A DNA stretch of 64,000 nt from an uncultured Draconibacterium sp. GTDB lineage: Bacteria > Bacteroidota > Bacteroidia > Bacteroidales > Prolixibacteraceae. Position numbers and translations under genes: made by a program. Below are positions 1-64,000 of the stretch, piece by piece (positions within the stretch are counted from its first letter, which is position 1; each line of letters begins with the position of its first letter). The notes under the pieces were generated by a model. It was not told the origin of the DNA, ran no database searches, and saw only the letters and a program-made list of their open reading frames with translations. The stretch lies in NCBI RefSeq assembly GCF_913060805.1, contig NZ_CAJXTC010000026.1:1-64000 (forward strand), in the 5' to 3' direction.

Positions 1-143
1 TGCACCCAACGATCTTCGTGGGGCATATAAAATTTCTTTTTAAACAGGTTTACATCGAACTTTCTTTTAGTTCTTCTTTTCGAGTGAGAAACATTGTTAC
101 CCACCATTGCTCTTTTACCTGTTATTTGACAAACTCGTGACAT
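1..143 (-). CDS. rpmB: 50S ribosomal protein L28 (partial, C-terminus outside window)
   Basis: The reverse strand from an ATG at 143 reads without a stop to the window edge, giving 47 residues that begin [20 protein letters not shown] and continue with a Lys/Arg-rich stretch and a HEDRWV motif. This is the conserved N-terminus of bacterial ribosomal protein L28, a structural protein of the large subunit; the Q-[IV]-TGK and GNNVSH motifs are characteristic. The usual length is about 60-80 residues, so the last third lies outside the window. The gene reads out of the window, so its usual partner genes cannot be seen. A possible -7 box lies upstream at 309-316. Confidence 0.93.
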
Positions 144-473
144 TTCTTTTAATTTCTTGATGTTTACAATAAACACATTACTAAAAACGGAGTGCAAAGA
201 AAATACTTTTTTAGAAAATAATCAAGCAGTTAACCTAATTTTTGCAAAAACAATTAACAATACAGTGTTAATACTCAGGAAAAAACGTGTTTTCTACTCA
301 ATCGCCTGCAAATATATGCTATTTTTCTTCAGCTTGAAAAGAATATTGAAGCAATATTAATTTTTCTGAAAATAGATGATTAACAGTTTATTTTATGATT
401 TACAGGATTAGTTTTCGGCCCCTCAATTACTATTATGAACAATAATCATACGCTTATATAACGCTTATAAAAA
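144..473. other. Intergenic region upstream of rpmB
   Basis: About 330 bases, strongly AT-rich. The only open frames are short, start at TTG and have no recognisable product. It must contain the rpmB promoter on the minus strand. I see one TAnnTTTG-like box at 309-316 and nothing else that I can support. Confidence 0.5.
309..316 (-). promoter_or_regulatory. Candidate Bacteroidota -7 box for rpmB
   Basis: On the minus strand the bases read TATATTTG, matching the Bacteroidota sigma-ABfr -7 consensus TAnnTTTG. It lies about 165 bases upstream of the rpmB start, implying a long leader. No clear -33 TTTG box at standard spacing is visible, so this is only a candidate. Confidence 0.3.
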
Positions 474-505
474 CAAAAGGTCCGGAATTACTCCCGAACC
501 TTTTA
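474..505 (-). terminator. Rho-independent terminator after the secreted TPR gene
   Basis: On the minus strand, AAAAGGTTCGGG and CCGGACCTTTT form a stem with one mismatch, followed by a T-rich run. It lies 20 bases past the stop codon of the gene at 526-1323. Confidence 0.7.
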
Positions 506-525
506 CATTTTATATCGCAATTCGC

Positions 526-1323
526 TTATAAACTTTGCTCACATGCAGCTAATACTTTTTTAGCATTTGCATTGTTAGGATCAAGCTCTAAGGCTTTTTT
601 CAGGAACGGAATAGCTTGTTCAAAGCTTTTCTTACCTGCTGCAACTGCATTTGTGTATTCTTCATCTAAAGTTGTGATAGTTCCAGCGTTAACGCTTTCT
701 GTTGCACCTTTAATAGTCGCAGCACCTTCCTGGTATTTTTCGTATCCTTGCGAGAAGTAAACTTTTGCAAGGTTTTCTACCAATTCGGCTTTGTTTGCTT
801 CGCTTACAGCAACTCCTTCAACTGAAGATTTTCCTTCGGCAACCATAGCTTCGGCAGCTTTTTTCAACGAAGCACTTTTGTATTTTTCAGCTTTGTCGTA
901 GCTAAAATCGTTTTGTGAAACCGCAAAACAGTTGGCAGCCTCAACAAAGTCTTCGCTTTTATAACTTTTAATTCCTTCGTTATAAAATATTTTACCCGCT
1001 TGTTCTGCAATACCTGCATCAGGGTAATCTGCTATTGCTGCTTTATACAGTTCAATTGCTTTATCGTACTCTTTGGCATCAACTGCATCCGAAGCTTTAG
1101 TTTTAGCTACAGCCGGACGTAATTGGCCAAGTACAGCATTAATATTATCTACATTCTGTCCGTGATCAGGAATGGCCAATACAGATTCGAATAATTCAAT
1201 CGCTTTTTCAAAATCTTTGCCTTCTACAGCGGCATTTGCCTGCGTCATTAATTCACTGGCGTCTTGGGCAAATGACATTACAGAAATAAACACCATCACC
1301 ATTAACAATACTACTCTTTTCAT
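526..1323 (-). CDS. Secreted TPR-repeat protein
   Basis: This 265-residue protein has a clear signal peptide (residues 1-20, ending SFAQ), so it is exported. The mature part is helical with tetratricopeptide-like repeats: one around residues 25-60 (KDFEKAIELFESVL), one around 85-120 (KEYDKAIELYKAAI), one around 125-145 (EDFVEAANCF) and a C-terminal one (FLKKALELDPNNANAKKVL, about 240-260). TPR proteins act as binding scaffolds, so no enzymatic role is suggested. It is transcribed alone, with a terminator just downstream and a -7 box at 1391-1398. The function is unknown; such Bacteroidota proteins are often periplasmic or outer-membrane assembly partners, which is inference. Confidence 0.85.
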   Translation of the reverse strand: MKRVVLLMVMVFISVMSFAQDASELMTQANAAVEGKDFEKAIELFESVLAIPDHGQNVDNINAVLGQLRPAVAKTKASDAVDAKEYDKAIELYKAAIADYPDAGIAEQAGKIFYNEGIKSYKSEDFVEAANCFAVSQNDFSYDKAEKYKSASLKKAAEAMVAEGKSSVEGVAVSEANKAELVENLAKVYFSQGYEKYQEGAATIKGATESVNAGTITTLDEEYTNAVAAGKKSFEQAIPFLKKALELDPNNANAKKVLAACEQSL

Positions 1324-1390
1324 TTTTTCAACTACTTTTTAATATTTTATAATTCAGTTTAATTTCCCTCTAAATTTCGTCGATGAGCCC

Positions 1391-1398
1391 CAAAAATA
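1391..1398 (-). promoter_or_regulatory. Candidate -7 box for the secreted TPR gene
   Basis: On the minus strand the bases read TATTTTTG, matching TAnnTTTG. Transcription would start near 1384, about 60 bases before the ATG at 1323. No firm -33 box is seen. Confidence 0.4.
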
Positions 1399-1510
1399 GT
1401 AATTCTGAATTAAAAACCTAAAATACAGCAACTAAGATTCGCGACTCTTTTTGCACATTATTGCAAAAACAAAAACAGTACCAATAAAAATGGCATTATT
1501 TTTTAGCGAC

Positions 1511-1798
1511 TTACGGGTTGAGCAAATCCGGATTCCAAAAATTCAATATATTTTTTATCAGGTGAAGATTATTTGCGGCCTCAGTATTCTGCGGATCAAT
1601 ATCTAACACACGGTTAAAAGCATTAATGGCTTCTCCCCAATTCTGGTATTTTTGTTCAATATTTCCTTTCAGCAAAAAATATCGCACAGAATCCTGTTCT
1701 TCAAGCTCTTCGAAAAGATTCTTGGCCTGTTCTGCCTTTTCAGTTTTCAACAAATCTTCAATTACTTTCAGGCTGTTTTCAATCTTCGTATTCTCCAT
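1511..1798 (-). CDS. Small TPR protein coupled to relA
   Basis: A 95-residue cytoplasmic protein with no signal peptide. It is mostly helical and contains one and a half TPR units: a degenerate helix pair at about residues 18-45 (KAEQAKNLFEELEEQDSVRYFLLKG) and a typical TPR at about 48-80 (QNWGEAINAFNRVLDIDPQNTEAANNL). It starts two bases after the relA stop codon, so the two genes are almost certainly one transcription unit and may be translationally coupled. A TPR adaptor next to a (p)ppGpp synthetase suggests a partner role, but this rests on position only. Confidence 0.85.
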   Translation of the reverse strand: MENTKIENSLKVIEDLLKTEKAEQAKNLFEELEEQDSVRYFLLKGNIEQKYQNWGEAINAFNRVLDIDPQNTEAANNLHLIKNILNFWNPDLLNP

Positions 1799-1800
1799 TT

Positions 1801-3993
1801 CTATTTCTCTCCCCTACTTACTGAAATAACACCCTTTACCTTTTTTAGTTTATGAATAAGAAACTCGAGGTGATCGAGATTATAAACCGAAACCTGCAAT
1901 ATTCCTTCAAAATTTCCTTTGTCGCTCGTAATATTTATCGAACGCATTTGTGTGCCGATATCTTTTGCTATGATGTGCGTAATTTCCGAAACAATGCCAA
2001 CTTCATCGGTTCCGGAAATATGCAACGACGTTAAAAATGAACTGTTGCTGGTATTGTCTTTCCACACGGTTTTTATGATCCGGTACGGGAAGCGCTCCTT
2101 CATTTGAGGCGCATTCGGGCAATTGTCGCGATGAATTTTAATACCTTCATTTATGGTAACGAAACCAAATATTCTATCGCCAAAAACAGGATTACAGCAT
2201 TTTGCCAGCTTGTAATTTACATTTTTAAGGTTGTTATCGATGATCAGAAAATCTTCGCCACCATCGTACGAAAGATTTTTCGCTTCGCCTGTTGGCAACA
2301 GCTCTTCAAGAGTCTTTTTCGTTGTATCTTCTTCCTCTTCTTTTTCAACAAACAACGATTTTACTTCCAGCGTATCTATTTTACCCACCGCAACTTCGTA
2401 GTAAAAATCAACAGCCAGTTTAAAACCAAAATGTTTCAGGATTTTACGAATTGCATCATCGTTTAAATCCAGTTTCCAGTTTTTAAACTTACGCAACAAC
2501 ATCTCACGGCCATCGTTTGCCTGGCGGTTACGATCTTCGTTCAAACTCGTTTTAACGCGGTTTCTGGCTTTCGATGTAACTACAAAATCCAACCAGTCTA
2601 ACTTTGGTTTCTGGTTATTCGACGTATCAATTGCAATTTGATCGCCATTTTTAAGCTTGTGTTTTAACGTAACTTTTTTACCATTTATCCTTCCGCCAAC
2701 GCAAGTGTCCCCAATTCGCGAGTGAATTTCGTAGGCAAAATCAAGAACTGTTGCTCCCGATGGCATTTTCTTTAAATCGCCTTTTGGAGTGAAAACAAAT
2801 ATCTCGTCGCTGTAAATATCGGTGTTAAAATGGTCGATAAAATCAACCGCATTCAGCCCCGGATTTTCCAGAATATCGCGAATTCCGGCCAGCCACGAGT
2901 CAAAACTCGATTCCTTACCACCCTTGTATTTCCAGTGTGCCGCCAAACCTTTTTCAGCAACCTCGTCCATTCGTTTGGTACGAATTTGTATTTCAACCCA
3001 TTTTTTATGCGGCCCCATTACCGTTGTATGCAACGACTCGTAACCGTTCGATTTTGGAATGGTTATCCAATCGCGCAAACGGTTTGGATTGGTTTGATAC
3101 TCTTCGGTAACAAACGAATAGGCGGTCCAGCAGTCGGCTTTTTCATTTTCCGGTTCCGAATCGAGAATTACGCGAATGGCAAACAAGTCCATCACCTCGT
3201 CGAACGAAACATTCTTTTTGCGCATTTTGGTATTTATCGACGAAATTGACTTTGTACGTGCTTTCATCGAAAATTTCAATCCGCGCTGCTGTAGCTTTTT
3301 CTCAATGGGTTTAACAAACTCGGCCACAAAGTTGGCCCGCTCGCGTTCGGTTTCTTTTAAGCGGTTAACTACGTAATAATACTCATCAGGCTTTTGAATT
3401 TTCAGGCAAATGTCCTGCATCTCGGAGTTTATATTGTATAAACCAAGCCGGTGTGCCAAAGGCGCGTATAAATATTGTGTTTCGTTGGCGAGTTTCTGCT
3501 GATTTGCTTCGTTATAAACTTCAAGATTGCGCATAACCTGCAAACGGTCGGCAATTTTAACGAGGATAACACGTACATCGCCGGCCAGTGCCAACATCAG
3601 TTTTCGGTAATTTTCCGAGTGAAGATCAATGGTATCGGTTCCCAGGGCATTGATCTTTGCCATGCCTTCCAGAATAGAACTAATATGGGTACCAAATTTT
3701 TTACCAATTTCATCCTGAGTTACCTTTTCTTTTAGGCCGGCGTACATTACGTTATGTAGCAAGCCAGTAATTACAGAGTCGGGCTCCAGACCGATCTCCA
3801 TAGCAATTATGGAGGCCACTTCGAGCGAATGGCTTAAAATTACTTCGTCGTGAGAAAAGCGGGTTTCACCAAGTACATTTTGGGCAAATTCAAAAGCATT
3901 CTCAAGTTTCAAGAATGACGCATCGTCCCATGTTAACTGGCAAAACTCTTTTAGGTGGTCGTATCTGGTATATATTTGTTCTCTGGGTTCCAT
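1801..3993 (-). CDS. relA: RelA/SpoT family (p)ppGpp synthetase with degenerate hydrolase site
   Basis: This 730-residue protein has the long Rel architecture: HD-type hydrolase region (about 25-175), synthetase domain (about 235-350, with PKSNGYESLHTTVMGP and EIQIRT), TGS (about 395-455), zinc-finger/conserved-cysteine region (KLAKCCNPVFGDRIFGF, about 595) and a C-terminal ACT domain (about 655-728). The synthetase motifs look intact, so it should make (p)ppGpp from ATP and GTP or GDP. The hydrolase region lacks key residues: the HD pair followed by ED is H80-N81 followed by Tyr-Ala, and the ADRLHN motif reads ADRLQV (149-153). It is therefore probably synthesis-only, like RelA. Bacteroidota often carry a second, bifunctional Rel elsewhere. 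Confidence 0.95.
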   Translation of the reverse strand: MEPREQIYTRYDHLKEFCQLTWDDASFLKLENAFEFAQNVLGETRFSHDEVILSHSLEVASIIAMEIGLEPDSVITGLLHNVMYAGLKEKVTQDEIGKKFGTHISSILEGMAKINALGTDTIDLHSENYRKLMLALAGDVRVILVKIADRLQVMRNLEVYNEANQQKLANETQYLYAPLAHRLGLYNINSEMQDICLKIQKPDEYYYVVNRLKETERERANFVAEFVKPIEKKLQQRGLKFSMKARTKSISSINTKMRKKNVSFDEVMDLFAIRVILDSEPENEKADCWTAYSFVTEEYQTNPNRLRDWITIPKSNGYESLHTTVMGPHKKWVEIQIRTKRMDEVAEKGLAAHWKYKGGKESSFDSWLAGIRDILENPGLNAVDFIDHFNTDIYSDEIFVFTPKGDLKKMPSGATVLDFAYEIHSRIGDTCVGGRINGKKVTLKHKLKNGDQIAIDTSNNQKPKLDWLDFVVTSKARNRVKTSLNEDRNRQANDGREMLLRKFKNWKLDLNDDAIRKILKHFGFKLAVDFYYEVAVGKIDTLEVKSLFVEKEEEEDTTKKTLEELLPTGEAKNLSYDGGEDFLIIDNNLKNVNYKLAKCCNPVFGDRIFGFVTINEGIKIHRDNCPNAPQMKERFPYRIIKTVWKDNTSNSSFLTSLHISGTDEVGIVSEITHIIAKDIGTQMRSINITSDKGNFEGILQVSVYNLDHLEFLIHKLKKVKGVISVSRGEK

Positions 3994-4006
3994 GTTGTAA
4001 AAATAA

Positions 4007-4033
4007 AAAAGGCTGCCATAAGAGCAGCCTTTT
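4007..4033 (-). terminator. Terminator between ferritin and relA
   Basis: AAAAGGCTGC and GCAGCCTTTT form a perfect 10-bp stem with a 7-base loop. On the minus strand it is followed by a T-rich run. It lies just after the ferritin stop and upstream of relA, so relA probably has its own promoter. Confidence 0.85.
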
Positions 4034-4056
4034 AATTCCTTATATTGATTTTTTAT

Positions 4057-4572
4057 CTATTCAGCTGCAGCAGTAGTATCAACGAAGGTACGATTACGCA
4101 TTTCACGATCCAGCATAAAAATACCGTTCCCCTGGCCATTAATGAGCTTTAGCGTATCAAGAATTTCGGTGACATTCGCCTCTTCTTCAACCTGCTCATC
4201 AACAAACCAACGCAAAAAACTTTGTGTTGCATGGTCTCTTTCTTCAACCGCAACATCAACTAATTTGTCGATTAAACTGGTAACTAATTGCTCGTGTTCA
4301 AGTGTTTTCTCATAAACATCGATAACACCTTCCCATGTTGTTGGCATCTGGTCAATCGCTTTTAACTCCACTTTACCTCCGCGTTCAACCACATAATTGA
4401 AAAACTTGTTAGCATGAGTCAGCTCTTCCTGATACTGAACATACATCCAGTTGGCAAAGCCCGGCAGCCCTTTATCGTTAAAATAGGCTGACATTGAGAG
4501 GTATAATAATGATGAATATTGTTCTGCGTTTATTTGCTCGTTTAACGCATTTAGCACTTTTTCTTTCAACAT
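4057..4572 (-). CDS. ftnA: Ferritin (non-haem iron storage)
   Basis: A 171-residue protein of typical bacterial ferritin length that assembles into a 24-subunit cytoplasmic shell oxidising Fe(II) and storing Fe(III). The four-helix bundle signature is visible: NEQINAEQYSSLLYLSMSAYF at residues 10-30 with the ferroxidase Glu, then YQEELTHANKFFNYV near 47-61 with the E-x-x-H metal ligands, a long loop, and VEERDHATQSFLRWFVDEQVEE near 110-132. There is no haem-binding Met pattern, so ferritin rather than bacterioferritin. It is a single gene flanked by terminators on both sides. Confidence 0.95.
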   Translation of the reverse strand: MLKEKVLNALNEQINAEQYSSLLYLSMSAYFNDKGLPGFANWMYVQYQEELTHANKFFNYVVERGGKVELKAIDQMPTTWEGVIDVYEKTLEHEQLVTSLIDKLVDVAVEERDHATQSFLRWFVDEQVEEEANVTEILDTLKLINGQGNGIFMLDREMRNRTFVDTTAAAE

Positions 4573-4632
4573 GATCTACTTGTTTTATGATTTTGTGCTT
4601 AAAAGTAGGAAAAACAAGAGAAAGATAAAAAA

Positions 4633-4660
4633 GAAAGATCCGTTTTCGGATCTTTCTTAA
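4633..4660 (-). terminator. Terminator after the curlin-like gene at 4853
   Basis: AAGAAAGATCCG and CGGATCTTTCTT form a perfect 12-bp stem with a 4-base loop, followed on the minus strand by a run of T. It lies about 190 bases past the stop of the curlin-like gene and is the first terminator on that side of the csg locus. Confidence 0.8.
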
Positions 4661-4852
4661 CGAATTAAAAATCGAATGTTGTCAGAGAAAATTTTCACAT
4701 TAATTGTGATACCGGATTTAATGGTGGTTTTATTCGATCTTTAATTTCCTGAGCCAATAAAAAATAAGGGTAAAAAAATCTTTTTAGTATTTAAGTTAGT
4801 ACTATAAAACCGAGCTGCAGGATAAATCCAGACAGCCCGATTTTAGCCCCTA

Positions 4853-6211
4853 TCAATGAGTCGTTAATGACGACTGTGTTACAGTTGCAGAATGCCAGTC
4901 TCCACTCTGGTCAATTACTGAAGATCCTCCACCTCCTTGCTGAACAGAAACGAAGTTGAAATTACCGGCAATATCCAAATCGGAATAATTGCCTCGTCCT
5001 TCCTGAAGGATTTTAACTCCATATTCATCAATGGCTGCAATAAAATTTCCGTTATAACTCCCGGATACGTCAATATCTGAGAAGTTTGATTTTCCTTTCT
5101 GATCACAACCAATTTCATTCAAATCACCAAGTAGGTCGATAGTGGAATTACTGCCATTACCTCTTTGAATCGAGGTAACCAGGTTCTCTAGGCCAGAAAC
5201 GACTTGCGAACCGTAATGGTGAGTACCTCTCTGATCGGCAAAAATACGGTTCCAATCTCCGTTAATTTCTTGTCCGGCAAAGTGGCCACCTTCACAGTTT
5301 TTTCCTTCGTTTCCAGAACCACCACGCTGTGTTATTGTGGCTTTATTATCATCGCCTTCAATTATCATTTCAGCAGTTGAGCCTTTTCCCATTTGTTTGA
5401 TTGCAACACCAACCGTTGGAACAAAAACATGAGATTCATCGTGCACAGGAGGAATTTCAGACGGTTTACCGCCATCATCGCTTTTCCCAACTGAAGAACC
5501 ACTTTTCCCCTTACCATGATCTGTTTCATCATGCTCGGTTTCTTCTTCTGATTCATCGTGAGGAAATTTTCCCTCGCCATGCTGTAAATAATGACTGCCG
5601 TTCCTGTTTCCACTGATAATCATTGTAGAATACTGGTCATTACCGCTTTGAGAAGTCCATGTTTCATTCAAATCACCTTGCAAATCCTGTTGGGCAAAAT
5701 GGTCTCTGCCAGCCTGATAAATCCATGCCTGATTGCTATTCCCATCAACAATTTGATATAACTGATGATAATCGCCATCCTGGTTAGGAACTCCAACATA
5801 CGACTCTTCTGATTCGATTCCCGGCTCATCATCAGGCGCAACTCCAATAATATTAAATTGGTTGCCATTACCTTTCTGAATCTGCCTGGAGTTGTTGTGC
5901 GAACCAAACTGATGTAAATAAGACAAATTACCTTTTCCGCCATAAGTTTGATCAACAACAGAGTGATTATCTTCGCCACCTTGCGAAACCATCTGTGTTT
6001 CATGGTCCTCAATCTCTCCTGATTGATTTACCCAGGCAAATTGTGCCTTATTCGAAATTTGTTGGATCAATATACTACTCATGTTGCCAACCTGATCCGT
6101 TTCTGCAAACTGGTCTTTACCACTTTGATTGACCGTCGTAAAATTAGTGGTTTGAGCCAACAGGCTAAATCCACAAAAAACCAACAGAATTAGCAATATT
6201 ATATTCTTCAT
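4853..6211 (-). CDS. Curlin-repeat secreted protein with His/Asp/Glu-rich insert
   Basis: I chose the ATG at 6211 because it gives a clean signal peptide (MKNIILLILLVFCGFSLLAQ); an upstream in-frame start at 6244 adds 11 unlikely residues. The mature protein (about 430 residues) is built of degenerate Q-x-G-x-x-N-x-x-x-x-x-Q units typical of curlin (CsgA/CsgB) beta-arcade amyloids, for example VNQSGKDQFAETDQVGN and VNQSGEIEDHETQMVSQGG. Residues of about 209-261 are a non-repeat stretch very rich in His, Asp, Glu, Gly and Ser. The gene starts 38 bases after the preceding curlin-like gene, so the two are probably co-transcribed. It could be a second major subunit or a surface-anchoring/nucleating subunit. 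Confidence 0.85.
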   Translation of the reverse strand: MKNIILLILLVFCGFSLLAQTTNFTTVNQSGKDQFAETDQVGNMSSILIQQISNKAQFAWVNQSGEIEDHETQMVSQGGEDNHSVVDQTYGGKGNLSYLHQFGSHNNSRQIQKGNGNQFNIIGVAPDDEPGIESEESYVGVPNQDGDYHQLYQIVDGNSNQAWIYQAGRDHFAQQDLQGDLNETWTSQSGNDQYSTMIISGNRNGSHYLQHGEGKFPHDESEEETEHDETDHGKGKSGSSVGKSDDGGKPSEIPPVHDESHVFVPTVGVAIKQMGKGSTAEMIIEGDDNKATITQRGGSGNEGKNCEGGHFAGQEINGDWNRIFADQRGTHHYGSQVVSGLENLVTSIQRGNGSNSTIDLLGDLNEIGCDQKGKSNFSDIDVSGSYNGNFIAAIDEYGVKILQEGRGNYSDLDIAGNFNFVSVQQGGGGSSVIDQSGDWHSATVTQSSLTTH

Positions 6212-6249
6212 AAACCTAAAGCTTTGATTATAGCTTATATACAATAATA

Positions 6250-7320
6250 TTAAGGCAGCTGAATAATACTTTGGCTTTGGGTTACTGTTGCACTATGACC
6301 ACTTCCGGTTTGGCTAACAGAGCTCCAATTAATAGCTCCAACCTGTTCCTGAGAAGCAAAGTTGCTACTACCATCTTGTGTAATAATTGCATAGTTTTTA
6401 CCCATTTCAAACAAATTTGTTTGTGTTTGATTGGCGGTGTTTCCATTACCTCCCAATTGAGATATTATTGCTTCGTTTACGAAGTCTCCCGGTTGACCGG
6501 CTAATGACGTCTGGTCTTGCATAGCGATATTAGATCCAGAGGCCTGTGTAATAGTTCCACTATTTTTATGACCTAACTGATCTTGCCAAGCATCATTGTC
6601 ATTGCCTGTCTGTTCAACAAAGGCTACACTTTTCCACGAAGCAACCGCTTGCGTTTGATAAGCTTCATTGCGGTTACCCGACTGCAATGCTGTTACCTCA
6701 TTCGCCCATCCATGCTGTTCTTGCTCTGCCCAGTTTTTATTTCCCGACTGGTTAATTAAAGCTGTATTAGAACTACCTACGTAGTCATCCGGCAGTTTGG
6801 TATCTTGAGCTTGTTTGGCCGTATTTAGATTGCCGGATTGCAAAATTGTAGCTTCGTTTGAATATTTAACCTGCATCTGTAAGGCGACATTATTATCACC
6901 ACCTTGCTCGATAGTTGCAACAGACGCACCCATTTGATGGTGAGGTCCTTGAAATTGCTCAGCCAGGTTATCATCGCCTGTTTGAGTGATATAAGCTTCT
7001 AATACTCCACCAGGACCTGCGTATGGTTCGCTTCTGTCATGGATTTGGGTAACGTTAGCATCATTTCGCTTTCCACTTTGCATAACTTCAGAATAATTGG
7101 CATCACCCGCGTCATCATCAACGAGTAGGTAGTTAATCTGGGTTACTGTCGCTTCATTTTTTTTGTTGCTTTGCTCAATCAAGGATTCATTGTCTTCTCC
7201 TTGCTGATCAACTGTTGAAGTTTGATTTGTTCCACTTTCAATAATTACAGATTTGTTTGTTTGCGCCATTACAATGGATGCAGCAAACACCATTACTAAT
7301 AAGAAAAATAACTTTTTCAT
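6250..7320 (-). CDS. Curlin (CsgA-like) amyloid subunit, second copy
   Basis: A 356-residue protein with signal peptide MKKLFFLLVMVFAASIVMAQ and about 330 residues of curlin repeats of the form Q-x-G-x-x-N-x-A-x-x-x-Q (QSGNLNTAKQAQ, QSGNKNWAEQEQ, QSGNRNEAYQTQ, QTGNDNDAWQDQ). It is more than twice the length of E. coli CsgA (151 residues), which is common for curlins of this phylum. It should be exported through the outer membrane by the CsgG pore encoded nearby and polymerise on the cell surface. It lies downstream of a REC-like/PAS/LuxR regulator, and its 5' leader resembles that of the other csgA-like gene at 12755-13948. It is probably an operon with the next gene. Confidence 0.9.
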   Translation of the reverse strand: MKKLFFLLVMVFAASIVMAQTNKSVIIESGTNQTSTVDQQGEDNESLIEQSNKKNEATVTQINYLLVDDDAGDANYSEVMQSGKRNDANVTQIHDRSEPYAGPGGVLEAYITQTGDDNLAEQFQGPHHQMGASVATIEQGGDNNVALQMQVKYSNEATILQSGNLNTAKQAQDTKLPDDYVGSSNTALINQSGNKNWAEQEQHGWANEVTALQSGNRNEAYQTQAVASWKSVAFVEQTGNDNDAWQDQLGHKNSGTITQASGSNIAMQDQTSLAGQPGDFVNEAIISQLGGNGNTANQTQTNLFEMGKNYAIITQDGSSNFASQEQVGAINWSSVSQTGSGHSATVTQSQSIIQLP

Positions 7321-7343
7321 AATTAAAATTTTAAGTTGTTAAT
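7321..7343 (-). promoter_or_regulatory. Conserved 5' leader of the second csgA-like gene
   Basis: Immediately upstream of the ATG the minus strand reads ATTAACAACTTAAAATTTTA. The same motif, with one extra T/A base, precedes the csgA-like gene at 13948. The shared leader suggests common control of translation or mRNA stability. Confidence 0.5.
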
Positions 7344-7631
7344 TAAAAGGATTATTTAAAACTCTATTTGAGTTTCGGATTTTATAAAAGTGTTTGGTTT
7401 TACTAAGTTGCATTTTTCCGATTTCAAGATTTACAATCAAAATTACATTAGGAAAACATACAAGTAAATAAGAGAATCATGAAGCAATAATCTTGTAAGC
7501 CCCAACACTAACAACTCAGCAAAAACATCTCTATAACAACCAGTTAGTATTTCATAAAAACAATAAGCACGAATAAAAAGCAAAGAGACTTTCAGATAAG
7601 AAATCAGAACTACGTGCAACAGGTATCGGTC
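7344..7631. other. Intergenic region upstream of the second csgA-like gene
   Basis: About 290 AT-rich bases between the terminator of the LuxR-type regulator gene and the csgA-like leader. It should contain the promoter of the two-gene curlin unit. A TAATTTTG box on the minus strand at 7438-7445 is the best candidate -7 element. No coding potential is seen. Confidence 0.5.
7438..7445 (-). promoter_or_regulatory. Candidate -7 box for the second curlin unit
   Basis: The minus strand reads TAATTTTG (TAnnTTTG consensus), about 118 bases upstream of the start at 7320. The nearest upstream TTG is at 15-base spacing, shorter than usual, so a regulator may be needed. Confidence 0.3.
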
Positions 7632-7634
7632 AAA

Positions 7635-7671
7635 AAAATACCGTATGAAAATATTATCATACGGTATTTTA
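7635..7671 (-). terminator. Terminator after the first REC-like/LuxR regulator
   Basis: AATACCGTATGA and TCATACGGTATT form a perfect 12-bp stem with a 7-base loop, followed on the minus strand by seven T. It lies 20 bases past the regulator stop codon and separates it from the curlin genes. Confidence 0.9.
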
Positions 7672-7689
7672 ATCTTTACAAAATCAATA

Positions 7690-8688
7690 TCAAACGTTCA
7701 ACATGTAGTTTTTTCCAAACATAAATACAGCCTTCATAATATTACCCGAGTCAGTTTTTTGAATAATGTTTGAGCGGTGTTTTTCAACGGTACGTTCCGA
7801 AATGCCTAACCGATCTGCAATTTGTTTAATGGGCACTCCCGTTGCCGATAATTGTAGCACCTGTCGCTCTCGCGCAGTTATTAAATTCGGATCAAGATAT
7901 TTCACCTCATTCTCATCGTTCAGATAATTAATTTCTGAAATTTGTTTTGTCTCATTTAAAGGAATAACAACGCCAATTATTTTTGATACGGAACCTCGTT
8001 TTTTTACATGCGAAAAGTATACGTTAAAATACTCTTTCTCCTTTCCGTGAATTCGAATTCGGTTTAGTCTGCAATCTTTTGTTAAACCATTCATAAATCG
8101 CGAAAGCTTTAACTCATCCTCATTTCCGGAATTAAAGGCGAATACTTCATTTAATAAATAACTCCCGTTTCGCTTGCTTGCCAAATCTACCAACTTATCA
8201 AATGTTTCGTTAGTTTGAGTAATACGTTTATCATCGGCAACAAATACGCCGTATGGAATCATTTTACAAATTGAGTCGAACTTAATAGCGCCATATGCTT
8301 TCCGTTCCATATTCTTAACCAATTGCTTCTGTATAATATTTAGAATACGCTCCTGATCGAATGGTGGAAATATAAAACTATCAATGCCTAATTCAACCGC
8401 AACAAAAAACTCGTTTTTGCGAAATTGATTAAAGATCATAATAAATGGTATTTCGTTTTTTAATATTTCGTTGTCGAGAATATTATAAACCTGGAACCCA
8501 TTTAACTCATTTATATCATAGAAGCAGATTATTAAATCAGGGAGCTCTTTCATTAGCTTTTGAATAGCTATCTCGATATTACTTACAAACGTTACATGAT
8601 AGTTTTCTTTAGCCAATACATCGATAAACATTTTACTTGATGCTTCCGATTCGCCAATCAGAAGCAGATTACTTTGGGTAGTTTTCAT
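7690..8688 (-). CDS. CsgD-like regulator: pseudo-receiver, PAS, LuxR HTH
   Basis: A 332-residue cytoplasmic protein. Residues 1-125 have the shape of a response-regulator receiver (PDLIICFYDINELNGFQVY), but the phosphoacceptor Asp position after PDLIIC is Phe, the N-terminal acidic pair is missing (LLLIGESE) and the Lys before PFD is Pro, so it should not be phosphorylated. Residues of about 140-255 are PAS-like. Residues of about 265-332 are a LuxR-type helix-turn-helix (LTARERQVLQLSATGVPIKQIADRLGISERTVEKHRSNI). It is paralogous to the regulator at 14534-15547. Both sit directly upstream of curlin-like genes, which suggests they control amyloid production as CsgD does in enterobacteria. Confidence 0.85.
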   Translation of the reverse strand: MKTTQSNLLLIGESEASSKMFIDVLAKENYHVTFVSNIEIAIQKLMKELPDLIICFYDINELNGFQVYNILDNEILKNEIPFIMIFNQFRKNEFFVAVELGIDSFIFPPFDQERILNIIQKQLVKNMERKAYGAIKFDSICKMIPYGVFVADDKRITQTNETFDKLVDLASKRNGSYLLNEVFAFNSGNEDELKLSRFMNGLTKDCRLNRIRIHGKEKEYFNVYFSHVKKRGSVSKIIGVVIPLNETKQISEINYLNDENEVKYLDPNLITARERQVLQLSATGVPIKQIADRLGISERTVEKHRSNIIQKTDSGNIMKAVFMFGKNYMLNV

Positions 8689-8808
8689 TTTAAATCCTCA
8701 TTTTTTATCTGATAGCAAATTACAAAAACGAAAAAGATTATGAAATACGTATTTTCTCTATATTTAACTCATTGACAGAATATAACACGACATAAAGAAC
8801 AAATAATA

Positions 8809-8816
8809 CAAATATA
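8809..8816 (-). promoter_or_regulatory. Candidate -7 box for the first regulator
   Basis: The minus strand reads TATATTTG, matching TAnnTTTG. It lies just after the csg operon terminator and about 120 bases upstream of the regulator ATG at 8688. No clear -33 box is seen. Confidence 0.3.
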
Positions 8817-8826
8817 TTATCACAAA

Positions 8827-8855
8827 AAAGAGGGAGCTCTAACAGCTCCCTCTTC
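8827..8855 (-). terminator. Terminator of the csgB-E-F-G-lipoprotein operon
   Basis: AGAGGGAGCT and AGCTCCCTCT form a perfect 10-bp stem with a 5-base loop, followed on the minus strand by a run of six T. It is 20 bases past the stop of the last operon gene. Confidence 0.9.
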
Positions 8856-8875
8856 CTAATAAAATGTACCGGAAA

Positions 8876-9520
8876 TTAGTTCTCACTCTGTGTTCTAAAA
8901 CTCCAGGTTGGACTGTTAGCCACCCTGCTTCCTTCGTATTTCGCTACAACATACCAGTAATATGTTGTATTGCTCTCTAATCCCGAAATAATTACTTCCT
9001 GATCCGAAAGATTCTCACCTGCCGAATTTTGTGTTGTTGAGTTCGCCCTAAAATAATATACATTATATTCTAAGTTTTTGCTATTATCTTCCTGATCGAC
9101 CTGCCACTGCATTGTTAACGACGTATTTTGATCAACAGCGCCGTTTCCCGGCACAGGATCGTAAATTGTAACCCAGCCAATATTTTTCTCATCTTTTAAA
9201 AGAAAGAAAGTAAGTGACGTGGTTTCATTATCGTACACTGCGACGCTCACTGTACTACTCAGGTAATCCTTCTTCCGTGCAGTTACGGCCAACTCTCCTT
9301 CAGCTACCTTATTAAACTCAAATACGCCATCGGTATTTGTAATTGTAGATGTACTTGCCGGGTTAGTGGCAATCTGCACACCGTCCAGCGGACCGTAAGT
9401 TTCTCCATCGAGGATCTGTCCCCGAATTGAACCGAACTTATCGATGTCAAGTTTTTCTTCTTCGCATGCAAACAACAGCACGCCAATAAAAAGAAGTAGT
9501 AAACAATTTATCTTGCTCAT
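8876..9520 (-). CDS. Lipoprotein with carboxypeptidase-like and FN3-like domains, last gene of csg operon
   Basis: A 214-residue protein with a lipoprotein signal and lipobox ending LLFAC (Cys19). Residues of about 30-105 look like a carboxypeptidase-regulatory-like beta-sandwich (GSIRGQILDGETYGPLDGVQIAT and TNTDGVFEFNKVAEGELAVTARKKDYLS). Residues of about 115-210 look like a fibronectin type III domain ending in SNTTYYWYVVAKYEGSRVANSPTWSFRT. It starts 11 bases after csgG and is the last gene before a strong terminator. It has no counterpart in the enterobacterial csg operons, so its place suggests a phylum-specific accessory of curli assembly, perhaps anchoring the fibre or the pore. That role is inference. 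Confidence 0.85.
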   Translation of the reverse strand: MSKINCLLLLFIGVLLFACEEEKLDIDKFGSIRGQILDGETYGPLDGVQIATNPASTSTITNTDGVFEFNKVAEGELAVTARKKDYLSSTVSVAVYDNETTSLTFFLLKDEKNIGWVTIYDPVPGNGAVDQNTSLTMQWQVDQEDNSKNLEYNVYYFRANSTTQNSAGENLSDQEVIISGLESNTTYYWYVVAKYEGSRVANSPTWSFRTQSEN

Positions 9521-9531
9521 TTATTTTGTTT

Positions 9532-10929
9532 TTAATTTTTACCCATATAAAATTTCAAACCCAGTTTAAATCCCCAAATATGGTCGTTAAACTGTCCGAC
9601 TGTTTCGCCATCATACCTGTCGGAGAACAGCTGGTTTACATATACTTTCCCCAATGCGGCAAACTTGTTTCCAAATAAATATTCAACTCCTGCACGATAC
9701 GAAACGTAAGGAATCAACCTTTTGTCCGACAAACCAACATTCGAGTCGAAATCATAATACGCGCCTCCCCCCACAGCAAAATGTGGCGAGAATTTACCTT
9801 CAGGATTTAGCAAATACATTAAACTCATATCGGCATAATATTCGTCAGATGTCATTAAGTCATCGATATGAATGCGCTGGTACCCGACATCGGTTTCCAG
9901 AAAGAAATTTTTGTGTAAGGCATATCCTAATTCCAATGAAGCTCCGGGACGAATGTAACTGGTAGAATAATCGCCGGTATAAAACTGCCCGGTCCCAAGA
10001 ACCGAGGCAAACATTTTTCCTCTCAGGTGCTGCTCAAATGGCCGCCCCATATGGTCTATATCTACCCTGTCTTCTTTTTCGGCCATGTAGTTTTGTATCT
10101 GCTCATCTTTAATCTCATCCTGATTTTCTAGGGTCCATAAATTATCCAAAACACCTTCAATTATCAGGCTGTGAACCGCTTTTTCAATAGCTTCAGTAAC
10201 TGCCAGTTCGGTAGGTTCATTATAGGTATAACCGGTTTCTGCTTCCAGCAGTCGTTTGTATTTTACATACCGGAAAACACCCATTGAAACTTCCTGCGAA
10301 AGGATGGATTTTGTAGTGTAAATAGTTTTCAGAATCTTACCATTACTGGTAGAAACAGCACGTAAATATATGCTCACACGATCTTCGCGGTATTGAGCCG
10401 AGGCATCGGTACCAAAATAGCGAACCCCTGCACCACCGGTGTAAATATTTGTTTCGTACGAAACAATTCCTCCTTCGAGCAAAACACCGGCAAACAAAAG
10501 CGGAGGCAACATTACTCCGTTATTTCCTTCGTACTGCTCGCGGCTCGACCGAATAATTTTTCGTTCATTCAGCAAGTTGCTGATGTTCTCTCGTTCAATA
10601 GGTACAAACCAACCAGATTCTTCCAATGCTCGCACAAGAATATTGGTAGCTCCCTGGGTAACTGCGGTAGACCAGTTGGCACCAACTTCCGACGCTTTGT
10701 ATTGCCCGGTCTGATCTCTGAATTTATACACAGCAACCACAATCGGCTCTTTGGGTTGAGGCAGATCAAGTAAATCCTTTTTCACCGGCGTTTCGGGACC
10801 AAGCTGCGCTTCACGTTTTTCGCCCAATGGCTGGTAGAAATACGGACTACATCCGGCGATAACAGATACAATTATACAGAACAAAAGTGTTCTGAAAATC
10901 AGTCTTTGAAGTTTTAACATTTCAACCAT
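9532..10929 (-). CDS. csgG: CsgG-family curli secretion pore with C-terminal beta-barrel-like extension
   Basis: The 465-residue product begins with a lipoprotein signal (lipobox VIAGC, Cys27) and a CsgG domain at about residues 55-275: VVAVYKFRDQTGQYK, ALEESGWFVPIERENISNLLNERKI, GGIVSYETNIYTGGAGVRYFG and DRVSIYLRAVSTSNGKIL all match CsgG. CsgG forms the nonameric outer-membrane channel for curli subunits. E. coli CsgG has 277 residues. Here about 180 more follow (from about 285), with alternating amphipathic strands and a final aromatic LKFYMGKN, like an outer-membrane beta-barrel domain. A second start at codon 4 is possible. It lies 7 bases after csgF and 11 before the lipoprotein gene. 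Confidence 0.95.
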   Translation of the reverse strand: MVEMLKLQRLIFRTLLFCIIVSVIAGCSPYFYQPLGEKREAQLGPETPVKKDLLDLPQPKEPIVVAVYKFRDQTGQYKASEVGANWSTAVTQGATNILVRALEESGWFVPIERENISNLLNERKIIRSSREQYEGNNGVMLPPLLFAGVLLEGGIVSYETNIYTGGAGVRYFGTDASAQYREDRVSIYLRAVSTSNGKILKTIYTTKSILSQEVSMGVFRYVKYKRLLEAETGYTYNEPTELAVTEAIEKAVHSLIIEGVLDNLWTLENQDEIKDEQIQNYMAEKEDRVDIDHMGRPFEQHLRGKMFASVLGTGQFYTGDYSTSYIRPGASLELGYALHKNFFLETDVGYQRIHIDDLMTSDEYYADMSLMYLLNPEGKFSPHFAVGGGAYYDFDSNVGLSDKRLIPYVSYRAGVEYLFGNKFAALGKVYVNQLFSDRYDGETVGQFNDHIWGFKLGLKFYMGKN

Positions 10930-10936
10930 ATCTGTC

Positions 10937-11365
10937 TTAGAAATAAGGTACTTCTACCGATGTTGTTGCCCCGGTTGAATTATCAACGATTGATATATTC
11001 AAACCGGTCCCTCCGTTCCCGATTTCAATTTGATAATCACCAAGAACATAAGTTCCTTCGTCTAAAGCATCTTCGCCAAACTGACGACTTACGATCTGCC
11101 TCGACAACTGGCTAAGGATTTGACGATTCAGACTTTCTGTAAAATTATCTACCGGATCGGAATTATAATAGCTACTGTACGAGCTGCTTTCGTCGGCCGG
11201 AGCCTCGTAGGTATCTTGCGCTTGCGCTGAACTCAAAAGCCAACTGTAATTATATGGACTTCCGCCAAAAGCGGGATTTTTAGGAGAATAGACAAAATCC
11301 TGGGCAAAAGAATACGAAATGCCCATTGCAAAAACTCCTAAAAGGATTAATATTTTTTTTCTCAT
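10937..11365 (-). CDS. csgF: Curli assembly factor CsgF
   Basis: A 142-residue exported protein (signal peptide ending YSFAQ). The mature N-terminus DFVYSPKNPAFGGSPYNYSWLLSSAQAQDTY matches the CsgF signature (F-x-NP-x-FGG-x-P-x-N, then LL-x-SAQAQ), the part known to insert into the CsgG channel. The C-terminal part (about 95-142) is beta-rich (YQIEIGNGGTGLNISIVDNSTGATTSVEV) as in the domain linking CsgF to the nucleator. The length is near that of E. coli CsgF (138). CsgF couples secretion to surface nucleation. It is in order csgE-csgF-csgG with 15 and 7 base gaps. Confidence 0.95.
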   Translation of the reverse strand: MRKKILILLGVFAMGISYSFAQDFVYSPKNPAFGGSPYNYSWLLSSAQAQDTYEAPADESSSYSSYYNSDPVDNFTESLNRQILSQLSRQIVSRQFGEDALDEGTYVLGDYQIEIGNGGTGLNISIVDNSTGATTSVEVPYF

Positions 11366-11380
11366 AATGTATGGTTTTGT

Positions 11381-11881
11381 TTAAAAAATGCCAGAACCTG
11401 CACGGTCAGCACCTTCCAATTGTTTTAAAATTGCTTCATAATTTTGTAAGTAAATTTGTGTGCGCGCAACCGCCTGCTGAGCAAGGGTTTCAACAATATC
11501 GCCCCGGGGTTGCAAAAATGATTGAAACACAAGTGTTTCGTTTATTTTTACCTGTATTTGAGTGGTGGTTAAGCGGTAAGGTTTTTCGGTAACAAAAATG
11601 GAATAGTTTTTTGCATTAGCCGGAGCCTCCCAGTCGCGGTAAAACAAATCGTAAAAATCTCGTCCACTTTTTGTTTTTGTTTCATCAACTAACAAGCCAT
11701 CAATCTCTAAATCCGCATCCCGACTTACCTTTTGTGCCTTTTCTTCCGTAATCTCCTTAATTAATTGTTTTAAATCGTCAGGAGCTTCTTTTATTTGTTT
11801 TGAAGCTTTAATCGTATCATTTTGAGCACTGCAAAAGCCAATGCAAACAAAGATCAGGAGTATAGAAAAAAGTGGTTTCAT
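11381..11881 (-). CDS. csgE: Curli secretion specificity factor CsgE
   Basis: A 166-residue exported protein (signal peptide ending GFCSAQ). The C-terminal 110 residues match CsgE: LEIDGLLVDETKTKSGRDFYDLFYRDWEAP, a central strand region, and QIKVNETLVFQSFLQPRGDIVETLAQQAVARTQIYL. CsgE caps the CsgG pore from the periplasm and directs curli subunits into it. It is somewhat longer than E. coli CsgE (129) owing to a charged N-terminal segment (residues 22-55). It starts one base after the csgB-like gene, consistent with translational coupling. Confidence 0.93.
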   Translation of the reverse strand: MKPLFSILLIFVCIGFCSAQNDTIKASKQIKEAPDDLKQLIKEITEEKAQKVSRDADLEIDGLLVDETKTKSGRDFYDLFYRDWEAPANAKNYSIFVTEKPYRLTTTQIQVKINETLVFQSFLQPRGDIVETLAQQAVARTQIYLQNYEAILKQLEGADRAGSGIF

Positions 11882-11882
11882 A

Positions 11883-12533
11883 TTATTGTGCGGGGAAATA
11901 AAAGTCGCTGTGCTTTAATATTAAACTCATTCCACCCGTTTGGGTAACTTTTATACCGGGTATGGCCGAATGATCGAGAATTAGTTCGAGATTATTATCC
12001 GCTCCTATTTGAGTTGCATCAACTGTTTTGGGCAATCGCTCGGTCCAGTTGTCGCCATTTCCCAATAAGGCAATTTCCATGGTATTGTCATCTCCAACTT
12101 GGTTAAGCAAATTCGATTTGGGCAAAATCCCTTCGTTATCGATATATGAATTAATGGTATTTCTGTTGCCTTTTTGATAGATTTCGGTAGCAGTAAGCAC
12201 TCCAACCGACCATGTGTTTGCCTGGTTGTTCTCTCCATCCTGAATAAGGGCTGTATAATGTCCGGATCCTTGCTGAATTATTCCGGCCTGATTTTCAGTC
12301 TGTAGCTGAAGAGAGAATATAGTATTGTTTAACAAACCATTTTGCTCCTGATTTACAACTATTGTGTTGGCATCGCCAACCTGGCCAATAATACTGTTGT
12401 TGTTTAACAGCAATCCATTATCGATAACGCCAACCTGCATCAATTCCAGCAAATGCTCAACCAGGTTCTCTTGTGCCTGAACATTTGCAAAACAACTCAT
12501 GAATAGAACGAAATAGAATATTTTCCTCAGCAT
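11883..12533 (-). CDS. csgB: Minor curlin-like protein, probable nucleator (CsgB-like)
   Basis: A 216-residue exported protein (signal peptide ending NVQAQ) with a short, diverged set of curlin repeats: GQVGDANTIVVNQEQNG, QQGSGHYTALIQDGENNQA, YQKGNRNTIN, NQVGDDNTMEIAL and TQIGADNNLELIL. It is shorter and less regular than the three large curlin-like proteins, and it is the first gene of the operon that encodes CsgE, CsgF and CsgG. Both facts fit the minor nucleating subunit CsgB. The gene name is by analogy; sequence alone does not separate CsgB from a small CsgA paralogue. Confidence 0.75.
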   Translation of the reverse strand: MLRKIFYFVLFMSCFANVQAQENLVEHLLELMQVGVIDNGLLLNNNSIIGQVGDANTIVVNQEQNGLLNNTIFSLQLQTENQAGIIQQGSGHYTALIQDGENNQANTWSVGVLTATEIYQKGNRNTINSYIDNEGILPKSNLLNQVGDDNTMEIALLGNGDNWTERLPKTVDATQIGADNNLELILDHSAIPGIKVTQTGGMSLILKHSDFYFPAQ

Positions 12534-12645
12534 AACTTTTTTATTTGTGGGTAAGGCCTAAAACATTTCAACTAAAATTACCATAATCAAACCGATCGGG
12601 CACTACTAAGTGTATACGTGTTTTCTGCAACTTTTACATTTTTAA

Positions 12646-12679
12646 TGGTTACCTCCCGGCATTTCACCGGGAGGACCAT
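12646..12679 (-). promoter_or_regulatory. Strong hairpin between the csgA-like gene and the csgB-E-F-G operon
   Basis: CCTCCCGG and CCGGGAGG form a perfect 8-bp GC-rich stem with a 7-base loop, extended by further near-complementary bases on both sides. The following T-run is weak. It may be a partial terminator or mRNA-stabilising hairpin that lets the subunit gene be expressed above the secretion genes. Confidence 0.6.
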
Positions 12680-12754
12680 TACATTATAATGCTTGAAGAC
12701 CTGATAGCTAATCAGGCTACTTCAATTGCTTTACGAAACACTTTCGTTTTAGCA

Positions 12755-13948
12755 CTAATTTTGAGTTACCGAAACCATGTTACCATTTCCAACCACTGAG
12801 TTTAAACTCATGTTACCATCAGTTCCCTGAAGAATATCCACAGTATTCATATTACCTGTAATTGAAACACCATCACGTGAATACCAGGTTGTACCAACAT
12901 GGTTCGACGAACCGTCTTGAGTAATTGTAACGTCATTCTCATCACCAGTAATGTTTCCTGAAACCATATTGTAATCACCGGTTTTTGTAATAATCACTGT
13001 ATTATCGTCAGAACTTGATCCCCAAGATGCTGCTACACCTAAACGAGTACGGTTACCACTACCGGTAACTTCTTCTTTCATTGAATTGTAAGAACCATAT
13101 TTAATACCGAACTCAGTGTAGTTAGAACTACCTATTTGCTTGATTTCTGAAACATTTTCATCGCCCATAGTTAAACCAAACATTGCCTGATTGGCGTCGC
13201 CTTCCTGCACAATGCTTACATTGTTCAGGTTCGATTCGTATGTAGGAATATCCTGGAATCCAACTTTAATTACTGCGGCATTTGAAACTCCTGTTTGGGC
13301 TTCATAAGTGTTATTATCATTACCATAAACTTTAATGTCGGCAGTGTTGCCTGCACCATCCTGATCAATACCATATGCAGCCTGATAAAATGGATTATTT
13401 CCGGAAATGTTACCATCTCCGATTTGAGTAATTTCGGCATTATTATAACCTCCGGCACTTTTGGCTGTGGCAAGGTTTTCGTTTCCAGTCTGCGTTACAG
13501 TCTGATTCGTATTTCCCTGAGTAGAATAAGTATAGGTATAGTTATCGTCACCGGTTTGAGTAACAATTGTTTTACTTGCACCTTGAGCCATACCTGAAGA
13601 AGCCCAGTTGTTATCACCCACCTGTTTTATTGTAATACTATTTTTGGCGTTAAACTGGCGAGCTTTAGCAAAGTTGCTTTTCCCTTCCTGATCAACATCA
13701 ACGAAGTTTGATTCTGTTGATGACAAAGTACGTTGAGAAACTTCTGATGCATTTTTTTCACCAGACTGATCAACAGTTGCAGTATTGTAACCATCTTCCT
13801 GTGTTATTACAGAGCCATTCTCTAAACCTGCCTGGTTTACTGTTGCTCCGTTTAAATCACCTTCTTGTGAAACTGTACTTGTATTGTTCTGTGCCATTGC
13901 AAAACCTGCCGTCAGAACCAATGCGAATAAGAATACTAATTTTTTCAT
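12755..13948 (-). CDS. csgA: Curlin (CsgA-like) amyloid subunit, main copy
   Basis: A 397-residue protein with signal peptide MKKLVFLFALVLTAGFAMAQ. The mature N-terminal half is regular curlin repeats (SQEGDLNGATVNQAGLENGS, TQEDGYNTATVDQSGEKNA, KQVGDNNWAS, TQTGDDNYTYTY). The C-terminal half keeps the G-x-x-N turns (GSSNYTEFG, GSGNRTRLG, TGDYNMVSGN, DGSSNHVG) but loses many of the Gln residues, so it may be less amyloidogenic. It should be secreted by CsgG and form the surface fibre. It sits between the second regulator and the csgB-E-F-G operon. The subunit name is by analogy; a second large copy is at 6250-7320. Confidence 0.88.
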   Translation of the reverse strand: MKKLVFLFALVLTAGFAMAQNNTSTVSQEGDLNGATVNQAGLENGSVITQEDGYNTATVDQSGEKNASEVSQRTLSSTESNFVDVDQEGKSNFAKARQFNAKNSITIKQVGDNNWASSGMAQGASKTIVTQTGDDNYTYTYSTQGNTNQTVTQTGNENLATAKSAGGYNNAEITQIGDGNISGNNPFYQAAYGIDQDGAGNTADIKVYGNDNNTYEAQTGVSNAAVIKVGFQDIPTYESNLNNVSIVQEGDANQAMFGLTMGDENVSEIKQIGSSNYTEFGIKYGSYNSMKEEVTGSGNRTRLGVAASWGSSSDDNTVIITKTGDYNMVSGNITGDENDVTITQDGSSNHVGTTWYSRDGVSITGNMNTVDILQGTDGNMSLNSVVGNGNMVSVTQN

Positions 13949-13972
13949 TTTAAAATTTTTAAGTTGTTAATA
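13949..13972 (-). promoter_or_regulatory. Conserved 5' leader of the csgA-like gene
   Basis: The minus strand immediately upstream of the ATG reads ATTAACAACTTAAAAATTTT, nearly identical to the leader of the csgA-like gene at 7320. It is not seen upstream of other genes in the window. Confidence 0.5.
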
Positions 13973-14026
13973 ATTTGGATGTTACATTTAATAATCCCGA
14001 GAGGATTCAGGATTAGTTTCCGGAAT

Positions 14027-14048
14027 AACTTTAGCGTAGTCTAAAGTT
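14027..14048. promoter_or_regulatory. Inverted repeat in the csgA-like promoter region
   Basis: AACTTTAG (14027-14034) and CTAAAGTT (14041-14048) form a perfect 8-bp inverted repeat with a 6-base spacer, about 80 bases upstream of the csgA-like start. Dyad symmetry and position fit an operator for a dimeric LuxR-type regulator, such as those encoded on either side. Confidence 0.45.
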
Positions 14049-14302
14049 CTGCGGAACAGTTGGGGATAACCGTTTTCTACGTCGCTTTGCGAAACGATTC
14101 CTTGTTTCTTGTCAGGGAATTTTATGATTCTTCATTATTCAGTTTATTTAATTTTATTTATGTATTATTAAATTAATAAGCATATGTTGCCTCGTAAAGG
14201 ATCTATCCTTTTTATTTTTTATTATTTACAATGGATTTTGATTAAACCTAAAGCGTAGAAAATACCCCTATTTTTTAACATCTTTAGATGTATTAATGAC
14301 AA

Positions 14303-14343
14303 AAATCCATACCACGCGGTAACTTTTTACCCGGTATAGATTT
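14303..14343 (-). terminator. Terminator-like hairpin after the second regulator
   Basis: Nested arms AAATC-c-ATACC / GGTAT-a-GATTT and GGTAA / TTACC fold into one long hairpin with small mismatches. On the minus strand the stem ends in a run of five T. It lies 190 bases past the regulator stop codon. Confidence 0.6.
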
Positions 14344-14533
14344 AATGGAGGTAGATTTCAATAATTCTTCCTTTTTATATTATCAGCAAGCTACCTTCTG
14401 TTAGTCCGGCACTCGCGATAAATTAAACTTTCGCTTAGGGATGCTAATCATTTAATTACGATTCAAAAGTAAACGTTGATAAAATTTTGCGCAATACGTA
14501 AATACCGCCACTCAATAAATCCAATACGCAATA

Positions 14534-15547
14534 TCACGTATCCTGGAGTTTTTGACTCATGCCGTATACCTTGCCAATGGCTTCAATAATATTCATTGAA
14601 TCTGTTTTTCGCATAATATTCGAGCGGTGTTTCTCCACCGTCCGCTGCGAAATTCCTAATTCGGCAGCAATTAGCTTAATGGGGGTTCCTTTGCCCGATA
14701 TTTTTAAAATATCGTACTCTCTCGAGGTTAACTCAAAATCAGCCGGTTGTTCCTGTTTTGTTTCAGATAAAACTTTCTGATCATTGCCGGAAAATGAATT
14801 AGCAGTTTGATCCAACCGAACCTCTACTTGTATAAGCAAACGGTTAACTACAAAATTCGAAATATTAGAAATGTACAAATTCGTACGATACTCATTCCCG
14901 CCTTTCAATTGCACATCCGAAACGGTACAATCGTTGGTCAGTCCTTTTAAACACCTGCAAAATTGTTTTTGCTGCTCGGGAAATTCACTGAAATCAAAAA
15001 TTTCTTTTAATCCCGGCAGGCTCAAATTTTTGTCAAAACCCATTGTCTGATAAAACGCCGGGTTGGCACGTTCAATCCTATCGGTTTCGCAAACCAACAT
15101 TCCGATTGGCGAGGTAACAAAAAGCTTTTCGAAAGTAGAGCGCTCAAATGCTTTAAGTTTATCTATTTTTTCGAACAACAGCTTTAGTTTTGTAACTATA
15201 CGCTTTTCGTTGAGTGGCGTAAAGATAAAATTATCGACTCCGAGCTCCAGCCCCATCATTATTTCATCCGAGTCGTAATTGTCGACAACTACAACATACG
15301 GAGTTACACAATTTAATGTGGTACGACGCAATAAATTGTAGGTTTGATAAGCATCGTAATCGAGAAAATTGTGACTACAAATGATTAGATCGGGAGAATA
15401 CTCAATAATTTTTTGAACGGCTGCCTGAATTGTTACAGCCCGTGTCACACGATATTTGTGTGTTTTCAGAATACTGCAAAACTGCCGGAACAGATCATCA
15501 TCGGGCATGTTGAGCAATATCAACTTGTCTCGTTGCATTTGGTTCAT
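14534..15547 (-). CDS. CsgD-like regulator: pseudo-receiver, PAS, LuxR HTH (second copy)
   Basis: A 337-residue cytoplasmic protein paralogous to the regulator at 7690-8688. The receiver-like region (about 8-130) contains PDLIICSHNFLDYDAYQTYNLL: the phosphoacceptor Asp position is Ser and the conserved Lys is Thr (FIFTPLNEKRI), so phosphotransfer is unlikely. A PAS-like domain spans about 145-260, and both copies share a GLT-[KN]-DC motif there. A LuxR-type HTH (LTSREYDILKISGKGTPIKLIAAELGISQRTVEKHRSNIM) ends the protein. It lies directly upstream of the csgA-like gene and is read in the same direction, suggesting control of that locus. What ligand or partner the PAS and pseudo-receiver domains sense is unknown. 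Confidence 0.85.
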   Translation of the reverse strand: MNQMQRDKLILLNMPDDDLFRQFCSILKTHKYRVTRAVTIQAAVQKIIEYSPDLIICSHNFLDYDAYQTYNLLRRTTLNCVTPYVVVVDNYDSDEIMMGLELGVDNFIFTPLNEKRIVTKLKLLFEKIDKLKAFERSTFEKLFVTSPIGMLVCETDRIERANPAFYQTMGFDKNLSLPGLKEIFDFSEFPEQQKQFCRCLKGLTNDCTVSDVQLKGGNEYRTNLYISNISNFVVNRLLIQVEVRLDQTANSFSGNDQKVLSETKQEQPADFELTSREYDILKISGKGTPIKLIAAELGISQRTVEKHRSNIMRKTDSMNIIEAIGKVYGMSQKLQDT

Positions 15548-15968
15548 CGCTATTATGTATTTTAAAGGTGACAGCTAAATTAAGATAATTTCCAATAAAT
15601 GAAACAGTTAAATCCCATTTTCTTGAATTGAGATAGAAAATAAGTCGAAAATCAGGCGCGTATAAATCTTAAACTTAAGTTCGGAAATAGAGGAAATTAA
15701 AGCATATTCAACATTCTCAAAATTCGTTTAGATTATATCCGGAAATTTTACGAAACAAATTGACTCACAGACTTTTTAACAATAAACCACTACTCTCCAT
15801 TCCTTATCTGTTATTAGTCCAAATAAAAGTAGCTAAACCCGCAATTAACAAATACTTTACATATCTATTCGAACTTCACATTATAATATTCGAATTATAG
15901 TGGGGGTAATTAAATTTCTATCTTTGCGCACCTGAAATTATTAGCCGTATTTTATAATCCGATAAAAC
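15548..15968. other. Divergent intergenic region, second regulator and CoA-transferase
   Basis: About 420 AT-rich bases between two divergent genes. The plus-strand promoter of the CoA-transferase is visible at 15919-15926. The minus-strand promoter of the regulator could not be assigned. No coding potential is seen. Confidence 0.6.
15919..15926 (+). promoter_or_regulatory. -7 box of the CoA-transferase gene
   Basis: TATCTTTG is a full match to the Bacteroidota -7 consensus TAnnTTTG, 43 bases upstream of the ATG at 15969. Transcription should start near 15933. Confidence 0.6.
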
Positions 15969-17276
15969 ATGAAAAATATCAAGTATGTATCGCCGGAGGA
16001 AGCTGTTAAGGTTATCAAAACCGGAGACAGAGTCCATTTAAGTAGTGTTGCCGTCACTCCTCACACCTTAATAAAACCGATGGTTGAGAGAGGTCGCAAC
16101 AAAGAGTTTCATAATGTTACCATTCAGCATATCCATGTCGAAGGTCAGGTAGATTATGCCGATCCTGAATTCGAAGGAATCTTTCATTCTGAACAATTTT
16201 TTGTTGGTGGAAACCTGAGAAAACAAACGCAATCAGGTTACGCTGATTACATTCCAATTTTCCTGAGCGAAACCCAACGTTTAATGCGCAGAGGCTATTT
16301 AAAAGTAAATGTTGCCATGATTATGGTGTCAGTTCCTGACAAACATGGTTACGTTTCGTTAGGTACTTCTGTTGATGCAACCCGCGCTGCTATTGAAAAT
16401 GCCGACACGGTAATTGCAGCAGTAAACCCAAATGTTCCGAGAGCATGGGGTGATGCAATGATGCACATCGACGAAATCGACATATTCGTTGAAGACGACA
16501 TTCCATTATATGTTCACGATCCAGCACCACTTACGGATATGGATATTAAAATTGGAAAAAATGTTGCCGAGTTAGTTGACGATGGTGCTTGTTTACAAAT
16601 GGGTATTGGTGGTATACCAAACGCTGTTTTGGCGCAATTGGGTAACCACAAAGACCTTGGAGTACACACCGAGATGTTTGCCGATGGTATTCTTCCTTTG
16701 GTTGAAAAAGGAGTTATTACCGGTAAAAAGAAAAAAACCGATCCGGGTAAAATGGTAGCATCATTCCTTATGGGATCGCAAGCACTTTACGATTTTGTTG
16801 ACGACAACCCACGTGTTGCTATGATGGATGTTGCACACACCAACCACGTAGCAAGCATACGTAAAAACGATAAAGTAACAGCAATTAACTCAGCACTGGC
16901 TATCGACTTAACAGGTCAGGTTTGTGCCGACTCAATTGGTATTACTCACTACTCTGGCGTTGGTGGCCAAATCGACTTTATCCGTGGTGCCGGTCACTCT
17001 AAAAAAGGTAAACCAATTATTGCACTTCCATCGGTAACTAATAAAGGTATTTCTAAAATCAGCCCTACCTTACTTTCAGGATCAGGTGTTGTAACTACTC
17101 GTGCAAACATGCATTGGGTGGTAACTGAGTATGGTGCTGTTAACTTATATGGAAAAACACTTCAGGAAAGAGCAAAACTTCTGATATCTATCGCTCACCC
17201 TGACCATCAAGAATCTTTAGACAAAGCATCGTTTGAACGATTCGGTCCACATTACCATTATGTAAGGGGAGAATAA
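15969..17276 (+). CDS. Acyl-CoA hydrolase/CoA-transferase family protein
   Basis: A 435-residue cytoplasmic protein of the acetyl-CoA hydrolase/transferase (4-hydroxybutyrate CoA-transferase) family. These enzymes move CoA between short-chain acids through a Glu-bound CoA intermediate. The N-terminal domain (about 1-185) has the family start VSPEEAVKVIKTGDRVHLSSVAVTP. The C-terminal domain has the glycine-rich LQMGIGGIPNAVL (about 208) and HTEMFADGILPLVE (about 226), which carries the likely catalytic Glu. It lies just upstream of the methylmalonyl-CoA decarboxylase operon, which makes propionyl-CoA, so a role exchanging CoA between propionyl-CoA and succinate or acetate is likely; substrate choice is inferred from context. 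Confidence 0.92.
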   Translation: MKNIKYVSPEEAVKVIKTGDRVHLSSVAVTPHTLIKPMVERGRNKEFHNVTIQHIHVEGQVDYADPEFEGIFHSEQFFVGGNLRKQTQSGYADYIPIFLSETQRLMRRGYLKVNVAMIMVSVPDKHGYVSLGTSVDATRAAIENADTVIAAVNPNVPRAWGDAMMHIDEIDIFVEDDIPLYVHDPAPLTDMDIKIGKNVAELVDDGACLQMGIGGIPNAVLAQLGNHKDLGVHTEMFADGILPLVEKGVITGKKKKTDPGKMVASFLMGSQALYDFVDDNPRVAMMDVAHTNHVASIRKNDKVTAINSALAIDLTGQVCADSIGITHYSGVGGQIDFIRGAGHSKKGKPIIALPSVTNKGISKISPTLLSGSGVVTTRANMHWVVTEYGAVNLYGKTLQERAKLLISIAHPDHQESLDKASFERFGPHYHYVRGE

Positions 17277-17293
17277 AAGACATATGTTTAAAG

Positions 17294-17319
17294 AAGCAGA
17301 CCAAGTGTCTGCTTTTTTT
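17294..17319 (+). terminator. Terminator of the CoA-transferase gene
   Basis: AGCAGAC and GTCTGCT form a 7-bp stem with a 5-base loop followed by seven T. It shows the gene is transcribed separately from the downstream mce-mmd operon. Confidence 0.85.
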
Positions 17320-17577
17320 ATGACTATTATCATCAACAATTTTATCATTTCGTTCGAATATTAACTAATTCTAAAATCGTAATACCAAACAATCAGGTTT
17401 TCGGTTTTTCGTGAATAGGGAATTGTAAGAACCATAACTTTGTTGGAGTTTAAAAATTTGACTATTAATATTTTATAACCATTCTAAATAAGCAGATATA
17501 GAAACGATTAATGCCTAAATAAACTGTACTAACTGCTTCAAAATCTGCTTATTTTCAAGAATACAATTATTTACAAT
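17320..17577. other. Intergenic region upstream of the mce-mmd operon
   Basis: About 260 AT-rich bases holding the promoter of the decarboxylase operon. A full TAnnTTTG match lies at 17435-17442. No coding potential or riboswitch-like structure was recognised. Confidence 0.5.
17435..17442 (+). promoter_or_regulatory. Candidate -7 box of the mce-mmd operon
   Basis: TAACTTTG matches TAnnTTTG, about 135 bases before the epimerase start codon. A -33 TTTG at the usual spacing is not evident. Confidence 0.4.
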
Positions 17578-17982
17578 ATGAACATTTCTCATATAGAACA
17601 CATCGGGATCGCAGTAAATAGTTTAGAAGAAGCTATTCCATACTACGAAGAGATGCTGGGTCTAAAATGCTATGCCGTTGAAGAAGTGGCAGACCAAAAA
17701 GTAAAAACCGCCTTCTTCCAGGTTGGCGACACTAAAATCGAGTTATTGGAATCAACAAGTCCTGACGGACCAATTGGTAAATTCCTTGAGAAAAAAGGCC
17801 AGGGCGTACACCACATTGCTTTTGCTGTTGACAGTGTAAACGATTCGTTGAACGAACTTGGAGAAAAAGGCGTTCAGTTGATCGACAAAACAGCGCGTAA
17901 AGGAGCCGAAGGATTAAACATTGGTTTCCTTCACCCAAAAGCTACAATGGGCGTATTAACCGAAATTTGTGGAAAAGAATAA
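17578..17982 (+). CDS. mce: Methylmalonyl-CoA epimerase
   Basis: A 134-residue cytoplasmic enzyme of the glyoxalase/VOC fold that interconverts (R)- and (S)-methylmalonyl-CoA. The sequence begins NISHIEHIGIAVNSLEEAIPYYEEMLG, with the first metal-binding His, and continues with TKIELLESTSPDGPIGKFLEKKGQGVHHIAFAVDS and a final GVLTEICGKE, all family hallmarks. The length is standard. It is the first gene of the operon with the four decarboxylase subunits (24 bases to mmdA). It supplies the stereoisomer used by the decarboxylase, after methylmalonyl-CoA mutase (encoded elsewhere) has rearranged succinyl-CoA. Confidence 0.96.
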   Translation: MNISHIEHIGIAVNSLEEAIPYYEEMLGLKCYAVEEVADQKVKTAFFQVGDTKIELLESTSPDGPIGKFLEKKGQGVHHIAFAVDSVNDSLNELGEKGVQLIDKTARKGAEGLNIGFLHPKATMGVLTEICGKE

Positions 17983-18006
17983 AAGACACTTATAATAACC
18001 GATTTT

Positions 18007-19566
18007 ATGAGCAACCAGGATAAAATTAAAAAGTTAATCGACCTAAGAGCAGAAGCGAAGCTGGGTGGCGGATTGAAAAGAATTGAAGCGCAGCACAAAA
18101 AAGGCAAATTTACTGCTCGCGAAAGAATCGAAATGCTTCTTGACGAAGGTAGTTTCGAAGAATTTGACATGTTTGTTACTCACCGCTGTACAAACTTCGG
18201 TTTAGAGAAAACCAAGTTTTTGGGCGACGGAGTTGTTACCGGTCACGGAACAATCGACGGACGTGTAGTTTACGTATTCTCGCAAGACTTTACCGTTTTT
18301 GGAGGATCGTTATCAGAAACCTTTGCACAGAAAATTTGCAAAGTAATGGATATGGCAATGAAAGCCGGAGCGCCTGTAATTGGTATCAACGACTCGGGTG
18401 GTGCACGTATTCAGGAAGGTGTGAACTCGCTGGCCGGTTATGCCGAAATTTTCGAGCGTAACATTTTGGCTTCGGGAGTTATTCCACAAATCTCAGCTAT
18501 TTTCGGACCATGTGCCGGTGGTGCAGTGTACTCTCCTGCCCTAACCGACTTTATCATGATGACCGAGCAAAATTCGTACATGTTTGTAACCGGACCAAAA
18601 GTTGTTAAAACGGTAACCGGCGAAGACATTTCGGTTGAAGATCTTGGTGGTGGTAAAGTTCACGCATCTAAATCAGGTGTTGCACAATTCCTAGTTGAAA
18701 ACGAGCAGGAAGGTATTTCTATCTTACGTAAACTGATCAGCTATCTTCCACAAAACAACCTGGAAGATCCGATTGCCACTGACAGTGCCGATCCAATCGA
18801 TCGTTTGGATGATGTTTTGAATGAAATCATTCCTGACAATCCGAACCAGCCTTACGAAGTAAAAGATGTTATTCATACCATTGTTGACTATGGCGAGTTC
18901 CTTGAAATTCACCGTAACTACGCGAAAAACATCGTTGTTGGTTTTGCTAAATTCGACGGACAACCTGTTGGTATTGTAGCTAACCAGCCAAATTACTTAG
19001 CCGGTGTGCTTGATATTGACGCTTCAGTAAAAGCAGCTCGTTTTGTACGTTTCTGCGACTCATTCAATATTCCAATCATCACATTGGTTGATGTTCCGGG
19101 ATTCTTGCCAGGAAGTCGTCAGGAGTATGGTGGTATTATTACTCACGGTGCAAAACTGATGTTTGCTTACGGTGAAGCTACTGTTCCAAAAATTACTATC
19201 ACATTGCGTAAATCGTACGGTGGAGCACACGACGTAATGTCGAGTAAACAACTGCGTGGCGACCTTAACTACGCCTGGCCAACTGCCGAGATTGCGGTTA
19301 TGGGTGCAGCCGGTGCTGTTGAAGTACTTCACGGAAGAAAATTACGCGATATTGAAGATGCTGAAGAACGCGCTAAATTTGTTGCCGACCACGAGGAAGA
19401 ATACAAAGAGAAATTCGCAAATCCATATCAGGCTGCATCTTACGGATATATCGACGATGTTATCGAACCTCGTAATACAAGGTTCAGAATTATTCGCGGA
19501 TTACAAAGTCTTGCTACTAAGAAACTGGTTAATCCACCTAAGAAGCACTCAAATATTCCACTTTAA
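18007..19566 (+). CDS. mmdA: Methylmalonyl-CoA decarboxylase alpha subunit (carboxyltransferase)
   Basis: A 519-residue protein of the acyl-CoA carboxyltransferase family, the length typical of MmdA/PccB. It transfers the carboxyl group of methylmalonyl-CoA to biotin. Two crotonase-like halves are evident: the first contains [21 protein letters not shown] and [11 protein letters not shown], the second [49 protein letters not shown] and [12 protein letters not shown]. Its place among gamma, biotin-carrier and beta subunit genes favours a Na+-pumping decarboxylase over an ATP-dependent propionyl-CoA carboxylase; no biotin carboxylase gene is present here. Confidence 0.96.
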
Positions 19567-19580
19567 AAACAGAACAAATT

Positions 19581-19952
19581 ATGGAACCATTATCAATTCT
19601 ATTAGCCAGTTCTGTTCAGTTTGGGTACACTGTTGCAATCGTTGGATTCTGCATCGTTTTCACAGCGCTTACCTGTTTGGTTATTGTGTTTAGCAATACT
19701 CCAAAGTTGATTAACATGAAATTCAACAAGGAGAAGCTAAAAAGAAACAAAACCAAAGGGCAGGCAGAAGTTAAAGAAGACGAAGAATACATGGAAGGTA
19801 ACGTAACTGCAGCAATCAGTTTAGCCCTGCACATGTACTTTAACGAACTACACGACGAAGAGAGTAACATCGTTACCATTAAAAAGACGAAGAAATCGTA
19901 CTCTCCTTGGAGTTCAAAAATTTACAGTGTACAAAACAACTGGCCGCGATAA
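19581..19952 (+). CDS. Sodium-pump decarboxylase gamma subunit (OadG-like)
   Basis: A 123-residue protein with one N-terminal transmembrane helix (about residues 13-38, VQFGYTVAIVGFCIVFTALTCLVIVFS) followed by a charged cytoplasmic tail rich in Lys and Glu. This is the layout of OadG/MmdD gamma subunits, which hold the soluble carboxyltransferase to the membrane beta subunit. The tail includes TAAISLALHMYF, as in Bacteroidota members of the family. It lies 14 bases after mmdA and 35 before the biotin carrier. Family sequences diverge, so the call rests on topology and context. Confidence 0.85.
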   Translation: MEPLSILLASSVQFGYTVAIVGFCIVFTALTCLVIVFSNTPKLINMKFNKEKLKRNKTKGQAEVKEDEEYMEGNVTAAISLALHMYFNELHDEESNIVTIKKTKKSYSPWSSKIYSVQNNWPR

Positions 19953-19987
19953 ATAATTCTGAATATTACGAGCAAAAAAAGTAAACA

Positions 19988-20413
19988 ATGAAAAAATATA
20001 AATTCACCATCAGTGGTAACGATTACGACGTTCACTTAAAAGACATTGAAGATAATGTTGCAGAACTGGATGTAAACGGAACCATTTACGAAGTTAAGAT
20101 TCACGGAGAAGTAAAAACTTCAAAAACTCCGAAACTGATTCGGAAACCGGTTGAAAAGATGCCTGGAGAAGGACAGATCAAAAAATCAGCATCAACCGGA
20201 AAACACAAAGTAACAGCACCACTACCGGGTACAATCCTTAAAATTAATGTAACTGTTGGCGACGTGGTAACCGAAGGACAAAACCTGATGGTTATGGAAG
20301 CCATGAAAATGGAAAACCAGGTACAAACCACAAAAGCCGGAGAAGTTACAGCTATTAAAGTTAATGTGGGCGACAGTGTGTTGCAAGATGATCTGTTAAT
20401 AGAAATCGCTTAA
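19988..20413 (+). CDS. mmdC: Biotin carboxyl carrier subunit of methylmalonyl-CoA decarboxylase
   Basis: A 141-residue protein whose C-terminal 70 residues form a biotinyl domain with the motif VMEAMKMENQV; the Lys in AMKM (about residue 107) should be biotinylated. The N-terminal 40 residues (KKYKFTISGNDYDVHLKDIEDNVAELDVNG) are a small beta domain found in Bacteroidota and Na+-pump carriers, and a Lys/Pro-rich linker joins the two. It shuttles carboxyl groups from the alpha subunit to the membrane beta subunit. Confidence 0.95.
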   Translation: MKKYKFTISGNDYDVHLKDIEDNVAELDVNGTIYEVKIHGEVKTSKTPKLIRKPVEKMPGEGQIKKSASTGKHKVTAPLPGTILKINVTVGDVVTEGQNLMVMEAMKMENQVQTTKAGEVTAIKVNVGDSVLQDDLLIEIA

Positions 20414-20429
20414 ACAATACATTGCTGAC

Positions 20430-22076
20430 ATGAGAAAAATAGTTCAATTATTATTCGTATTGATTTTTCTTGCGCCCTCAGTATTTGCTGCCGGTCAGCC
20501 AGAGAAACTCAGCGATGTAATTACAAAGGGGAAATGGATAAATCATTCCGACGGATATGTGCCAATTCCTACTTATAAAGAAGGAGAGCCTGATCAAAAA
20601 GAGGATCCAACAACAGTAAAACGTTACAAAACATTTACGTTTGAAACTGATGGAGGATTTCTTCTTGACTCAGCAAAACAGCGATATTCAGGTCGCTACG
20701 AAGTTATTGGAGACCAAGTTGAATTGCACTTCAACACCGTTCCGATTACTGAGTTGCGTACCAACAAAGATCCAAACCAACAGGGAGGTTACAATGTTAC
20801 AACCCTACAGGTGAAACTGCCTAACCGCGTTCTGAAAATTAACGCCGACGGTAACCTGTATGGCGACGGATACACCTATAAAAATTATAATGGTGCGGTA
20901 GCCGGATTATTTAACTTCTACGAATTCTCGGGTTTTGCGAACATAGCCTGGGGAAACATCATTATGATGATTGTGGGATTTATTTTCCTTTACCTGGCTA
21001 TTAAATACGATTTCGAGCCGATGCTTTTGATACCAATCGGATTTGGTATTTTAATTGGTAACATTCCAATGTTCCAGGTGGCCGATTTTAACCTGAAATT
21101 GGGTGTTTACGAGCCAGGTTCGGTACTCAACATTCTTTACCAGGGTGTGGTTCAGGGATGGTATCCTCCACTTATTTTCCTTGGTATTGGTGCAATGACC
21201 GACTTCTCGTCGTTGATCTCGAATCCAAAACTGATGTTACTGGGTGCAGCTGCACAGGTTGGTATTTTCCTTACGTTCCTTGGAGCGATTTATTTAGGAT
21301 TTGCCGCTCCTGAAGCTGGTGCAATTGGTATTATTGGTGGTGCCGACGGTCCTACTGCGATTTTCATTTCGTCGAAACTGGCGAATGGATTGAACGTTCT
21401 GCCGGATGGAACCACGGTGAAAAACCTGATTGGTCCTATCGCGATTGCAGCTTATTCTTACATGGCACTGGTACCTGTTATTCAGCCACCGGTAATCCGA
21501 TTGATGACTACAAAAAGAGAACGCCTGATCAAAATGAAACCTCCGCGTGCGGTTTCTAAAACTGAGAAAGTACTGTTCCCGATTATTGGTCTGATTCTGA
21601 CTGCATACATTGCGCCTTCGGCATTGCCACTTATTGGTATGTTGTTCTTTGGTAACTTGCTAAAAGAATCGGGTGTAACAAAACGTTTGGCAAACACTGC
21701 AGCCAACCCACTTATCGATGCCATTACAATTTTGCTTGGTATTACCGTGGGAGCTTCAACACAAGCCGACGTATTCCTTACTCCTGCATCAATTAAGATC
21801 TTTGCATTGGGTGCCGGCTCGTTCGTTATTGCAACAGCGGGTGGTGTAGCCGGAGCTAAAATCATGAACCTGTTCCTGAAAAAAGAGAACAAGATCAATC
21901 CAATGATTGGTGCAGCCGGTGTATCTGCAGTACCTGACAGTGCAAGGGTTGTACAGGGTATGGGATTAAAAGAAGACCCAACCAACCACTTGTTAATGCA
22001 CGCTATGGCACCAAACGTTTCGGGTGTTATTGGCTCGGCAGTCGCGGCTGGTATTTTGTTGAGTTTCTTGATGTAA
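20430..22076 (+). CDS. mmdB: Sodium-pumping decarboxylase beta subunit with extra N-terminal extracytoplasmic domain
   Basis: A 548-residue membrane protein. From about residue 165 it is a normal OadB/MmdB carboxybiotin decarboxylase and Na+ channel: many transmembrane segments, GIIGGADGPTAIFISSKLA, the SYMALVPVIQPPVIRLMTTKRER region and GVSAVPDSARVVQ. Ahead of this is a signal-peptide-like segment (1-20, ending VFAAG) and about 130 residues that look like an exported lipocalin-type beta domain (GKWINHSDGY, KRYKTFTFETDGGFLLDS, YSGRYEVIGDQVELHF). Typical beta subunits have about 375-435 residues. No internal start near residue 150 gives a better reading, so the fusion looks real. Decarboxylation here drives Na+ export. 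Confidence 0.93.
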   Translation: MRKIVQLLFVLIFLAPSVFAAGQPEKLSDVITKGKWINHSDGYVPIPTYKEGEPDQKEDPTTVKRYKTFTFETDGGFLLDSAKQRYSGRYEVIGDQVELHFNTVPITELRTNKDPNQQGGYNVTTLQVKLPNRVLKINADGNLYGDGYTYKNYNGAVAGLFNFYEFSGFANIAWGNIIMMIVGFIFLYLAIKYDFEPMLLIPIGFGILIGNIPMFQVADFNLKLGVYEPGSVLNILYQGVVQGWYPPLIFLGIGAMTDFSSLISNPKLMLLGAAAQVGIFLTFLGAIYLGFAAPEAGAIGIIGGADGPTAIFISSKLANGLNVLPDGTTVKNLIGPIAIAAYSYMALVPVIQPPVIRLMTTKRERLIKMKPPRAVSKTEKVLFPIIGLILTAYIAPSALPLIGMLFFGNLLKESGVTKRLANTAANPLIDAITILLGITVGASTQADVFLTPASIKIFALGAGSFVIATAGGVAGAKIMNLFLKKENKINPMIGAAGVSAVPDSARVVQGMGLKEDPTNHLLMHAMAPNVSGVIGSAVAAGILLSFLM

Positions 22077-22103
22077 GAACAAACAACTTACGATATATTA
22101 AAA

Positions 22104-22136
22104 AAGGATTTCTGAAACAGAAATCCTTTTTTTTTG
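22104..22136. terminator. Bidirectional terminator, mmdB and ybaK-like gene
   Basis: AAAGGATTTCTG and CAGAAATCCTTT form a perfect 12-bp stem with a 3-base loop, followed by a long T-run on the plus strand and preceded by A-rich sequence, so it can serve both convergent genes. Confidence 0.9.
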
Positions 22137-22137
22137 T

Positions 22138-22647
22138 TCATTCAAATGCCCACCTTTCGCTCGGGTCGCCGGGCATAGAAACTGTTTTCCACGAAAATTT
22201 GAATACCCGTGGTTCAACCAGACGTTCAAAATCGGCATAGCTCATTTTAATCATTTCGGTGTGGTTGCCTGCGTTAAATGCAATTTCTTCATCTTCAGCA
22301 AGCGTTTCGGCCACAAAAACTTCCATGTCGTAAAGATTGCCAAATGGCGGCATCGCTCCTATTTCGCAGTCGGGGAAAAAACGCTGAAATTCAGCCTCAG
22401 TCGCCAGTTTAACATGCTGCGACCCGAAGATATCTTTCAACAGTTCAAAATCAACCTGATACGAAGCAGGAAGTACGGTCATCGCCATTTTACCATCAAC
22501 ATTTACAATTACGGTTTTTGCAAACTCTTTACCCGAAATGTGACTTTTTGCTGCAATTTCCTGAGCAGTAAAAGCACTCGAATGTTTGATTACGATGTAC
22601 TTTACATTGTTTTCATCAAGAAATGCTTTAAGTTTTTTTACCGGCAT
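22138..22647 (-). CDS. YbaK/aminoacyl-tRNA deacylase family protein
   Basis: A 169-residue protein with a YbaK/ProX editing domain, which hydrolyses mischarged tRNA in trans. Typical features are the start VIKHSSAFTAQEIAAKSHISGKEFAKTVIV with the conserved Lys near residue 44, the GAMPPFGNLYDMEVFV segment around 93-108, and the GNHTEMIKMSYADFERLV ending. About 17 C-terminal residues extend past the domain. It stands alone between a shared terminator and a long intergenic region. Which mischarged tRNA it edits cannot be told from sequence. Confidence 0.88.
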   Translation of the reverse strand: MPVKKLKAFLDENNVKYIVIKHSSAFTAQEIAAKSHISGKEFAKTVIVNVDGKMAMTVLPASYQVDFELLKDIFGSQHVKLATEAEFQRFFPDCEIGAMPPFGNLYDMEVFVAETLAEDEEIAFNAGNHTEMIKMSYADFERLVEPRVFKFSWKTVSMPGDPSERWAFE

Positions 22648-23295
22648 AACAATTTTAGTTTAACTATTTAAATCTGAAAACTCCTCGAATTTCTTTAAGT
22701 ACAATAGGTTTCTCTGCAGTTTATTTTTACACGAAATTCATATTCCGGGTTTCGTTTTTTACCGAGTTTAAAAGCATACTTCGATGCTAAAATTTCATTA
22801 GTCAAATGATTTATTGATTGATACCGAAATAAGCCATCGAACAAAACGATCAATTGTTCGAATAAATTTTATGCTAATCATTTATCAGTAATTAGAGTCA
22901 TAAATAATACCAATTAGTATTTTAATTACAGATTCAGTATTTTCTAAAACTCTTATTTAGAGCGACAATTCGATTCTTTATCATTCCAATTTCATGACTA
23001 GTCAAAGTTCAATCGTAAACTAAGTCGTTGCACATCAATTATGTAAAAAATAATATTGATTCGAAAAATAATAGCGGAGTATTTTGTATTCTATTTTCAA
23101 AATGCACTAACTTGTTGTTGCTTATCAAACAATCACCACATGAAAGAGATACGATTCATTAAAAGAATCCAGCAGAATTGTTTGATCTCCACAACTTACA
23201 AAATGCAAAATTATAATTCCGGAAAGCCTATTTCGGAAACCTCACTGTGCTTTTTAGAACATTTCAATAATTCTAACTAATTAAAATTAAACATT
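22648..23295. other. Long AT-rich intergenic region
   Basis: About 650 bases between two divergent genes. It is strongly AT-rich. The only open frame of size (23056-23280) lacks a convincing start and resembles no protein. Promoters for both neighbours must lie here, but I see no perfect TAnnTTTG box, and no RNA gene was recognised. Confidence 0.5.
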
Positions 23296-24087
23296 ATGAA
23301 AAAGTCTATTTTTTTAGTCGTTTTTATGCTACTGAGCACAGCTACCCTATTTGCACAACAAGAAAATGATCGACTTTATATTTTAATGGAATTCATGTCT
23401 GTTTCGGATGAAATGGATGGCGATTACCAGCAGGTTGAAGAATTCTGGACGAAGATTCACCAACAACGCATTACTGATAACAACATTATTGGCTGGGATC
23501 TTTGGGCCATGATGCCAAATGGAACTCAACAAGGTTCGCAGTATTTCACCGTTACCCTATTTAGCAGTCTGGCAGCCATGCTTGAAGGAATTCCCGGTGA
23601 CAAATTTCAGCAGTATGTGCAAAATGCCTATCCCAATATGAGCCAGAGCGACCGTGATGCGATGATGGAAAAAACGGTTAAATCGCGCGATATTGCCCAT
23701 CAGGTTTATACCACCGAAATCAATAATACCAGTGGTGATTTTGAGATGGAAATCGGCACCATGATGGTTTTTGATATCATGAAACAGCAACATGATAGTT
23801 ATGAAAAAGTAGAAGACGAAGTCTTTAAACCGTGGCATCAACAAATGGTAGACAATGGGCAAAAAGGCGCATGGGGATTATTGCGAATAATACTTCCGGC
23901 AGGAAGCGAGGCTGTTGGATCGCATATTACTTACAGCATGTATAAAGACTATAATCAGCTGGCCAACCATTGGGAAGGCGGCGGCGGAGAAATGGATTTA
24001 ACCACTTCGCTGGCGGTACAGAAAGCATTAAAAACAAGAGATATGCGCGGTGTTGAAATGGCCCGTTTAGTAATGAAAGTTCGATAA
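23296..24087 (+). CDS. Secreted protein of unknown function
   Basis: A 263-residue protein with a signal peptide (1-20, ending TLFAQ). I do not recognise the family with certainty. The mature part appears to contain two similar alpha/beta halves, each with a stretch about an aromatic-rich strand followed by helices (YILMEFMSVSDEMDGDYQQVEEFW near 29-52 and GTMMVFDIMKQQHDSYEKVEDEVF near 154-177), suggesting a duplicated dimeric alpha/beta-barrel (NIPSNAP or ABM-like) fold. It is 17 bases before a SnoaL-like gene, so the two are likely co-transcribed. Confidence 0.75.
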   Translation: MKKSIFLVVFMLLSTATLFAQQENDRLYILMEFMSVSDEMDGDYQQVEEFWTKIHQQRITDNNIIGWDLWAMMPNGTQQGSQYFTVTLFSSLAAMLEGIPGDKFQQYVQNAYPNMSQSDRDAMMEKTVKSRDIAHQVYTTEINNTSGDFEMEIGTMMVFDIMKQQHDSYEKVEDEVFKPWHQQMVDNGQKGAWGLLRIILPAGSEAVGSHITYSMYKDYNQLANHWEGGGGEMDLTTSLAVQKALKTRDMRGVEMARLVMKVR

Positions 24088-24104
24088 ATTAAGAATACAA
24101 TAGC

Positions 24105-24494
24105 ATGAGTAATTTAGAAAAATTAAAAGAAGGATATCAGAATTTTGCGGAGGGCAACATTGAAGCTGTTTTGGCCATGTGGGACGAAAAAATTGTTTGG
24201 CACGCTTGCACCGGTCTTCCTTATATTAAAGGTGATGGTGTATACATTGGACCGCAAGATGTTCTAACAAATGTTCTGGCCACCATCCCCGAACATTTTG
24301 ATGATTTTAGCATTGAAATTTCGGATTTCATCGATGGAGGTGATAAAATTGTTATGGAAGGTTTTTACACCGGTGTTTATAAAACAACTGGCAAACGTTT
24401 TAAAGCCAATGCCACGCATACATGGACATTTAAGGATGAGAAACCCGCGGTCTTTTTTCAGGCTGTTGATACAGCGGTAATGATCAATCCGTAA
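24105..24494 (+). CDS. SnoaL-like (NTF2-fold) protein
   Basis: A 129-residue cytoplasmic protein with the SnoaL/NTF2-like pattern: an N-terminal helix (LEKLKEGYQNFAEGNIEAVLAMWDEKIVWHACTG), then strands DDFSIEISDFIDGGDKIVMEGFYTGVYKTTGKRF and a closing TWTFKDEKPAVFFQAVDT. Proteins of this fold are small isomerases, hydrolases or binding proteins, and the substrate here is unknown. It follows the unknown secreted protein by 17 bases. Confidence 0.85.
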   Translation: MSNLEKLKEGYQNFAEGNIEAVLAMWDEKIVWHACTGLPYIKGDGVYIGPQDVLTNVLATIPEHFDDFSIEISDFIDGGDKIVMEGFYTGVYKTTGKRFKANATHTWTFKDEKPAVFFQAVDTAVMINP

Positions 24495-24611
24495 AACTGT
24501 TGCATTAAAATGTATTCCATTTTGAGGTTCATCATTGCAGTTACACGAAAATGAAAACAGGTAATTGCAATCGATTTTGATCTTCATTAAATTTCCTATA
24601 TTCCAATTTAA

Positions 24612-24645
24612 AGTCAGGCTTTCGCAAGTCTGGCTTTTCTCTTTT
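24612..24645 (+). terminator. Terminator after the SnoaL-like gene
   Basis: GTCAGGCTT and AAGTCTGGC pair over 9 positions (with G-U pairs) around a 4-base loop, followed by a T-rich run. It separates the SnoaL-like gene from the SDR gene. Confidence 0.65.
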
Positions 24646-24721
24646 GTTGTATTTCGAAATAGTAACCGCAATTAAACAACCGCTACTTTATGCTGTTAAA
24701 CGGTTAATAAATATTGAGTTT

Positions 24722-25324
24722 ATGAAAATAGTAGTTATTGGAGGACAAGGGACCATTGGCAGCGCCGTTGCCAACCATTTTAAGAAAAAGCATGAAGTAA
24801 TTACAGCCAGCAGAAGCAATGGCGATGTGCAGGTTGATATGGAAAGTTCTGAGTCGATAAAAAATATGTTTGAACAGATCGGTAAAGTTGATGCCATTGT
24901 AAATTGTGCCGGAGCTACAAAATGGGGTCCTTTTGCCGAACTTTCGGAAGAAGACTTTTATGTTGGGCTGCGAGGCAAACTAATGGGCCAGGTAAACATT
25001 GTTCGAATTGGTAAAGACTACTTAAACGAGGGAGGTTCCATCACGCTAACCACCGGAGTTTTAGCCGACGATCCGGTGTTTGGAGCAACTAACTCGGCTA
25101 TGGCAAATAATGCCATCCATGGTTTTGTGCTTGCGGTTTCGCAGGAACATAGAAATGAATTCCGGCTAAATGTAGTTTCACCGGAACTGGTTGAAGACTC
25201 GGCAGAACGACTTGGAAATGCCTTTCCGGGCCACACGCCTGTTTCGATGCAAAAAGTAGCTAAAGGCTACGAGCGAAGTGTGGAAGGATTACGGACAGGA
25301 GAGATTATTCGCGTCTACGAATAA
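24722..25324 (+). CDS. Short SDR-family oxidoreductase lacking the YxxxK motif
   Basis: I chose the ATG at 24722, which gives a 200-residue protein starting MKIVVIGGQGTIGSAVANHF with the NAD(P)-binding GxxGxxG motif; longer upstream starts add non-conserved residues. The Rossmann fold continues with NCAGATKWGPFAELSEEDF and SITLTTGVLADDPVFG. The usual catalytic YxxxK is replaced by NSAMANNAIHGFVLAVSQE, as in a known subgroup of short SDR proteins of about 200 residues. The reaction is unknown. A terminator follows at 25343-25373. Confidence 0.88.
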   Translation: MKIVVIGGQGTIGSAVANHFKKKHEVITASRSNGDVQVDMESSESIKNMFEQIGKVDAIVNCAGATKWGPFAELSEEDFYVGLRGKLMGQVNIVRIGKDYLNEGGSITLTTGVLADDPVFGATNSAMANNAIHGFVLAVSQEHRNEFRLNVVSPELVEDSAERLGNAFPGHTPVSMQKVAKGYERSVEGLRTGEIIRVYE

Positions 25325-25342
25325 AGGACAATCCCTACATAA

Positions 25343-25373
25343 AAAATAGCCGTTCACTAAGAGCGGCTATTTT
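25343..25373 (+). terminator. Terminator of the SDR gene
   Basis: AAAATAGCCG and CGGCTATTTT form a perfect 10-bp stem with an 11-base loop, followed by C then TTTT. It could also serve the convergent acyltransferase gene. Confidence 0.85.
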
Positions 25374-25423
25374 CTTTTGAATTATTCTTCTATGATATTG
25401 AAAGTTGATTGTCGACTACAGAA

Positions 25424-26641
25424 TTAGGCAACCGTTGCTTTCTTTTCCAATGGCACTTGAATCGGCTCACGTTTCGGATGTAGCTTACGCGAATACTTTC
25501 GTCCGTTTAAAAACTTACCGATAAATGTTGCCCGAACAAAATAGTGGTAGGTGATCACACAAATGAGTGAAGTTAGCAGGAACACAAATAAAAATTTAAC
25601 GATTGCTGAAACATGCCATTGGGCAATTAATCCCGGGATTGTAGCAACTATCGACAAATGCAATAAATAGATCCAGTAGGATGAATCGGAATTATAACGC
25701 ATTAAATGCGAATGCCGGCTTCCGTAACGAATAAACAGGCCGGTAATTCCAAAAACAAATAACCACACTGCAACAGATTTAAAAACGATTGTTAATGCAA
25801 AGCCCAATGAACTGTAAAGAAAGAATTGGGTTGAGATAACCACCAGCGCCAGTATTGTAAAAGTCCAGTCGTATTTTTTAAAAGTATCGAGATGAGTCTT
25901 GGATTTAAATAAAATCCACCCGAAACCGTAAAAGAAAAAGTAGAAAAGAAATGTTTTCCAATCGGGCACCCAACTTGTTGAAGTTGCCACCCAGGTTGAA
26001 TTCATTATAAAAAGTAAAACAACGGTAAGGGCAGAAAACACCACTACTTTTAAAATTGGCTGATTCAGTATCCGGTTAAAAACATTTGTGCTCCAATTAG
26101 TAAACCGGGGAATACTTTCAAACAAATATCCTAATCCAAATGAAATTATGGAGATAAAAAACAGGTAATACAAAAACCATAGGTGAAAGGTTCGGGGAGG
26201 AATAAAAAGCAAGGGGTTCGAAAAGATCGCTAAAGAAGAAGCAAGCGGATTTTCAACACCGGCAAACACGCTTTTAGAGTAGGTAAAAGCAAAAATTATT
26301 GTCGGACTCAAAAGCACAATAAAAACAACGAAAGGGATAAATATGCGAGCAGTTCGATTCCAAAGCATCCTTCGGGGGCTACGTTCGAAAAACAACAAGG
26401 CTCCAAAAAATCCTGCAACTACAAAAAATATCGGCATCCTGAAATTGTGAATGACGTTTACAATGTAATCCATAATAAAACTTGTGCTTGACGCGTCTTT
26501 TATCGTCCAGGCATTTCCATAATTCAAAGTGCCATAAGTTATTGCCGTATGAAGAACCAACCCTAGTAACATCATTATTGCGCGCAATGAGTCCAGCGCA
26601 TGAATACGCTCCGTTTTGTTTCCGTGATCTGTTTTAATCAT
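25424..26641 (-). CDS. Membrane acyltransferase (acyltransferase-3/OpgC-like)
   Basis: A 405-residue integral membrane protein with about ten transmembrane helices. The N-terminal RIHALDSLRAIMMLLGLVLHTAITYG matches acyltransferase family 3, with the catalytic His in LVLH, and MPIFFVVAGFFGALLFFERSPRRMLWNR fits the second conserved block. These proteins acylate (often succinylate or acetylate) sugars or lipids at the inner membrane; OpgC-type glucan modification is one possibility. It is a single gene with no functional neighbour here, so the acceptor is unknown. Confidence 0.88.
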   Translation of the reverse strand: MIKTDHGNKTERIHALDSLRAIMMLLGLVLHTAITYGTLNYGNAWTIKDASSTSFIMDYIVNVIHNFRMPIFFVVAGFFGALLFFERSPRRMLWNRTARIFIPFVVFIVLLSPTIIFAFTYSKSVFAGVENPLASSLAIFSNPLLFIPPRTFHLWFLYYLFFISIISFGLGYLFESIPRFTNWSTNVFNRILNQPILKVVVFSALTVVLLFIMNSTWVATSTSWVPDWKTFLFYFFFYGFGWILFKSKTHLDTFKKYDWTFTILALVVISTQFFLYSSLGFALTIVFKSVAVWLFVFGITGLFIRYGSRHSHLMRYNSDSSYWIYLLHLSIVATIPGLIAQWHVSAIVKFLFVFLLTSLICVITYHYFVRATFIGKFLNGRKYSRKLHPKREPIQVPLEKKATVA

Positions 26642-27154
26642 AACTGCTAGCTTTTATAGTTAATACTTGCGCACTTATTCCAGACTTAATCTCTGATTGG
26701 CGTTCGGGAATGACAGTAAAGTATTTTGAAATGCGTGTGCGATGATCGATTTTCGAATCTTTAAAATGGTCCTAAATCGACAGTTCCGCCGTAAAGGCAA
26801 AAAATGAAGCCAAATTGTTTCGAAATTTCTTTTCGTGTGGGTGAAAGCCAGAACCATATAAAGATATTTAGATATTTATTTCTCAAGTTACAAACTATTT
26901 CCACCAAACGCAATAATATTCTCTTTTTCAGCTTTTTATGTTAATCCAAAAATTAAAAACAAAGCCACTACCTTAAAGTTTCAACCAACATCTACGATGT
27001 AGTTTTTCATGGCAAATTCGTAAATCTCTCTTCCGATTCGTGATGGTTTTAGTCCCGTTCGTGGTGAAATGCTAACCAACCGTATTCTTTTATTTCTCCC
27101 CCTTCTTTTTCCGAAGGATATTTGAAGTACGAAAACAATAAAACAGAAAAAACC
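26642..27154. other. Divergent intergenic region
   Basis: About 510 bases between the acyltransferase and TonB-receptor genes. A 60-codon minus-strand frame (26675-26857) begins MVLAFTHTKRNFETIWLHF, but it has no plausible family and may be part of a dispersed repeat. No clear promoter box was found. Confidence 0.4.
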
Positions 27155-29281
27155 ATGAAAACACTTTTATTCATACTCTTCCAATTTCTGATTCTGTTTG
27201 CTCATGCGCAGGTCAAAATCTCAGGAGTTGTACAATCTGAATCCGGAAGCCCGATTTCCGGGGTGAATATTTTTATTCAGGGAACTTACGACGGTACAAC
27301 AAGCGATAGTCTTGGTGTATTTACCTTTAAAACTGATGCTACCGGAGAACAAACATTAATTGCCAGTTGCGTAGGATTTGAAACCTACGGACAGGCGTTA
27401 AACATCGCAGGAGATGTTTCTGATATTAAAATCGTATTGATTGAGGAAATAAGCGAACTCGACGAAGTAATAATTAATGCCGGAACTTTTGAGGCCAGTG
27501 ACAAAAAGAAGTCGGTTGTTTTAAAACCGCTTGATGTGGCACTAACTGCAGGAGCCAATGGCGACATTTATGGTGCATTTGGTAAATTACCCGGCTCGCA
27601 AACGGTGGGCGAAGAAGGACGTCTTTTTGTTCGTGGAGGCGAAAGCTACGAAACCAAAACCTTTATGGATGGAATGTTGGTAAATACACCTTACTATTCA
27701 AAAATGCCCGATCTGCCCACACGAGGCCGGTTCTCCCCCATCCTTTTTAATGGTTCGGTATTTAGCACCGGAGGTTACTCTGCCGAATACGGGCAGGCAC
27801 TATCATCAATCGTAGCTTTAAATACCGTGGCACTTGAGCCTGAAACCAAATCGAGTATTTCAGTTCTTTCGGTTGGTTTGCAAGGTTCGCATGCAAAAAG
27901 ATGGGAAAATACGTCGCTGTCGGTCAGTGGCGAATACCTCAATACCACGCTCAGCAACAAGCTGTTCAAACAAAACGTTGAGTGGTTGCAAGAACCCGTT
28001 ATTGTTGGCTCAACGATGCTATTCCGACACAAAACCAGTGAAACCGGAATGCTTAAATCGTTTGCCACTTTTAACTACGACACTAGCAGCTTACTGTATG
28101 ATAACTTTGAGCAATCAGCATTACAGGAAGTTTCTTTGGGCAATAAAAATCTTTATTCGAACACCACCTATAACGAAATGCTGAATGATGACTGGATGAT
28201 ACAAACAGGTGCTGCGGTTAACATCGATCGCGAAAATATGGATGTCGATTCAGATGAAATCGCTACTTCGCGAAACAGCAGCCAGTTAAAACTTACCTTA
28301 TCCAATTATTCCGTAAAGGACGTAACCACAACCTTTGGTGCAGAAGCTTTAGCTTATAAATACGAACAAGACATTGATATGGATGGGAACTTCAACCTTT
28401 CATTCAACAACAACCTGTTTGCCGGCTTTGCCGAATCGGAGTGGAAAGTAATAAAAAGCTTTGCGCTGAAAGCCGGTCTGCGAACCGAATATAATTCGCT
28501 GATCGATGAAATAAATATTGTTCCCCGTCTTTCGGCAGCGGTAAAAACGAGCAAAAACAGTCAGCTTTCTGCGGCTTACGGAAAGTTCTTTCAGAATCCG
28601 GGCGACGATTATCTGAAATTCACTGACGAGCTGGCACCAGAAACATCAAGCCACTCTATTTTAACCTGGCAATATAAAAAAGACAGCCGCACGTTACGAA
28701 TTGAAGCCTACAATAAAAACTATTCCGATCTGGTAAAATTTGATGAAGAATTTTCTGCCGAACCAGGAAATTACAATAATACAGGTAGTGGCTATTCCAG
28801 AGGAATCGATGTGTTTTGGCGCGACCAGAAACAGTTTGGAAAAGCCGATTACTGGGTTTCCTATTCGTTGATCGATTCAAAACGAAATTACCGCGATTAC
28901 CCGGTAAAGGTCACTCCTCACTACGTTTCAAAACACAACCTCTCGGTGGTTTACAAGCAGTATTTTACAAAGATCAATTCCTTTATTTCGGGCTCCTACA
29001 CTTTTGCCAGCGGACGTCCTTTCAACAATCCAAACACTCCCGAATTTATGGCCGGTAAAACCAAAACCTACAACGATTTGAGTTTTGGATTCACGCACCT
29101 ATTTTACCTTTTCAATACGCAAACCGTGGCACACGTAATCGTAAACAATACGTTGGGCTTTAACAATGTATTTGGCTACAACTACGCACAAACACCCGAC
29201 AACAATGGTGTTTATCAATCGCAACCCATCATTCCGGGACAAAAACGACTCATTGTATTTCTACTATCATTTCAATTATAA
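27155..29281 (+). CDS. TonB-dependent receptor with carboxypeptidase-like N-terminal domain
   Basis: I chose the ATG at 27155, giving signal peptide MKTLLFILFQFLILFAHAQ; a TTG at 27122 would add 11 unlikely residues. Order of domains: carboxypeptidase-regulatory-like domain (VKISGVVQSESGSPISGVNIFIQGT, about 20-105), plug (about 110-220, with GRLFVRGGESYETKTFMDGMLV and STGGYSAEYGQALSSIVAL) and a beta-barrel to the C-terminus, ending in the aromatic LLSFQL. It is about 708 residues, smaller than SusC proteins, and has no SusD partner; a TPR lipid-free exported protein follows 18 bases later. The substrate is unknown. Confidence 0.92.
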   Translation: MKTLLFILFQFLILFAHAQVKISGVVQSESGSPISGVNIFIQGTYDGTTSDSLGVFTFKTDATGEQTLIASCVGFETYGQALNIAGDVSDIKIVLIEEISELDEVIINAGTFEASDKKKSVVLKPLDVALTAGANGDIYGAFGKLPGSQTVGEEGRLFVRGGESYETKTFMDGMLVNTPYYSKMPDLPTRGRFSPILFNGSVFSTGGYSAEYGQALSSIVALNTVALEPETKSSISVLSVGLQGSHAKRWENTSLSVSGEYLNTTLSNKLFKQNVEWLQEPVIVGSTMLFRHKTSETGMLKSFATFNYDTSSLLYDNFEQSALQEVSLGNKNLYSNTTYNEMLNDDWMIQTGAAVNIDRENMDVDSDEIATSRNSSQLKLTLSNYSVKDVTTTFGAEALAYKYEQDIDMDGNFNLSFNNNLFAGFAESEWKVIKSFALKAGLRTEYNSLIDEINIVPRLSAAVKTSKNSQLSAAYGKFFQNPGDDYLKFTDELAPETSSHSILTWQYKKDSRTLRIEAYNKNYSDLVKFDEEFSAEPGNYNNTGSGYSRGIDVFWRDQKQFGKADYWVSYSLIDSKRNYRDYPVKVTPHYVSKHNLSVVYKQYFTKINSFISGSYTFASGRPFNNPNTPEFMAGKTKTYNDLSFGFTHLFYLFNTQTVAHVIVNNTLGFNNVFGYNYAQTPDNNGVYQSQPIIPGQKRLIVFLLSFQL

Positions 29282-29299
29282 ACTTTAAAATTAAATCAC

Positions 29300-29932
29300 A
29301 TGAAAACTTTATTAACACTTATTTTTAGTTTGGTAGTTTTAACTGTCGCAGCACAGGGAAACAATTACGAGGCAGCGATGACAGCAGCCCTCGAAAAAAT
29401 GAACAGTTCGGAAACTGTAGCCAACTTTCAGGAGGCAGCAAATACTTTTGAACGAATCAGCATGACCGAAACAAGAGAATGGCTGCCGTTGTACTATGCA
29501 TCGTATTCAATGATCGTGATCAGCTACATCGACCAGGATGTGAACAAGAAAGATGCTTATCTGGATAAAGCGCAGCAATTTTTGGACAAAGCATTAAAAA
29601 TTGCGCCCAACGAATCGGAATTATATTCGCTTCAGGCATTTCTTTATCCGTCGCGGATTACAGTTGATCCAATGACCAGAGGAATGGAATACATGCCCAA
29701 AATGAATGCAGCGCTCGACAAAGCAATTGCACTAAATCCAGAAAATCCAAGAAGTTATTATTTGCGCGCAGTTACGCTATTTAACACGCCCGAACAATTT
29801 GGTGGCGGCGCAGAAGTTGCCCGTCCTCATTTTGAAACAGCAAAAGAGAAATTCGACAAGTTCGAACCAAAATCACCGCTTCATCCGAACTGGGGTAAAG
29901 AAATCAATGAAATGGAGATGCAGAAACTTTAA
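29300..29932 (+). CDS. Exported TPR protein paired with TonB-dependent receptor
   Basis: A 210-residue exported protein (signal peptide ending VAAQG). The mature part has TPR-like helix pairs: KKDAYLDKAQQFLDKALKIAPNESELYSLQ (about 92-121) and MNAALDKAIALNPENPRSYYLRAV (about 135-158). It starts 18 bases after the TonB-dependent receptor gene, so they form one operon and probably work together in uptake. It runs convergently into rimO with six bases between the stops. Confidence 0.85.
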   Translation: MKTLLTLIFSLVVLTVAAQGNNYEAAMTAALEKMNSSETVANFQEAANTFERISMTETREWLPLYYASYSMIVISYIDQDVNKKDAYLDKAQQFLDKALKIAPNESELYSLQAFLYPSRITVDPMTRGMEYMPKMNAALDKAIALNPENPRSYYLRAVTLFNTPEQFGGGAEVARPHFETAKEKFDKFEPKSPLHPNWGKEINEMEMQKL

Positions 29933-29938
29933 GTTACT

Positions 29939-31234
29939 CTAAATCAATTCTCCGTACAAGTCATAATCTTCGGCACCTGTTATTTTCACTTTAACAATGG
30001 TGCCGTTTTTTATTTCATCGTCGGTAGTAATATAAACTTCTCCGTCAACCTCAGGCGAATCAAATTCGGTACGTCCAACGTAATAATCGCTCTCTTTTCG
30101 GTCGATAATCACATCGAACTCCTTCCCTATTTTTTGTTGGTTAAGTTCGGCTGAAATGTATTGCTGTACTTCCATAATTTCGTCGGCACGCCCTTGTTTT
30201 ACTTCGTCTGGCAAATTGTCTTCGAATTTATTAGCAGCATAAGTACCATCTTCATCCGAGTAAGGGAAAACACCAAGTCGGCCAAATTTCTGCTCCTGCA
30301 CAAATGCCTTCAACTCTTCAAAGTCTTCCTCGGTTTCGCCTGGGAATCCAACAAGCATGGTTGTGCGAATAACTACTCCCGGTACTTCTTCTTTTATTTT
30401 GGCAATTAAAGCTTCTGTTTCTTCGCGGGTAACATGACGCAACATATTTTTCAGCACGCGATTTGAAATGTGCTGCAATGGCATATCAAGGTATTTGCAC
30501 ACTTTTGGATTTTCGCGCATTACCGGCAAAATCTCCATCGGGAATTTGGTCGGATACAAATAATGCAAACGAATCCACTCAATTCCTTCCACTTCCGAAA
30601 CCTGATTGATCAATTCTGCCAGTTGGTTTTTTCCGTACAGATCAATTCCGTAATACGAAAGATCTTGGGCAATCAGCAACAATTCTTTCACTCCTTTTTT
30701 GGCCAGGTAACGGGCTTCCATCACCAGGCTTTCGATGGTGCGTGATTGGTGTCGCCCCGTCATTTTTGGGATGGCACAGAAAGAACAAGAACGGTTACAA
30801 CCTTCCGATATCTTCAGATAAGCAAAATGCGATGGCGTGGTAATTTTACGCTCGTAAATATACTCGGGCGCATAGGTAACTTTCAGCTCTTCAACCATGG
30901 CTTTCATATCGAACTTACCAAAGTATTTATCTACTTCGGGTAGTTCATTCTCCAGCTCGTTGTGGTAACGCTCCGAGAGACATCCCATAACGTAAAGCTT
31001 GTCGATTTCGCCACGTTTTTTAGCCTCGGCGTAATCCAGAATCATATCAATCGATTCCTGCTTGGCATCGTGAATAAAACCACAGGTATTTACAAATACT
31101 GCATCAAAATTGGTTTCGTTTGAATCGTGTAATACTTCAAATTTCCCCTTCTGCAACTGGTTCAATAAAACCTCCGAATCAACCAGGTTTTTCGAACATC
31201 CCATGGTTACCACATTTACCCTTTTCTTCGCCAT
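29939..31234 (-). CDS. rimO: Ribosomal protein S12 methylthiotransferase RimO
   Basis: A 431-residue radical-SAM enzyme with two Fe-S clusters that adds a methylthio group to a conserved Asp of ribosomal protein S12. The UPF0004 domain has three cysteines (VTMGCSKNLVDSE at 13, VNTCGF near 51, VMGCLSERY near 85). The radical-SAM domain has the CNRSCSFCAIP motif (about 147) and GFPGETEEDF. A TRAM domain forms the last 65 residues. KNLVDSE and GRHQSRTIESLV distinguish RimO from MiaB. The length is normal. Confidence 0.97.
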   Translation of the reverse strand: MAKKRVNVVTMGCSKNLVDSEVLLNQLQKGKFEVLHDSNETNFDAVFVNTCGFIHDAKQESIDMILDYAEAKKRGEIDKLYVMGCLSERYHNELENELPEVDKYFGKFDMKAMVEELKVTYAPEYIYERKITTPSHFAYLKISEGCNRSCSFCAIPKMTGRHQSRTIESLVMEARYLAKKGVKELLLIAQDLSYYGIDLYGKNQLAELINQVSEVEGIEWIRLHYLYPTKFPMEILPVMRENPKVCKYLDMPLQHISNRVLKNMLRHVTREETEALIAKIKEEVPGVVIRTTMLVGFPGETEEDFEELKAFVQEQKFGRLGVFPYSDEDGTYAANKFEDNLPDEVKQGRADEIMEVQQYISAELNQQKIGKEFDVIIDRKESDYYVGRTEFDSPEVDGEVYITTDDEIKNGTIVKVKITGAEDYDLYGELI

Positions 31235-31363
31235 AATTTTTCTTGTTTCTTTTCCGGCTGCAAAGTAAAGATAAATTTGTCTGAATTAAGAAAGTATAAG
31301 CGACTAACTACTGAAATATAACACATGTAAATAATCGTTTTCCGAGCCTTTTCAATCACCAAT

Positions 31364-31379
31364 CAATAAATATTTATTG
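31364..31379. promoter_or_regulatory. Palindrome upstream of the DUF2975-XRE operon
   Basis: CAATAAATATTTATTG is a perfect 16-base palindrome, about 50 bases upstream of the ATG at 31431. A related half-site (CAATAATTATTTATTT) follows at once. It is a natural operator candidate for the XRE-type repressor encoded by the second gene of the operon. Confidence 0.5.
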
Positions 31380-31430
31380 TTTTTCAATAATTATTTATTT
31401 AATTTGCATAAAAACATTAAAACAACTACC

Positions 31431-31967
31431 ATGAAAAAGATGGGAAAAACTCAAACCGAACAAGTTTTGATTTTTATGAAGATATTGGCATGGATAGCAT
31501 TCTTCGGATTTGCTGTTGCGGCTGGAGCTACACTTTTCATTTATACAGTAAGTGTTTGGAATCCAGATGCCGCAAGCCACCTATATGATGGAATAAATCT
31601 GTATGATCTAAGGCAAACCAGTTTATTGAAATATTCAATCACTATGTTCCTCTTAATATTAACTAATGCAATGAAAGCTTATGTTTGGTGGATGGTTGTT
31701 AAACTCATTAATAATTTAAAAATATCTAATCCATTTACCCGAATAATTGCATACAACCTCGCAAAAATAAGTTATACGTTATTCGCCATTTGGATATTAT
31801 CGGTAACTGCCGGTGGCTTTTTTGCATGGATGGGTGACATAGCCGGCAACCTGAATGCTAACTGGAAGCACGGACAATTTTTGTTTATGGCTTGTCTGGT
31901 GTTTATTATTTTCCAGATTTTCAAGAGAGGTATAGAAATTCAGTCAGAAAACGATTTAACCGTTTAA
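31431..31967 (+). CDS. DUF2975 membrane protein
   Basis: I chose the ATG at 31431 (MKKMGKTQTEQVLIF), because the longer frame adds 18 unlikely residues from AT-rich leader. The 178-residue protein has four predicted transmembrane helices (about 12-37, 66-90, 107-133 and 145-165), with the KISNPFTRIIAYNLAKISYTLFAIWIL segment typical of DUF2975. Members are almost always paired with a small XRE regulator, as here (3 bases apart). The function is unknown; the pair may form a membrane-linked regulatory switch. Confidence 0.85.
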   Translation: MKKMGKTQTEQVLIFMKILAWIAFFGFAVAAGATLFIYTVSVWNPDAASHLYDGINLYDLRQTSLLKYSITMFLLILTNAMKAYVWWMVVKLINNLKISNPFTRIIAYNLAKISYTLFAIWILSVTAGGFFAWMGDIAGNLNANWKHGQFLFMACLVFIIFQIFKRGIEIQSENDLTV

Positions 31968-31970
31968 GCC

Positions 31971-32180
31971 ATGCCAATAATTGTAAACCTTGATGTAATG
32001 ATGGCGCGACGCAAAATGTCGCTAAACGAACTTTCAGAGAAAGTAAACATCACACTGGCCAACCTTTCAATACTAAAAACCGGCAAAGCTAAAGCAGTTC
32101 GTTTCAGCACACTGGAAGCTATTTGCGAGGCGCTGGATTGTCAACCCGGTGATATCTTGGAATATGTAGAGGAAAAATAA
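31971..32180 (+). CDS. Small XRE/Cro-CI family transcriptional regulator
   Basis: A 69-residue protein that is nearly all one helix-turn-helix domain: VNLDVMMARRKMSLNELSEKVNITLANLSILKTGKAKAVRFSTLEAICEALDCQPGDILEY. This matches the YozG/HTH_26 group of Cro/CI regulators that accompany DUF2975 proteins. It starts 3 bases after the membrane protein stop codon. It probably represses its own operon, and a palindrome at 31364-31379 is a candidate site. Confidence 0.93.
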   Translation: MPIIVNLDVMMARRKMSLNELSEKVNITLANLSILKTGKAKAVRFSTLEAICEALDCQPGDILEYVEEK

Positions 32181-32205
32181 CTTGCCTGATCCGCTTCGTG
32201 TTTTC

Positions 32206-32288
32206 TGTCATCTCGACGAAAGTGCGAGGAGAGATCTGTTACCGCAGCGCAAAACAGTAACAGATTCCTCTCTACGTTCGAAATGACA
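32206..32288. repeat. REP-like intergenic inverted-repeat element
   Basis: Two imperfect arms, TGTCATCTCGACGAAAGTG onward and its near reverse complement ending TTCGAAATGACA, flank a short core and can fold into a long hairpin of about 83 bases. GTCATnTCGA-type palindromic elements are widespread between genes in Bacteroidota genomes, from memory. It lies between two convergent genes and may also act as a terminator. A 61-codon minus-strand frame across it is an artefact. Confidence 0.65.
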
Positions 32289-32326
32289 ATCAGACTTCTA
32301 ATATTTGTATAAGCAGGATACACCAA

Positions 32327-33202
32327 CTATTGCTTTGTCTTCAACGGATCAGCCGCTTCCTTAAAAAACTGCTCTTGCAAAGTAGGTACAACTGTGTCGG
32401 CTTTTACCAGCTGAATCATTTCTACCAACTGATCTACCGTATGGTTAATCCATAATTCGCCAGCTTCAGCATTGGCATCCCAGGCTTCTCCACCGTAATG
32501 ATTCGGATAACTGGCATACCACCAAATTCCGGTATAAACATATTTTAGTGCATTCATCCGGTCCTGATCAACACCCGATTGATCTTTGGCCCTATCAACA
32601 TGCACCACATCGGGCACTGTAGCCAACATTTTTGATGTCTCGCTGTTTCCGGCATGCTCATCAAACGGATCATGACGTGTTAAAGCTTCAGCTTTTTCAT
32701 CCAACTCCTTGTCACCCTCCGGACGAAACCAATAAAGTGAATAGCCACGTGGCTCAGAAAGTTGTGCCATTCCAAAATAATTTAGAAAAGCATTGTTGCC
32801 GCCATGTCCGTTTACAATTATTATTTTCTCAAAACCATTGCGGTGCAATTCGTCTAATGTTTCCTGCAACACTTTCCAAATCAATTCGGGCGAATACGAA
32901 ATGGTACCGGGCTGATGACGCGCTTCGTTAATCTGGCTAAAATAATACCACGGAAAAACCACCGTATATTCCTGCTCCGCTGCGCGAAGCGAATATTCAC
33001 GCGACATGTATAAATCGGTGCCTAAAGGCAATTGAGGACCGTGTTTCTCCATTACTCCAATCGGAATAATGCAGGTTTTAGCACTCTTTTCAACAGCTTT
33101 AACAAAATCAGGTGCGGTTAATTCTTCCAGGCGATACGATAAATCCTGGGCGTAAACAAACGAAGTGATGGCCAAAAGCAACAAGGTTGCAACTTTTTTC
33201 AT
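32327..33202 (-). CDS. Secreted creatininase-family amidohydrolase
   Basis: A 291-residue protein with a signal peptide (1-18, ending FVYAQ), unusual because most creatininase-family enzymes are cytoplasmic. The metal-binding motifs are present: IPIGVMEKHGPQLPLGTDLY (Glu, His, Asp), INEARHQPGTIS, IIIVNGHGGNNAFL and DEHAGNSETSKMLA. The family hydrolyses creatinine or cyclic amides, or the formamide of riboflavin precursors. The natural substrate here is unknown. It is a single gene. Confidence 0.88.
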   Translation of the reverse strand: MKKVATLLLLAITSFVYAQDLSYRLEELTAPDFVKAVEKSAKTCIIPIGVMEKHGPQLPLGTDLYMSREYSLRAAEQEYTVVFPWYYFSQINEARHQPGTISYSPELIWKVLQETLDELHRNGFEKIIIVNGHGGNNAFLNYFGMAQLSEPRGYSLYWFRPEGDKELDEKAEALTRHDPFDEHAGNSETSKMLATVPDVVHVDRAKDQSGVDQDRMNALKYVYTGIWWYASYPNHYGGEAWDANAEAGELWINHTVDQLVEMIQLVKADTVVPTLQEQFFKEAADPLKTKQ

Positions 33203-33293
33203 AGGTCTTAGGTTTTAGTTAATATTTCCATAAAAATAGATTCTTGGAAACATTTTAGCAACGATTTTCTATTTTTATCGATAAACTTACAAC

Positions 33294-34580
33294 ATGCCAG
33301 TAGTAATTGCACATAGTCATTTAAATCCCGGTGGTGTTACCCGCATCATCGAATCGCAGATCGACAGCCTTGAGGGAGAAGAGATAAAAGTTTTGGTAGG
33401 CGCTTGCCCCGATGCCAGTATGATAACGTCGAAAAATGCCGAACTCCATATTATTCCCGAACTCAACTATCTCGAGCGCCGGCAATACACAGAGGAGGAA
33501 GCAAAAGAAATATTGCACAAAGTACATGGTGAAATTCGTCAACACCTCACTCCCGATACTGTTCTGCACTTTCATAATCTTAATCTCGGAAAGAATCCGA
33601 TTGTTACTTATGCCGTTTATTTGCTGGCAAAAGAAGGTGTAAAGGTGTTTAACCACGCTCATGATTTTGCCGAAGACCGCCCCAGTAATTATTCGTTTCT
33701 GGAAGAAATTATCTATGGTAATTTTTCGCAAAATATCGACGAAGTGCTTTACCCAAAACTGCCCAACTATCAGTTCGGTGTGTTGAATTCATTTGATTTC
33801 GACCGATTGAAAGAATTGGGAGTAACGGAAGACCGTATTGAGTGGTTGCCAAACCCGGTAACTTTTAATGCGTCGGATGACCTGCCCGAAAAAGCAGATG
33901 CCAAACAAGCCGTTTGCGAAGAGCTGAATATCGATGCAAAAAAACTGTTGGTTACATATCCGGTGCGTGTTATTCAACGAAAAAATATTGGCGAGTTTAT
34001 TCTGCTTTCCATACTGTTCCGCCACCGTGCGAATTTCGCGGTAACGCAACCACCACAAAATCCGGTTGAGATTGAAATGTATAACCAATGGCTGAAATTC
34101 TGTAACAAGAATGAAATTGACATTGTGTTTGAAGCGGGCCAAAAAGTAAACTTCGAGAAATTACTGCGAGGAAGCGATTTCTGCGTCACCACCAGTTATA
34201 AAGAAGGTTTTGGAATGGTGTACCTCGAACCCTGGTTACTTGATACCCCCGTGGTTGGCCGCGACATCGATTTTATAACCCGCGATTTTAAAGACGATGG
34301 TTTTAGTTTTCCCACGCTATACTACAAGTTAAATATTCCCGGAATTAAAACTGACTTCAAAGATCTGAACTTAAAAATGCAGATGGAGATCATTTCCGGA
34401 GTTCTTAGCGAAAAGATAGAAAAACACAAACTGTTTGAACAAAATCCCATCTTAAACACTCTATTTAGTGACGTATCGTCACATGTAACAGAAAAAAACA
34501 AGACAATTATCAAAAACAACTATTCTTTACAGGGATATGGAATTAAACTTCAGAAACGATATAAAAAAATGGTTGGATAG
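33294..34580 (+). CDS. Glycosyltransferase, GT4-like
   Basis: A 428-residue cytoplasmic GT-B glycosyltransferase. The start IAHSHLNPGGVTRIIESQ is a nucleotide-sugar glycosyltransferase N-domain, and the C-domain has the family signature TSYKEGFGMVYLEPWLLDTPVVG with the paired Glu residues (E-x7-E). It is the first gene of an operon with a HAD phosphatase, a second GT4 enzyme, a GT81-like enzyme and a GH13 phosphorylase. The end overlaps the HAD gene by 44 bases, so expression is coupled. The donor and acceptor are unknown; the operon suggests a small sugar conjugate rather than a polysaccharide. Confidence 0.87.
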   Translation: MPVVIAHSHLNPGGVTRIIESQIDSLEGEEIKVLVGACPDASMITSKNAELHIIPELNYLERRQYTEEEAKEILHKVHGEIRQHLTPDTVLHFHNLNLGKNPIVTYAVYLLAKEGVKVFNHAHDFAEDRPSNYSFLEEIIYGNFSQNIDEVLYPKLPNYQFGVLNSFDFDRLKELGVTEDRIEWLPNPVTFNASDDLPEKADAKQAVCEELNIDAKKLLVTYPVRVIQRKNIGEFILLSILFRHRANFAVTQPPQNPVEIEMYNQWLKFCNKNEIDIVFEAGQKVNFEKLLRGSDFCVTTSYKEGFGMVYLEPWLLDTPVVGRDIDFITRDFKDDGFSFPTLYYKLNIPGIKTDFKDLNLKMQMEIISGVLSEKIEKHKLFEQNPILNTLFSDVSSHVTEKNKTIIKNNYSLQGYGIKLQKRYKKMVG

Positions 34581-35454
34581 TTCAGAACAACTGCAACCCA
34601 TTCCCACCACTTTTTGCCCCAATTTAAAAACCGATTCGAAAGAAAAGATAAAGGCCGTTATTTTCGATATTTACGGCACCTTGCTTATTTCTTCGTCTGG
34701 CGATATCGATCAGGCTTCGCTGAACAAGGATAATATGCGCGCAGCCATGGAAGCCGGAGGATTCGACTTCTCGGGTTGCAAGGAAGAAACCTGCAGTTTT
34801 CTGCTCGACCAGTTACAAGTGCAGGTTAAAAAGCAGCACGAAGAGCTAAAAACCAAAGGTCATCCCTACCCCGATGTAGATATTTTTAATGTTTGGAAAA
34901 ACATGTTCGAAGCGGCTCAAACGGAAGGTTTACTCAAACTGAGTGGCGACGAAACATGGGAAGACACCATAATGGTTTTCGAACTGCTGAGTAACCGCGT
35001 TTATCCCATGCCGGGCATGAAAGAAGTGCTGCTGGAAATAAAAAAATTGGGCATTCCAATGGGTATTGTTTCCAATGCGCAATTTTACACGCCCATAATC
35101 ATGAATTATTTTCTGACCGGTGAATTTTCAACCGATCAACATATCGATCTTTTTGAGGAAGATCTTTCGGTGTACTCTTTCAAAGAACTACGGGCAAAAC
35201 CCGACACGGCGTTGTTCGAAAAATTTATTCCGGTATTGAACAGCAAGTATAATATCGAGCCATCGGAAGCAATATTTGTGGGCAACGACATGCTGAAAGA
35301 TGTATACACCGCCACAAAAGCAGGGTTGCGAACAGTGCTTTTTGCCGGCGACGAACGTTCGCTGCGACTGCGCGAAGACGACCCGCGCGTGAAAGGCATG
35401 TTCCCCGATTTTATTATCAAAGATTTACAACAACTACTGAAAATTATAGGATGA
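34537..35454 (+). CDS. HAD-family phosphatase
   Basis: A 305-residue cytoplasmic HAD-like hydrolase. Motif I is KAVIFDIYGTLLISS (nucleophile Asp near residue 44), motif II lies in MGIVSNAQFYTP, motif III is the Lys of RAKPDTALFEKF and motif IV is FVGNDMLKDVYTATKAG. A cap of about 100 residues lies between motifs I and II. It overlaps the upstream glycosyltransferase by 44 bases and the next one by four (ATGA). In an operon with glycosyltransferases acting on phosphorylated acceptors, it probably removes the phosphate, for example from glucosyl-3-phosphoglycerate; that step is inferred. Confidence 0.9.
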   Translation: MELNFRNDIKKWLDSSEQLQPIPTTFCPNLKTDSKEKIKAVIFDIYGTLLISSSGDIDQASLNKDNMRAAMEAGGFDFSGCKEETCSFLLDQLQVQVKKQHEELKTKGHPYPDVDIFNVWKNMFEAAQTEGLLKLSGDETWEDTIMVFELLSNRVYPMPGMKEVLLEIKKLGIPMGIVSNAQFYTPIIMNYFLTGEFSTDQHIDLFEEDLSVYSFKELRAKPDTALFEKFIPVLNSKYNIEPSEAIFVGNDMLKDVYTATKAGLRTVLFAGDERSLRLREDDPRVKGMFPDFIIKDLQQLLKIIG

Positions 35455-36902
35455 AGTTAAACGAATTACGCGTAGGAATTATCCATTCCTTAATTGGCAA
35501 AAACGATGGTGTTTCCATTGTTATCGACCAAACAGTTGAAGCCATGTCGGAACACCTCGACATAAATATTGGTAACTTTTTCTTTTTGGCTGCGCACTCA
35601 TCGCCGCGTTTTAATGCGCAAACAAACGATGTGTTCTGGCACAAAAGCGAGGCGCACAAAACCATTTTGAATAATTTCAATAATCCCGATACCGAAGGTC
35701 TGGATGAATTAATTCATGAAAATGCGCTGTATGCCAAAAAAGTTATTCAGGAGTGGGTTGACGAAAACGATATCGACCTGATTATTGCGCACAACACTTC
35801 GCATCCGTATAATTTTATTACGGCAGTAGGTTTAGGTTATTACATTGAAGAGTTGCGCGCCGAAGGAATTATCTGGCCAAAACTGATGGTGTGGTGGCAC
35901 GATTCGTATTTTGAGCGCGATATTTTTTCGAATCCGAATGAAGTGATTCAGAAATATTTGAAATACTTGCCGGGAGTTACTTTTGTAAATTCGATTGCCT
36001 TTATCAACAAGCAACAAATTGATTTAGGAAAAAGGCTTTTCGAACAACTCAACGCCAGCAAACTCGAAAAATTCTTTAAACTGCGAACAACTGTTGTTCC
36101 TAACACCTGCGAAATTCCATGGGACTGGGAAGACATCGATCCGCAAACCGAAGAGCTCATTTGCCCGGTACAAGACAATTACAACGATTCATTTTTTAAA
36201 GACATCGGCCTTGTTCAGCAAGTAGAAAGCCGCGGTTTTACAATGGACGAAACAGTAATTCTGTTGCAGCACACCCGCGTTGTTCCGCGGAAGAAAATCG
36301 AATTGGCGATTGATCTGGCTTTTGAACTGGAAAAGAAATTCACCAAAAACCGCGAGAAAAAATGTGTGGCGGTCATTGTTAGTGGACATTCGGGCGACGA
36401 ACAAAACCAGTACCTCAACAATTTGTACGTGCATTACACCGAACTTTGCAAGGCACATCCAAACAGTAATGTGGTCCTGATATTTGGCGAGCACAATATC
36501 CTTTCGCACCGCGATATTATTGTGGACCGGAAGTTTTACAAATTTGCAGAAGTCCCTTCTATCGTTGCTGCTCATGGCGGACTTGGAACTTATTTCAGCG
36601 ATGTGGAAGGGTTTGGTAACAACTTGCTTGAAATGATGTCGTTTGGATTGCCGGCGGTAATCAACAAATACGAGGTTTATAAAGAAGAAATTGAGCAATA
36701 TGGTTTTGACCTTCCGGCAATTGACGGCGGTGGCGTAACCGAAGAACTAGTTGACTCGGCTTACCGCTTGCTTACAGATATTCCATACAGAAACAAAGTA
36801 GTAATGCACAACCTAAAAGTGCTAAAAGAAAAGCTCGATCATAAAATAATTGCTGATAAACTCGAACCGATTATAAAAAGTATGTATATGCGCGAGTTAT
36901 AA
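35451..36902 (+). CDS. Glycosyltransferase, GT4-like (second)
   Basis: A 483-residue cytoplasmic GT-B glycosyltransferase. The N-terminal part starts VGIIHSLIGKNDGVSIVIDQTVEAM. The C-terminal domain has VEGFGNNLLEMMSFGLPAVINKYEVY with the E-x7-E pattern. It is longer than the first GT4 gene and related only in fold. It overlaps the HAD phosphatase stop by four bases, so the three genes are translationally coupled. Substrates are unknown. Confidence 0.88.
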   Translation: MKLNELRVGIIHSLIGKNDGVSIVIDQTVEAMSEHLDINIGNFFFLAAHSSPRFNAQTNDVFWHKSEAHKTILNNFNNPDTEGLDELIHENALYAKKVIQEWVDENDIDLIIAHNTSHPYNFITAVGLGYYIEELRAEGIIWPKLMVWWHDSYFERDIFSNPNEVIQKYLKYLPGVTFVNSIAFINKQQIDLGKRLFEQLNASKLEKFFKLRTTVVPNTCEIPWDWEDIDPQTEELICPVQDNYNDSFFKDIGLVQQVESRGFTMDETVILLQHTRVVPRKKIELAIDLAFELEKKFTKNREKKCVAVIVSGHSGDEQNQYLNNLYVHYTELCKAHPNSNVVLIFGEHNILSHRDIIVDRKFYKFAEVPSIVAAHGGLGTYFSDVEGFGNNLLEMMSFGLPAVINKYEVYKEEIEQYGFDLPAIDGGGVTEELVDSAYRLLTDIPYRNKVVMHNLKVLKEKLDHKIIADKLEPIIKSMYMREL

Positions 36903-37046
36903 AACAATTGTTCATGTTAATTATGCTGTAAAACGCGTATTTTCAAAAGACATACTTGTCGTTTAAAACAACAATTTTTTTATATTTAAAAGGTGGCCGA
37001 AAACGCGGCACAATCAACAGTTATTTGACAATTAAAATAGTAGAAA

Positions 37047-38264
37047 ATGGGTGATTTTTATCAGAATGGATTTGTAGCAACACTGCATAATTTACGTGCC
37101 AGACCTTATGAGGAGCTGGAACAAAAATTGGAAAAATTTAGTAAAAAACGTCCCATTGGATTAATCATTCCTTCCTTATATTCAGAACTTTCGCGCCAGG
37201 CACTAAAAGATATTGTTTCGGTTTTAAAAGACATTCCTTATGTTTCGGAAATTGTTATCGGTTTAGACCGTGCCGACGATTATCAATACAAAAATGCGCT
37301 GGAATTTTTTGCCGAATTACCACAGCATCACCGCGTTTTATGGAACGACGGACCACGCATGCAGGAATTCAAAAAGAAACTGGCATCGAAGAATATTGTT
37401 ACCACCGTTCCCGGAAAAGGAAGAAACGTTTGGTTTTGTTTTGGTTACATGATCGCCTCAGGGCGTTCGGAAGCAATTGCTCTGCACGATGCCGATATTG
37501 TTACCTACAACCGCGAAATGCTGGCACGACTGGTTTACCCGGTTGCCGATCCTTCGTTTAACTTCAAATATTGCAAAGGATTCTATTTCAGAACCGATGA
37601 TGAAAAGTTACACGGTCGCGCCGTTCGTTTGCTGGTTACTCCCCTTTTACGAACCTTAAAAAAATTATTGGGCCATCATACTTACCTCGAATATCTTGAT
37701 AGTTTCAGATATCCGCTGGCAGGCGAATTTTCAATGCGTGCCGATGTAATTAAAACCATTCGTATACCGTACGATTGGGGGCTTGAAATTGGTATTTTGA
37801 ACGAGGTTGAACGTAACAACTCGTTTAACCGGATTTGTCAGGTTGAAATTGCCGACCGTTACGATCATAAACATCAAGACCTGTCAGCCGAAGATGCCGA
37901 AAAAGGACTGTCGAAAATGAGTCGCGATGTTTCGCGTGCAATTTTTGGGAAACTGGCCTCGGATGGAATTACATTAAGCGCCGAGTTTTTCCGCACACTA
38001 AAAGCAACCTATTACCGTATTGCACTCGAATTTGTTGAATTATACAAAGCCGATGCTGCCATGAACGGCCTCACGTACGATTTCCATAAAGAAGAAGAAG
38101 TGATCGACCTTTTTGTGAAAAACGTTTATCAGTCCGGCATTCAGTTTCTGGAAAATCCTGATAACGTGCCTAATATGCCAAGCTGGAAACGTGTACAAAG
38201 CGCATTCCCCGACATATTAGAAGAGTTTCATGAGATAGTAGAAGCAGATAACAACATCCTCTAA
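37047..38264 (+). CDS. GT81-like glycosyltransferase, candidate glucosyl-3-phosphoglycerate synthase
   Basis: A 405-residue cytoplasmic GT-A glycosyltransferase. The nucleotide-binding start is RPIGLIIPSLYSELSRQALKDIVSVLKDIPYVSEIVIGLDRAD, followed by PGKGRNVWFCFGYMIASGRSEAIALHDADIVTYNREML with the metal-binding DxD (DAD). The length and the GKGRNVWFCFGY region fit the GpgS/GT81 group, which joins glucose from a nucleotide sugar to 3-phosphoglycerate. It is followed 14 bases later by a sucrose-phosphorylase-type GH13 enzyme, the usual companion in glucosylglycerate metabolism. The gap of 145 bases before it may hold an internal promoter. Substrate is inferred. Confidence 0.82.
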   Translation: MGDFYQNGFVATLHNLRARPYEELEQKLEKFSKKRPIGLIIPSLYSELSRQALKDIVSVLKDIPYVSEIVIGLDRADDYQYKNALEFFAELPQHHRVLWNDGPRMQEFKKKLASKNIVTTVPGKGRNVWFCFGYMIASGRSEAIALHDADIVTYNREMLARLVYPVADPSFNFKYCKGFYFRTDDEKLHGRAVRLLVTPLLRTLKKLLGHHTYLEYLDSFRYPLAGEFSMRADVIKTIRIPYDWGLEIGILNEVERNNSFNRICQVEIADRYDHKHQDLSAEDAEKGLSKMSRDVSRAIFGKLASDGITLSAEFFRTLKATYYRIALEFVELYKADAAMNGLTYDFHKEEEVIDLFVKNVYQSGIQFLENPDNVPNMPSWKRVQSAFPDILEEFHEIVEADNNIL

Positions 38265-38277
38265 AACCCCAAGAAAT

Positions 38278-39957
38278 ATGATCAATCCCGATACTTCTTT
38301 CGTCAAAAAAATAGAGAGTCGGCTAAAGTTTATCTATAAGGATAAGTATGAGAAATCGATTCTTGCCGATCTCATTCATGTGATTTCGTCGTACCGGATC
38401 AACTCGTCAAAAGGCCAGAAATGGGGTGAAAAAGATGTGGTTTTGATCACGTACGGCGACAGTATAAAAACGAATGATGAAGCCCCTTTACAAACATTGC
38501 GGGCTTTTTTAAACGACAAACTAAACGAACAGTTAACGGTTGTCCATATTTTACCTTTTTTCCCTTACAGCAGCGACGATGGTTTTTCCGTGATTGATTT
38601 CAGAGAGGTGAATCCCGAGCTGGGCGACTGGCGCGATATTGAAGATTTGACAAAAGATTACGACCTGATGGCCGATTTGGTGATCAATCATGCATCGAGC
38701 AAAAGCCAGTGGTTTAAAAACTTTTTAAAGCAGCACGGAAAAGGTAAAGACTATTTTATAACCGAAGATCCGAAAACAGATCTATCGCAGGTGACGCGGC
38801 CGCGCAGCACACCACTTTTAACGCCTTACGAAACGGCAAACGGCACCAAACATGTTTGGACAACTTTTAGTGCCGACCAGGTGGACTTGGATTTTTCCAA
38901 TCCCGATTTGTTGGTTGAAATGATGGATATCCTAATCGGTTACATCGACAAAGGCGCACGAATTATCCGCCTCGATGCAATTGCATTTTTGTGGAAAGTA
39001 GTTGGCACCACCTGCCTGCATTTACCCGAAACCCACGAGGTGGTTAAACTTATGCGCGATGTTGCTGAGTTTATCAATCCGAATACGATTATATTGACCG
39101 AAACCAATGTGCCCAACAAAGAAAACCTGAGCTATTTTGGCGATGGCGACGAAGCACATATGGTTTACCAGTTCAGCCTCCCACCCCTGTTGTTGCATGC
39201 ATTGCACACAGGTAATTCAAGTTATCTGTCGACATGGGCAAAAAGCCTACCGCAACTCGACGGCGATAAAACTTTTTTCAATTTTACAGCCTCGCACGAC
39301 GGTATTGGTGTTCGTCCGTTGGAAGGACTTTTACCCGACGACGAAAAAAATTCGTTGGTGGAAAATATGAAAGGTTTTGGTGGCATGGTTAACTACAAAT
39401 CCAATCCGGATGGCAGCCAAAGTCCGTACGAATTGAACATCACCTATTTTGATGCACTTAAAGGCACTCATAAGGGCGAAGACCAGTTTCAGACTGACAG
39501 ATTTCTGGCTTCGCAGATTTGCATGATGAGTTTGGCCGGCGTTCCTGCATTTTATATTCACAGCTTAACAGCCACCCCAAATTATTACGAAGGCGTCGAA
39601 AAAACACAACATAATCGCACTATAAATCGCCGCAAATGGGAACTGGATGAGTTGAAGAAAGTGCTTAACAGCGACACGCCACAGAAGAAAGTATTTGAGT
39701 CGTTACAACAACTAATTCTGCTTAGGAAAAAACAAGCAGCGTTCCATCCAAATGCCGGCCAGGAGTTTCTGGATTTTGGAACTGATCTTTTTGTTCTAAA
39801 ACGAAAGGCCGAAAACCAAACCATTCTGGTCATCATCAACCTGAGCGACGAAGAAAAGGAGATTGAAATTCCGGATGCATTTACTTTCGATCTGATTTCG
39901 GATTCAACAATCGATTCAGGCAAACTGAAAGCCTACCAATGTTTGTGGCTTACATAA
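38278..39957 (+). CDS. GH13_18 sugar phosphorylase, candidate glucosylglycerate phosphorylase
   Basis: A 559-residue cytoplasmic alpha-amylase-family enzyme of the sucrose phosphorylase subfamily. The catalytic barrel motifs are seen: MADLVINHASSKSQWF, RIIRLDAIAFLWK (nucleophile Asp), IILTETNVPNKEN (acid/base Glu) and FNFTASHDGIGVRPLEG (transition-state Asp). Subfamily 18 enzymes split or form alpha-glucosides with phosphate, releasing glucose-1-phosphate. Its length equals that of E. coli YcjM-type glucosylglycerate phosphorylases. With a GT81-like gene upstream it probably recycles glucosylglycerate to glycerate; sucrose or another acceptor is possible. Confidence 0.88.
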   Translation: MINPDTSFVKKIESRLKFIYKDKYEKSILADLIHVISSYRINSSKGQKWGEKDVVLITYGDSIKTNDEAPLQTLRAFLNDKLNEQLTVVHILPFFPYSSDDGFSVIDFREVNPELGDWRDIEDLTKDYDLMADLVINHASSKSQWFKNFLKQHGKGKDYFITEDPKTDLSQVTRPRSTPLLTPYETANGTKHVWTTFSADQVDLDFSNPDLLVEMMDILIGYIDKGARIIRLDAIAFLWKVVGTTCLHLPETHEVVKLMRDVAEFINPNTIILTETNVPNKENLSYFGDGDEAHMVYQFSLPPLLLHALHTGNSSYLSTWAKSLPQLDGDKTFFNFTASHDGIGVRPLEGLLPDDEKNSLVENMKGFGGMVNYKSNPDGSQSPYELNITYFDALKGTHKGEDQFQTDRFLASQICMMSLAGVPAFYIHSLTATPNYYEGVEKTQHNRTINRRKWELDELKKVLNSDTPQKKVFESLQQLILLRKKQAAFHPNAGQEFLDFGTDLFVLKRKAENQTILVIINLSDEEKEIEIPDAFTFDLISDSTIDSGKLKAYQCLWLT

Positions 39958-39984
39958 ACCTAGTGGCAAATTCATAAAAAAATA

Positions 39985-40001
39985 CCGATGCAAAACATCG
40001 G
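39985..40001. repeat. Small hairpin near the end of the sugar operon
   Basis: CCGATG and CATCGG form a 6-bp stem with a 5-base loop just upstream of the main terminator. It may assist transcript end formation; no T-run follows. Confidence 0.4.
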
Positions 40002-40010
40002 CAATAAAAA

Positions 40011-40040
40011 AGGGGCTTTTGATTTAAAAGCCCGTTTTTT
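40011..40040. terminator. Terminator between the GH13 and M28 peptidase genes
   Basis: GGGCTTTT and AAAAGCCC form an 8-bp stem with a 5-base loop, followed by G then six T on the plus strand and preceded by six A, so it may work in both directions for the convergent genes. Confidence 0.85.
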
Positions 40041-40057
40041 ATTGTTTTTATTGCCAA

Positions 40058-41746
40058 TTAAGGTTTAACCTCTGAATTGGTTTTTAATGTTGTTTTTTGC
40101 CAGTCATCGGTATTGGCAAACTTCCAGGTATTCAAAAATCCAACTTTAATAATGTTCTGCATTTTCTCCCAGTTTATTTTACTCAACTCATCTGATGGTT
40201 GATGATAATCAGGGTGCATAGCTGCCATAAAGTAGAAAATAGGAATGTCTTCCTGAGCAAATGGTGCGTGGTCGCTACCGCCACCGGGACGCTCCGACGG
40301 ACGCAACTCAAGATCCAGATTTATATCGTAATCTTCAATATTCTTTTTGGTGGTTTCACCAATTACAGTGTTTGCTTCCGTGTAAACCATGTGTGCCTGG
40401 TTACCTAAAGTATCGCCTTCAGGATTTCGGGCAATCATATCATAGTTCAAATTCAGCACCACATTCATATCTTTTTCTTTTGCGTCGCGAACAAAATAGG
40501 TCGATCCGAACAAACCTTTCTCTTCGCCCGTCCATGCTGCGAATACAATCGATCTTTCAGGTTTTTTGCCGGTAGCCATAAAAGCTTTTGCAATTTCCAT
40601 TACACCAACCGTTCCCGATGCGTTATCATCGGCTCCGTTGTAAATAATTCCATCCACTTTACCCAGGTGATCGTAGTGTCCGCCAACAACAATAAACTCA
40701 TCTTTCTTTTCGCCTTCGATATAGCCAACAACATTTCGTGCGTTAACTACTTTCGAGTTTACCGATGTTTTAAAAGCTACCGATTTTCCGCTAAGAACTT
40801 TCGAAGCCGGTTCCATATTAGTGGCTGCGTCCTCTTCAAATTTTACAATGTCGATGCCTGATCCAGACAAAATTTCGTTGGCAACACGCGACGACACAGT
40901 GAAAGTCGACAAGTTTCCACTGAATTCTTTTCCCGGTAACGACATTCTGTTTCCGTAATACGGATTTGGGCGTTTGTCGCTTTCGTTAAAACCACCATTA
41001 TCTCTGTAAATATTGTTTTGCGCCCAGCCCATCATCGGGTTGGCATCCGGACTAATTCGGATTACTGCCAAAGCTCCTGCTTCCTGCAAGCTTTGCATTT
41101 TGTCACGCTCGAGGTAATAAGCTGCATAACGTCCTTCAGGTTTGTACTTTTTGTAGGCCACAGAAGTTGTGTCTTTATGTCCCGGGTATCCCTGCAGAAT
41201 CACAACAATCTTTCCTTCAACATCAATTTTTTTCAGATCGTCGTATGTTTTATCTTCATCAGAATAGCCATAACCCGCAAAAACCAGCGGAGCCTGAACT
41301 TTTTGTCCAACGGTTCCGGTCTGCACATAAAAATCAGTTTGATAGGCAAAATCCATCGAACTTTCGCTTCCCGGTTTGCTAGTTACCACTGAAAATACCT
41401 GCTCGTCGCCCGGTTCATATTCTACAAGGCCAAAATTCTGATAATAAGTATGGTACAGTTCAGGTCTTGCTCCAGCCATGCGTTCGCTTCGCGATGGTTG
41501 CGTGTAAGCTTCGTCGCCAAATGGCTGAATTCCATAGGTTTGAAACATCGATGCAATGTAATCAGCAGCCATATAAGCTCCTTTTGTTCCTACCGCTCGG
41601 CCTTCGGTCCAGTCGGATGCCAGAAACTCCAGTTGTCCTTTTATCGACTCCATGGAGATTGCTTCCAGTCCTTTTTCAACCTCGTTTTGGGCAAATACAA
41701 AATGCCCGGAAATAAACAGAATTAAGAGTAATGAAATTTTTTTCAT
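40058..41746 (-). CDS. Secreted M28-family metallopeptidase with PA-like insertion
   Basis: I chose the ATG at 41746 (signal peptide MKKISLLLILFISGHFVFAQ); a longer frame adds 18 residues of unlikely sequence. The 562-residue protein has an N-terminal region, a PA-like insertion (about 130-260, with QAPLVFAGYGYSDEDKTYDDLKKIDVEGKIVVILQG) and an M28 catalytic domain with metal ligands in VGGHYDHLG, GADDNASGTVGVMEIA, FAAWTGEEKGLFGS and a late HPDYHQPSD. It should act as a periplasmic or secreted zinc aminopeptidase. It is a single gene with a shared terminator. Confidence 0.93.
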   Translation of the reverse strand: MKKISLLLILFISGHFVFAQNEVEKGLEAISMESIKGQLEFLASDWTEGRAVGTKGAYMAADYIASMFQTYGIQPFGDEAYTQPSRSERMAGARPELYHTYYQNFGLVEYEPGDEQVFSVVTSKPGSESSMDFAYQTDFYVQTGTVGQKVQAPLVFAGYGYSDEDKTYDDLKKIDVEGKIVVILQGYPGHKDTTSVAYKKYKPEGRYAAYYLERDKMQSLQEAGALAVIRISPDANPMMGWAQNNIYRDNGGFNESDKRPNPYYGNRMSLPGKEFSGNLSTFTVSSRVANEILSGSGIDIVKFEEDAATNMEPASKVLSGKSVAFKTSVNSKVVNARNVVGYIEGEKKDEFIVVGGHYDHLGKVDGIIYNGADDNASGTVGVMEIAKAFMATGKKPERSIVFAAWTGEEKGLFGSTYFVRDAKEKDMNVVLNLNYDMIARNPEGDTLGNQAHMVYTEANTVIGETTKKNIEDYDINLDLELRPSERPGGGSDHAPFAQEDIPIFYFMAAMHPDYHQPSDELSKINWEKMQNIIKVGFLNTWKFANTDDWQKTTLKTNSEVKP

Positions 41747-42290
41747 GCGATTTAAATTGTTTTTGTTAATGGTTCTATACAAAATTGGCTTTCTGATCAA
41801 CTATCTCTATTTGGATACTTTCTCAGACGCACAGGTTTTTTTAGGATATAAAGACAAAATGCTTACTATTCTGTCATTACAAATTAATGGGTAGAAAAAC
41901 GGGCTCATAATTACAGTTCTGCCACATTTTAATTTCTCACTTCTTTTGTCAATAAACGATTAAAACAAACTTAATTAAACCCTATTGATCTCAAATTGAC
42001 AAATTAAACCCAATAATTATAACATTTCGTCAACACAATAATAACAAATAATTGCTTTCAGAAACTAAACATTTGTCATGTTTTGCTGAGATGTACTTTT
42101 CGATTGCTTGTGTATTTGAGATGCTAACAATGAACAACAGATACATTTTAACGATGCTAAATTTGAACCGAGACCTGGGTTTTCTTCTGAAAATGAAATG
42201 CAATAATAGTATAACATTTAGTCATTTACAATCGTATTGTTTCATACGGTTTCTTATTTCATATCAACTCAACTAACTAAAATATCTGCC
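41747..42290. other. Divergent intergenic region
   Basis: About 545 AT-rich bases between the M28 peptidase and the unknown protein gene. A TAAATTTG box at 42158-42165 is a candidate promoter for the plus-strand gene. The short open frames have no family resemblance. Confidence 0.5.
42158..42165 (+). promoter_or_regulatory. Candidate -7 box of the unknown gene at 42291
   Basis: TAAATTTG matches TAnnTTTG, about 125 bases upstream of the ATG at 42291. The -33 box is not clear. Confidence 0.35.
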
Positions 42291-42977
42291 ATGGAAAATA
42301 GTATACATTTAAACGGGATCGTGATTAAACACGAGAAACTCGTTCAGATAGCATTAAGTACGCCAAACAATGTTTATATCGCTGAAGCCAGCAGTCCGTA
42401 TGCCGATTATTATGGGCACTCGCCACGAACGGCTACCCCAAATTCGATCTTTCTTTTTACCAAAAAATTCTATTTTCTGGAACAATTGATGTGCTACTCA
42501 TCAAGTATTGAAAAGTGCCTTTTTGAACGTATTAATCTTGCCAGTGCAATTGTTGAATCGGGCGATAAACAATTCCCGGCCATTCGTATAAAAGATTTTC
42601 CCGATTACAGCCAATTAGTAAAATTGCAAAAGTGCTTAGGCGAAAAAAATGTGCTTCTCGTTGAAAAACTTCACCTGGAGGAAGAGGTTAAAACGATTGT
42701 GAGCAAAGTTTTTGTTCTGGAAGAATTGGAGCCTGATTTTTTTATCGACCAGGTAGAAGATCATAAAGGCTATTTTATTGTTGACCGACATTTTGATTCG
42801 GAAGAATTTGATCGTGCGATTACTCAAATCAGATTTAACGGTGTTTGTAAGCTTTTTGATGCCGAGCAGGGCGTGTTGTTCAGCAACGGCAAACTAATCC
42901 ATATCGTACGTATTTTTTCGGAAGCTTTGGATCTGAATATGCTTAAATGTTTACGAAAAGAATTCGTGAAACTATAG
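42291..42977 (+). CDS. Cytoplasmic protein of unknown function
   Basis: I chose the ATG at 42291 (MENSIHLNGIVIKHEKLVQIAL); the longer frame adds 18 residues from the leader. The 228-residue product has no signal peptide and no transmembrane helix. It is mixed alpha/beta with a charged central helix (KLHLEEEVKTIVSKVFVLEELEPDFFIDQVED, about 128-159). The motif HSPRTATPNSIFLFTKKFYFLEQLMCYSS near residue 46-74 is the most distinctive part. I do not recognise the family. It is a single gene ending at a strong terminator. Confidence 0.75.
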   Translation: MENSIHLNGIVIKHEKLVQIALSTPNNVYIAEASSPYADYYGHSPRTATPNSIFLFTKKFYFLEQLMCYSSSIEKCLFERINLASAIVESGDKQFPAIRIKDFPDYSQLVKLQKCLGEKNVLLVEKLHLEEEVKTIVSKVFVLEELEPDFFIDQVEDHKGYFIVDRHFDSEEFDRAITQIRFNGVCKLFDAEQGVLFSNGKLIHIVRIFSEALDLNMLKCLRKEFVKL

Positions 42978-42992
42978 ATGCAATAAAGCATA

Positions 42993-43028
42993 AAAAAGCC
43001 CGGCAACTATTTTTTACCGGGCTTTTTA
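42993..43028. terminator. Bidirectional terminator between unknown gene and giant TPR gene
   Basis: AAAAAGCCCGG and CCGGGCTTTTT form a perfect 11-bp stem with a 13-base loop. Both ends carry A/T runs, so it can serve both convergent genes. Confidence 0.9.
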
Positions 43029-43033
43029 TAATG

Positions 43034-46000
43034 TTAGAGTGACTCTATTTCCTTGAGTTTTGCTTTAACCTCCGCGTCATCCGATCTTAATTCCAACGCT
43101 TTTCGGTAGTAGAAACGGGCCACATTATAATTCCCCGACTCAAAAGCACTATTGGCAGTTGTTTTAAAGTTCTCGAACTGCTGCTGGCTCTGACCGGCAA
43201 CCCGTTCAGCAACCCGGCGTTCAATTTCGCGTAACTGCTCCCTTGGATAGGCTTCAGTATCTTTCTGCGAAAGCGCCTGGTTATACCAACCTCTGGCAAC
43301 TGCCAGTTCGTTATTCCTAAAACTTTCATCCGCCAAATCGATAAAACGCTGGTACTCGCGGTCGCGTTCGCTCATCATCATATCACCCAGTATTCGGTTA
43401 ATTTCGGCAATACGCTGCGGCGGATAAGTCTCTTCCGGTTTCAGATCCTGTGCTTTATAATACCACGCTCTCGACACGTTGTACTGCTCGATATCAAACG
43501 AACCATCGGCCTTTTTAATAATTTCGTTGTAAAGTGCATCCAGTCCTGCTTCTTCCAGAATTCGCTGCTCATCCAGCTCCTCTTCCAGTTGTGCGATTTG
43601 CTCTTTTCTTCTAGCCAAGTCCTCAGCATTAGCTTGTTCCTGAGCCAATCGCTGGCGTTCGTTTTCACGAATTTCATCTATCTTTCTGATCTGCGATTTC
43701 GGATATTCTTCATCCGGTTTTACACCCATAGCAATTTCGTATTGCAGGCGGGCATCATCATACGACTGCGTCCGGAAATGACCATCAGCCACAACAATTA
43801 CACTTCTGTATTTTTCGTCGATAGCTTGTTGCTCCAGAATTCCGTCAATTTCAGCAATCTTCTCTTTCGGATAAATTTCGTCCGGTTTTAATGCCAACGC
43901 TTCAGTGTAATTCTCTTTCGAAGACGTGTAACTGTTTGCCGAGAAGAAACGGTCAGCCTGCATAATCAAACTCGAATATTTCCGATCTAACTCAGCCTGC
44001 GCAGCCTCTGCAGCTGCCAGCTCTCTTAAGATTCGATCAATCTCATCGATACGTTCCTGCGGATAACCCTCTTCCGGTTTTATATCTTGTGCTGCGCGGT
44101 ATTCGTTTCGTGAATTTTCGTAGTTCTCGGCAGTGAACAGTTCGTCAGCTCTGGCGATAGCATCGTTGTAGTTTTTATCTTTTTCAGCTTGAATAGCAGC
44201 TAAACGAGCTGCTTCAGCTTCTGCAGCTTCACGAGCCAAACGTTCTCTTGTTGTTACAATCGAATCAATTTTTGCCAACTGCTCATCCGGGTAAGTTTCG
44301 TCGGCTTTAGCTTGTTTTGCTGTATTGTATGCTGCAATTGCAGCGTCCCATCCTTCGCGATTAAATTCGCGGTCGCCCTCTGCAATTGCATCTTCGTAGG
44401 CTTTTTGTGCTGCAGAAAGTTGTGCTAACAGATTTCCGATTTCATCAATACGCTGTTGCGGATACGATTCTTCAGGTTTAATCTCCAAAGCCGCGCGATA
44501 TTCGTTGCGCGAATTTTCGTAGTTCTCAGCTGTAAACAGTTCATCTGCACGGGCAATGGCATCGTTGTAGTTTTTATCTTTTTCAGCCTGAATAGCAGCT
44601 ATACGTGCTGCCTCGGCTTCGGCTGCTTCACGAGCCAAACGTTCTCTGGTTGTTACAATCGAATCGATTTTTGCCAACTGTTCATCCGGGTATGTTTCAT
44701 CAGCTTTGACTTGTTTTGCTGTGTTGTATGCAACAATAGCAGCTTCCCAACCTTCGCGATTAAATTCACGATCTCCTTCAGCAATCGCATCTTCGTACGC
44801 TTTTTGTGCCGCTGATAGTTGAGCGAGTATTGTTCCAATCTCATCGATGCGCTGTTGCGGGTAGGTTTCTTCCGGTTTTATATCGAGTGCTACGCGGTAT
44901 TCGTTTCGTGAGTTTTCGTAATTCTCGGCTGTGAACAGCTCGTCAGCACGTGCAATGGCATCGTTGTAGTTTTTATCTTTCTCTGCCTGGATAGCAGCTA
45001 AACGTGCAGCTTCTGCTTCGGCAGCTTCTTGCGCCAAACGTTCTCTGGTGGTTACAATCGAATCAATTTTTGCCAGCTGCTCATCCGGGTAGGTTTCGTC
45101 GGCTTTAGCTTCTTTTGCTGTATTGTAGGCTACAATTGCAGCATCCCAACCTTCGCGACGAAATTCGCGGTCGCCTTCAGCAACTGCATCTTCGTAGGCT
45201 TTTTGCGCTGCTGAAAGTTGTGCTAACAAGTTTCCAATCTCATCGATACGCTGCTGCGGATAAGATTCTTCCGGTTTAATGTCAAGCGCTGCACGGTATT
45301 CGTTGCGTGAGTTTTCGTAGTTCTCTGCAGTAAACAGTTCGTCAGCACGAGCAATAGCGTCATTGTAGTTTTTGTCTTTTTCGGCCTGAATTGCTGCTAA
45401 TCGAGCGGCTTCGGCTTCGGCCTCTTCACGAGCCAAACGTTCTCTTGTAGTAACAATCGAATCGATTTTTGCCAGTTGTTCATCCGGGTAGGTTTCGTCT
45501 GCTTTCGCTTGTTTTGCTGTATTGTAAGCTGCGATCGCAGCGTCCCAACCTTCGCGATTAAATTCGCGGTCGCCCTGAGCAATTGCATCTTCGTATGCTT
45601 TTTGTGCTGCTGAAAGTTGTGCTAACAGATTTCCTATTTCATCAATGCGTTGCTGCGGATAAGTTTCATCCGGTTTTATATCAAGTGCTGCGCGGTATTC
45701 GTTACGTGAGTTTTCGTAGTTCTCGGCTGTAAACAATTCATCAGCACGAGCAATGGCATCGTTATAGTTTTTGTCTTTTTCTGCCTGAATGGCTGCCAAA
45801 CGAGCGGCTTCGGCTTCTGCGGCTTCTCTTGCCAATCGTTCGCGTGTGGTTACAATTGAATCAATTTTTGCCAACTGCTCATCCGGGTAAGTTTCATCAG
45901 CTTTTGCTTGTTTTGCGGTGTTATATGCAGCAATAGCAGCTTCCCAACCTTCGCGATTAAATTCACGGTCACCCTCTGCAATTGCATCTTCATAAGCTTT

Positions 46001-48970
46001 TTGTGCTGCGGAAAGTTGTGCTAACAGATTTCCGATTTCATCAATACGCTGTTGCGGATACGATTCTTCAGGTTTAATCTCCAAAGCCGCGCGATATTCG
46101 TTGCGCGAATTTTCGTAGTTCTCAGCTGTAAACAGTTCATCTGCACGGGCAATGGCATCGTTGTAGTTTTTATCTTTCTCTGCCTGGATAGCAGCTAATC
46201 TCGCGGCTTCAGCTTCTGCAGCTTCTCTTGCCAAACGTTCTCTTGTGGTTACAATCGAATCAATTTTTGCCAGCTGCTCATCCGGGTAGGTTTCGTCGGC
46301 TTTAGCTTCTTTTGCTGTATTGTAGGCTACAATTGCAGCATCCCAAGCTTCGCGACGGAATTCACGGTCCCCTTCAGCAACTGCATCTTCGTAGGCTTTT
46401 TGTGCTGCTGAAAGTTGTGACAACAGGTTTCCGATCTCATCAATACGCTGTTGCGGATACGATTCTTCCGGTTTTATATCCAATGCAGCGCGGTATTCGT
46501 TGCGTGAATTTTCGTAGTTCTCAGCTGTGAACAGTTCATCAGCGCGTGCAATCGCATCGTTGTAATTTTTATCTTTCTCTGCCTGAATAGCTGCCAATCT
46601 CGCGGCTTCAGCTTCTGCGGCTTCACGAGCCAGACGCTCTCTTGTGGTTACAATCGAATCAATTTTTGCCAGTTGTTCATCCGGATACGTTTCGTCGGCT
46701 TTTGCTTGTTTTGCGGTATTGTAAGCCGCAATCGCTGCCTCCCAGCCTTCACGACGGAATTCGCGGTCACCTTCAGCAACGGCATCTTCGTAAGCTTTTT
46801 GTGCTGCTGAAAGTTGTGACAACAGGTTTCCTATTTCATCGATACGCTGTTGCGGATACGATTCTTCCGGCTTAATATCCAATGCTGCACGATATTCGTT
46901 GCGTGAGTTTTCGTAGTTCTCCGCAGTGAACAGTTCGTCAGCTCTGGCGATTGCATCGTTGTAGTTTTTATCTTTCTCAGCTTGTAGCGCTGCTAAACGT
47001 GCTGCCTCAGCTTCGGCAGCTGCTTGCGCCAAACGTTGCTGTTCGGCAACAGCCCCATCAATTTTAGCCATCATTTCCGGCGGATAAGTCTCTTCCGGTT
47101 TAAGTTGTGCAGCTTCAGCAAAAGTGGATTTCGCATCAGCATAATCCTCTCGTCCGAACAAACGATCACCCTCTGCAATCAAATCGTTGTATTCCCGATC
47201 CAAACGAGCCAATTCAGTTAAAGTCGAAGCAATTTCATCCAGCTTATCTTTCGGATATTGCTCACGCGGTTTTATTTGCAAGGCTTCGTTGTATTTACCC
47301 CGGGCATCTTCGTAATTTTTCAGTGCCAGCATATTGTCGGCCTGCTCAATTACCTGCGCATACTGCTCGTCAACTCCCTGTTGGGCAATTAACTGAGTAA
47401 TTTCCGCAATTCGCTCCTCAACATGTTTGTCGCCCGATTTTAATTCATTTGCCTTTTCATAAAGCGTTTTGGCGTTGGCATAACTTTGGGCATCAAACTG
47501 CTTATCGGCCTGACTAACAAACTCATTAAAACTGTTTTGAGCATACAGAATCTGGCTGATCTCCTCGACCCGCTTTTTCGTTCTTGGCTCATCGGGAACT
47601 AACTCCAGTGCCTGCTCGTAGTTCGACAAGGCTTCGGGATAATCTTCCTTTTTGTAGGCCTTATCCGCGGCGGCAATAAATTTATCAAACTCCATCCGGT
47701 TAAGGATGTCCTTCATTTCCTTTTTCGTCTCCTCAATTCGGCGGGTAGCCTTTATATCGTTGGGTTTATACGACAATGCATTTTCGAACGAAGTAAGCGC
47801 CCGATCGTAAAACTGCTTGGTAAACATACGCTCCCCTTCCGTCATCGCATCATCATAACTTTTCTGATCTTCCTGATTTCTGCGTTGTTCAGCAAGCAAA
47901 CCATTTATTTCCGCAATTTTAGTCTTCGGATATTGTTCGTTGGGCCTGATCTCCAGCGCCTTATTAAAAAGCCCAAGCGCCTCGTTGAATAACAGTTCGT
48001 CAATCGCCTGGTCGCCTTGTTCAATCAGGTTCTGATAATTTCCGGCAACACGCTGCTGCTCCTGTAATTCGGCAATCTTTTTAATCTGATCGTTTACATA
48101 CTGATCAAAAGGTTTTATAGACAGGGCGCGGTTGTATGAATTTTTGGCTTCGGGCAATTCACGATTCGTAAAGTGCAGATCGCCTTCTTTAACCAGTTTA
48201 TTAAAGCGCGCTAACATTGCGGCATCCAAATCTTCGGCAGCCATAATCAATCCCAGAAGATCGTTAATTTCAGCAATCCGGTCTTTCGGAAACTGCTCGC
48301 TCGGGAATATTTTGCTGGCAGCTTTATAACCATCCAAAGCTTCTAAAAACTCTTCGTTACTGTATTCATTTCCGGCTTGTTCCAGTAATTCGTTGTATTC
48401 TTTTCGTAGCTCCGCCAATTCGGCACGGGTTAAACGCGCCATAAAATCAGCATTCTCATCAACCTGCTGCGCCTGTGCAATTGCCTGGTTGATCAGACGC
48501 TCAATTTGCGCATCGTTGTAATACAGTTCCTTTACAAAATTATCGACACTCGGACTATAAAATATTTTCAGGACGGTGTTCTCTGCAAACGAATTATCGA
48601 TTCCCGGAATCTCAGTAAACAGATTAATATCTATCGGGAATGGAGGGAATTTAGGATCGGCATTAAGAACATCGCGCGGAACAGCGGTTTCTATCACAAT
48701 TTTCTGGCTAAAATTTCCTTCGTGCTCAAAAACCAGTTCCCATTTGTGGTTCCAGTTCAACTCGACATTGTATCTTCCATCGGCTCCAACACCGTAATTA
48801 TCAAGTCGTCTGCCATCGCGATACATTTGTATAATAGCCCCTTCAGGAGATCCTTCCTGAACGGTAATCGTACCTTCAACAGCCAAACCATTGGCGCGCT
48901 GAGCCATCGACTGGCCAACACAAAAAACAAAAATTAAAATGGTAATTATGCTTGTAAACCCTTGCTTCAT
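43034..48970 (-). CDS. Giant secreted TPR-like repeat protein (1978 residues)
   Basis: An exported protein (signal peptide 1-23, ending GQSMAQ) with a carboxypeptidase-like beta domain near 30-95 (LAVEGTITVQEGSPEGAIIQMYRDGRRLDNYGV). The rest is about 30 TPR-like helical repeats whose consensus ends in a KP-x-E-x-YP-x-x-x-I-x-E-I motif. Residues 665-1595 are seven nearly identical 133-residue units, each carrying two such helical repeats and an Ala/Glu-rich coiled-coil linker (ERLAREAAEAEAARLAAIQ). The final 350 residues are less regular. No enzymatic domain is seen. It could be a long periplasmic or surface scaffold. It is a single gene. Confidence 0.9.
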   Translation of the reverse strand: MKQGFTSIITILIFVFCVGQSMAQRANGLAVEGTITVQEGSPEGAIIQMYRDGRRLDNYGVGADGRYNVELNWNHKWELVFEHEGNFSQKIVIETAVPRDVLNADPKFPPFPIDINLFTEIPGIDNSFAENTVLKIFYSPSVDNFVKELYYNDAQIERLINQAIAQAQQVDENADFMARLTRAELAELRKEYNELLEQAGNEYSNEEFLEALDGYKAASKIFPSEQFPKDRIAEINDLLGLIMAAEDLDAAMLARFNKLVKEGDLHFTNRELPEAKNSYNRALSIKPFDQYVNDQIKKIAELQEQQRVAGNYQNLIEQGDQAIDELLFNEALGLFNKALEIRPNEQYPKTKIAEINGLLAEQRRNQEDQKSYDDAMTEGERMFTKQFYDRALTSFENALSYKPNDIKATRRIEETKKEMKDILNRMEFDKFIAAADKAYKKEDYPEALSNYEQALELVPDEPRTKKRVEEISQILYAQNSFNEFVSQADKQFDAQSYANAKTLYEKANELKSGDKHVEERIAEITQLIAQQGVDEQYAQVIEQADNMLALKNYEDARGKYNEALQIKPREQYPKDKLDEIASTLTELARLDREYNDLIAEGDRLFGREDYADAKSTFAEAAQLKPEETYPPEMMAKIDGAVAEQQRLAQAAAEAEAARLAALQAEKDKNYNDAIARADELFTAENYENSRNEYRAALDIKPEESYPQQRIDEIGNLLSQLSAAQKAYEDAVAEGDREFRREGWEAAIAAYNTAKQAKADETYPDEQLAKIDSIVTTRERLAREAAEAEAARLAAIQAEKDKNYNDAIARADELFTAENYENSRNEYRAALDIKPEESYPQQRIDEIGNLLSQLSAAQKAYEDAVAEGDREFRREAWDAAIVAYNTAKEAKADETYPDEQLAKIDSIVTTRERLAREAAEAEAARLAAIQAEKDKNYNDAIARADELFTAENYENSRNEYRAALEIKPEESYPQQRIDEIGNLLAQLSAAQKAYEDAIAEGDREFNREGWEAAIAAYNTAKQAKADETYPDEQLAKIDSIVTTRERLAREAAEAEAARLAAIQAEKDKNYNDAIARADELFTAENYENSRNEYRAALDIKPDETYPQQRIDEIGNLLAQLSAAQKAYEDAIAQGDREFNREGWDAAIAAYNTAKQAKADETYPDEQLAKIDSIVTTRERLAREEAEAEAARLAAIQAEKDKNYNDAIARADELFTAENYENSRNEYRAALDIKPEESYPQQRIDEIGNLLAQLSAAQKAYEDAVAEGDREFRREGWDAAIVAYNTAKEAKADETYPDEQLAKIDSIVTTRERLAQEAAEAEAARLAAIQAEKDKNYNDAIARADELFTAENYENSRNEYRVALDIKPEETYPQQRIDEIGTILAQLSAAQKAYEDAIAEGDREFNREGWEAAIVAYNTAKQVKADETYPDEQLAKIDSIVTTRERLAREAAEAEAARIAAIQAEKDKNYNDAIARADELFTAENYENSRNEYRAALEIKPEESYPQQRIDEIGNLLAQLSAAQKAYEDAIAEGDREFNREGWDAAIAAYNTAKQAKADETYPDEQLAKIDSIVTTRERLAREAAEAEAARLAAIQAEKDKNYNDAIARADELFTAENYENSRNEYRAAQDIKPEEGYPQERIDEIDRILRELAAAEAAQAELDRKYSSLIMQADRFFSANSYTSSKENYTEALALKPDEIYPKEKIAEIDGILEQQAIDEKYRSVIVVADGHFRTQSYDDARLQYEIAMGVKPDEEYPKSQIRKIDEIRENERQRLAQEQANAEDLARRKEQIAQLEEELDEQRILEEAGLDALYNEIIKKADGSFDIEQYNVSRAWYYKAQDLKPEETYPPQRIAEINRILGDMMMSERDREYQRFIDLADESFRNNELAVARGWYNQALSQKDTEAYPREQLREIERRVAERVAGQSQQQFENFKTTANSAFESGNYNVARFYYRKALELRSDDAEVKAKLKEIESL
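44186..46978 (-). repeat. Seven in-frame 399-bp tandem repeats inside the giant TPR gene
   Basis: The codon for Glu in EKDKNYND recurs exactly every 399 bases, from 46978 to 44185, giving seven full units and the start of an eighth (to about 44027). No insertion or deletion breaks the register. The units differ mainly at synonymous sites, with scattered amino-acid changes such as R/N in REF-x-RE and A/S in NLL-x-Q. Confidence 0.95.
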
Positions 48971-49153
48971 ATCAATTTGTTAATTAACAAAGAACGAAAA
49001 TAAAAACAAATAATTATCCGCTAAATAAATTGTAGCATGTTTTTCTTTTAACGGCTGTTTTTTACAAAATGCACGATTTACGCGCTTTTTTATTACATTT
49101 TTCAACTATTATATGTTATTTTGGCGCTTCATTTATTTATCCACTACTATAAT

Positions 49154-50617
49154 ATGACAACAAAACGCGAAGCATCACTTTTTCTGGCATTGTTGCCCAT
49201 TCTCATTTTAATAGGACTATTAACACTTAACGTATTACTTTTTGACGATACTTTGGCCGGCGCCAACCAGGTTGCGCTGATGCTGGCCGCTGCCATTGCA
49301 GGCGTTGTTGCCTATCGGCTGGGATTTAGTTGGGACCGAATCAGCAACAAAATCGTTTCGACAATCGGTTCGGCGATGCCCTCTATTTTAATTCTTCTTT
49401 TGATCGGTTCGTTGGCTGGAACATGGCTTATTAGTGGTGTTGTGCCGGCAATGATTTATTACGGATTAGATATTATCAGCCCCAAAATGTTTCTGTTTAC
49501 GGCAGTTGTGGTGAGTGCCATTGTTAGTGTGGCCACCGGAAGTTCGTGGTCGACCATTGCAACAATTGGAATTGCGCTGTTGGGTATCGGGAAAGCCATT
49601 GGAATTGACGAAGCCGTAGTAGCCGGAGCCATTATTAGTGGCGCCTATTTTGGCGATAAAATGAGCCCGTTGAGCGATACAACAAATCTTGCTCCTGCAA
49701 TGGCGGGAACCGACTTGTTTACCCACATAAAATATATGACCTTCACCACGGTACCAACGATGACAATCACTCTGATCATTTTCCTGATCATGGGTTTTAA
49801 TTATGATTTTACGAATGCATCGATAAATGTTGAAGATGTAAAAGTGGCCATCGACGCTACTTTTAACACCAGTCCGCTATTGTTTTTGGTTCCGGTGGCG
49901 TTGATTACGGTAATCATCTTAAAGGTACCGCCACTTCCATCGTTGTTGATTGGAACATTATTAGGCGGTTTGTTTGCCATTATTTTCCAACCCGATATTA
50001 TAAATGCTGTTGCTGGCAACGTTGACAATTACGGAACCGCATCGTATTATTCGGTTATGCAGGCCATGTTTGGCGATGTAAGTTTAACCACTTCAAATGC
50101 CAATGTAAACGATTTGCTGAGCACATCGGGTATGCGCGGAATGCTCGACACTGTTTGGCTGATACTTTCGGCAATGGTTTTTGGTGGCGTAATGGAATCG
50201 GCAGGTTTATTAAAACGAATTACACAGCCAATTATAAAGTACGCAAAAAGCACCGGAAGTCTGGTGGCATCAACAGTTGGAACTTGCATCTTTTTCAACA
50301 CCACAGCATCCGACCAGTATATTGCACTGGTAGTTCCGGGCAGGATGTACCGAAAAGCGTACGAGGACAAAGGCCTTAAGCCTGAAGTTTTGAGTAGAAC
50401 GCTGGAAGACAGCGGAACGATTACTTCTGTGCTTATTCCGTGGAATACCTGCGGGGCAACACAATCGCGTGTTTTAGGTGTTGATACCTGGTCGTACGCG
50501 CCTTATGCCTTTTTTAATATCATCAGTCCGTTTATGACCATACTTTTTGCTTATCTGAACATCAAAATCAGGCGATTTGTCAAAGGCGAAAAGCCACAGG
50601 AAGTAAAAGAAGATTAA
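49154..50617 (+). CDS. nhaC: Na+/H+ antiporter of the NhaC family
   Basis: I chose the ATG at 49154 (MTTKREASLFLALLPILILI); the longer frame adds 11 unlikely residues. The 487-residue membrane protein has about twelve transmembrane helices. GSSWSTIATIGIALLGIGKAIGIDEAVVAGAIISGAYFGDKMSPLSDTTNLAP is the conserved NhaC core, and a second matching half contains the STVGTCIFFNTTASDQYIALVVPGRMYRKAYEDKG region. It exchanges Na+ for H+ at the inner membrane, sensible in a cell that pumps Na+ with its decarboxylase. It is a single gene. Confidence 0.94.
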   Translation: MTTKREASLFLALLPILILIGLLTLNVLLFDDTLAGANQVALMLAAAIAGVVAYRLGFSWDRISNKIVSTIGSAMPSILILLLIGSLAGTWLISGVVPAMIYYGLDIISPKMFLFTAVVVSAIVSVATGSSWSTIATIGIALLGIGKAIGIDEAVVAGAIISGAYFGDKMSPLSDTTNLAPAMAGTDLFTHIKYMTFTTVPTMTITLIIFLIMGFNYDFTNASINVEDVKVAIDATFNTSPLLFLVPVALITVIILKVPPLPSLLIGTLLGGLFAIIFQPDIINAVAGNVDNYGTASYYSVMQAMFGDVSLTTSNANVNDLLSTSGMRGMLDTVWLILSAMVFGGVMESAGLLKRITQPIIKYAKSTGSLVASTVGTCIFFNTTASDQYIALVVPGRMYRKAYEDKGLKPEVLSRTLEDSGTITSVLIPWNTCGATQSRVLGVDTWSYAPYAFFNIISPFMTILFAYLNIKIRRFVKGEKPQEVKED

Positions 50618-50646
50618 ACTGAAATACTTTTTATAAAGCACAAAAA

Positions 50647-50674
50647 AACGCAGCAACATAACGTTGACTGCGTT
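50647..50674. terminator. Terminator between nhaC and the oxidoreductase gene
   Basis: AACGCAG-CAAC and GTTG-a-CTGCGTT form an 11-bp stem with one bulge and a 5-base loop. A/T-rich sequence lies on both sides, fitting both convergent genes. Confidence 0.75.
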
Positions 50675-50699
50675 ATTTATTTTATGGTAGAAAAGTGAA

Positions 50700-52106
50700 T
50701 TACGTTAATCGTTTACTTCGTGGTTGTAAAGTGGTTAAACTACCAACTTTTACAGGCATTCCCGACTCAATACTATTTCGGGCGGCGGTACCAATCAGAA
50801 TTGACATTGCTCCGTCGCGGGTTCCGGCCAAATGCTGAAATTCGTCCTCGGCATCGGGAGTTCTGAAAATATGATCGTGCAATCGTTCATCTCCTCCTCC
50901 GTGGCCACCACGACTGTACCCTACATTTATAATTTCCTGCTCGCCCCACAGTTTATGCAAAATTATTGGCTTCAATATTTGCTCCTCGTTGCCACTCTGG
51001 TCCATTTCTGCACGGTGCATATCTTCCTGCGAAATCTGCACTTCCTCCAAATAAGGCACATCCAAAAATGCTTCAATACGCCCCTCGGTGCCGTTAAATG
51101 CAACGCGCCAGCCTTCCCACGGCGAGTAAGTCGTTAGCATGTAATTCAGGTACACATTGTTGGCATATTTTACATTCACATTCATTTTATCGTAAATGTT
51201 TATTTCGGGTCGGAACAAACAATTATCGCGGATGTAACCATCGTACTGCTCGTGTTTTGCGTACAGATTGTATTCTGTAGTACTTTTGGTGATATCCCAA
51301 AAAAACGGACAAGTTGTTTTTTCATCGCACGACCGGCAATTTACACCGCTTTTTTCGGGGCGGTTGCCGTAATACTCCAGATCGCCTTTGGCGTAAACTT
51401 CATCCGGATCGGAATCGATCCACCAGTTCAGCAGATCGAAATGATGTGTGGCTTTGTGAATCAATAAAGTTCCGCTCCACTCTCGCTGCCCGTGCCAACG
51501 ACGAAAATACGAAGCACCGTGACTGGTATTTAACATCCACGAAAAATCAACCGAAACCAGTTTGCCGATGGTATTATTCATCAACAACTCCTTGATCTTT
51601 GTATTGTAAGGACTCCAGCGATAATTGAAGCCAACGATAACTTTTCGTTTATATCGTCGTTCGGCATCCAATATTTCCTGGCATTTATCTTCGTCGGTGG
51701 TTAGTGGCTTTTCAGTCAGCACATCAACACCATTTTCCAACGATTTTATTATAAACTGATGGTGCGTGGCATCAGGTGTTGTAACAATTATTAAATCGGG
51801 CGTTTGCTCCTTGATCATATCGTCGAACTCGGTGTAGGTTTTACAGTCCTTACCGACTCCGATAAAATCTGCAGCATATTTTACGCGGCCGGGATTTATA
51901 TCCACCAGCGCCACAAATTCAAGAATCTCATTGTATTTGTCGACCAGTCGTTTGCCCCAGAAACTGTTTCCGCGAATTCCGGTGCCCACCAAAACAATTT
52001 TCAGTTTTTCACCTTCGGAAAGAACAGCAGCTTTTAAAGGATTGGAGACAACAGCACCTGCAGCGATGGTGCCAATAGTGGCCAGAAAGTTTCGTCTGTT
52101 TTGCAT
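50700..52106 (-). CDS. Gfo/Idh/MocA-family oxidoreductase with Tat-type signal
   Basis: A 468-residue protein with a twin-arginine signal (NRRNFLATIGTIAAGAVVS), so it is probably exported folded with its cofactor. The NAD(P)-binding Rossmann part has LKIVLVGTGIRGNSFWGKRLV, VALVDINPGRVKYAADF and VDVLTEKPLTTDEDKC with the EKP motif. The C-terminal domain contains GFNYRWSPYNTKIKE and an unusual cysteine cluster (NCRSCDEKTTCPFF, about 270). Members oxidise or reduce sugars or hydrolyse glycosides by a redox mechanism. It follows susD by about 130 bases and a strong terminator, so it is a separate transcript but probably part of the same locus. Confidence 0.92.
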   Translation of the reverse strand: MQNRRNFLATIGTIAAGAVVSNPLKAAVLSEGEKLKIVLVGTGIRGNSFWGKRLVDKYNEILEFVALVDINPGRVKYAADFIGVGKDCKTYTEFDDMIKEQTPDLIIVTTPDATHHQFIIKSLENGVDVLTEKPLTTDEDKCQEILDAERRYKRKVIVGFNYRWSPYNTKIKELLMNNTIGKLVSVDFSWMLNTSHGASYFRRWHGQREWSGTLLIHKATHHFDLLNWWIDSDPDEVYAKGDLEYYGNRPEKSGVNCRSCDEKTTCPFFWDITKSTTEYNLYAKHEQYDGYIRDNCLFRPEINIYDKMNVNVKYANNVYLNYMLTTYSPWEGWRVAFNGTEGRIEAFLDVPYLEEVQISQEDMHRAEMDQSGNEEQILKPIILHKLWGEQEIINVGYSRGGHGGGDERLHDHIFRTPDAEDEFQHLAGTRDGAMSILIGTAARNSIESGMPVKVGSLTTLQPRSKRLT

Positions 52107-52175
52107 GTGTAAAAGTTTAGAATGAATAGTAGTTGATTTAGACGAATAAACTTAAGACAATTTGTGTATTCTTCC

Positions 52176-52206
52176 AAAAAAAAGAGGCTGCCCACAGGCA
52201 GCCTCT
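52176..52206 (-). terminator. Terminator after susD
   Basis: AGAGGCTGCC and GGCAGCCTCT form a perfect 10-bp stem with a 4-base loop, followed on the minus strand by eight T. It ends the sigma-FecR-SusC-SusD transcript about 30 bases past the susD stop. Confidence 0.92.
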
Positions 52207-52238
52207 CGATTCATAAACTAATTACTAGACTATCAGGT

Positions 52239-53915
52239 TTAGTTGTAACCCGGATTTTGTTCCAATGCGTTGTTACCGGAAAGTGCATCTTGCGGTACAG
52301 GGAAACGGCGTAAATGCTCCGAATTAGAAGCTTCATGATCCCACCAGTCGTCATTTACAAATTTATTCCAACGGATTAAATCAGTACGACGGCGGCCTTC
52401 ACCAAGGAATTCCACACCCCACTCGTCAAGCATTCTGTATTCATCCAAATTCGCTGCGGTAACAGGATTCGGATCATTTCCTTCTTCGAAATTGCGTACG
52501 CGAACATCGTTGATCAAATCAGCGGCTGCTGCCTCGTCGCCTGCACGTAGTTTACATTCGGCCAACATATAATAAACTTCAGCCAAACGGATGATAACAT
52601 TATCAGCGCCCCAGCGTAACGATTCGTCAGCAAGATTTGGCATAGGAGCTTTTACCAAACGAATTCCGGTATTTTCCTCACCGTCGGCCATTGTAGATGG
52701 TAACGATGCGATATCAGGATATTCGTCGCCTACCTTTTTGAACGTGGCTACCATATCAACAAACGAAATCACTTCGTCTTTGTATTCCTGCGTTCCGTAC
52801 GAAGTTCCGTAAGGGCTAATTTGATCACCAACCAGGAACATTCCTTCGTAACGTCCGCCACCTAAATATACGTATGGTTTTTTGCGCAAATCGCCATCGT
52901 CGAATTTTTCGTAAGGATTACCCAGCTTGAATTCGGTATAAATTTCGCCGGTTGGTTTACGCGACGGTTGCAAGTGATGACCGTTCCAGGCACCACCATC
53001 CAAACCAAAATATTTATAGGTTTCGTAGTGGTAAAAACGGTTCCACATCCAGTCGTACTGAAGTTTGTTAAACTCCGATGGAGCCGACCAGATTACCTCA
53101 GGAGATTCGTTATTGTAGAATCCAAGTGCACCAAACCATGTTGGATCAAGATCGTAATCGCCGTATTCTCCGTTGATGATTCCCTGGCAAATTGTTGCAC
53201 AGTCTGAAAAGCGGCTCTCTCCAATGTACGATTCCGCATTAAAATACAACTGAGCTAACATGGCTGCAGCAGCTCCCTGACGAAGAGCGCCTTCTTCTTT
53301 TTCGCCAGCTGCCTTTTTAGGTAACTGAGGAATAGCTTCCAAAAGCAAACTTTCAATATGCTCAAAGGTTTCTTTATCCGTGCTTCTAGGAATGTTTTCG
53401 CCTTCGTTTGAAGTAAAAATCGGAAGTCCTCCAAAGAAATCCAGCCCACGCAAGTAGAAATATGCGATAAGCGTTTGCAGCTGCATCAGGTGTGATGCTT
53501 TATCTTCTTCGGTTAAACCTACGGTACTGTAGTCGAGGTTTTCAAGGTCTTGCTTGGTATCTAAAGCCAGTGCAACGCCCATAAGCGAACCTCTCCACGA
53601 TTGCCAGATCCAACCGTCGTTAACAGTCCATTGGTGATAATGATAGCGGTAGTTTTCGCCACCGTTATACCAGTGAGGACCTTTGGTTGTAATTGCAAAC
53701 TGGTCAGCAGTCATTTCCTGCAACTGCCATCTGTCCTCCTGAACGTACCAGCGTGCGTGTGTAAATGAGCGGTACAAAGCAGCTTTTACATCCTGCTCTG
53801 TTTTAAAGAATGTTTCCGGAACCACTGCAGAGTACCATTCCTCTTCCAAATCGGTACAAGCAACACCGGTAAACAATAACATGATTAGTAGTAAACTATA
53901 TGATTTAATTTTCAT
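52239..53915 (-). CDS. SusD/RagB-family nutrient-binding lipoprotein
   Basis: A 558-residue outer-membrane lipoprotein (lipobox FTGVAC, Cys20). It has the SusD pattern: an N-terminal EEEWYSAVVPETFFKTEQDVKAALYRSF, TPR-like helices (LQTLIAYFYLRGLDFFGGLPIFTS) and a C-terminal part with NVIIRLAEVYYMLAECKLRAGDEAAAADLINDVRVR and LLDEWGVEFLGEGRRRTDLIRW. SusD lids bind glycan or other oligomer substrates above the SusC channel. It starts 18 bases after the SusC gene. The substrate is unknown. Confidence 0.96.
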   Translation of the reverse strand: MKIKSYSLLLIMLLFTGVACTDLEEEWYSAVVPETFFKTEQDVKAALYRSFTHARWYVQEDRWQLQEMTADQFAITTKGPHWYNGGENYRYHYHQWTVNDGWIWQSWRGSLMGVALALDTKQDLENLDYSTVGLTEEDKASHLMQLQTLIAYFYLRGLDFFGGLPIFTSNEGENIPRSTDKETFEHIESLLLEAIPQLPKKAAGEKEEGALRQGAAAAMLAQLYFNAESYIGESRFSDCATICQGIINGEYGDYDLDPTWFGALGFYNNESPEVIWSAPSEFNKLQYDWMWNRFYHYETYKYFGLDGGAWNGHHLQPSRKPTGEIYTEFKLGNPYEKFDDGDLRKKPYVYLGGGRYEGMFLVGDQISPYGTSYGTQEYKDEVISFVDMVATFKKVGDEYPDIASLPSTMADGEENTGIRLVKAPMPNLADESLRWGADNVIIRLAEVYYMLAECKLRAGDEAAAADLINDVRVRNFEEGNDPNPVTAANLDEYRMLDEWGVEFLGEGRRRTDLIRWNKFVNDDWWDHEASNSEHLRRFPVPQDALSGNNALEQNPGYN

Positions 53916-53933
53916 AACAATTCAATTTAAAGG

Positions 53934-56900
53934 TTAGAAAGTTAATTGCACACCCAAAGTCCAGGTACGGGTACGTGGATAAATGTTATTATGCCACTCG
54001 AAACCAGGGTCTAAACCATTGATGTTCGACTCCGGATCCATTCCCGAATAAGACGTGATGGTAAACAGATCTCTTCCGGTAACATACACATTGGCGTTTT
54101 GCAGCCAGTTGATGTTCCGTGTTTCAAAACGATAGCGCAGTGTTAAGGCTTTCAGTTTGATGAAATCGCCATCTTCAATCCAGTAATCACACAACTCTTT
54201 CTCGCCTGTAACATCTTTGTTTTTATCGAATGCATCAGCCAAAACGTTTTGTTCTTCCACATTTGGCAAACCATAATACATATCGATGGTGTTGAAAATA
54301 TCGTGACCTAACCAGCTGGTAAAAAAGGCTTCCAATTCGAAGTTTCTAAAACTAACTGTGTTGTTCCACGACATTTGAACTTTTGGAATTGCGTTTCCAA
54401 CAAATGCTTTATCGTCGTTTGTTTTTGTTTGCTGAGTTACATCAAATGCATTTCCGTCTTTGTCGTACAACATCCAGTTTCCTTCGTCGGTAAATCCGGC
54501 AAAACGCCATACGTAAAACTTACCTATGTCTTGTCCCGGGAACAAACGAACGGCATTACCCGGAGAGCCGGGAGCAGGAAATCCTACCCTATCCCAATAG
54601 GTTTGACTGCCCCAAAGCGACTCCAGAGTAGATTTATTGTGTGAAATACGGAATGTTGTTGAATAATCCCAGTTGGCAGAACTTACAGCATTGTAATTAA
54701 CTTCTGCTTCCCAACCTTTGTTGCGTAAACTACCAACGTTCATGGTGGTTTTATCGTGTACTGCCGGTGGCACTGATACCGAAATGTCGTAGATCATTTT
54801 ATCCACCTTACGATCGTAGAGATCGAACTTACCGGTCAGTTTGTTATCAAAGAATCCGAAATCAACACCAACGTTAAATTCCTTTTTCTCTTCCCATTGC
54901 AGGTCTTTATTTTGGTTATGTGCCGATCCGTAAGTATATATCCATTCATCGTCAACCAACCACCAGGTATCCGAAGCGTACATACGTGTTGCTGCACCCG
55001 GAGCAAAACTTTGGTTACCGGTAACACCATAACCACCACGCAGTTTTAAGTCGCTCACAAAATCAAGGTTGCTCATGAAGGCTTCGTCACCAATTCGCCA
55101 TCCGGCCGATACAGCTGGGAAAAATCCCCACTGGTTGTCGGTGTAAAATTTCGAAGAACCTTCGTAACGTCCACTCACAGAAAGAATATATTTTTCGCGG
55201 AAAGTATAGTTTGCACGACCAAAGAAAGCGATCAGTCTTTCGCGAGGATCTTTCCACGATCCCATTCCGGCTTTTCCTTCCGAAAGGAATGTTCCTTTCC
55301 CCATATCCCAGGCTTCGATACCGTCAACCGGGAAATCATAGTTCGTCATATCAAAACCATCAGCATTAAATTCCTGGAAACTATAACCGGCCACTGCATT
55401 AATTGAATGATCTCCGAAAGTATTGATGTATTTTGCTAACCATTCGAAGGTTTTATCCATATTACGGCCGTATGCCTGACGGGCACGACCAGCCCTGGCG
55501 TTATCCAGCGACTCTTTGTGCTGCGCTGAATAGTATAAAACATCCCGGTATTCGTTGGCACGATGCGCAATCATAGCCTGTGTACTCAAATTATCGGTAA
55601 GGTTAAGTTTCAAAGTTACATCACCAAGAAAGTTGGTTGAGTGTCCCTGATCGGTACGTAAATAAATATCGGCAACAGGGTTGTAATATTCCCAACCACC
55701 GGTCCAAACATTATAACCATGAACTTGTGTATCGTCGTAAGCAGGTTGTGTTGGATTCAATTTCAAAGCCATATCGAAAATACCATTATGCGAACGATCG
55801 CTGTTTGTTTTCCGGTAATCGGCATGCGCAATAATTTCAGCAAATCCATCAATTAAAGTAAAGTTGGCGTTAATACGGCCGCCCATTTCTTCTCTTTTAT
55901 CGCCAATGGCAATACCCTCCTGATCAGATTTCAGGAACGTTGCATAAATACGAGAAGTTTCAGAACCACCGCTTAAGTTAATATGATGACGCTGACTGAA
56001 AGGATTATCAACGGTAACTTCGTCGTACCAGTCGGTAGAACTTCCGTAATCCGTTCCCAAATCGTTGGCAACAAATTCTTCAGCACTTAAAACTTCCGGT
56101 TTACGACGAATAGTCTCTGTAGTGAACTCCGATGTATAAGTCAAACGAATTTTTCCGGCTTTTGCCGATTTGGTAGTAATAAGAATTACACCACCTGCAG
56201 CTCGTGTACCATAAATTGCTCCGGCCGATGCATCTTTCAAAACATCGATCGACTCAATATCTTCGCGGCTTACCGAGTTTAAACTACCTCCTGGAACACC
56301 GTCGATTACAATAAGCGGGCCTTGTCCGGCCAAAACCGATGCAACACCACGCAATTGTACTGATGTTGTGGCATTCGGGCTTGTTCCGTTGGTCGATTGA
56401 ATACTTAAACCGGTAACTTTTCCCTGCATACCGATAAGTGGATTTCCTGATCCACCCGGAATCAGATCTTTCGATTTTACAGTGGTGATCGAACTGGTTA
56501 CTTCTTTTTTCTCCAAAGTACCGTATCCAACAACAACTACTTCGTCAACATTAATTGCATCGGCAAGCATCGTTACATTTACTTCGGTTTGAGTACCCAC
56601 TTCAATTTCCTGGGTTTGCATTCCTACAAACGAGAATTGCAATACGGCATCAGCAGGAACTCCCGGTAACGAATACTGGCCATCTAAATTGGTAACCGTT
56701 CCATTCGTAGTTCCTTTCACAACAATAGTTACACCGGGCAGCGGCATTCCGTCGAGGTCGGTAATTACCCCCCGAACAGTTTTCTGCTGCGATTCCTGAT
56801 CACTGCCATTTCCGGAGTTGTCCTTGGTAATCACAATATCTTTATTAAACACTCTGTATTTCAATCCGGTACCAACAAGAACGTCGTCTAATACGTGCTC

Positions 56901-57182
56901 AACAGTAGCTTTGGCATATACGGCATCAACCTTTTTATATCGTGGCAGATGCTCGTTTTTGTAAAAGACATCGAACTCGGTTTGATCTTGAATAGATTGA
57001 AAAACACTCTCAAGACTTGCATCGTGCAGCTCCATATCAATCCGCACTGATTGCGAATAAACGCTAGCCGACGCACTGACTAAACTTATTAGAATTAAAA
57101 AAAGGGATAGTTTCATAACTAGAAACAGTTTTCGCCCCTTCCTTCTTTCAAAAAGAAAGAGGTGGATTAGTTTTTTTTTCAT
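53934..57182 (-). CDS. SusC/RagA-family TonB-linked outer-membrane transporter with STN domain
   Basis: A 1082-residue protein with a long N-terminal signal region (possible shorter start at 57116), then an STN secretin/TonB short domain (MELHDASLESVFQSIQDQTEFDVFYKNEH, about 51-120), carboxypeptidase-like domain (VRGVITDLDGMPLPGVTIVVKGTTNGTVTNLDGQYSL), plug with SVLAGQGPLIVIDGVPGGSLNSVSREDIESIDVLKDASAGAIYGTRAAGGVILITTK and a large beta-barrel. It imports substrate captured by SusD, powered by TonB. The STN domain signals to FecR anti-sigma factors, and a FecR gene lies upstream, so substrate binding should turn on this locus. Confidence 0.97.
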   Translation of the reverse strand: MKKKLIHLFLFERRKGRKLFLVMKLSLFLILISLVSASASVYSQSVRIDMELHDASLESVFQSIQDQTEFDVFYKNEHLPRYKKVDAVYAKATVEHVLDDVLVGTGLKYRVFNKDIVITKDNSGNGSDQESQQKTVRGVITDLDGMPLPGVTIVVKGTTNGTVTNLDGQYSLPGVPADAVLQFSFVGMQTQEIEVGTQTEVNVTMLADAINVDEVVVVGYGTLEKKEVTSSITTVKSKDLIPGGSGNPLIGMQGKVTGLSIQSTNGTSPNATTSVQLRGVASVLAGQGPLIVIDGVPGGSLNSVSREDIESIDVLKDASAGAIYGTRAAGGVILITTKSAKAGKIRLTYTSEFTTETIRRKPEVLSAEEFVANDLGTDYGSSTDWYDEVTVDNPFSQRHHINLSGGSETSRIYATFLKSDQEGIAIGDKREEMGGRINANFTLIDGFAEIIAHADYRKTNSDRSHNGIFDMALKLNPTQPAYDDTQVHGYNVWTGGWEYYNPVADIYLRTDQGHSTNFLGDVTLKLNLTDNLSTQAMIAHRANEYRDVLYYSAQHKESLDNARAGRARQAYGRNMDKTFEWLAKYINTFGDHSINAVAGYSFQEFNADGFDMTNYDFPVDGIEAWDMGKGTFLSEGKAGMGSWKDPRERLIAFFGRANYTFREKYILSVSGRYEGSSKFYTDNQWGFFPAVSAGWRIGDEAFMSNLDFVSDLKLRGGYGVTGNQSFAPGAATRMYASDTWWLVDDEWIYTYGSAHNQNKDLQWEEKKEFNVGVDFGFFDNKLTGKFDLYDRKVDKMIYDISVSVPPAVHDKTTMNVGSLRNKGWEAEVNYNAVSSANWDYSTTFRISHNKSTLESLWGSQTYWDRVGFPAPGSPGNAVRLFPGQDIGKFYVWRFAGFTDEGNWMLYDKDGNAFDVTQQTKTNDDKAFVGNAIPKVQMSWNNTVSFRNFELEAFFTSWLGHDIFNTIDMYYGLPNVEEQNVLADAFDKNKDVTGEKELCDYWIEDGDFIKLKALTLRYRFETRNINWLQNANVYVTGRDLFTITSYSGMDPESNINGLDPGFEWHNNIYPRTRTWTLGVQLTF

Positions 57183-57343
57183 AGTTTCGCTACGATTTTA
57201 ATTTATAAATCAAAAAATTACACTAGTAATGTTAAACGGGAAGTATGTGGCGTATTTCCCGTTTTTTTGGATGCATAGGTGTCTCATTTCATAGGCAGTA
57301 GATGTTTTAGTTAGCTAGTTAGTAAAATAAAGTTTGTGAAATT

Positions 57344-58339
57344 CTATTTCAGATTCACGGTAATGTTATCGTTATCAATCTGGTAGTCGATTGGCACTAA
57401 CTCGTTGATAACTTCAAAGTGCTGTTTAATTGGTTTATGTTTTCTCAGAACTCCTGAGATATATTCGTACTTAAATTCTTCTTCCGGGTAATCGATATCA
57501 ACATCCCACCAGCGCTCCATAATTTTAAAAATTTTGTCGACCGATTCGTTACGGAATTCGTAACGTCCTTCGCGCCAGGCGGTGTAAATATCAAAGTCTT
57601 TTTCGCCGATTAAAACTTCGGCTGTTTCGGTGTAAAAAGTTGATTGTTCGCCGGGATACAAATCTTTAAAGAAATTGCCGGATATAATTTTAACCTTTCC
57701 TTCAACCAGCGTGGTTTCAATCATTTTGTCTTCGGGATATTCGCAAATATTAAATTTGGTACCGGTAACTTTTACCGTGTGATTACCTGTTTTTACCAAG
57801 AACGGATTCTTCTCACTCGATGTCACCTCAAAATAAGCTTCTCCGTGCAAACTGATCTCCCTGTTCTTTTCAGTAAAATCGGATGGAAAAGAAAGCTGCG
57901 AGCCTGCATTCAACCAAACGTGTGTACCATCGGCCAAAAACACTTCTTTAATTTGTCCTTTTATCGCTTCAACGGTGCGCATCTCAACTTTACGTGCCGA
58001 CATGGTCTCGGTGTAGAAATAATGGCTCATCCAACCAACACCCAAAGCAACTACAATAATTGCTGCAATTTTTACCAATTCTTTAAAGAAGCCTTGTTTT
58101 ACTTTTGAAGCATTGATGCGGTTTTCTAATTCAAGCCATTCATTATTTTCCAGTTCTTTCAATCTGGCAGAATCAATTTCTGCTGCATTCCACAAATCCT
58201 TTTCTTTAAACAGTTTCTTTCTGTTCTCCGGATTTTCATTCAGCCAGTTCAACAATTTGGCTTTTTCTTCCTGGTTGGCATTTCCTTGAATAAAATGCAG
58301 AATAACCTGATCTATATTTTCAGTGTTTTTGTCGTTCAT
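57344..58339 (-). CDS. FecR-family anti-sigma factor
   Basis: A 331-residue inner-membrane protein. The N-terminal cytoplasmic part (about 1-85) binds the sigma factor, a single transmembrane helix (FFKELVKIAAIIVVALGVGWMSHYF, about 83-107) follows, then the periplasmic FecR domain (RTVEAIKGQIKEVFLADGTHVWLNAGSQLSFPSDFTEKNREISLHGEAYFEV) and a DUF4974-type C-terminal domain. It lies between the ECF sigma gene (44 bases) and the SusC gene. It should hold the sigma factor until the SusC STN domain signals that substrate is present. Confidence 0.95.
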   Translation of the reverse strand: MNDKNTENIDQVILHFIQGNANQEEKAKLLNWLNENPENRKKLFKEKDLWNAAEIDSARLKELENNEWLELENRINASKVKQGFFKELVKIAAIIVVALGVGWMSHYFYTETMSARKVEMRTVEAIKGQIKEVFLADGTHVWLNAGSQLSFPSDFTEKNREISLHGEAYFEVTSSEKNPFLVKTGNHTVKVTGTKFNICEYPEDKMIETTLVEGKVKIISGNFFKDLYPGEQSTFYTETAEVLIGEKDFDIYTAWREGRYEFRNESVDKIFKIMERWWDVDIDYPEEEFKYEYISGVLRKHKPIKQHFEVINELVPIDYQIDNDNITVNLK

Positions 58340-58383
58340 TTTTAATAAGAGTGTTTTTGTAGTAGATAACCCTACCTCGGGTG

Positions 58384-58971
58384 CTAATTATTTTTGAAAA
58401 GTAGCACGAAATAGATGTGACTGAGGTCTTTAAATTCGTCGTGAAAGATTTTTAAGGCTTTTGAAACATGCTTTTCAACGGTCTTTATTGACAAGTCGTG
58501 CTTTTGTGCTATCTCTTTGTTCGACAAACCATTAAAACGGCTATCACGAAATATTTGTGCACATTTTGGAGGTAATTTTTCTAAAGTATTTTGAATACGG
58601 TCTCTGATTTCAAACTCGAGAATACTTTTTTCTGAATGAAGAAAATAATTTAATTCTTCCTGTTTCAGCTGTAACTCGATCTCACTCAATTTTCCGGCGC
58701 GAAATCGTTCTTTTTCGAAATATTTGTAGCAGCGATTTTTAACAATTGTAAAAAGGTAAGCCGACAATGTAGTTTTTAATTCAATTCGCTTCCTGTTTTT
58801 CCAAAGCTCGTAGAAACAATCCTGCACAAAGTCTTTCGCCAGGTCCTCTTCAACAAATTTTCGGGCAAAAAGAAAAAGCGGCTGGTAGTACTTTGAGAAT
58901 AACTCGTTGAAGGCGGCATAATCGCCTTCTTTAAATTTCCTGAATAATATTGATTCAAGATTGGGTTTCAT
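58384..58971 (-). CDS. ECF-type RNA polymerase sigma-70 factor
   Basis: I chose the ATG at 58971 (MKPNLESILFRKFKEGDYAAFNELF), because the longer frame adds 22 poorly supported residues. The 195-residue protein has region 2 (FNELFSKYYQPLFLFARKFVEEDLAKDFVQDCFYELWKN) and region 4 (TLEKLPPKCAQIFRDSRFNGLSNKEIAQKHDLSIKTVEKHVSKALK) and no other domains, as in ECF sigma factors of Bacteroidota nutrient loci. It is the first gene of the sigma-FecR-SusC-SusD group and should direct transcription of it. Confidence 0.95.
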   Translation of the reverse strand: MKPNLESILFRKFKEGDYAAFNELFSKYYQPLFLFARKFVEEDLAKDFVQDCFYELWKNRKRIELKTTLSAYLFTIVKNRCYKYFEKERFRAGKLSEIELQLKQEELNYFLHSEKSILEFEIRDRIQNTLEKLPPKCAQIFRDSRFNGLSNKEIAQKHDLSIKTVEKHVSKALKIFHDEFKDLSHIYFVLLFKNN

Positions 58972-59276
58972 TAACAGAAAGTTAGTCAGTTTAGTTATAG
59001 TTAAGTTAAAGCTCACAAAAGTATGCTTTTTATGCAATTAGAAAACTGTTTCAAGACATACTCCTTTCATTTATTTTAGAATTCTATAGAGAAATATGAC
59101 ATAAAATACCTGCAAACTATTGAAAACACACCGATATAGATTTTAGTGATTGATTGCAGAAATCGTGAATAGATGCGCCTTTTCTTAAGGGATTTCCATA
59201 GAAACGATTACATTTGCGACCGAAAGCCGCAATTATTCAATTTTTACAGGAAACGATTGATACGTAAAATCGTTAT
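58972..59276. other. Divergent intergenic region, ECF sigma and E2-like genes
   Basis: About 305 AT-rich bases. A full TAnnTTTG box for the plus-strand gene lies at 59209-59216. No promoter could be assigned for the sigma factor gene. Confidence 0.55.
59209..59216 (+). promoter_or_regulatory. -7 box of the E2-like acyltransferase gene
   Basis: TACATTTG matches TAnnTTTG, 61 bases upstream of the ATG at 59277. Confidence 0.5.
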
Positions 59277-60101
59277 ATGGAGCAAATTGACTATAATTCA
59301 GATTGGCGCAAAGTAGCGTCGACCATTTACAAAAAACCTACCGATTCCAAAATTTATGGGATGGTAGAGTTAGATGTTACCGATATTGAAAAGTACATCG
59401 CGCAAAAGAGAAAAGAAGGCTTAAAAACCACACTTACTTATATCATCACACTAATTATTGGAAGGGCAATAAGAAATGAAGTGCCTGAACTGAACACCTT
59501 TGTAAAGGGCTCGAAAATTGCCCAGCGCAAACAGGTTGATGGTGTAGTTAGTGTTTTGCTGGCCGGAGGAGAAATGGGCTCGGTAAAAGTTGAAAATGCC
59601 GATCAGCGCACCATTCAGGAAGTAACAGACGAAATAGCCGAACATATCCGTGAGTCGCGAAAAGGAAACGAACGCGACGAAATGCAATCTAAAAATATGT
59701 TGGCTCGCGTACCATGGCCTTTCCGTAAATGGTTATTCCGTTTGTATCGTGTATTGACCATCGATTGGGGAATTTCGTTACCGGGAATCGGACTCGACTC
59801 AAACAGTTTTGGATCGTACGTGGTTTCGAACATCGGCACCGTTGGACTCGATACCGGTTATGGTTCGTTGCTACCATCGTCGAATGTGTCGCTTGTAATG
59901 ATTTTGGGAACCGTTCAGAACAAACCAGCGGTTGTAAACGGAGAAATTGTTCCGCGCCGAATCATGTTATTGTCGGCCACACTCGACCACCGTGTTGTTG
60001 ACGGATCGCACGGCGGACGCTTGTTCCGACACATCAAATACCTATTGAAAAATCCACATTTACTGGAAGAAAAGCCCGACGAAACAAAGGCTAAATTTTA
60101 A
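59277..60101 (+). CDS. E2-like acyltransferase catalytic-domain protein without lipoyl domain
   Basis: A 274-residue cytoplasmic protein consisting only of a 2-oxoacid-dehydrogenase E2 catalytic domain (chloramphenicol acetyltransferase fold). The C-terminal motif LSATLDHRVVDGSHGGRLFRHIKYLL has the catalytic His and Asp of HRxxDG, and FGSYVVSNIGTVGLDTGYGSLLP is another conserved block. Real E2 subunits also have lipoyl and E1/E3-binding domains at the N-terminus, absent here, so it is not a normal dehydrogenase core. It may be an acyltransferase for an unknown acceptor. It is a single gene. Confidence 0.87.
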   Translation: MEQIDYNSDWRKVASTIYKKPTDSKIYGMVELDVTDIEKYIAQKRKEGLKTTLTYIITLIIGRAIRNEVPELNTFVKGSKIAQRKQVDGVVSVLLAGGEMGSVKVENADQRTIQEVTDEIAEHIRESRKGNERDEMQSKNMLARVPWPFRKWLFRLYRVLTIDWGISLPGIGLDSNSFGSYVVSNIGTVGLDTGYGSLLPSSNVSLVMILGTVQNKPAVVNGEIVPRRIMLLSATLDHRVVDGSHGGRLFRHIKYLLKNPHLLEEKPDETKAKF

Positions 60102-60144
60102 GGAAAATCCTGCTCCAAAATGTTGCTGAGCATTTTTGGAATTT

Positions 60145-60166
60145 TTTCCGTGTACGAACACGGAAA
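60145..60166. promoter_or_regulatory. Palindromic operator upstream of the LacI-type gene
   Basis: TTTCCGTGT (60145-60153) and ACACGGAAA (60158-60166) form a perfect 9-bp inverted repeat around ACGA, with a central CG as in LacI-family operators. It lies immediately upstream of a -7 box at 60173-60180, so a bound repressor would block this promoter. Confidence 0.65.
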
Positions 60167-60172
60167 TGCTAA

Positions 60173-60180
60173 TATTTTTG
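60173..60180 (+). promoter_or_regulatory. -7 box of the LacI-SDR-kinase operon
   Basis: TATTTTTG matches TAnnTTTG and follows the palindrome at once. Transcription should start near 60187, about 60 bases before the expected N-terminus of the regulator. Confidence 0.5.
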
Positions 60181-60245
60181 TTTAGTTTTGAAAGCGAGTA
60201 ACTAAACCTTCCATTTTTAATCTTAAAATTAGAAGCGCTATCGAA

Positions 60246-61301
60246 CTAAATAAACAAATACGTATTAAGGATATTGCCGAAAGAGCAAAGGTCTCAATTG
60301 GCACTGTCGACAGGGTTTTGCACAACCGTGGAGAGGTTGCACCGGCAACCAAAAAGAAGATTCTCGAAATTGTAAAAGAATTAAAATACCAACCCAATAT
60401 TTTGGCAAGTACGCTTGCCTCAAAAAAGTCGGCCACGTTTGCTACGCTTCTCCCCCAACCTCCTGCGGGAGAAGGCTACTGGACAAAACCAATTAAAGGT
60501 GTAAAAAAACGTATTTCGGAGTTGCCGCAATACGGCTTGCAAATTGAGTCGTTTACATTTAACCAGGCCGATTCAAAAAGTTTTGTTGAAGAGGCCAATA
60601 AAGTACTCGCCATAAAACCCGACGGCGTTGTGCTGGCCCCCTTTTTCAAAAAAGAGGCCACGGCTTTTATCGAAGAATTAAAAGAACTGGAAATTCCTTT
60701 TGTTTTTATCGATTCGAACATTAAAGCTGTTGGACAGCTCAGCTACATCGGCCAGAATTCTTATCAAAGTGGACTGGTGTCAGGCAAATTGCTCGACCTG
60801 ATGTTGCCCGACGGAAACATTCTTGTTATTCATTTTGCAAAAGAAATGGATAACCAGAACCACCTCGTACAGCGCGAAATGGGAATCCACGATTGGTTTA
60901 AGCAAAAAAAGGATAACAACCACGAACTGTTCACCATCGAAATTCCGGATACCAATTCGGATGAATGGATGAAAACAGTGGAGCAAAATATTAAGGAGAA
61001 GAACATTAAGGGAATCTTGGTTACCAACTCAAAAGTGTTTTACGTGGGTCGCTTGCTCAAAAAACGAAAAATTAAAAATTTGAAAGTAATCGGGCACGAC
61101 CTTACCAAGGAAAACATTAAATACCTGAAAGAAGATCTGGTTCAATTCCTTATCTGCCAGCGCCCCGAAGAGCAAGGCTACAACTCGGTGAACAAACTGT
61201 TCCGGAGTATCGTACAAAAAAGGGAAATTCAGGAAGAACGTTACACTCCTATCGATATCGTTACCAAAGAGAACGTTGATTATTACAAAGAATTTAAATA
61301 G
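60246..61301 (+). CDS. LacI-family transcriptional regulator with no standard start codon
   Basis: The reading frame holds a full LacI helix-turn-helix (NKQIRIKDIAERAKVSIGT then VDRVLHNRGEVAP) followed by a periplasmic-binding-protein-like sugar-sensing domain to residue 351. The frame is open from 60207, but between there and a TTG at 60318 (inside the HTH) there is no ATG, GTG or TTG. Homologues usually start at the residue before NKQIRIKDIA, here a CTA codon at 60246; ATT, ATC and ATA codons lie nearby. Position 60246 is therefore an estimate. It is the first gene of the operon with the SDR, kinase and LarA-like genes, and its ligand is probably a sugar acid of that pathway. Confidence 0.88.
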   Translation, partial: LNKQIRIKDIAERAKVSIGTVDRVLHNRGEVAPATKKKILEIVKELKYQPNILASTLASKKSATFATLLPQPPAGEGYWTKPIKGVKKRISELPQYGLQIESFTFNQADSKSFVEEANKVLAIKPDGVVLAPFFKKEATAFIEELKELEIPFVFIDSNIKAVGQLSYIGQNSYQSGLVSGKLLDLMLPDGNILVIHFAKEMDNQNHLVQREMGIHDWFKQKKDNNHELFTIEIPDTNSDEWMKTVEQNIKEKNIKGILVTNSKVFYVGRLLKKRKIKNLKVIGHDLTKENIKYLKEDLVQFLICQRPEEQGYNSVNKLFRSIVQKREIQEERYTPIDIVTKENVDYYKEFK

Positions 61302-61306
61302 ACATT

Positions 61307-62158
61307 ATGCAAGCACTATCATTTAACGATTTAAAAGACAAAGTATGCGTAATTACAGGTGGTGCGGGAGTTTTGGGCACCGCCATGGTAAAAGCTATCG
61401 CATCGGTTGGAACCAAAATCGCCATCGCTGACATTAATAAAGAAGTGGCCGATAAAGTTGCGGCAGAGATTGCGGCAGAATCGGGTGCTGAAGTAATTGG
61501 TGTTGCAGCCAATGTGCTCGATAAAGAATCGCTTGAATTTGCCAAAGCCGAGATCAACAAACGACTCGGGTCAATTGATATTTTGATCAATGGCGCCGGC
61601 GGAAACAGTCCACAGGCAACAACAAAAGTGGAAACCATGACCGAAGACAACATGGACAATCTTGAGGATACTTTCTATGGTTTGCAAATGGAAGGTTTCG
61701 ATAAGGTTTTTGCCCTGAATTTTAAAGGGACTTTGTTGCCTACAATGGTTTTTACACGCGATATGCTAACGAATAAAAAAGGCGTTGTGCTTAATGTTTC
61801 GTCAATGAATTCTTACAAACCATTGACGAAAATTCCGGCGTATTCGGCAGCTAAAGCTTCGATAAATAATTTCACGGAATGGTTATCTGTTCATCTTGCC
61901 AAAGTTGGTATCCGGGTAAATGCAATTGCTCCGGGATTCTTCATCACGCACCAAAACCGTTTTTTGGTGATGGATGAAAAAACAGGCAACTACTCCCCTC
62001 GCGGACAAAAGATTGTTGACAATACACCGATGGGAAAATTTGGAGAACCTGAAGATCTGCAGGGCGCAACGCTTTTCCTTATTTCTGACGTTTCGAATTT
62101 TATAACCGGAATTGTCATTCCTGTTGACGGCGGATACAGTGCCTTTGGCGGCGTTTAA
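61307..62158 (+). CDS. SDR oxidoreductase, D-mannonate/fructuronate-type
   Basis: A 283-residue NAD(P)-dependent short-chain dehydrogenase. Motifs: GGAGVLG for nucleotide binding, NGAGG, SSMNSYKPLTKIPAYSAAKAS with catalytic Ser, Tyr and Lys (YSAAK), and APGFFITHQNRFLVMDEKTG. The family includes the SDR-type fructuronate reductases/D-mannonate oxidoreductases that stand in for UxuB in Bacillus and Bacteroidota. It is 5 bases after the LacI gene and before a KDG kinase, so it probably converts fructuronate and mannonate, a step in hexuronate catabolism. No uxuA is in the window. Confidence 0.9.
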   Translation: MQALSFNDLKDKVCVITGGAGVLGTAMVKAIASVGTKIAIADINKEVADKVAAEIAAESGAEVIGVAANVLDKESLEFAKAEINKRLGSIDILINGAGGNSPQATTKVETMTEDNMDNLEDTFYGLQMEGFDKVFALNFKGTLLPTMVFTRDMLTNKKGVVLNVSSMNSYKPLTKIPAYSAAKASINNFTEWLSVHLAKVGIRVNAIAPGFFITHQNRFLVMDEKTGNYSPRGQKIVDNTPMGKFGEPEDLQGATLFLISDVSNFITGIVIPVDGGYSAFGGV

Positions 62159-62242
62159 CAAGTTAATCGTCAGGTAAGGTTTACAACAAGAAACCAATTC
62201 TCAACCAATACAACTTATTGTAGCATAGAAAAATCAATAGAT

Positions 62243-63316
62243 ATGAAACTGAAACAAAATTGTAAATATGCCATGCTGGTTCCAACAAGTATGGGAACTC
62301 GCATTACTCCTGAAAACGGGCAACCGGTGCACTCGAGCGATAAATTTACACTTTACGCTACCAGTGCCGAGACCAATGTTGCAAGTATCGCATCGTACCT
62401 CGGTTTGCCGGTAAAGGTTTTAACAACATTTGTAAAAGACAGTCCGATAGCCAAATTTATACAGAGCAATTTAAAAGCTCGCCACATGGATTATGAAGGT
62501 CCGGAAGTTGAGCAAGGAAATCCTTGGGGATACCGCCACCAGATAAATATTGCCGACAGTGGCTATGGCAGCCGCGGGCCACGCGTGTTTAACGATCGTG
62601 CAGGTGAAGTTGGCCGTACATTAAATGTAAAAGACTTCGATCTGGAGCGGATTTTTGGCGAAGAAGGTGTGCAAATCGTACACTTGTCAGGATTGATCGG
62701 TGCTTTGTCACCTGAAACCACCCAGTTTTGTCTGGAAGTTGCAAGAGCTGCAAAAAAACACGGTACCAAGATTTCATTTGACCTGAATCACCGGGCTTCA
62801 TTTTGGAAAGGCAGAGAAGAACAACTTCGGAAAGACTTTACTGAGATTGCATCGGTTTCGGATATTCTTATTGGTAACGAGGAAGACTTCCAGCTGTGTT
62901 TTGGAATTGAGGGACCACCTGCGGGAGGCGAAGGATTGAATGCCAAAATCGACGGTTTCAAAGGACTAATCACTCGCGTAAAAGAAACTTTTCCTAACGC
63001 TTCAGTTTTTGCAACCACCTTGCGCGAAGTTATTAGCGTAAACGAACACCTTTGGGGAGCTATTATGTTGGAAGGTGATAACTGGCATGTGGTTGAACCA
63101 CGAACCATTCGCGTACTCGACCGCATTGGCGGTGGCGATGGATTTGTTGGCGGAATGTTATACGGAATTTTAAAAGACTGGGAACCTGAAAAATGGCCAC
63201 AGTTTGGCTGGGCAACCGGAGCTTTGGCTACAACCTTTTTAACCGACTACGCTCAACCTGCCGACGAAGAACAGGTTTGGAGTGTTTGGGGCGGTAATGC
63301 ACGCGTTAAACGCTAA
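62243..63316 (+). CDS. kdgK: PfkB-family sugar kinase, 2-keto-3-deoxygluconate kinase type
   Basis: A 357-residue cytoplasmic ribokinase-family kinase. The start of the conserved core is ETNVASIASYLGLPVKVLTTFVKDSPIAKFI, and the ATP-binding and catalytic motif is VLDRIGGGDGFVGGMLYGIL with the catalytic Asp. The central ISFDLNHRASFWKGREEQ and ILIGNEEDFQLCFGIEG match KdgK-like members. It would phosphorylate 2-keto-3-deoxygluconate for cleavage to pyruvate and glyceraldehyde-3-phosphate. It lies in the same operon as the mannonate-type SDR. PfkB families are close in sequence, so KDG rather than another acid sugar is mainly by context. Confidence 0.85.
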   Translation: MKLKQNCKYAMLVPTSMGTRITPENGQPVHSSDKFTLYATSAETNVASIASYLGLPVKVLTTFVKDSPIAKFIQSNLKARHMDYEGPEVEQGNPWGYRHQINIADSGYGSRGPRVFNDRAGEVGRTLNVKDFDLERIFGEEGVQIVHLSGLIGALSPETTQFCLEVARAAKKHGTKISFDLNHRASFWKGREEQLRKDFTEIASVSDILIGNEEDFQLCFGIEGPPAGGEGLNAKIDGFKGLITRVKETFPNASVFATTLREVISVNEHLWGAIMLEGDNWHVVEPRTIRVLDRIGGGDGFVGGMLYGILKDWEPEKWPQFGWATGALATTFLTDYAQPADEEQVWSVWGGNARVKR

Positions 63317-63340
63317 ACATTAAATTTAAAACAGATCAAA

Positions 63341-64000
63341 ATGATATATTTCGAAAAAGGATCTACCGAAACTGCACTCAATGCTGAAGATCTGAGAAAT
63401 GGTCTTTTCGCTGCCTTCGAAAAAATGGGAGCCAAACAAAAGGTATTGGCTATTCCGCCGGATTACACGCGTCTTCCCTCGCGTGCAGGTGAGCTTACCG
63501 AATTTACCTGGGAGTATTTTGGTAAAAGGTTAATCGATGTACTTCCTGCGCTGGGAACACATACGCCAATGACCATGGAGCAAATCAGTCACATGTTTGG
63601 CAAAATGCCAACCGAGCTGATTAGAGAACACGACTGGAGAAACGATGTAATTACACTGGGTACTGTTCCTGCTGAATTTGTCAAAGAAGTTTCGGAGGGT
63701 GCTGTTGATTATTCGTGGCCGGCACAGGTGAATAAAATTTTGGTAGAAGGCAATTTCGATCTGATTTTATCGATTGGCCAGGTTGTTCCGCACGAAGTGG
63801 TTGGAATGGCCAATTACAATAAAAATATATTTGTGGGAACCGGTGGTGCCGAGGGCATTAACAAAAGCCATTACATTGGTGCAGCATACGGAATGGAGCG
63901 AATGATGGGACGCGCCGACACTCCTGTTCGCAAGGTTTTTAATTATGCCTCTGAGAACTTTTCAAATCACCTACCTATCGTTTATGTGCAAACGGTTGTT
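63341..64000 (+). CDS. LarA-like nickel-dependent racemase/epimerase (partial, C-terminus outside window)
   Basis: The frame from an ATG at 63341 is open for all 220 codons to the window end. The protein starts MIYFEKGSTETALNAED and has the lactate-racemase-family signatures IPPDYTRLPSRAGELT and PALGTHTPMTMEQIS (with the family His) and the glycine-rich GTGGAEGINKSHYIGAAYGMERMMGR. LarA proteins use a nickel-pincer cofactor to invert a hydroxyl carbon of alpha-hydroxy acids; some relatives interconvert D-gluconate and D-mannonate. Being 24 bases after kdgK, a gluconate/mannonate 2-epimerase role is attractive but inferred. Confidence 0.88.
   Translation, partial: MIYFEKGSTETALNAEDLRNGLFAAFEKMGAKQKVLAIPPDYTRLPSRAGELTEFTWEYFGKRLIDVLPALGTHTPMTMEQISHMFGKMPTELIREHDWRNDVITLGTVPAEFVKEVSEGAVDYSWPAQVNKILVEGNFDLILSIGQVVPHEVVGMANYNKNIFVGTGGAEGINKSHYIGAAYGMERMMGRADTPVRKVFNYASENFSNHLPIVYVQTVV

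Follow-up and report, generated by a model that had tools for sequence, protein, structure and literature searches.

Within the 64,000 nt of Draconibacterium DNA analysed here (the window), a single curli export machine is accompanied by two regulators and two sets of curlin genes, and the question is whether one regulator-curlin unit was copied or whether the second set has another origin and role. Ten open and complete genes, all on the minus strand, make up the locus, in the layout given by the initial annotation. Read along that strand they encode the regulator RegA (14534..15547), csgA1 (12755..13948, 397 aa), a csgB-like protein (11883..12533, 216 aa), csgE (11381..11881), csgF (10937..11365), csgG (9532..10929), a lipoprotein with CarboxypepD_reg and fn3 domains (8876..9520), the second regulator RegB (7690..8688), csgA2 (6250..7320, 356 aa) and a third curlin (4853..6211), which probably starts at the ATG at 6211 (452 aa) and not at the TTG at 6244. 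Pfam Curlin_rpt is matched by the three csgA-like proteins (E values 3e-33, 1.8e-31 and 1.3e-17) and by the csgB-like protein (2.3e-6); the labels A and B are positional, and matches of these proteins to the NCBIfam models for CsgA and CsgB stay below the cut-offs. The export proteins match the CsgE (2.1e-20), CsgF (8e-44) and CsgG (3.8e-66) families, and CsgG carries a C-terminal extension resembling OMP_b-brl (a weak match, below the cut-off). On its predicted products this is a curli, or type VIII secretion, locus, and the two subunit sets with their own homologous regulators and one export machine, also claimed at the outset, are present by gene content.

Curlin repeats, CsgE, CsgF and CsgG are common to this locus and the csgBAC-csgDEFG curli systems, but here REC-PAS-LuxR regulators replace csgD, several curlins are present, a structured leader precedes csgA, a lipoprotein gene follows csgG, and no CsgC match was found among the ten locus proteins with Pfam and NCBIfam profiles. 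The order regulator, curlin(s), B, E, F, G and lipoprotein recurs in the loci of relatives, and in most loci listed a lipoprotein homologue sits after csgG or after further curlins behind csgG. The arrangement suggests a constant export core around which subunits and regulators are swapped. Multi-curlin Bacteroidetes loci with several csgA/B copies and no csgC were described by Dueholm in 2012, and that survey reports CsgC as absent from Bacteroidetes and csgD as absent there except in Spirosoma (PMC3521004), whereas a regulator family stands at the Draconibacterium locus. Its abstract gives horizontal transfer only a minor role in curli (PMC3521004); in contrast, the five Cyclobacteriaceae csgEFG sets and the one Seramator set tested nest inside the branch holding the same-genus loci.

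The initial annotation had read the locus as one unit duplicated and diverged, and had staked this on the two regulators and the two csgA-like genes each being closest relatives. Neither pair is, and the claim fails. CsgA1 and csgA2 are 27% identical, about 60 other curlins are closer to each, and when the 221 curlin or csgB-like hits of each are ranked, the two stand only at places 59 and 65 for one another. Main-position curlins of other species are the nearest kin of both csgA2 and the third curlin. The leader peptide said to be shared by the two csgA-like proteins does match at 11/20 residues, but it is uninformative because such leaders are common across the curlin family: among 666 further pairs taken from relatives, 25% match equally well. 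For the regulators, forcing both copies from the four two-regulator genomes into one clade was rejected (AU p 2.3e-5). A wider set including G030 and G008 as one clade was not rejected in the first tree (p 0.13), was rejected with eleven more regulators in the tree (p 0.0056), and was again not rejected once the G006 regulator was added (p 0.24); any split between RegA and RegB must therefore be old. Local copying of one regulator-curlin unit, later diverging to give two fibre types, would agree with the last value, with both regulators preceding curlins, and with RegA being the sole strong full-length match of RegB in its own genome (32% identity, E 1.5e-49; next 1.3e-8). It is opposed by the regulator trees and AU tests, the curlin ranks, the family-wide leader peptide and the leader RNA described below, which was not found before unit-2 curlins, and we consider it very improbable; within the four-species clade that carries RegB, local duplication of regulator and curlin is rejected on the trees and similarity ranks.

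RegA and RegB both match Pfam Response_reg and GerE/LuxR, and each combines a degenerate receiver and a LuxR-type HTH with a PAS (RegA) or PAS-like (RegB) domain. Neither retains the phosphorylation residues of a response-regulator receiver: at the columns for the acidic pair, phospho-Asp, Thr/Ser and Lys, RegA has M-P-D, S, V and T, and RegB has G-E-S, F, F and P. The phospho-Asp is absent from 16/16 regulators of same-genus csg loci, while the 8 canonical receivers among 36 csg-linked regulators all come from other Prolixibacteraceae; the degenerate-receiver regulators form a single clade (32 of the 47 tree rows, support 100/100). By the H-box pattern, no histidine kinase lies closer than 2.5 kb to either regulator, and one adjoins 2/36 csg-linked regulators. 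Both proteins are best read as orphan regulators of the LuxR type that have ceased to be phosphorylated. CsgD has a LuxR-type HTH behind a receiver-like domain, and its gene adjoins the curli genes. RegA and RegB share these features but carry an additional PAS domain and have lost the receiver pocket, and the CsgD model was not among the best 25 of 58 and best 25 of 72 NCBIfam matches for the two proteins; they are probably this group's stand-in for CsgD.

Both regulators probably bind a common GAAATTACGTATTTC-like box. Candidates are the core TTACGTATT between RegA and csgA1 (14493..14501, minus strand) and the palindromic AATACGTATT 56 nt upstream of RegB (8744..8753, minus strand). Of the 12 regions that follow the first regulator, 9 contain the box, where shuffles give 0.71; the count was made after the box had been spotted by eye, and among related sequences. 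Its count of 0/7 in control regions says little, with 0.27 expected there, and when the box is defined loosely the genome has 78 matches against 60 to the reversed control, hardly an excess.

RegB orthologues occur in 4/12 csg-positive same-genus genomes, and on the CsgE-F-G tree these four species group as a single clade (100/99). The window's RegB shares 80-89% identity with RegB of the other three, whereas RegA identity drops to 50% in G003, which indicates that RegB has been kept. The motif TAnnTTTG precedes 5/5 unit-2 curlins and 0/11 csg leaders, in the window as the promoter-like site TAATTTTG (7438..7445, minus strand), 125 nt upstream of the csgA2 ATG; since 10 occurrences overall, where 8.65 are expected, amount to no enrichment, what speaks for it is this placement alone. 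A search of 16 kb for sigma-70-type sites found 51 where shuffles give 48.2, and we claim no promoter on that basis. The extra curlins might simply co-assemble in one mixed fibre, unit 2 providing dosage or variety and RegB adding little, as the one exporter, the one csgB-like gene, a relative (L068) with five curlins within a single unit and the known occurrence of multiple csgA/B copies (PMC3521004) could suggest. Retention of RegB and the separate promoter-like and leader arrangements of the two units argue against this, and we hold it to be rather unlikely. We favour, with moderate confidence, an arrangement in which one CsgE-F-G machine would export several different curlins, csgA1 carries the leader RNA, and RegB, csgA2 and the third curlin form an accessory subunit module. 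This module lacks the leader RNA and has its own putative promoter, and its curlins could therefore be made under different conditions or in different amounts. We infer separate expression of the two units, the second most likely being an accessory set that feeds the one CsgG exporter under differing control.

The leader RNA (13989..14104, minus strand) is a 116-nt element between RegA and csgA1, its 3′ end 40 nt before the csgA1 ATG, with three helical domains and a kissing helix. It had been overlooked in the initial annotation. In an alignment of 13 members, 96.1% of 441 cells are paired, both sides have changed at 25/34 pairs, and 0/500 shuffles did equally well; RNAalifold, unaided, recovers four of the five nested helices. 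The loop-loop (kissing) helix, which lies outside the model, pairs in 100% of cases; 3 members show double changes from U-A to C-G, and the loop motif GRCGYAG is present in 13/13. This covariation supports a conserved tertiary-type RNA fold in a leader that is presumed to be transcribed. Among the nine seed members, the window's copy scores lowest (78.8 bits). A different pairing, between the CCCC linker and helix 4, was judged by eye only and is not conserved.

The leader RNA was found in 10/12 csg-positive and 0/17 csg-negative same-genus genomes searched, once per csg locus that has it, and also before two Seramator curlins. In most other Bacteroidota csg loci scanned it was not found, and it is thus not required for curli as such. 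If the element acted as DNA, for example as a site of recombination or of a mobile element by which curlin genes are moved, this would fit the variation of curlins and regulators among otherwise similar loci and the joint absence of csgA1 and the element from G002 and G009. Such a site has very little probability given the RNA-like pairing pattern and the one copy at a near-fixed distance upstream of the start codon.

As an RNA, the leader would most likely set translation or stability of the csgA1 mRNA, and it probably helps control the amount of fibre. It could do so passively, by stabilising the mRNA of an abundant protein or enhancing its translation, sensing no signal: the spacing to the start codon is 29-51 nt in 12/13 members, no U run follows the last helix (read directly), and the curlin it precedes is the one expected in the largest amount. 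The conserved kissing loop, however, exceeds the needs of a plain stabilising hairpin, and we give the passive role appreciable weight but less than an even chance. Equally tentative is the proposal of a new class of RNA that responds to a signal, either in the manner of a riboswitch or under the control of a protein and perhaps sensing through a short upstream ORF, and that gates the production of amyloid and other matrix proteins, paired with non-phosphorylated regulators beside varied genes for surface proteins (curli or large secreted repeat proteins). An upstream ORF of 10-17 codons ends exactly at helix 1 in 7/10 same-genus csg leaders, and in 8/13 members when one Seramator copy is added, with shuffle rates of 6-20% each and relatives that are not independent; it is absent from the window's own leader. 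Functional amyloids have to be produced in the right amount and at the right place, and if the main curlin does have a dedicated, conserved leader RNA alongside regulators that act without phosphorylation, this would be a distinct form of curli control outside Gammaproteobacteria.

Rfam cmscan searches of 12.5 kb around the locus (E up to 1) and of three leaders (the window, L060 and one Seramator copy; E up to 10) gave weak matches far under the gathering scores, and eight small loci scanned at the gathering threshold had zero matches. We regard the csgA1 leader as an RNA element not previously described. Glycine/c-di-GMP tandem riboswitches linked to csgG (PMC9481103) are likewise structured RNAs beside a curli gene, but the csgA1 leader is at a different gene and has only chance-level Rfam matches. 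Several further hits were kept out of the member set: L060 5049-5147, which lies within a curlin gene (32.7 bits); L194/G148 (27.3 bits), in an apparently repeat-rich stretch; and weak matches in L067 (7276-7395, 19.1 bits), G308 (25.9 bits), G539 (26.3 bits) and G090 (23.9 bits). A doubtful candidate in L193/G045 (25.8-30.1 bits), also outside the 13, has a first arm that does not fit and lies 45 nt before a gene for a large secreted protein, adjoining a regulator.

Terminator-like hairpins number 16 in 16 kb, with 12.2 expected by chance, and one lies downstream of the third curlin (4631..4658, minus strand). A further hairpin, CCTCCCGG/CCGGGAGG, read directly and without a U run, is between csgA1 and the csgB-like gene (12652..12674, minus strand), and several relatives have a GC hairpin in this gap too.

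The ten genes between positions 4853 and 15547 of the window are all complete, lie on a single strand and have clear family matches, which bears out the layout given in the initial annotation. RegA (14534-15547) is followed by csgA1, a csgB-like gene, csgE, csgF, csgG, a lipoprotein gene and a second unit (unit 2) made up of RegB (7690-8688, minus strand as is RegA), csgA2 and a third curlin gene, the csgA and csgB labels being assigned by position. It is a genuine curli locus of known type whose control region is unusual. PMC3521004 reports many csgA/B copies in Bacteroidetes, and neither csgC nor csgD except for csgD in Spirosoma. Searching the own genome for curlins yielded five repeat matches, which all lie within csgA1 and csgA2, at a single-repeat threshold that excludes the csgB-like and third curlin genes, so that weak curlins elsewhere could escape. 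The gap between csgA1 and the csgB-like gene contains a GC-rich hairpin (12652-12674) that has no U run, and several relatives have a GC hairpin there; it may protect the csgA mRNA and set the csgA:csgB ratio.

The strongest new observation of the analysis is a predicted 116-nt leader RNA (13989-14104, minus strand) between RegA and csgA1, which emerged as a conserved element from an alignment of the stretch 5′ of csgA. A first RNA model was built from nine sequences, and a later alignment, A5, includes thirteen members. In A5, 96.1% of 441 cells are paired (32-46% in slid controls) and changes on both sides are seen at 25 of 34 pairs (shuffle mean 10.3, with none of 500 equally high); these nested-pair counts lean towards the structure because A5 was fitted to it. 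RNAalifold, applied to A5 with no structure given, recovered four of the five helices that are nested (25 pairs, 22 of them showing both-side changes) and missed the short hairpin within helix 1. A kissing helix that joins GRCGYAG to a hairpin loop, and that is outside the RNA model, is paired in all 13 members; in three of them, representing two lineages (L068; both Seramator copies), it is changed on both sides. Single-sequence folding against shuffles gave a z of -3.38 for the window and -1.41 to -2.26 for four other members. An ORF of 10-17 codons directly upstream of the leader ends exactly at the first helix in 7 of the 10 Draconibacterium csg copies (L053, L057, L058, L060, L061, L062 and L067), and may encode a leader peptide.

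Using the first model, the leader was detected in 10 of 12 csg-positive Draconibacterium genomes, each time at the csg locus, and the D. orientale copy, absent from the seed, was recovered. A second model, run on 39 genomes, found it in the same proportion of csg-positive members of the genus (10/12), in none of 17 csg-negative members, and as two weak matches (G045 and G090) in 10 genomes of other genera. The two csg-positive genomes in which no leader was detected, D. sediminis and D. mangrovi, have only a short stretch between RegA and csgB, and no csgA in it. Searches of more than 40 genomes used stricter filters from which weak members may escape: the first model gave matches in 12 of 120 genomes, among them a second G026 copy and weak matches in G045 and G148; the second model gave the own genome, two copies in G347 and one weak match among 393 genomes of the order; 120 relatives of G347 gave G347 and one weak match; and 395 genomes of the phylum gave the own genome alone. 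G347 was taken as Seramator thermalis, its scores and spacing being identical to those of locus L072. Among 100 csg or regulator loci, less the seed loci, only the two Seramator copies and a doubtful one in L193 were found.

Both Seramator copies precede curlin genes, the second G026 copy precedes a gene for a 1270-aa repeat protein, and the 3′-end of the leader is 29-51 nt before a start codon in 12 of the 13 members. In D. orientale an ATG also follows at similar spacing. There, a 302-aa ORF reading like a transposase (L062 6282-8325; ORF at 6472-7380, minus strand) lies between the leader and the csgA frame, cutting the leader off from its curlin. No description of the leader or of the regulator pairing was found in the titles and abstract beginnings of the papers listed on curli in Bacteroidota and curlin-linked RNAs, a coverage outside which most subscription journals fall; PMC9481103 links glycine/c-di-GMP tandem riboswitches to csgG.

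The control regions contain two further short sequences. TAnnTTTG, a form of the Bacteroidota -7 element, is located 106-131 nt upstream of the ATG of all five unit-2 curlins (four genomes), and twice upstream of the second G026 leader. It was not found within 300 nt upstream of any of 11 csg leaders (10 Draconibacterium and one Seramator), and the pattern as such shows no enrichment (10 occurrences, 8.65 expected). The core [AT][TAC]ACGTATT within GAAATTACGTATTTC is likely to represent the regulator box. Spotted first and counted afterwards, in sequences that are related, it is present in 9 of the 12 regions that run from the first regulator up to the following gene or leader (0.71 on average in shuffles, maximum 4), in 5 of 9 unit-2 flanks (0.28, maximum 2), three directly upstream of RegB, and at two of the three non-csg regulator loci (0.13, maximum 2). 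Its absence from seven regions upstream of first regulators is a weak control because just 0.27 were expected. WTACGTATT has 6 matches in the window against 1.49 expected, a number reached in 3 of 100 shuffles.

CsgF was detected in 27 of the 199 relatives' genomes searched and in 7 of 393 genomes sampled from the order, with the own genome counted in each. Up to 20 kb around csgF was compared for the 26 other genomes of the relatives search, a few on short contigs, with 80 named loci added from one scan (out of 453 confirmed matches); eleven loci duplicating others were removed before trees and counts. The order regulator, curlin(s), B, E, F, G, lipoprotein recurs in Prolixibacteraceae and some Cyclobacteriaceae. 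Several Algoriphagus loci have a single regulator placed 3′ of the lipoprotein gene, and many other csg loci have no such regulator within the stretch examined. RegB orthologues were found only in the window, D. sediminis (G002), D. mangrovi (G009) and G003, which form one clade in the CsgE-F-G tree (100/99); G026 has a different second regulator of the same family in an adjoining stretch. With midpoint rooting, the branch that holds the Draconibacterium loci also includes G041, from another genus, five Cyclobacteriaceae loci and one Seramator locus, and the nesting of the Cyclobacteriaceae and Seramator loci suggests that the locus has been transferred between families. The 12 Draconibacterium csg loci share one site, with a CoA-transferase gene on one side and ferritin and RelA on the other (in G026 the flanks were taken from two adjoining stretches). 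The csg cores of G030 and G005 (D. orientale) are very similar, and their regulators come from different clades. In G003 (L067 12542-18711), unit 2 has two further curlins, one of 375 aa and one of 611 aa encoded on the opposite strand, as well as another csgB-like gene, its second (240 aa).

The initial annotation took the arrangement to look like a duplicated and diverged unit, and named as the refuting outcome that the two regulators or the two subunit genes are not each other's closest relatives. Neither pair proved to be closest relatives. csgA1 and csgA2 are 27% identical and each is outranked by many other curlins, csgA2 being 65th in the csgA1 list and csgA1 59th in the csgA2 list (221 curlin or csgB-like sequences each). 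By length-normalised score, the best match of csgA1 is the Seramator curlin after the lipoprotein (46% over 252 aa), that of csgA2 the main csgA of G029 (52%), and that of the third curlin the third main curlin of G034 (56%). In the phylogeny of 36 csg-linked regulators, RegA clusters with the upstream regulators of G002, G009, G030, G003 and G008, and RegB and its three orthologues are placed apart. AU tests rejected a clade of just the window's RegA and RegB (p 7e-71), one joining the two regulators from all four genomes (p 2.3e-5), and this set with G030 (p 0.015), but not with G030 and G008 (p 0.13). In a tree enlarged by eleven regulators, including canonical ones, the set with G030 and G008 was rejected (p 0.0056) and that with the G006 regulator added was not (p 0.24). 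There, RegB is a basal, unresolved branch of the degenerate-receiver clade, and the length of this branch makes its exact place unsure. These trees and tests exclude a RegA/RegB split within the four-genome clade, and the reading as a duplication lacks support.

The receiver columns (acidic pair, phospho-Asp, Thr/Ser and Lys) are canonical in 8 of the 36 csg-linked regulators, all from other Prolixibacteraceae. The phospho-Asp is lost in all 16 regulators from Draconibacterium csg loci; in Cyclobacteriaceae, the acidic pair and Thr/Ser are missing in 12 of 12 and the aligned Asp is kept in 6. Degenerate-receiver regulators, including four more taken from non-csg loci, make up a single clade that accounts for 32 of the 47 rows (100/100). 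A kinase-like neighbour, by H-box pattern, was seen for 2 of the 36. Pfam support for a PAS domain was obtained for RegA only. In the AlphaFold2 model of RegB (mean pLDDT 76.9, pTM 0.45), the secondary structure reads as receiver-like at the N-terminus, mixed and PAS-like in the middle, and helical at the C-terminus. Regulators of this family are also present at the corresponding genomic site in G045, G016 and G006, none of which is among the 27 CsgF genomes; the G045 and G016 regulators adjoin large proteins that look secreted, and the G006 regulator adjoins none. In G045 (L193 3428-11844) the regulator is found with a 2068-aa secreted-looking protein and the doubtful leader. In G026 (L192 413-10209), adjoining the csg locus, the second degenerate regulator and second leader accompany two repeat proteins of 1270-1298 aa. 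The G045 and G026 proteins appear to carry type IX sorting ends, and the G026 repeat proteins look like type IX cargo.
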